Source of the DNA: Gammaproteobacteria bacterium
GTDB lineage: Bacteria > Pseudomonadota > Gammaproteobacteria > HK1
DNA: 7,047 nucleotides
NCBI GenBank assembly: GCA_022822245.1
Contig: JAJECB010000521.1
Span: 1-7,047, forward strand
Reading direction: 5' to 3'
In this document: one piece after another, positions 1-7,047 of the stretch
Position numbering within the stretch: position 1 is the stretch's first letter
Layout of the letters: each line of letters starts with the position of its first letter
The notes under the pieces: generated by a model
The model's database searches: none
The model's input: the letters and a program-made list of their open reading frames with translations, nothing else
Told to the model about the DNA's origin: nothing
Translations under genes and position numbers: made by a program

Positions 1-432
1 TCCGGTGATCGCGACGACCGGGGTCGAGTCCATGAGGGCATCGGCGAGGGCGGTGAGGAGGTTGGTGGCCCCCGGGCCGGAGGTCCCCATGCACACCCCG
101 GGCCGTCCCGTCGCCCGGGCGTAGCCCTCCGCGGCATGGCCCGCCCCCTGCTCGTGTCGGACGAGCACGTGGCGGACCTGGTCCCGCGCGCCGAAGAGCG
201 CGTCGTAGATCGGCATGTTCGCGCCCCCGGGATAGCCGAACACGAGGTCCACGCCTTCCGCGACGAGGGCCTCCACCAGCGATTCGGCGCCGTTTCCCGC
301 CGGATCGGAGGTCCGGAATGCGGCTCCGCCGGCCGGCCCCCGGGGGAGCCTGTGCGGCGAGTGCGGCGCAAGGTCCGGAAGCGGCCCGCCGGCGGCCGCT
401 TCGATCGCGCTCTCGTGTTCGATTTCGGCCAT
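1..432 (-). CDS. ilvB: Acetolactate synthase large subunit, N-terminal part (cut by window edge)
   Basis: Thiamine-diphosphate enzyme that condenses two pyruvates, or pyruvate with 2-oxobutyrate, as the first committed step of Val/Leu/Ile synthesis. 144 codons are visible and the frame runs off the left edge. The sequence shows the ThDP N-terminal domain: [20 protein letters not shown] then [12 protein letters not shown] (residues 48-79), [15 protein letters not shown] (92-106) with E94 matching the catalytic glutamate, and [16 protein letters not shown] (117-132). About 47 Pro/Gly/Ala-rich residues precede the conserved domain, a longer lead than in E. coli enzymes. Start: ATG at 430-432 has GAGG just upstream but only 2 nt away; an in-frame ATG at 442-444 would add four residues but has no Shine-Dalgarno, so the start is uncertain between them. 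Upstream lies a leader peptide and attenuator. Other ThDP decarboxylases of the family are possible, but the motifs and the branched-chain leader favour IlvB. Confidence 0.9.
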
Positions 433-451
433 TTCCTCACCCATGGAAATG

Positions 452-485
452 AAAAAGCCCGCCTCCGTTGCCGGGGGCGGGCTTT
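452..485 (-). terminator. Intrinsic terminator (attenuator) upstream of ilvB
   Basis: On the minus strand a perfect 10-bp stem, AAAGCCCGCC paired with GGCGGGCTTT, encloses a C/A mismatch and a further CCG/CGG stem closed by a GCAA (GNRA) tetraloop; the 3' arm runs into TTTTT. It sits between the leader peptide stop (510) and the ilvB start (432), so it would end transcription before the structural gene. This is the classic position of an amino-acid biosynthetic attenuator. Nothing on the plus strand needs a terminator here. Confidence 0.88.
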
Positions 486-532
486 CGTAGTTCGTGCTCT
501 CGGGCAGCGCTACGTCTCGGCCGACCCCCAGG
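471..532 (-). promoter_or_regulatory. Predicted antiterminator structure of the ilv leader
   Basis: In the minus-strand transcript CCUGGGGGUCGG (532 to 521) can pair with CCGCCCCCGG (480 to 471): ten base pairs with two bulged U residues. The 3' partner overlaps the 5' arm of the terminator (485 to 476), so the two folds exclude each other. Inside lies a small hairpin, CGUAG (514 to 510) with CUACG (490 to 486), whose 5' arm contains the leader's UAG stop. A ribosome stalled on the Val/Leu codons around 542-557 would leave the antiterminator arm free and allow ilvB transcription; a ribosome reaching the stop would cover it and let the terminator form. Pairings were found by eye; folding energies were not calculated. 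Confidence 0.65.
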
Positions 533-575
533 AGGTCCCGATGACGAGTACTACTACCGCGAGCAGTGCGTGCAT
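510..575 (-). CDS. ilv leader peptide (21 aa), branched-chain attenuation
   Basis: A 21-residue reading frame starting MHALL with the run LLAVVVLVI at residues 4-12 (codons CTG CTC GCG GTA GTA GTA CTC GTC ATC), ending GSAET and a TAG stop. Eight of nine consecutive residues are Leu, Val or Ile, the amino acids made by the downstream pathway, as in known ilv leader peptides such as those of ilvGMEDA and ilvBN in enterobacteria. An AGGA (583-586) stands 7 nt before the ATG. The peptide itself probably has no function beyond sensing charged tRNA supply through ribosome stalling. The short hydrophobic run could be mistaken for a signal sequence, but the terminator and antiterminator just downstream favour a leader. 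Confidence 0.82.
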
Positions 576-581
576 GGCACC

Positions 582-610
582 ATCCTGGACTCCGGCGCCG
601 CTCAAGTCAA
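582..610 (-). promoter_or_regulatory. Candidate promoter for the ilv leader transcript
   Basis: On the minus strand TTGACT (610-605) is followed after 17 bp by CAGGAT (587-582). The -35 is 5/6 to the sigma-70 consensus and the -10 is only 3/6. If real, transcription would begin about at 575, the A of the leader ATG, giving a leaderless leader peptide. The same CAGGAT contains the AGGA that would serve as Shine-Dalgarno if transcription starts further upstream, so both readings cannot be true of one transcript. Confidence 0.4.
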
Positions 611-643
611 TACCCGGTTGAATCGCCGGAAGAAACCTGTCCC

Positions 644-676
644 CCGGGAGTGCGGGCTCCCGGCCCGCGTGCGGGC
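644..676. other. GC-rich hairpins in the divergent intergenic gap
   Basis: CCGGGAG (644-650) and CTCCCGG (657-663) form a perfect 7-bp inverted repeat around a 6-nt loop, directly followed by GCCCGC/GCGGGC arms (663-676). There is no T-tract on either side, so these are not convincing intrinsic terminators. They lie between the two divergent promoter candidates and could be a regulator site or simply GC-rich chance symmetry. I see no other gene in 576-808. Confidence 0.3.
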
Positions 677-725
677 GCTCCGGTCGGTGACGGTTTCCGC
701 GGGGCGGGGGCAGGCGGTGGGCACG

Positions 726-754
726 TTGACGGGCCGGCCGCCGATGGTCAGGAT
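726..754 (+). promoter_or_regulatory. Candidate promoter for the homocysteine methyltransferase gene
   Basis: TTGACG (726-731), a 17-bp spacer, then CAGGAT (749-754). A start near 761 would give a leader of about 48 nt before the ATG at 809. The arrangement is the same as the opposing candidate at 582-610 (TTGAC, 17 bp, CAGGAT), which gives each some mutual support, but the -10 match to TATAAT is weak. Confidence 0.4.
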
Positions 755-808
755 GCTCCGCGCCCGGCGAGCCGCCCTCCGGCAGGGGTCCGGGAGACGA
801 GGAATCCG

Positions 809-1735
809 ATGACCGACTCACCGATGAAGGCCCTCGAACGCCGGCTCGCCGCGGGCGAGGTGATTCTCCTCGACGGCGGGACCGGGACGGAGCTGGAGCG
901 CCGCGGGGCGCCGATGCACGAGGAAGTGTGGTGCGGGGCGGCGACGCTTTCGAGCCGCGGCGTGCTGCGCGACATCCACGAGGACTACATCCGCGCCGGG
1001 GCGTCCGTCGTCGTCGCCAACACCTATGCGTCGAACCGGATCATGCTCGAGCCGGCGGGGCTCGGCGGCGAATTCGAGTCCATCAACCGCGGCGCGGTCG
1101 AGATCGCGCTCGAGGCGCGCGGTCGGGCGGGCGGCGGGGACCCCGTCGCGGTGGCCGGCTCGATGTCACACATGGTGCCGATGCGCCACGACCCCGCGTG
1201 GGCGCCTTCGCCGGAGCGTGCCGCGGAGTGCTTCTCGGAGATGGCGGAGACCCTCGCGGCGGCCGGCGCCGACCTCATCATCATGGAGATGATGTCCAAC
1301 CCGGACCTCGCGCGCCCCGCGATCGCGGCCGCGCTCGGGACGGGACTGCCGGTCTGGGTCGGCTACAGCGCGCTGCCGGGGGAGAGCGGGGAGCCGATCC
1401 CCTACCTCCGTCCCGACCTCGACTTCGGCGACGCGATCCGCGCCATCCATACCCCGCAGGCTCCCGTCCACGGCATCATGCACACGAACGTGGACCTGAC
1501 CGGCCCGGCCCTCGCGGAGCTCCGCGGGGTGTTCGACGGGCCGGCCCTCGTCTATCCGGACAGCGGCTACTTCGAGATGCCGCACTGGCAGTTCGTCGAC
1601 ATCGTCTCCCCGGAGAAGCTCGCGAGCGCGGCGCGGGGTTGGATCGAGGAAGACGGCGTGCAGCTCGTCGGCGGCTGCTGCGGACTCGGGGTGGAGCACG
1701 TCGAGGCCCTCGCGGAGATGCTCGCCGCCCGTTGA
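809..1735 (+). CDS. Homocysteine S-methyltransferase family protein
   Basis: 308-residue soluble TIM-barrel protein of the S-methyl_trans family (MmuM, BHMT and MetH N-domain relatives), which moves a methyl group from a donor such as S-methylmethionine, betaine or a corrinoid to a zinc-bound thiol, usually homocysteine, to make methionine. Visible landmarks: LDGGTGTELERRG at 21-33, ANTYASNRIML at 70-80, LIIMEMMSN at 156-164 and the zinc motif VGGCCG at 287-292 (C290, C291). The first zinc cysteine, normally in a GxNC strand, appears as H225 in HGIMHTNVD. GAGGA at 799-803, 5 nt before the ATG, supports this start over upstream codons in the same frame. It is transcribed away from ilvB and meets the Nudix gene tail to tail. 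The methyl donor cannot be told from sequence, so no symbol is given. Confidence 0.88.
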   Translation: MTDSPMKALERRLAAGEVILLDGGTGTELERRGAPMHEEVWCGAATLSSRGVLRDIHEDYIRAGASVVVANTYASNRIMLEPAGLGGEFESINRGAVEIALEARGRAGGGDPVAVAGSMSHMVPMRHDPAWAPSPERAAECFSEMAETLAAAGADLIIMEMMSNPDLARPAIAAALGTGLPVWVGYSALPGESGEPIPYLRPDLDFGDAIRAIHTPQAPVHGIMHTNVDLTGPALAELRGVFDGPALVYPDSGYFEMPHWQFVDIVSPEKLASAARGWIEEDGVQLVGGCCGLGVEHVEALAEMLAAR

Positions 1736-1743
1736 CTGCGTGC

Positions 1744-1770
1744 GCGACCCCGGGTCGCCGGGGCCCGGCG
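1744..1770. terminator. Possible weak bidirectional terminator hairpins
   Basis: In the 76-bp gap between the convergent methyltransferase and Nudix genes, GCGACC (1744-1749) pairs with GGTCGC (1753-1758), and CGCCGGG (1756-1762) pairs with CCCGGCG (1764-1770), the latter around a single central base. Neither has a U-tract, so the case rests only on position and symmetry. In GC-rich genomes such structures often sit between convergent genes, but termination could equally be Rho-dependent. Confidence 0.3.
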
Positions 1771-1811
1771 GGCGGCAAGCCGATCCTCCCCCGCGTGTGC
1801 CCCGAAATCGG

Positions 1812-2402
1812 TCAGTCCGGGCCCGCGCTCGGTCTTCGCGCCGGAGGAAGGTGCTCCACCGCCGCGAACGTGCTCGCGAAGGCGAGAGGCGGGAGTTCGT
1901 CGCGCCCGAAGAACGCGGCCGCGTCCGCGTCGTCGCCGGCGGTCGGCTCTCCGCTCACGCGTTCCGCGCGGTAGAGGAGGAAGACCGTGGCGCCGGCCCC
2001 GGGCGGGTTGTGGAATGCGTCGACGAGGCCCGTGATCCGCACCTGAAGGCCCGTCTCCTCGCGCGCTTCGCGGACCGCCGTCTCGACCGGCGACTCCCCG
2101 TAGTCGAGATAGCCGGCGGGAAGGCTCCACCGGCCTTTCTCGGGCTCCATTGCGCGCCGCACGAGGAGCAGGCGGTCGTCCTCGACGACCATGACCCCCA
2201 CCCCCACCTTCGGCTCGACGAAGTGCACGAAGTCGCAGGCGGGACACGCCCGCCGGGGCTTTCCCGCGACCTCCCGGGTCGTGAGGGAGGCCCCGCACCG
2301 GATGCAGAAGCGGGCGTCCTCGGGGGCCGATGCCGGAGGCTCGCCCGCCCCGGCGGTGTCCGTGGGCTCCACCGGGGAGCCCGCGCGCTGCGTTTCGTCC
2401 AT
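1812..2402 (-). CDS. Nudix hydrolase with N-terminal zinc ribbon
   Basis: 196-residue cytoplasmic enzyme expected to hydrolyse a nucleoside diphosphate linked to another moiety (ADP-ribose, NADH or similar); the substrate cannot be named. About 30 Pro/Ala/Glu-rich residues precede a four-cysteine ribbon (C33-x2-C36 and C53-x2-C56), as in NudC-like proteins. The Nudix box is complete at 97-119: G97, E103, REAREETGL at 111-119 with the metal-binding R111-E112 and E115-E116. SLPAGYLDYGES (93-104) is typical of the family. Start chosen at ATG 2400-2402; there is no good Shine-Dalgarno, and a TTG at 2508-2510 could extend the frame by 36 residues, though these look non-conserved. It is divergent from the efflux operon across 129 bp. 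E. coli NudC is longer and has an extra N-terminal domain, so this is not called nudC. Confidence 0.9.
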   Translation of the reverse strand: MDETQRAGSPVEPTDTAGAGEPPASAPEDARFCIRCGASLTTREVAGKPRRACPACDFVHFVEPKVGVGVMVVEDDRLLLVRRAMEPEKGRWSLPAGYLDYGESPVETAVREAREETGLQVRITGLVDAFHNPPGAGATVFLLYRAERVSGEPTAGDDADAAAFFGRDELPPLAFASTFAAVEHLPPARRPSAGPD

Positions 2403-2531
2403 GAACGCAGGATATCCGGTGCCGGCGGGCGGCGACAGGCGGTTCGCTCCGGGCAGATGAAATTCACGGCCCCGTAGTTCAGAATCGCGGGTGCATCGTC
2501 GACCGGTCAACGAGAGAAACAGGGGATCGAG
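2403..2531. promoter_or_regulatory. Divergent promoter region, Nudix gene and efflux operon
   Basis: This 129-bp gap must drive both genes. Plus strand: CAGAAT (2480-2485) is 4/6 to a -10 box, with no clear -35; AGGGGA (2521-2526), 5 nt before the ATG at 2532, is a good Shine-Dalgarno for the adaptor gene. Minus strand: TTGACC (2510-2505), 18 bp, GATTCT (2486-2481) is a weak promoter for the Nudix gene. No gene is seen in the gap. Confidence 0.4.
2496..2513. promoter_or_regulatory. 18-bp imperfect palindrome, candidate operator
   Basis: TCGTCGACCGGTCAACGA: the arms TCGTCGACC and GGTCAACGA are complementary at 8 of 9 positions, centred on a perfect GACCGGTC. It lies 18 nt before the efflux adaptor start codon, overlaps the possible minus-strand -35 box TTGACC, and would fall just downstream of a plus-strand start near 2492. 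Size and placement would suit a dimeric repressor such as a TetR or MarR family protein, common controllers of RND pumps. No such gene is in the window, so the regulator is unknown. Confidence 0.4.
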
Positions 2532-3659
2532 ATGTCGGAGCGAGTGACTGGGTCCGAGTCAGCGGGGGGGCGGCCGCGGTGGCTCGGCGTCGTCCAGCTT
2601 GTCCTCATCGTCGCGGCGATCGCGGTCGCGCTCTGGTTCGCTCGGGCACCGGATCGCGTGCAGCGAGGCGTCGCGTCGGACCTCACCGACGAGAAGACCA
2701 AGCCCGCCGTCAGCGTCGTTCGACCGGCCCCGGTCGCGCAGTCGCTCACCGTCGATCTCACCGGATCGGTGCGGGTGGAGAGGCGGATCCGGATCGCGTC
2801 CGAGGTCGTCGGCCGGGTGGTCTTCGTATCCCCGGACTTCGCGAACGGGGGATCGATCGCGGCGGACGAGGCCTTCATCCGGGTCGATCCGGCCGGATAC
2901 GAGCTCGAGGTGGAGGCGGCCGAACAGGCGCTCCGGGAGGCGGAGGCCCGCATGGAGATGGAGCGGGCGAGGGGAGAGGAGGGCGCGGAGTCCTTCGAGC
3001 TTGCGGAAGCGTCCGCCATGAAGGCGCGGATCGCCCTCGCGCAGGCCCGGCTGCAACTTGAGCGCACGAGCATCTCCCTGCCTTTCGACGTACGGGTGGT
3101 TCGTTCCGACGTCGCGGTCGGCGAGTTGGTGGGTCCGGCCGAGCTTGTCGGGCCGTCGTCGCGGCTCGGCGTCGTGTTCCCGTCCGGGGCGCTGGAGGTG
3201 GACGCGCCGATCGCGACGAAGGACCTCGAGTACCTCGCGCCCGCGGTGGGACGGCCGGCCGAGATCCACGCCGGGGGCCGGACCTGGCCGGCCGAGATCG
3301 TTCGCGTGTCGTCCGTGGTCTCCCCCAAGACGCGGCTCGCGTCGATCTTCCTTCGCTTCGGGGAAGGTTCGCCCTCCGAGTCGCTGCCCCGGCCGGGCAC
3401 GTTCGTGGAGGTCGCGATCACCGGTCCCACCCACGACAACGTTTACGTGCTCCCCGAATCGGCCGTGCAGGAGCGCGGCCGGGTCTGGGTCGTCGACGGC
3501 GGCGAGCTTCGCTCGTTCGTGCCGAGGGAGATCGGGCGCGCCGCGGACGGCTGGGTGGTCGAGGCGTTCGACGCGGGCGAGGGGGTCGTTGTCGGCGCGT
3601 TGCCGGGCGCGCGGGCGGGGCTCGCCGTCGTCGCGACGGACGCCGGGTCCTCGGAGTAG
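2532..3659 (+). CDS. RND efflux periplasmic adaptor subunit (membrane fusion protein)
   Basis: 375-residue HlyD/AcrA-type adaptor that should bridge the inner-membrane RND pump and an outer-membrane channel. A cytoplasmic N-tail of about 16 residues is followed by a single membrane anchor (about 18-37, LGVVQLVLIVAAIAVALWFA) with no lipobox, so it is a transmembrane rather than lipoprotein adaptor. Then come the first lipoyl half (about 85-123, with EVVGRVVFVSPDFANGG), a short Glu/Ala/Arg-rich coiled-coil hairpin (about 124-180), the second lipoyl half (ISLPFDVRVVRSDVAVGELV, 181-200), a beta-barrel (about 212-297) and a membrane-proximal domain (NVYVLPESAVQERGRVWVVD, 303-322). AGGGGA 5 nt before the ATG supports the start. 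The permease gene begins 6 nt after the stop, so the two are one operon. Substrate unknown. Confidence 0.93.
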   Translation: MSERVTGSESAGGRPRWLGVVQLVLIVAAIAVALWFARAPDRVQRGVASDLTDEKTKPAVSVVRPAPVAQSLTVDLTGSVRVERRIRIASEVVGRVVFVSPDFANGGSIAADEAFIRVDPAGYELEVEAAEQALREAEARMEMERARGEEGAESFELAEASAMKARIALAQARLQLERTSISLPFDVRVVRSDVAVGELVGPAELVGPSSRLGVVFPSGALEVDAPIATKDLEYLAPAVGRPAEIHAGGRTWPAEIVRVSSVVSPKTRLASIFLRFGEGSPSESLPRPGTFVEVAITGPTHDNVYVLPESAVQERGRVWVVDGGELRSFVPREIGRAADGWVVEAFDAGEGVVVGALPGARAGLAVVATDAGSSE

Positions 3660-3665
3660 GCGGGC

Positions 3666-6600
3666 ATGAACACGACCCCCGCCGACGCCGCCGGCTCGGC
3701 CCCGTCCCCGCGGACCGGGTTCATCGCCTGGTTCGCCGGCAACCGTGCCGCCGCCAATCTCCTCATGCTGTTTCTCATCGTCGGGGGCGTGCTCACCGGC
3801 CTTCATCTCGCGGTCCAGAACTTTCCCGAGCTCGATACCCGGACGGTGACCGTCACCGTTCGTTCCCCGGGATCGTCGGCGAAGGAGGTCGAGGAGGACG
3901 TCAATCGTCGTGTCGAGGAGGCGGTGGTCGGGCTGTCGGGGGTCGCGCGGGTGGTCAGCACCGCGACTCAGGGCCGCGGCCGGATCGAGGTCGAGGTCGC
4001 CGAGTTCGCCGAGCCCGCCGACGTGCTGAACGCGGTCGAGGGCGCGGTGGACGCGATCGAGCGGTTTCCGCCGCTCAACGCGGAACGGCCCGAGGTGGAG
4101 CTCTGGCAGGTGGCCCTCGAGGTCATGACCCTCGCGGTCTCCTCGTCCCTGGTCGCCGAGAACGAGCTGCGGCTCGCCGCGGAGGAGTTGCGCGACGGAT
4201 TGCTGGCCCTTCCGTCCGTTTCTCAAGTTTCGCTCGAGGGGACGCGCGACCGCGAGATCTCGATTGAGCTGAGCGAGGAGGAGCTGCTCCGCCACGACCT
4301 CTCCCTGCGGCAAGTGGTCAATGCGGTGCAGCGGGCCTCCCTCAACCTCACGTTCGGCGAGCTCCGCACGCAAGCGGGCAGCGTGGTCCTGCACACCGTG
4401 TCGAAACGCCGCACCGGCTCGGAGTTCGCGGACATCCCGCTCATCACCCGGCTCGACGGCACGATCGTGACCGTCGGGGACGTGGCGCGGATCCGGGACG
4501 GATTCGTCGACGAGGACATCGTCTCCGAGTTCAACGGCCGCCCCGCGGTGTTCGTGCGGGTCGCGGCCGCGAAAGGCCAGTCGGTGGTCGACATCGCGGA
4601 CGAGATCCGGCATTGGCTCGCGACCTGGGAGGCGCCGCAGGACGTCGACGTGAGCGTCTGGAACGACCGGGCGACACCCGTCTTCGAACGGTTCTCGAGA
4701 ATTCTCCGCAACGCCTTGATCGGCACGGTGCTGGTCTTCCTCACCCTCGTCCTCGTGTTCGATCTCCGGGTCGCGTTCTGGGTCACCCTCGGGATCCCCC
4801 TGTCCTTCGTCGGGTCCCTGCTCCTGTTCGGAGCCGCCGATCTCACCCTCAACATGGGGACGCTCTTCGCCTTCTTCCTCCTCATCGGGATCGTGGTGGA
4901 CGACGCGGTGGTGGTGGGAGAGAGCATCGCGGCGGAGCGCGAGAGGGGCAAGAACGCACTCGCGGCCGCGATCTCGGGGGCGAGAGCCGTGGTGGGCCCG
5001 CTCACCGTCGGCGTCGCCACCACCGTCATCGCCTTCCTGCCGCTGCTCTACGTGACGGCGGGCTACTACCAGGTGGTGGCCGTCTTCCCCTGGGTCGCCC
5101 TGTTCGTCCTCCTCGTCTCGCTCGTCGAAGCGTTCTTCATCCTCCCCGCCCACCTCTCGCACGAGCGGCCCTGGAGCGCGCCGCCCCTCAGCACCCTCCA
5201 GGACCTGGTGCGGGTTCGGCTCGACGACGTCCGCGACCGGATGGTCGTGCCCGCCGTGTCGTGGGCGGTTCGCCACGTGTGGCTCACCGTCATCCTCGCG
5301 GTCGCCGTCGTCCTCGTCTCGCTCTTCCTCATCCGGTCCGAGACGGTCTGGATCGTCGTCTTCGACCGGGATCTCAACGCCCCCGACAGCATCCAGGCCG
5401 ACCTCCGTCTCCCCGTCGGCACGCCCTTCGAGGTCACCCTCGCCGCCGCGGAGCGATTCGCGAGCGCCGCCCGCGCGATCAACGACGAGCTGGACGGGAC
5501 TTCCATCAATGGGGTGAGCGTTCTCGCCGGCAACCTCACGTCGCCGTCGCCGATCGACGGATCCGGGAACGCCGGCCATCTCGCCTCGGTGCGGGTCCAT
5601 CTCAACCCGCGGCCCGGCCGCAGCGCGACGCCGGTGGAGATCGAGCGCGCCTGGCGCCGCATCGCGGGCGTCGTTCCGGAAGCGGGAAGAATCGAGTTCC
5701 GCACCACGCGGGTGAAGTTCCCGCCGAGCGTCGCATACTCCGTCCAGCACGACGATCCGGAAATCCTCGGCCAGGCGGTCGCGGAGTTCCGAGCGCTCCT
5801 CGCGGCCATGCCCGGCATCCACGGCATCTCGGACGACCGGTCGCTCGGAAAGCGGCACTTCGAGATCGGGCTCACCCCGGCCGGGAAGGCGGCGGGCCTC
5901 ACCCCGGCCGCCATCGGCGCGCAGCTTCGGGCCAACTTCCACGGCGTCGAGGTCCAGCGGCTCCAGAGAGGCCGCGAGGAAGTCAAGGTGATGGTGCGGT
6001 ATCCGCCCGAACGCCGGCGAAGCCTCCGGGACCTCGCCGGCGAGCGCATTCGCCGGCCGGGCGGGGGCGAGGTCCCCCTGTCGACGGTGGCCCGGGTCAC
6101 CGAGAAGCGCGAGTTCGCCACCCGGACGCGGATCGACGGCCGGCAGGCGTCGCGTATCAGCGCGAACGCCGACATTGCGGTGGTGACGCCCATCCAGGCG
6201 CGGCGCGAGGTCGAGAGGAGCCTCATTCCCGGGCTCCTCGCGAAGTATCCGGGGATCCGGATCGAACCCGATGGCGGGGCTCGCAGGGAGAGCGCCATGC
6301 TGAACACGCTCGGGTTGCTGTTTCCTCTCGCGTTGGTCGCCATGTACGCGCTGATGGCGGGGGTTCTTCGCAGCTACTGGAAGCCCATCGTCTCGGTGGC
6401 CGGGGTTCCCATCGCGTTCGCGGGGGCGGTCCTCAGTCACTGGGTTCTCGGCTGGGACTTCACCGCCATGTCGCTCTTCGGGGTGATCGGCGTGGCGGGG
6501 GTGGTCGTGAACGACGCGCTGGTGCTGCTCGACCGCTACAACACGATCCGGCGGGAGAACGCGATGATTCCGGCCATCGCGGCGGCCGCGGCGGCGACCC

Positions 6601-6800
6601 GTCACCGGTTCCGGGCGGTGTTCCTGACCAGTCTCACCACCGTCCTCGGCCTGGCGCCCATGCTCTACGATCGAAGCGACGAGCTCATCACCTTCGTGCC
6701 CCTCGTCGTCAGCATGCTGGGCGGCCTCGCCCTCGCGACCCTGTTCACCCTGTTCCTGCTGCCGGCGCTCGTGATGATGGTCGAAGGCCGCCGGGACTGA
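3666..6800 (+). CDS. RND efflux permease (AcrB/HAE1-type)
   Basis: 1044-residue inner-membrane proton-driven exporter, full length for the AcrB family. TM1 is at about 29-49, followed by a large periplasmic loop (50-345), TM2-TM6 (about 348-493), TM7 (about 537-557), a second large loop (560-878) and TM8-TM12 (about 880-1037). The TM4 proton-relay aspartates are present as D412-D413 in GIVVDDAVVVGES. TM11 carries R981 and T988 in RFRAVFLTSL, matching AcrB R971 and T978. In TM10 the AcrB lysine K940 is replaced: the segment reads GVVVNDALVLLD, with N949-D950. AGG lies 5 nt before the ATG, overlapping the end of the adaptor gene, which suggests coupled translation. No TolC-like channel gene follows. 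A heavy-metal (HME) pump is less likely without its metal-binding motifs. Substrate cannot be predicted. Confidence 0.95.
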   Translation: MNTTPADAAGSAPSPRTGFIAWFAGNRAAANLLMLFLIVGGVLTGLHLAVQNFPELDTRTVTVTVRSPGSSAKEVEEDVNRRVEEAVVGLSGVARVVSTATQGRGRIEVEVAEFAEPADVLNAVEGAVDAIERFPPLNAERPEVELWQVALEVMTLAVSSSLVAENELRLAAEELRDGLLALPSVSQVSLEGTRDREISIELSEEELLRHDLSLRQVVNAVQRASLNLTFGELRTQAGSVVLHTVSKRRTGSEFADIPLITRLDGTIVTVGDVARIRDGFVDEDIVSEFNGRPAVFVRVAAAKGQSVVDIADEIRHWLATWEAPQDVDVSVWNDRATPVFERFSRILRNALIGTVLVFLTLVLVFDLRVAFWVTLGIPLSFVGSLLLFGAADLTLNMGTLFAFFLLIGIVVDDAVVVGESIAAERERGKNALAAAISGARAVVGPLTVGVATTVIAFLPLLYVTAGYYQVVAVFPWVALFVLLVSLVEAFFILPAHLSHERPWSAPPLSTLQDLVRVRLDDVRDRMVVPAVSWAVRHVWLTVILAVAVVLVSLFLIRSETVWIVVFDRDLNAPDSIQADLRLPVGTPFEVTLAAAERFASAARAINDELDGTSINGVSVLAGNLTSPSPIDGSGNAGHLASVRVHLNPRPGRSATPVEIERAWRRIAGVVPEAGRIEFRTTRVKFPPSVAYSVQHDDPEILGQAVAEFRALLAAMPGIHGISDDRSLGKRHFEIGLTPAGKAAGLTPAAIGAQLRANFHGVEVQRLQRGREEVKVMVRYPPERRRSLRDLAGERIRRPGGGEVPLSTVARVTEKREFATRTRIDGRQASRISANADIAVVTPIQARREVERSLIPGLLAKYPGIRIEPDGGARRESAMLNTLGLLFPLALVAMYALMAGVLRSYWKPIVSVAGVPIAFAGAVLSHWVLGWDFTAMSLFGVIGVAGVVVNDALVLLDRYNTIRRENAMIPAIAAAAAATRHRFRAVFLTSLTTVLGLAPMLYDRSDELITFVPLVVSMLGGLALATLFTLFLLPALVMMVEGRRD

Positions 6801-6824
6801 CGGACCTTCCGTCGCCGCGCTCCC

Positions 6825-6844
6825 GGGCCGGCGAATGCCGGCTC
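6825..6844 (+). terminator. Possible terminator hairpin after the RND operon
   Basis: GGGCCGGC (6825-6832) pairs with GCCGGCTC (6837-6844) around a GAAT loop: 8 bp including one G-U pair. It begins 24 nt after the permease stop. There is no U-tract; the next AT-rich stretch, AATATTT, is 8 nt away. Position is right, signal weak. Confidence 0.35.
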
Positions 6845-6892
6845 CTGGCCGCAATATTTCACCGATGTTCGTCGCGAGGGCGCCAATCTGCT
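6845..6892. repeat. Diverged direct repeat, copy A
   Basis: Begins CTGGCCGCAATATTTCACC and ends CGCCAATCTGCT. It matches copy B (6954-7000), whose start is CTAGCCCGCATATCTCACC and whose end is identical over 12 nt; the 16-17 nt between are poorly conserved. It may be non-coding repeat DNA or a worn mobile-element end. Confidence 0.5.
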
Positions 6893-6953
6893 TGCGGTAG
6901 TGGGCCGCACGGACCGAAAGAGCGCATGCGCGCTGCTGAAGGCGTAGCTGACA

Positions 6954-7000
6954 CTAGCCCGCATATCTCACCAACCTCCTGCTGCGGACGCCAATCTGCT
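6954..7000. repeat. Diverged direct repeat, copy B
   Basis: Second copy of the element at 6845-6892, offset by about 109 nt. The 12-nt block CGCCAATCTGCT is identical in both copies, and ATATCTCACC differs from copy A by one base. The region between the copies shows no gene. Confidence 0.5.
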
Positions 7001-7047
7001 CGCTGTGACAAGGCGTACTCCCTCAAGCCGCTTCACCGTAGTGTCGA

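What the first reader, a model, noticed from the sequence alone, without database searches (positions are those of the whole stretch)
430..610. Complete ribosome-mediated attenuator in front of ilvB
The minus-strand leader has every expected part in the right order: a short frame with a Leu/Val/Ile run (510-575), an antiterminator arm beginning about 10 nt after the control codons (532-521), a hairpin over the leader stop (514-486), and a GNRA-capped terminator with a U-tract (485-452) whose 5' arm is shared with the antiterminator. The coding sequence itself (the Trp-Gly-Ser codons UGG GGG UCG) supplies the antiterminator strand. Attenuation of this type is established for enterobacterial ilv operons and predicted in other groups; if this organism is from a phylum without described cases, it would be new there.
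Basis: partly seen in the sequence, partly recalled or inferred. Interest (0 to 1): 0.75.

Follow-up and report, generated by a model that had tools for sequence, protein, structure and literature searches.

The report
Amino-acid-sensing RNA switch before ilvB
Just ahead of a gene for making valine, leucine and isoleucine, this Gemmatimonadota bacterium carries what looks like a classic RNA switch that turns the gene on when those amino acids run short; the mechanism is long known in other bacteria, and similar switches turn up in its relatives.

Summary
On the minus strand a 21-codon frame, [21 protein letters not shown] (575-510), is followed after 23 nt by a GCAA-capped intrinsic terminator (486-453) and ilvB (ATG 444). 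Folding with a ribosome placed on each codon gives a sharp switch. With the A site on codons 4-12, which hold all eight Leu/Val/Ile codons, the coding strand 531-510 captures the terminator's 5' arm; from codon 14 on it does not. One correction: the "hairpin over the leader stop" is the inner part of the antiterminator. New evidence: three of the four leader Val codons are GTA, in a row, a codon serving only 2 of 233 valines in the window's genes. The window belongs to Gemmatimonadota. There, all 20 ilvB loci (of 96 classified) that do not directly follow another branched-chain gene have a Leu/Val/Ile-rich short frame, 18 with a terminator-like hairpin. Of 20 ilvD-ilvB loci read further upstream, 12 have leader and terminator ahead of ilvD and 4 have neither. 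Rfam has no matching family, and five literature searches naming the phylum showed no described case; the likeliest earlier survey (2010) was not available. It is a new member of a known kind, classical leader-peptide attenuation. Function is inferred, not shown.

The parts
510..575 (-). leader peptide frame, 21 codons, [21 protein letters not shown], stop TAG
   Evidence: translation; 0 of 2000 shuffles hold 8 Leu/Val/Ile in 9 codons
540..566 (-). control codons 4-12: CTG CTC GCG GTA GTA GTA CTC GTC ATC (L L A V V V L V I)
   Evidence: codons printed; GTA is 2 of 233 Val codons in five window genes, 3 of 4 in the leader
510..531 (-). antiterminator 5' strand inside the coding sequence (GGGGG 529-525, CGG 523-521 region, CGUAG 514-510)
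   Evidence: pairs with 490-471 when the ribosome is on codons 4-12; duplex -19.1 kcal/mol, 30 of 500 shuffles as good
471..490 (-). antiterminator 3' strand, shared with the terminator 5' arm
453..486 (-). intrinsic terminator hairpin, GCAA loop, 14 pairs
   Evidence: -26.7 kcal/mol
447..456 (-). U-tract UUUUUCAUUU
   Evidence: sequence
583..586 (-). possible ribosome-binding site AGGA, 7 nt before the leader ATG
   Evidence: read by eye; untested
605..610 (-). possible -35 element TTGACT; at a 17-nt spacing the -10 would be CAGGAT (587-582), a poor match
   Evidence: read by eye; the pattern scan found no promoter
1..444 (-). ilvB, acetolactate synthase large subunit, 5' part (gene runs off the window)
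   Evidence: TPP_enzyme_N E 2.1e-37; TIGR00118 E 1.8e-43

Best explanation
A ribosome-mediated transcription attenuator that makes ilvB expression depend on charged valyl-, leucyl- and isoleucyl-tRNA. When these are plentiful the ribosome runs through the control codons towards the stop, covers the antiterminator strand, the terminator forms and transcription ends before ilvB. When one is short the ribosome stalls on codons 4-12, probably most readily on the rare GTA triplet; the strand 531-510 then pairs with the terminator's 5' arm and RNA polymerase reads into ilvB. Shown here by computation: the frame, its rare codons, the terminator, the codon-dependent pairing, and leaders of the same kind ahead of ilv genes in the phylum. 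Inferred: that the frame is translated, that stalling follows tRNA charging, and that readthrough changes.
For: Frame and codon run beyond chance. Terminator. Expected antiterminator pairs 9.9-13.9 for A-site codons 4-12, 0-2.9 from codon 14 on, over 18 settings. GTA 2 of 233 Val codons in window genes, 3 of 4 in the leader, p about 2.5e-6; in 11 high-GC leaders Leu/Val/Ile codons end in A/T in 72 of 156, other codons of the same leaders in 34 of 217. Leader frames in 20 of 20 ilvB loci that follow no other branched-chain gene, and leader plus terminator ahead of ilvD in 12 of 20 loci. The automatic leader-plus-terminator rule gave 9 hits in 653 kb of strand, all ahead of ilvB, and 7 in 1.52 Mb, four ahead of ilvB and one ahead of ilvD; the other two were not checked.
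Against: No experiment. The window's antiterminator duplex alone is reached by 30 of 500 shuffles, and duplexes in L101, L130 and L099 are no better than shuffles (139, 142, 148 of 500). In the coarser minimum-energy scan the terminator arm of the window can pair with other upstream sequence when the ribosome is on the last two codons (9 and 7 bases), and L101, L103, L120, L130 and L142 show no clean fall at the end of the control run. Synonymous/nonsynonymous counts give no sign of selection on the peptide. Three ilvD-ilvB loci of the window's probable order show no leader (L232, L238, L239). The promoter and binding site are weak.
Confidence: 0.9

Rival explanations
1. The frame is an independent small hydrophobic membrane peptide; the hairpin ends its transcript and ilvB has its own promoter.
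For: The peptide is hydrophobic; synonymous/nonsynonymous counts are uninformative.
Against: 19 leaders hold 261 Leu/Ile/Val but 11 Phe; rare codons are concentrated on Leu/Val/Ile; only 9 leader-plus-terminator pairs in 653 kb of strand and all 9 lie ahead of ilvB.
Confidence: 0.04
2. The leader works by translation (reinitiation, occlusion of the ilvB start) or by Rho rather than by the intrinsic terminator.
For: In S. coelicolor ilvB, changes of leader codons had no effect (PMC1262725, passages); L180 and L181 have a leader frame without a terminator that I found.
Against: A strong terminator with U-tract lies between frame and gene, in the window and as a hairpin in 18 of 20 relatives.
Confidence: 0.04
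3. A riboswitch, T-box or other named RNA element controls ilvB; the frame is incidental.
For: In some bacteria ilvB is under a ppGpp riboswitch (PMC10272879, passages).
Against: No Rfam family reaches its gathering score in the window or in 20 related loci.
Confidence: 0.015
4. Chance combination of parts in G+C-rich DNA.
For: The antiterminator duplex alone is reached by 30 of 500 shuffles.
Against: 0 of 2000 shuffles hold the frame; GTA run p about 2.5e-6; the same parts recur in relatives.
Confidence: 0.005

Closest known systems
Leader-peptide attenuators of enterobacterial ilvB and ilvGMEDA (recalled; E. coli ilvB attenuation is cited in PMC10272879)
   Same: Short frame rich in branched-chain codons, antiterminator sharing the terminator's 5' arm, terminator before the gene.
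   Different: Other phylum; unrelated leader sequence; in the window only nine control positions with a GTA triplet. I made no sequence comparison with the E. coli leaders.
Actinobacterial ilvB leaders and the Corynebacterium ilvB-II motif (PMC1262725 passages; PMC10272879 passages and section 14; PMC11857589 abstract and outline)
   Same: Frames with Ile/Val/Leu codon runs and terminators ahead of ilvB; a terminator, antiterminator and anti-antiterminator are proposed in C. glutamicum.
   Different: In PMC1262725 the frames overlap the terminator and the mode was called unclear; here frame and terminator are 23 nt apart and the antiterminator lies in the coding sequence.
ilvB-OMG and Leptospira ilvB motifs (PMC10272879, section 14)
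   Same: uORFs rich in branched-chain codons ahead of ilvB; [quoted passage not shown]
   Different: Their alignments are in supplements that I could not open, so overlap with Gemmatimonadota is not excluded; no Rfam family matched the window.

Membership tests
ribosome-mediated branched-chain leader-peptide attenuator | short frame with a run of Leu/Val/Ile codons directly ahead of a branched-chain gene | tested here: met
ribosome-mediated branched-chain leader-peptide attenuator | intrinsic terminator between leader and gene | tested here: met
   (486-453, -26.7 kcal/mol, U-tract)
ribosome-mediated branched-chain leader-peptide attenuator | antiterminator that excludes the terminator and is freed by stalling on the control codons | tested here: met
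   computed; duplex against shuffles modest (30 of 500)
ribosome-mediated branched-chain leader-peptide attenuator | structure that hides the antiterminator strand when no ribosome stalls | tested here: inconclusive
   a hairpin inside the coding region covers that strand in the lowest-energy fold of 600-430, but the nascent RNA without a ribosome still forms 10 antiterminator pairs
ribosome-mediated branched-chain leader-peptide attenuator | conservation of the design in relatives | tested here: met
   the window's own leader sequence was not found elsewhere
ribosome-mediated branched-chain leader-peptide attenuator | translation of the leader and response to Val/Leu/Ile supply | not testable with these tools
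   needs reporter, Ribo-seq or Term-seq
Rfam leader, riboswitch or T-box families | covariance-model match at the curated score | tested here: not met
   best in the leader is ctRNA_p42d, 25.8 bits against a cut-off of 50, on the terminator hairpin; 0 matches in 20 related loci

The most novel reading that the evidence does not exclude
Much of the phylum Gemmatimonadota controls its branched-chain operons by ribosome-mediated attenuation placed ahead of whichever gene comes first (ilvB or ilvD). Leader sequences are rewritten between lineages while the rare-codon run and often the 23-33 nt spacing to the terminator are kept, and the coding sequence behind the run doubles as the antiterminator. 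One subgroup (L101, L103, L142, L143, L146, L147) puts an extra hairpin between leader stop and terminator and may use a longer chain of helices.
Probability: 0.6. Interest if true: 0.5.

Novelty: new member of a known kind. Interest (0 to 1): 0.4.

Why it matters
It extends a textbook mechanism to a phylum for which the searches made here showed no described case, and gives a sequence-only clue to how these bacteria sense branched-chain starvation. The clustering of rare codons on the sensing positions is a handle for annotation: rare Leu/Val/Ile codon run plus terminator marks the start of an ilv operon. For a specialist it widens the known range rather than overturning anything.

Tried and rejected
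Rfam for a riboswitch, T-box or named leader: nothing at gathering score. DNA search for the leader in ten related genomes: short weak matches only (best E 0.006). Synonymous/nonsynonymous counts in five leaders of one group and two of another as a sign of translation: uninformative. An extra 0:1 helix in the L101/L142/L143 subgroup: weak support in L143, L146, L147 (27, 43, 29 of 500 shuffles as good), none in L101, L103, L142 (267, 400, 109 of 500). More relatives from the order of G314: its 41 ilvB places were already held. Its family gave seven further genomes with ilvB; the six with loci lie behind leuA, and the seventh (G449) was not fetched. The order of G263 (43 genomes) gave three ilvB places, already held.

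Errors of mine. The homocysteine methyltransferase gene was queried from 808 instead of 809, a wrong frame, (so P0002, rests on it too) and as protein 2; those results are void. The same slip entered the codon table (2 of 222 there); one search recounts it (2 of 233). Searches read minus-strand loci unturned; redone. One search failed on a script error; redone. My first attempt to hand in was sent back with fields out of place and is replaced by this one.

Limits of the counts. The context classes rest on short motifs within 900 nt, in any frame of the gene strand; L157 (leuA ahead) and L134 (own gap of several hundred nt with a TTGACA behind ilvD) were reassigned by eye. Only 409 and 517 nt are visible ahead of L146 and L180. 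L099 (four Leu) and L120 (Met-rich) were accepted by eye; the strict rule catches 7 of the 20 plus the window. L117 was dropped (contig begins inside ilvB). ilvB matches of G005, G007, G009, G257 and those weaker were not examined. Of 29 ilvD-class loci 20 were read further upstream. The 1.52 Mb scan and the 653 kb scan cover stretches around ilvB, not whole genomes.

Full report
What is there. The minus strand reads, in order: a 21-codon frame [21 protein letters not shown] at 575-510; 23 nt; a 14-pair terminator 486-453 with a GCAA loop and UUUUUCAUUU behind it; and ilvB from ATG 444, matched by acetolactate synthase models from residue 51 on. A divergent homocysteine S-methyltransferase starts at 809. 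The frame is not a chance feature: 0 of 2000 dinucleotide shuffles of 800-445 hold a short frame with 8 Leu/Val/Ile in 9 codons. Of 500 shuffles of 600-445, 5 hold a terminator of -20 kcal/mol or better.

How it should switch. A ribosome was placed on each codon, the RNA cut just before the terminator's 3' arm, and the expected number of pairs between 535-510 and 488-471 computed for three 5' ends, three footprints and two 3' ends. On codons 4-12 it is 9.9-13.9, on codon 13 1.8-10.9, and from codon 14 to the stop 0-2.9. All eight Leu/Val/Ile codons lie in the permissive part. The pairing joins GGGGG 529-525 to the C run of the arm and CGUAG 514-510 to CUACG 490-486, so the 'hairpin over the leader stop' is the inner part of the antiterminator. 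At equilibrium the full RNA favours the terminator at every ribosome position, so the model needs the choice to be made during transcription. The fall behind the control run is in part simple masking, which is the mechanism proposed. The independent part is that a complementary strand lies there, and for the window alone that is modest (30 of 500 shuffles as good). Without any ribosome the nascent RNA still forms 10 antiterminator pairs, so tight termination in the absence of translation is not predicted. In the coarser scan, which counts pairing with any upstream base, the window's arm can also pair elsewhere when the ribosome is on the last two codons (9 and 7 bases).

Rare codons. In five genes of the window GTA serves 2 of 233 valines; in the leader it serves 3 of 4, in a row (p about 2.5e-6; one search had 2 of 222 with one gene out of frame). 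In 11 high-GC leaders, the window's and ten relatives', Leu/Val/Ile codons end in A or T in 72 of 156 cases and other codons of the same leaders in 34 of 217. Eight relatives with A+T-richer genes were not in that count and show no such excess in general.

Which organism. No genome is held for the window. The RND transporter at 3666-6800 is 62-63% identical over nearly its whole length in 8 of 395 genomes of the phylum of G001. G001 holds L018, a record titled Gemmatimonadetes bacterium. In 12 example genomes from other groups the strongest matches were 29% and 33%. The window is therefore taken as Gemmatimonadota. Five of the eight genomes appear in the list for the order of G146, its probable order. 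ilvB alone did not decide: Actinobacteria and others match as well (74% against 73%).

Relatives. 96 distinct ilvB loci of the phylum were classified by what lies ahead (loci). After two reassignments by eye 33 follow leuA, 29 ilvD, 12 leuB, 2 leuD, and 20 follow no branched-chain gene directly. All 20 have a short frame with a Leu/Val/Ile run, two of them weak (L099, L120). Fifteen have a terminator hairpin behind it (the U-tract is poor in L101 and L103), three a strong hairpin with a poor U-tract (L143, L146, L147) and two none that I found (L180, L181). In the order of G146, 9 of 28 ilvB places carry such a leader. Closest in design are L134 (ending ILRLVILLGWRDGGSAED) and L149 (ending ILRLVLIQGAGSGAL). 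Leader stop and terminator are 23-33 nt apart in 12 of 16 cases and 48-59 nt in four. Shuffles with as good a duplex between the strand behind the run and the terminator arm, of 500: window 30, L134 7, L149 4, L167 1, L142 0, L127 6, L123 24, L124 28, L122 33, L120 44, L103 51, L129 59, L121 69, L101 139, L130 142, L099 148. In the ribosome scan, L167, L121-L124 and L129 lose arm pairing behind the control run, L134 and L149 only partly, and L101, L103, L120, L130 and L142 show no clean fall.

ilvD operons. For 20 of the 29 ilvD-class loci the region further upstream was fetched. Twelve have leader and terminator (L240 weak), one a leader frame only (L248), three lie behind leuB (L241, L245, L249), and four show neither (L232, L238, L239, L247). 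Three of the last four are from the window's probable order, so this is not a universal rule.

Specificity. The automatic rule (frame of at most 45 codons, at least 7 of 9 Leu/Val/Ile, terminator of -15 or better within 70 nt) gave 9 hits in 653 kb of strand with 71 terminators, all ahead of ilvB: the window, seven Gemmatimonadota loci and one Chloroflexus locus, L081. In 80 loci from many phyla (1.52 Mb, 252 terminators) it gave 7: four ahead of ilvB (L008, L016, L025, L031) and three 1.9-2.2 kb upstream of it. Of these three, L018 was checked and is ahead of ilvD; L006 and L046 were not checked. L008 and L081 are the same Chloroflexus place.

What is known. Attenuators of this type are established or predicted in Proteobacteria and Actinobacteria (PMC1262725, passages), supported by mutation in Corynebacterium (PMC11857589, abstract and outline) and argued to be common for ilvB (PMC10272879, passages and section 14). 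Five searches naming Gemmatimonad* with attenuation, leader peptide, attenuator, uORF or branched-chain terms showed no described case (0, 1 and 0 papers; some searches listed 10 of 191 and 15 of 170 papers). The one paper was seen as a listing only. The library holds open-licence PMC papers; the 2010 survey by Lopatovskaya and others is cited in papers seen but not held. PMC4833913 (passages) does not contain the phylum's name.

Verdict. A classical branched-chain attenuator, well supported by anatomy, codon use and relatives, without experimental evidence: a new member of a known kind, with a probable wide spread in the phylum as the more interesting part.

Noticed in passing
L008/L081, about 375-500 nt ahead of ilvB (record titled uncultured Chloroflexus sp.): A leader frame MAAHFVSLILLVLVLLLSLIGGWRKRA with a terminator 41 nt behind it: an ilvB attenuator candidate in Chloroflexota.
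   Followed up: no
L006 and L046, about 2.2 and 1.9 kb upstream of ilvB: Leader-plus-terminator pairs (MKNFSLINIILLIIVIIIPGYWE in a record titled Ignavibacteriae; MNIPLYNLSLIVVVLAVLIIKDQFLVRMAAVRVRK in one titled Anaerolineaceae), possibly ahead of the first gene of the ilv operon.
   Followed up: no
L025, just ahead of ilvB (record titled Singulisphaera): A leader frame with LNLVVITVTLVVLTI and a terminator: an attenuator candidate in a record titled as a planctomycete.
   Followed up: no
L180 and L181, 300-450 nt ahead of ilvB: Similar Leu/Ile-rich frames (…ALILLSILIILPVSLWEGSGLIIIGL; …SLVILGSLIILPIVGIGLLSLILAH) with no terminator found.
   Followed up: partly
L101, L103, L142, L143, L146, L147, between leader stop and terminator: An extra strong hairpin whose 3' arm can pair with the terminator's 5' arm; possibly a longer chain of alternative helices.
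   Followed up: partly
window 3666-6800 and genomes G251, G131, G398, G062, G283: The genomes with the closest RND transporter (62-63%) have no ilvB match at E 1e-30, so near relatives of the window may lack ilvB or carry a distant one.
   Followed up: no
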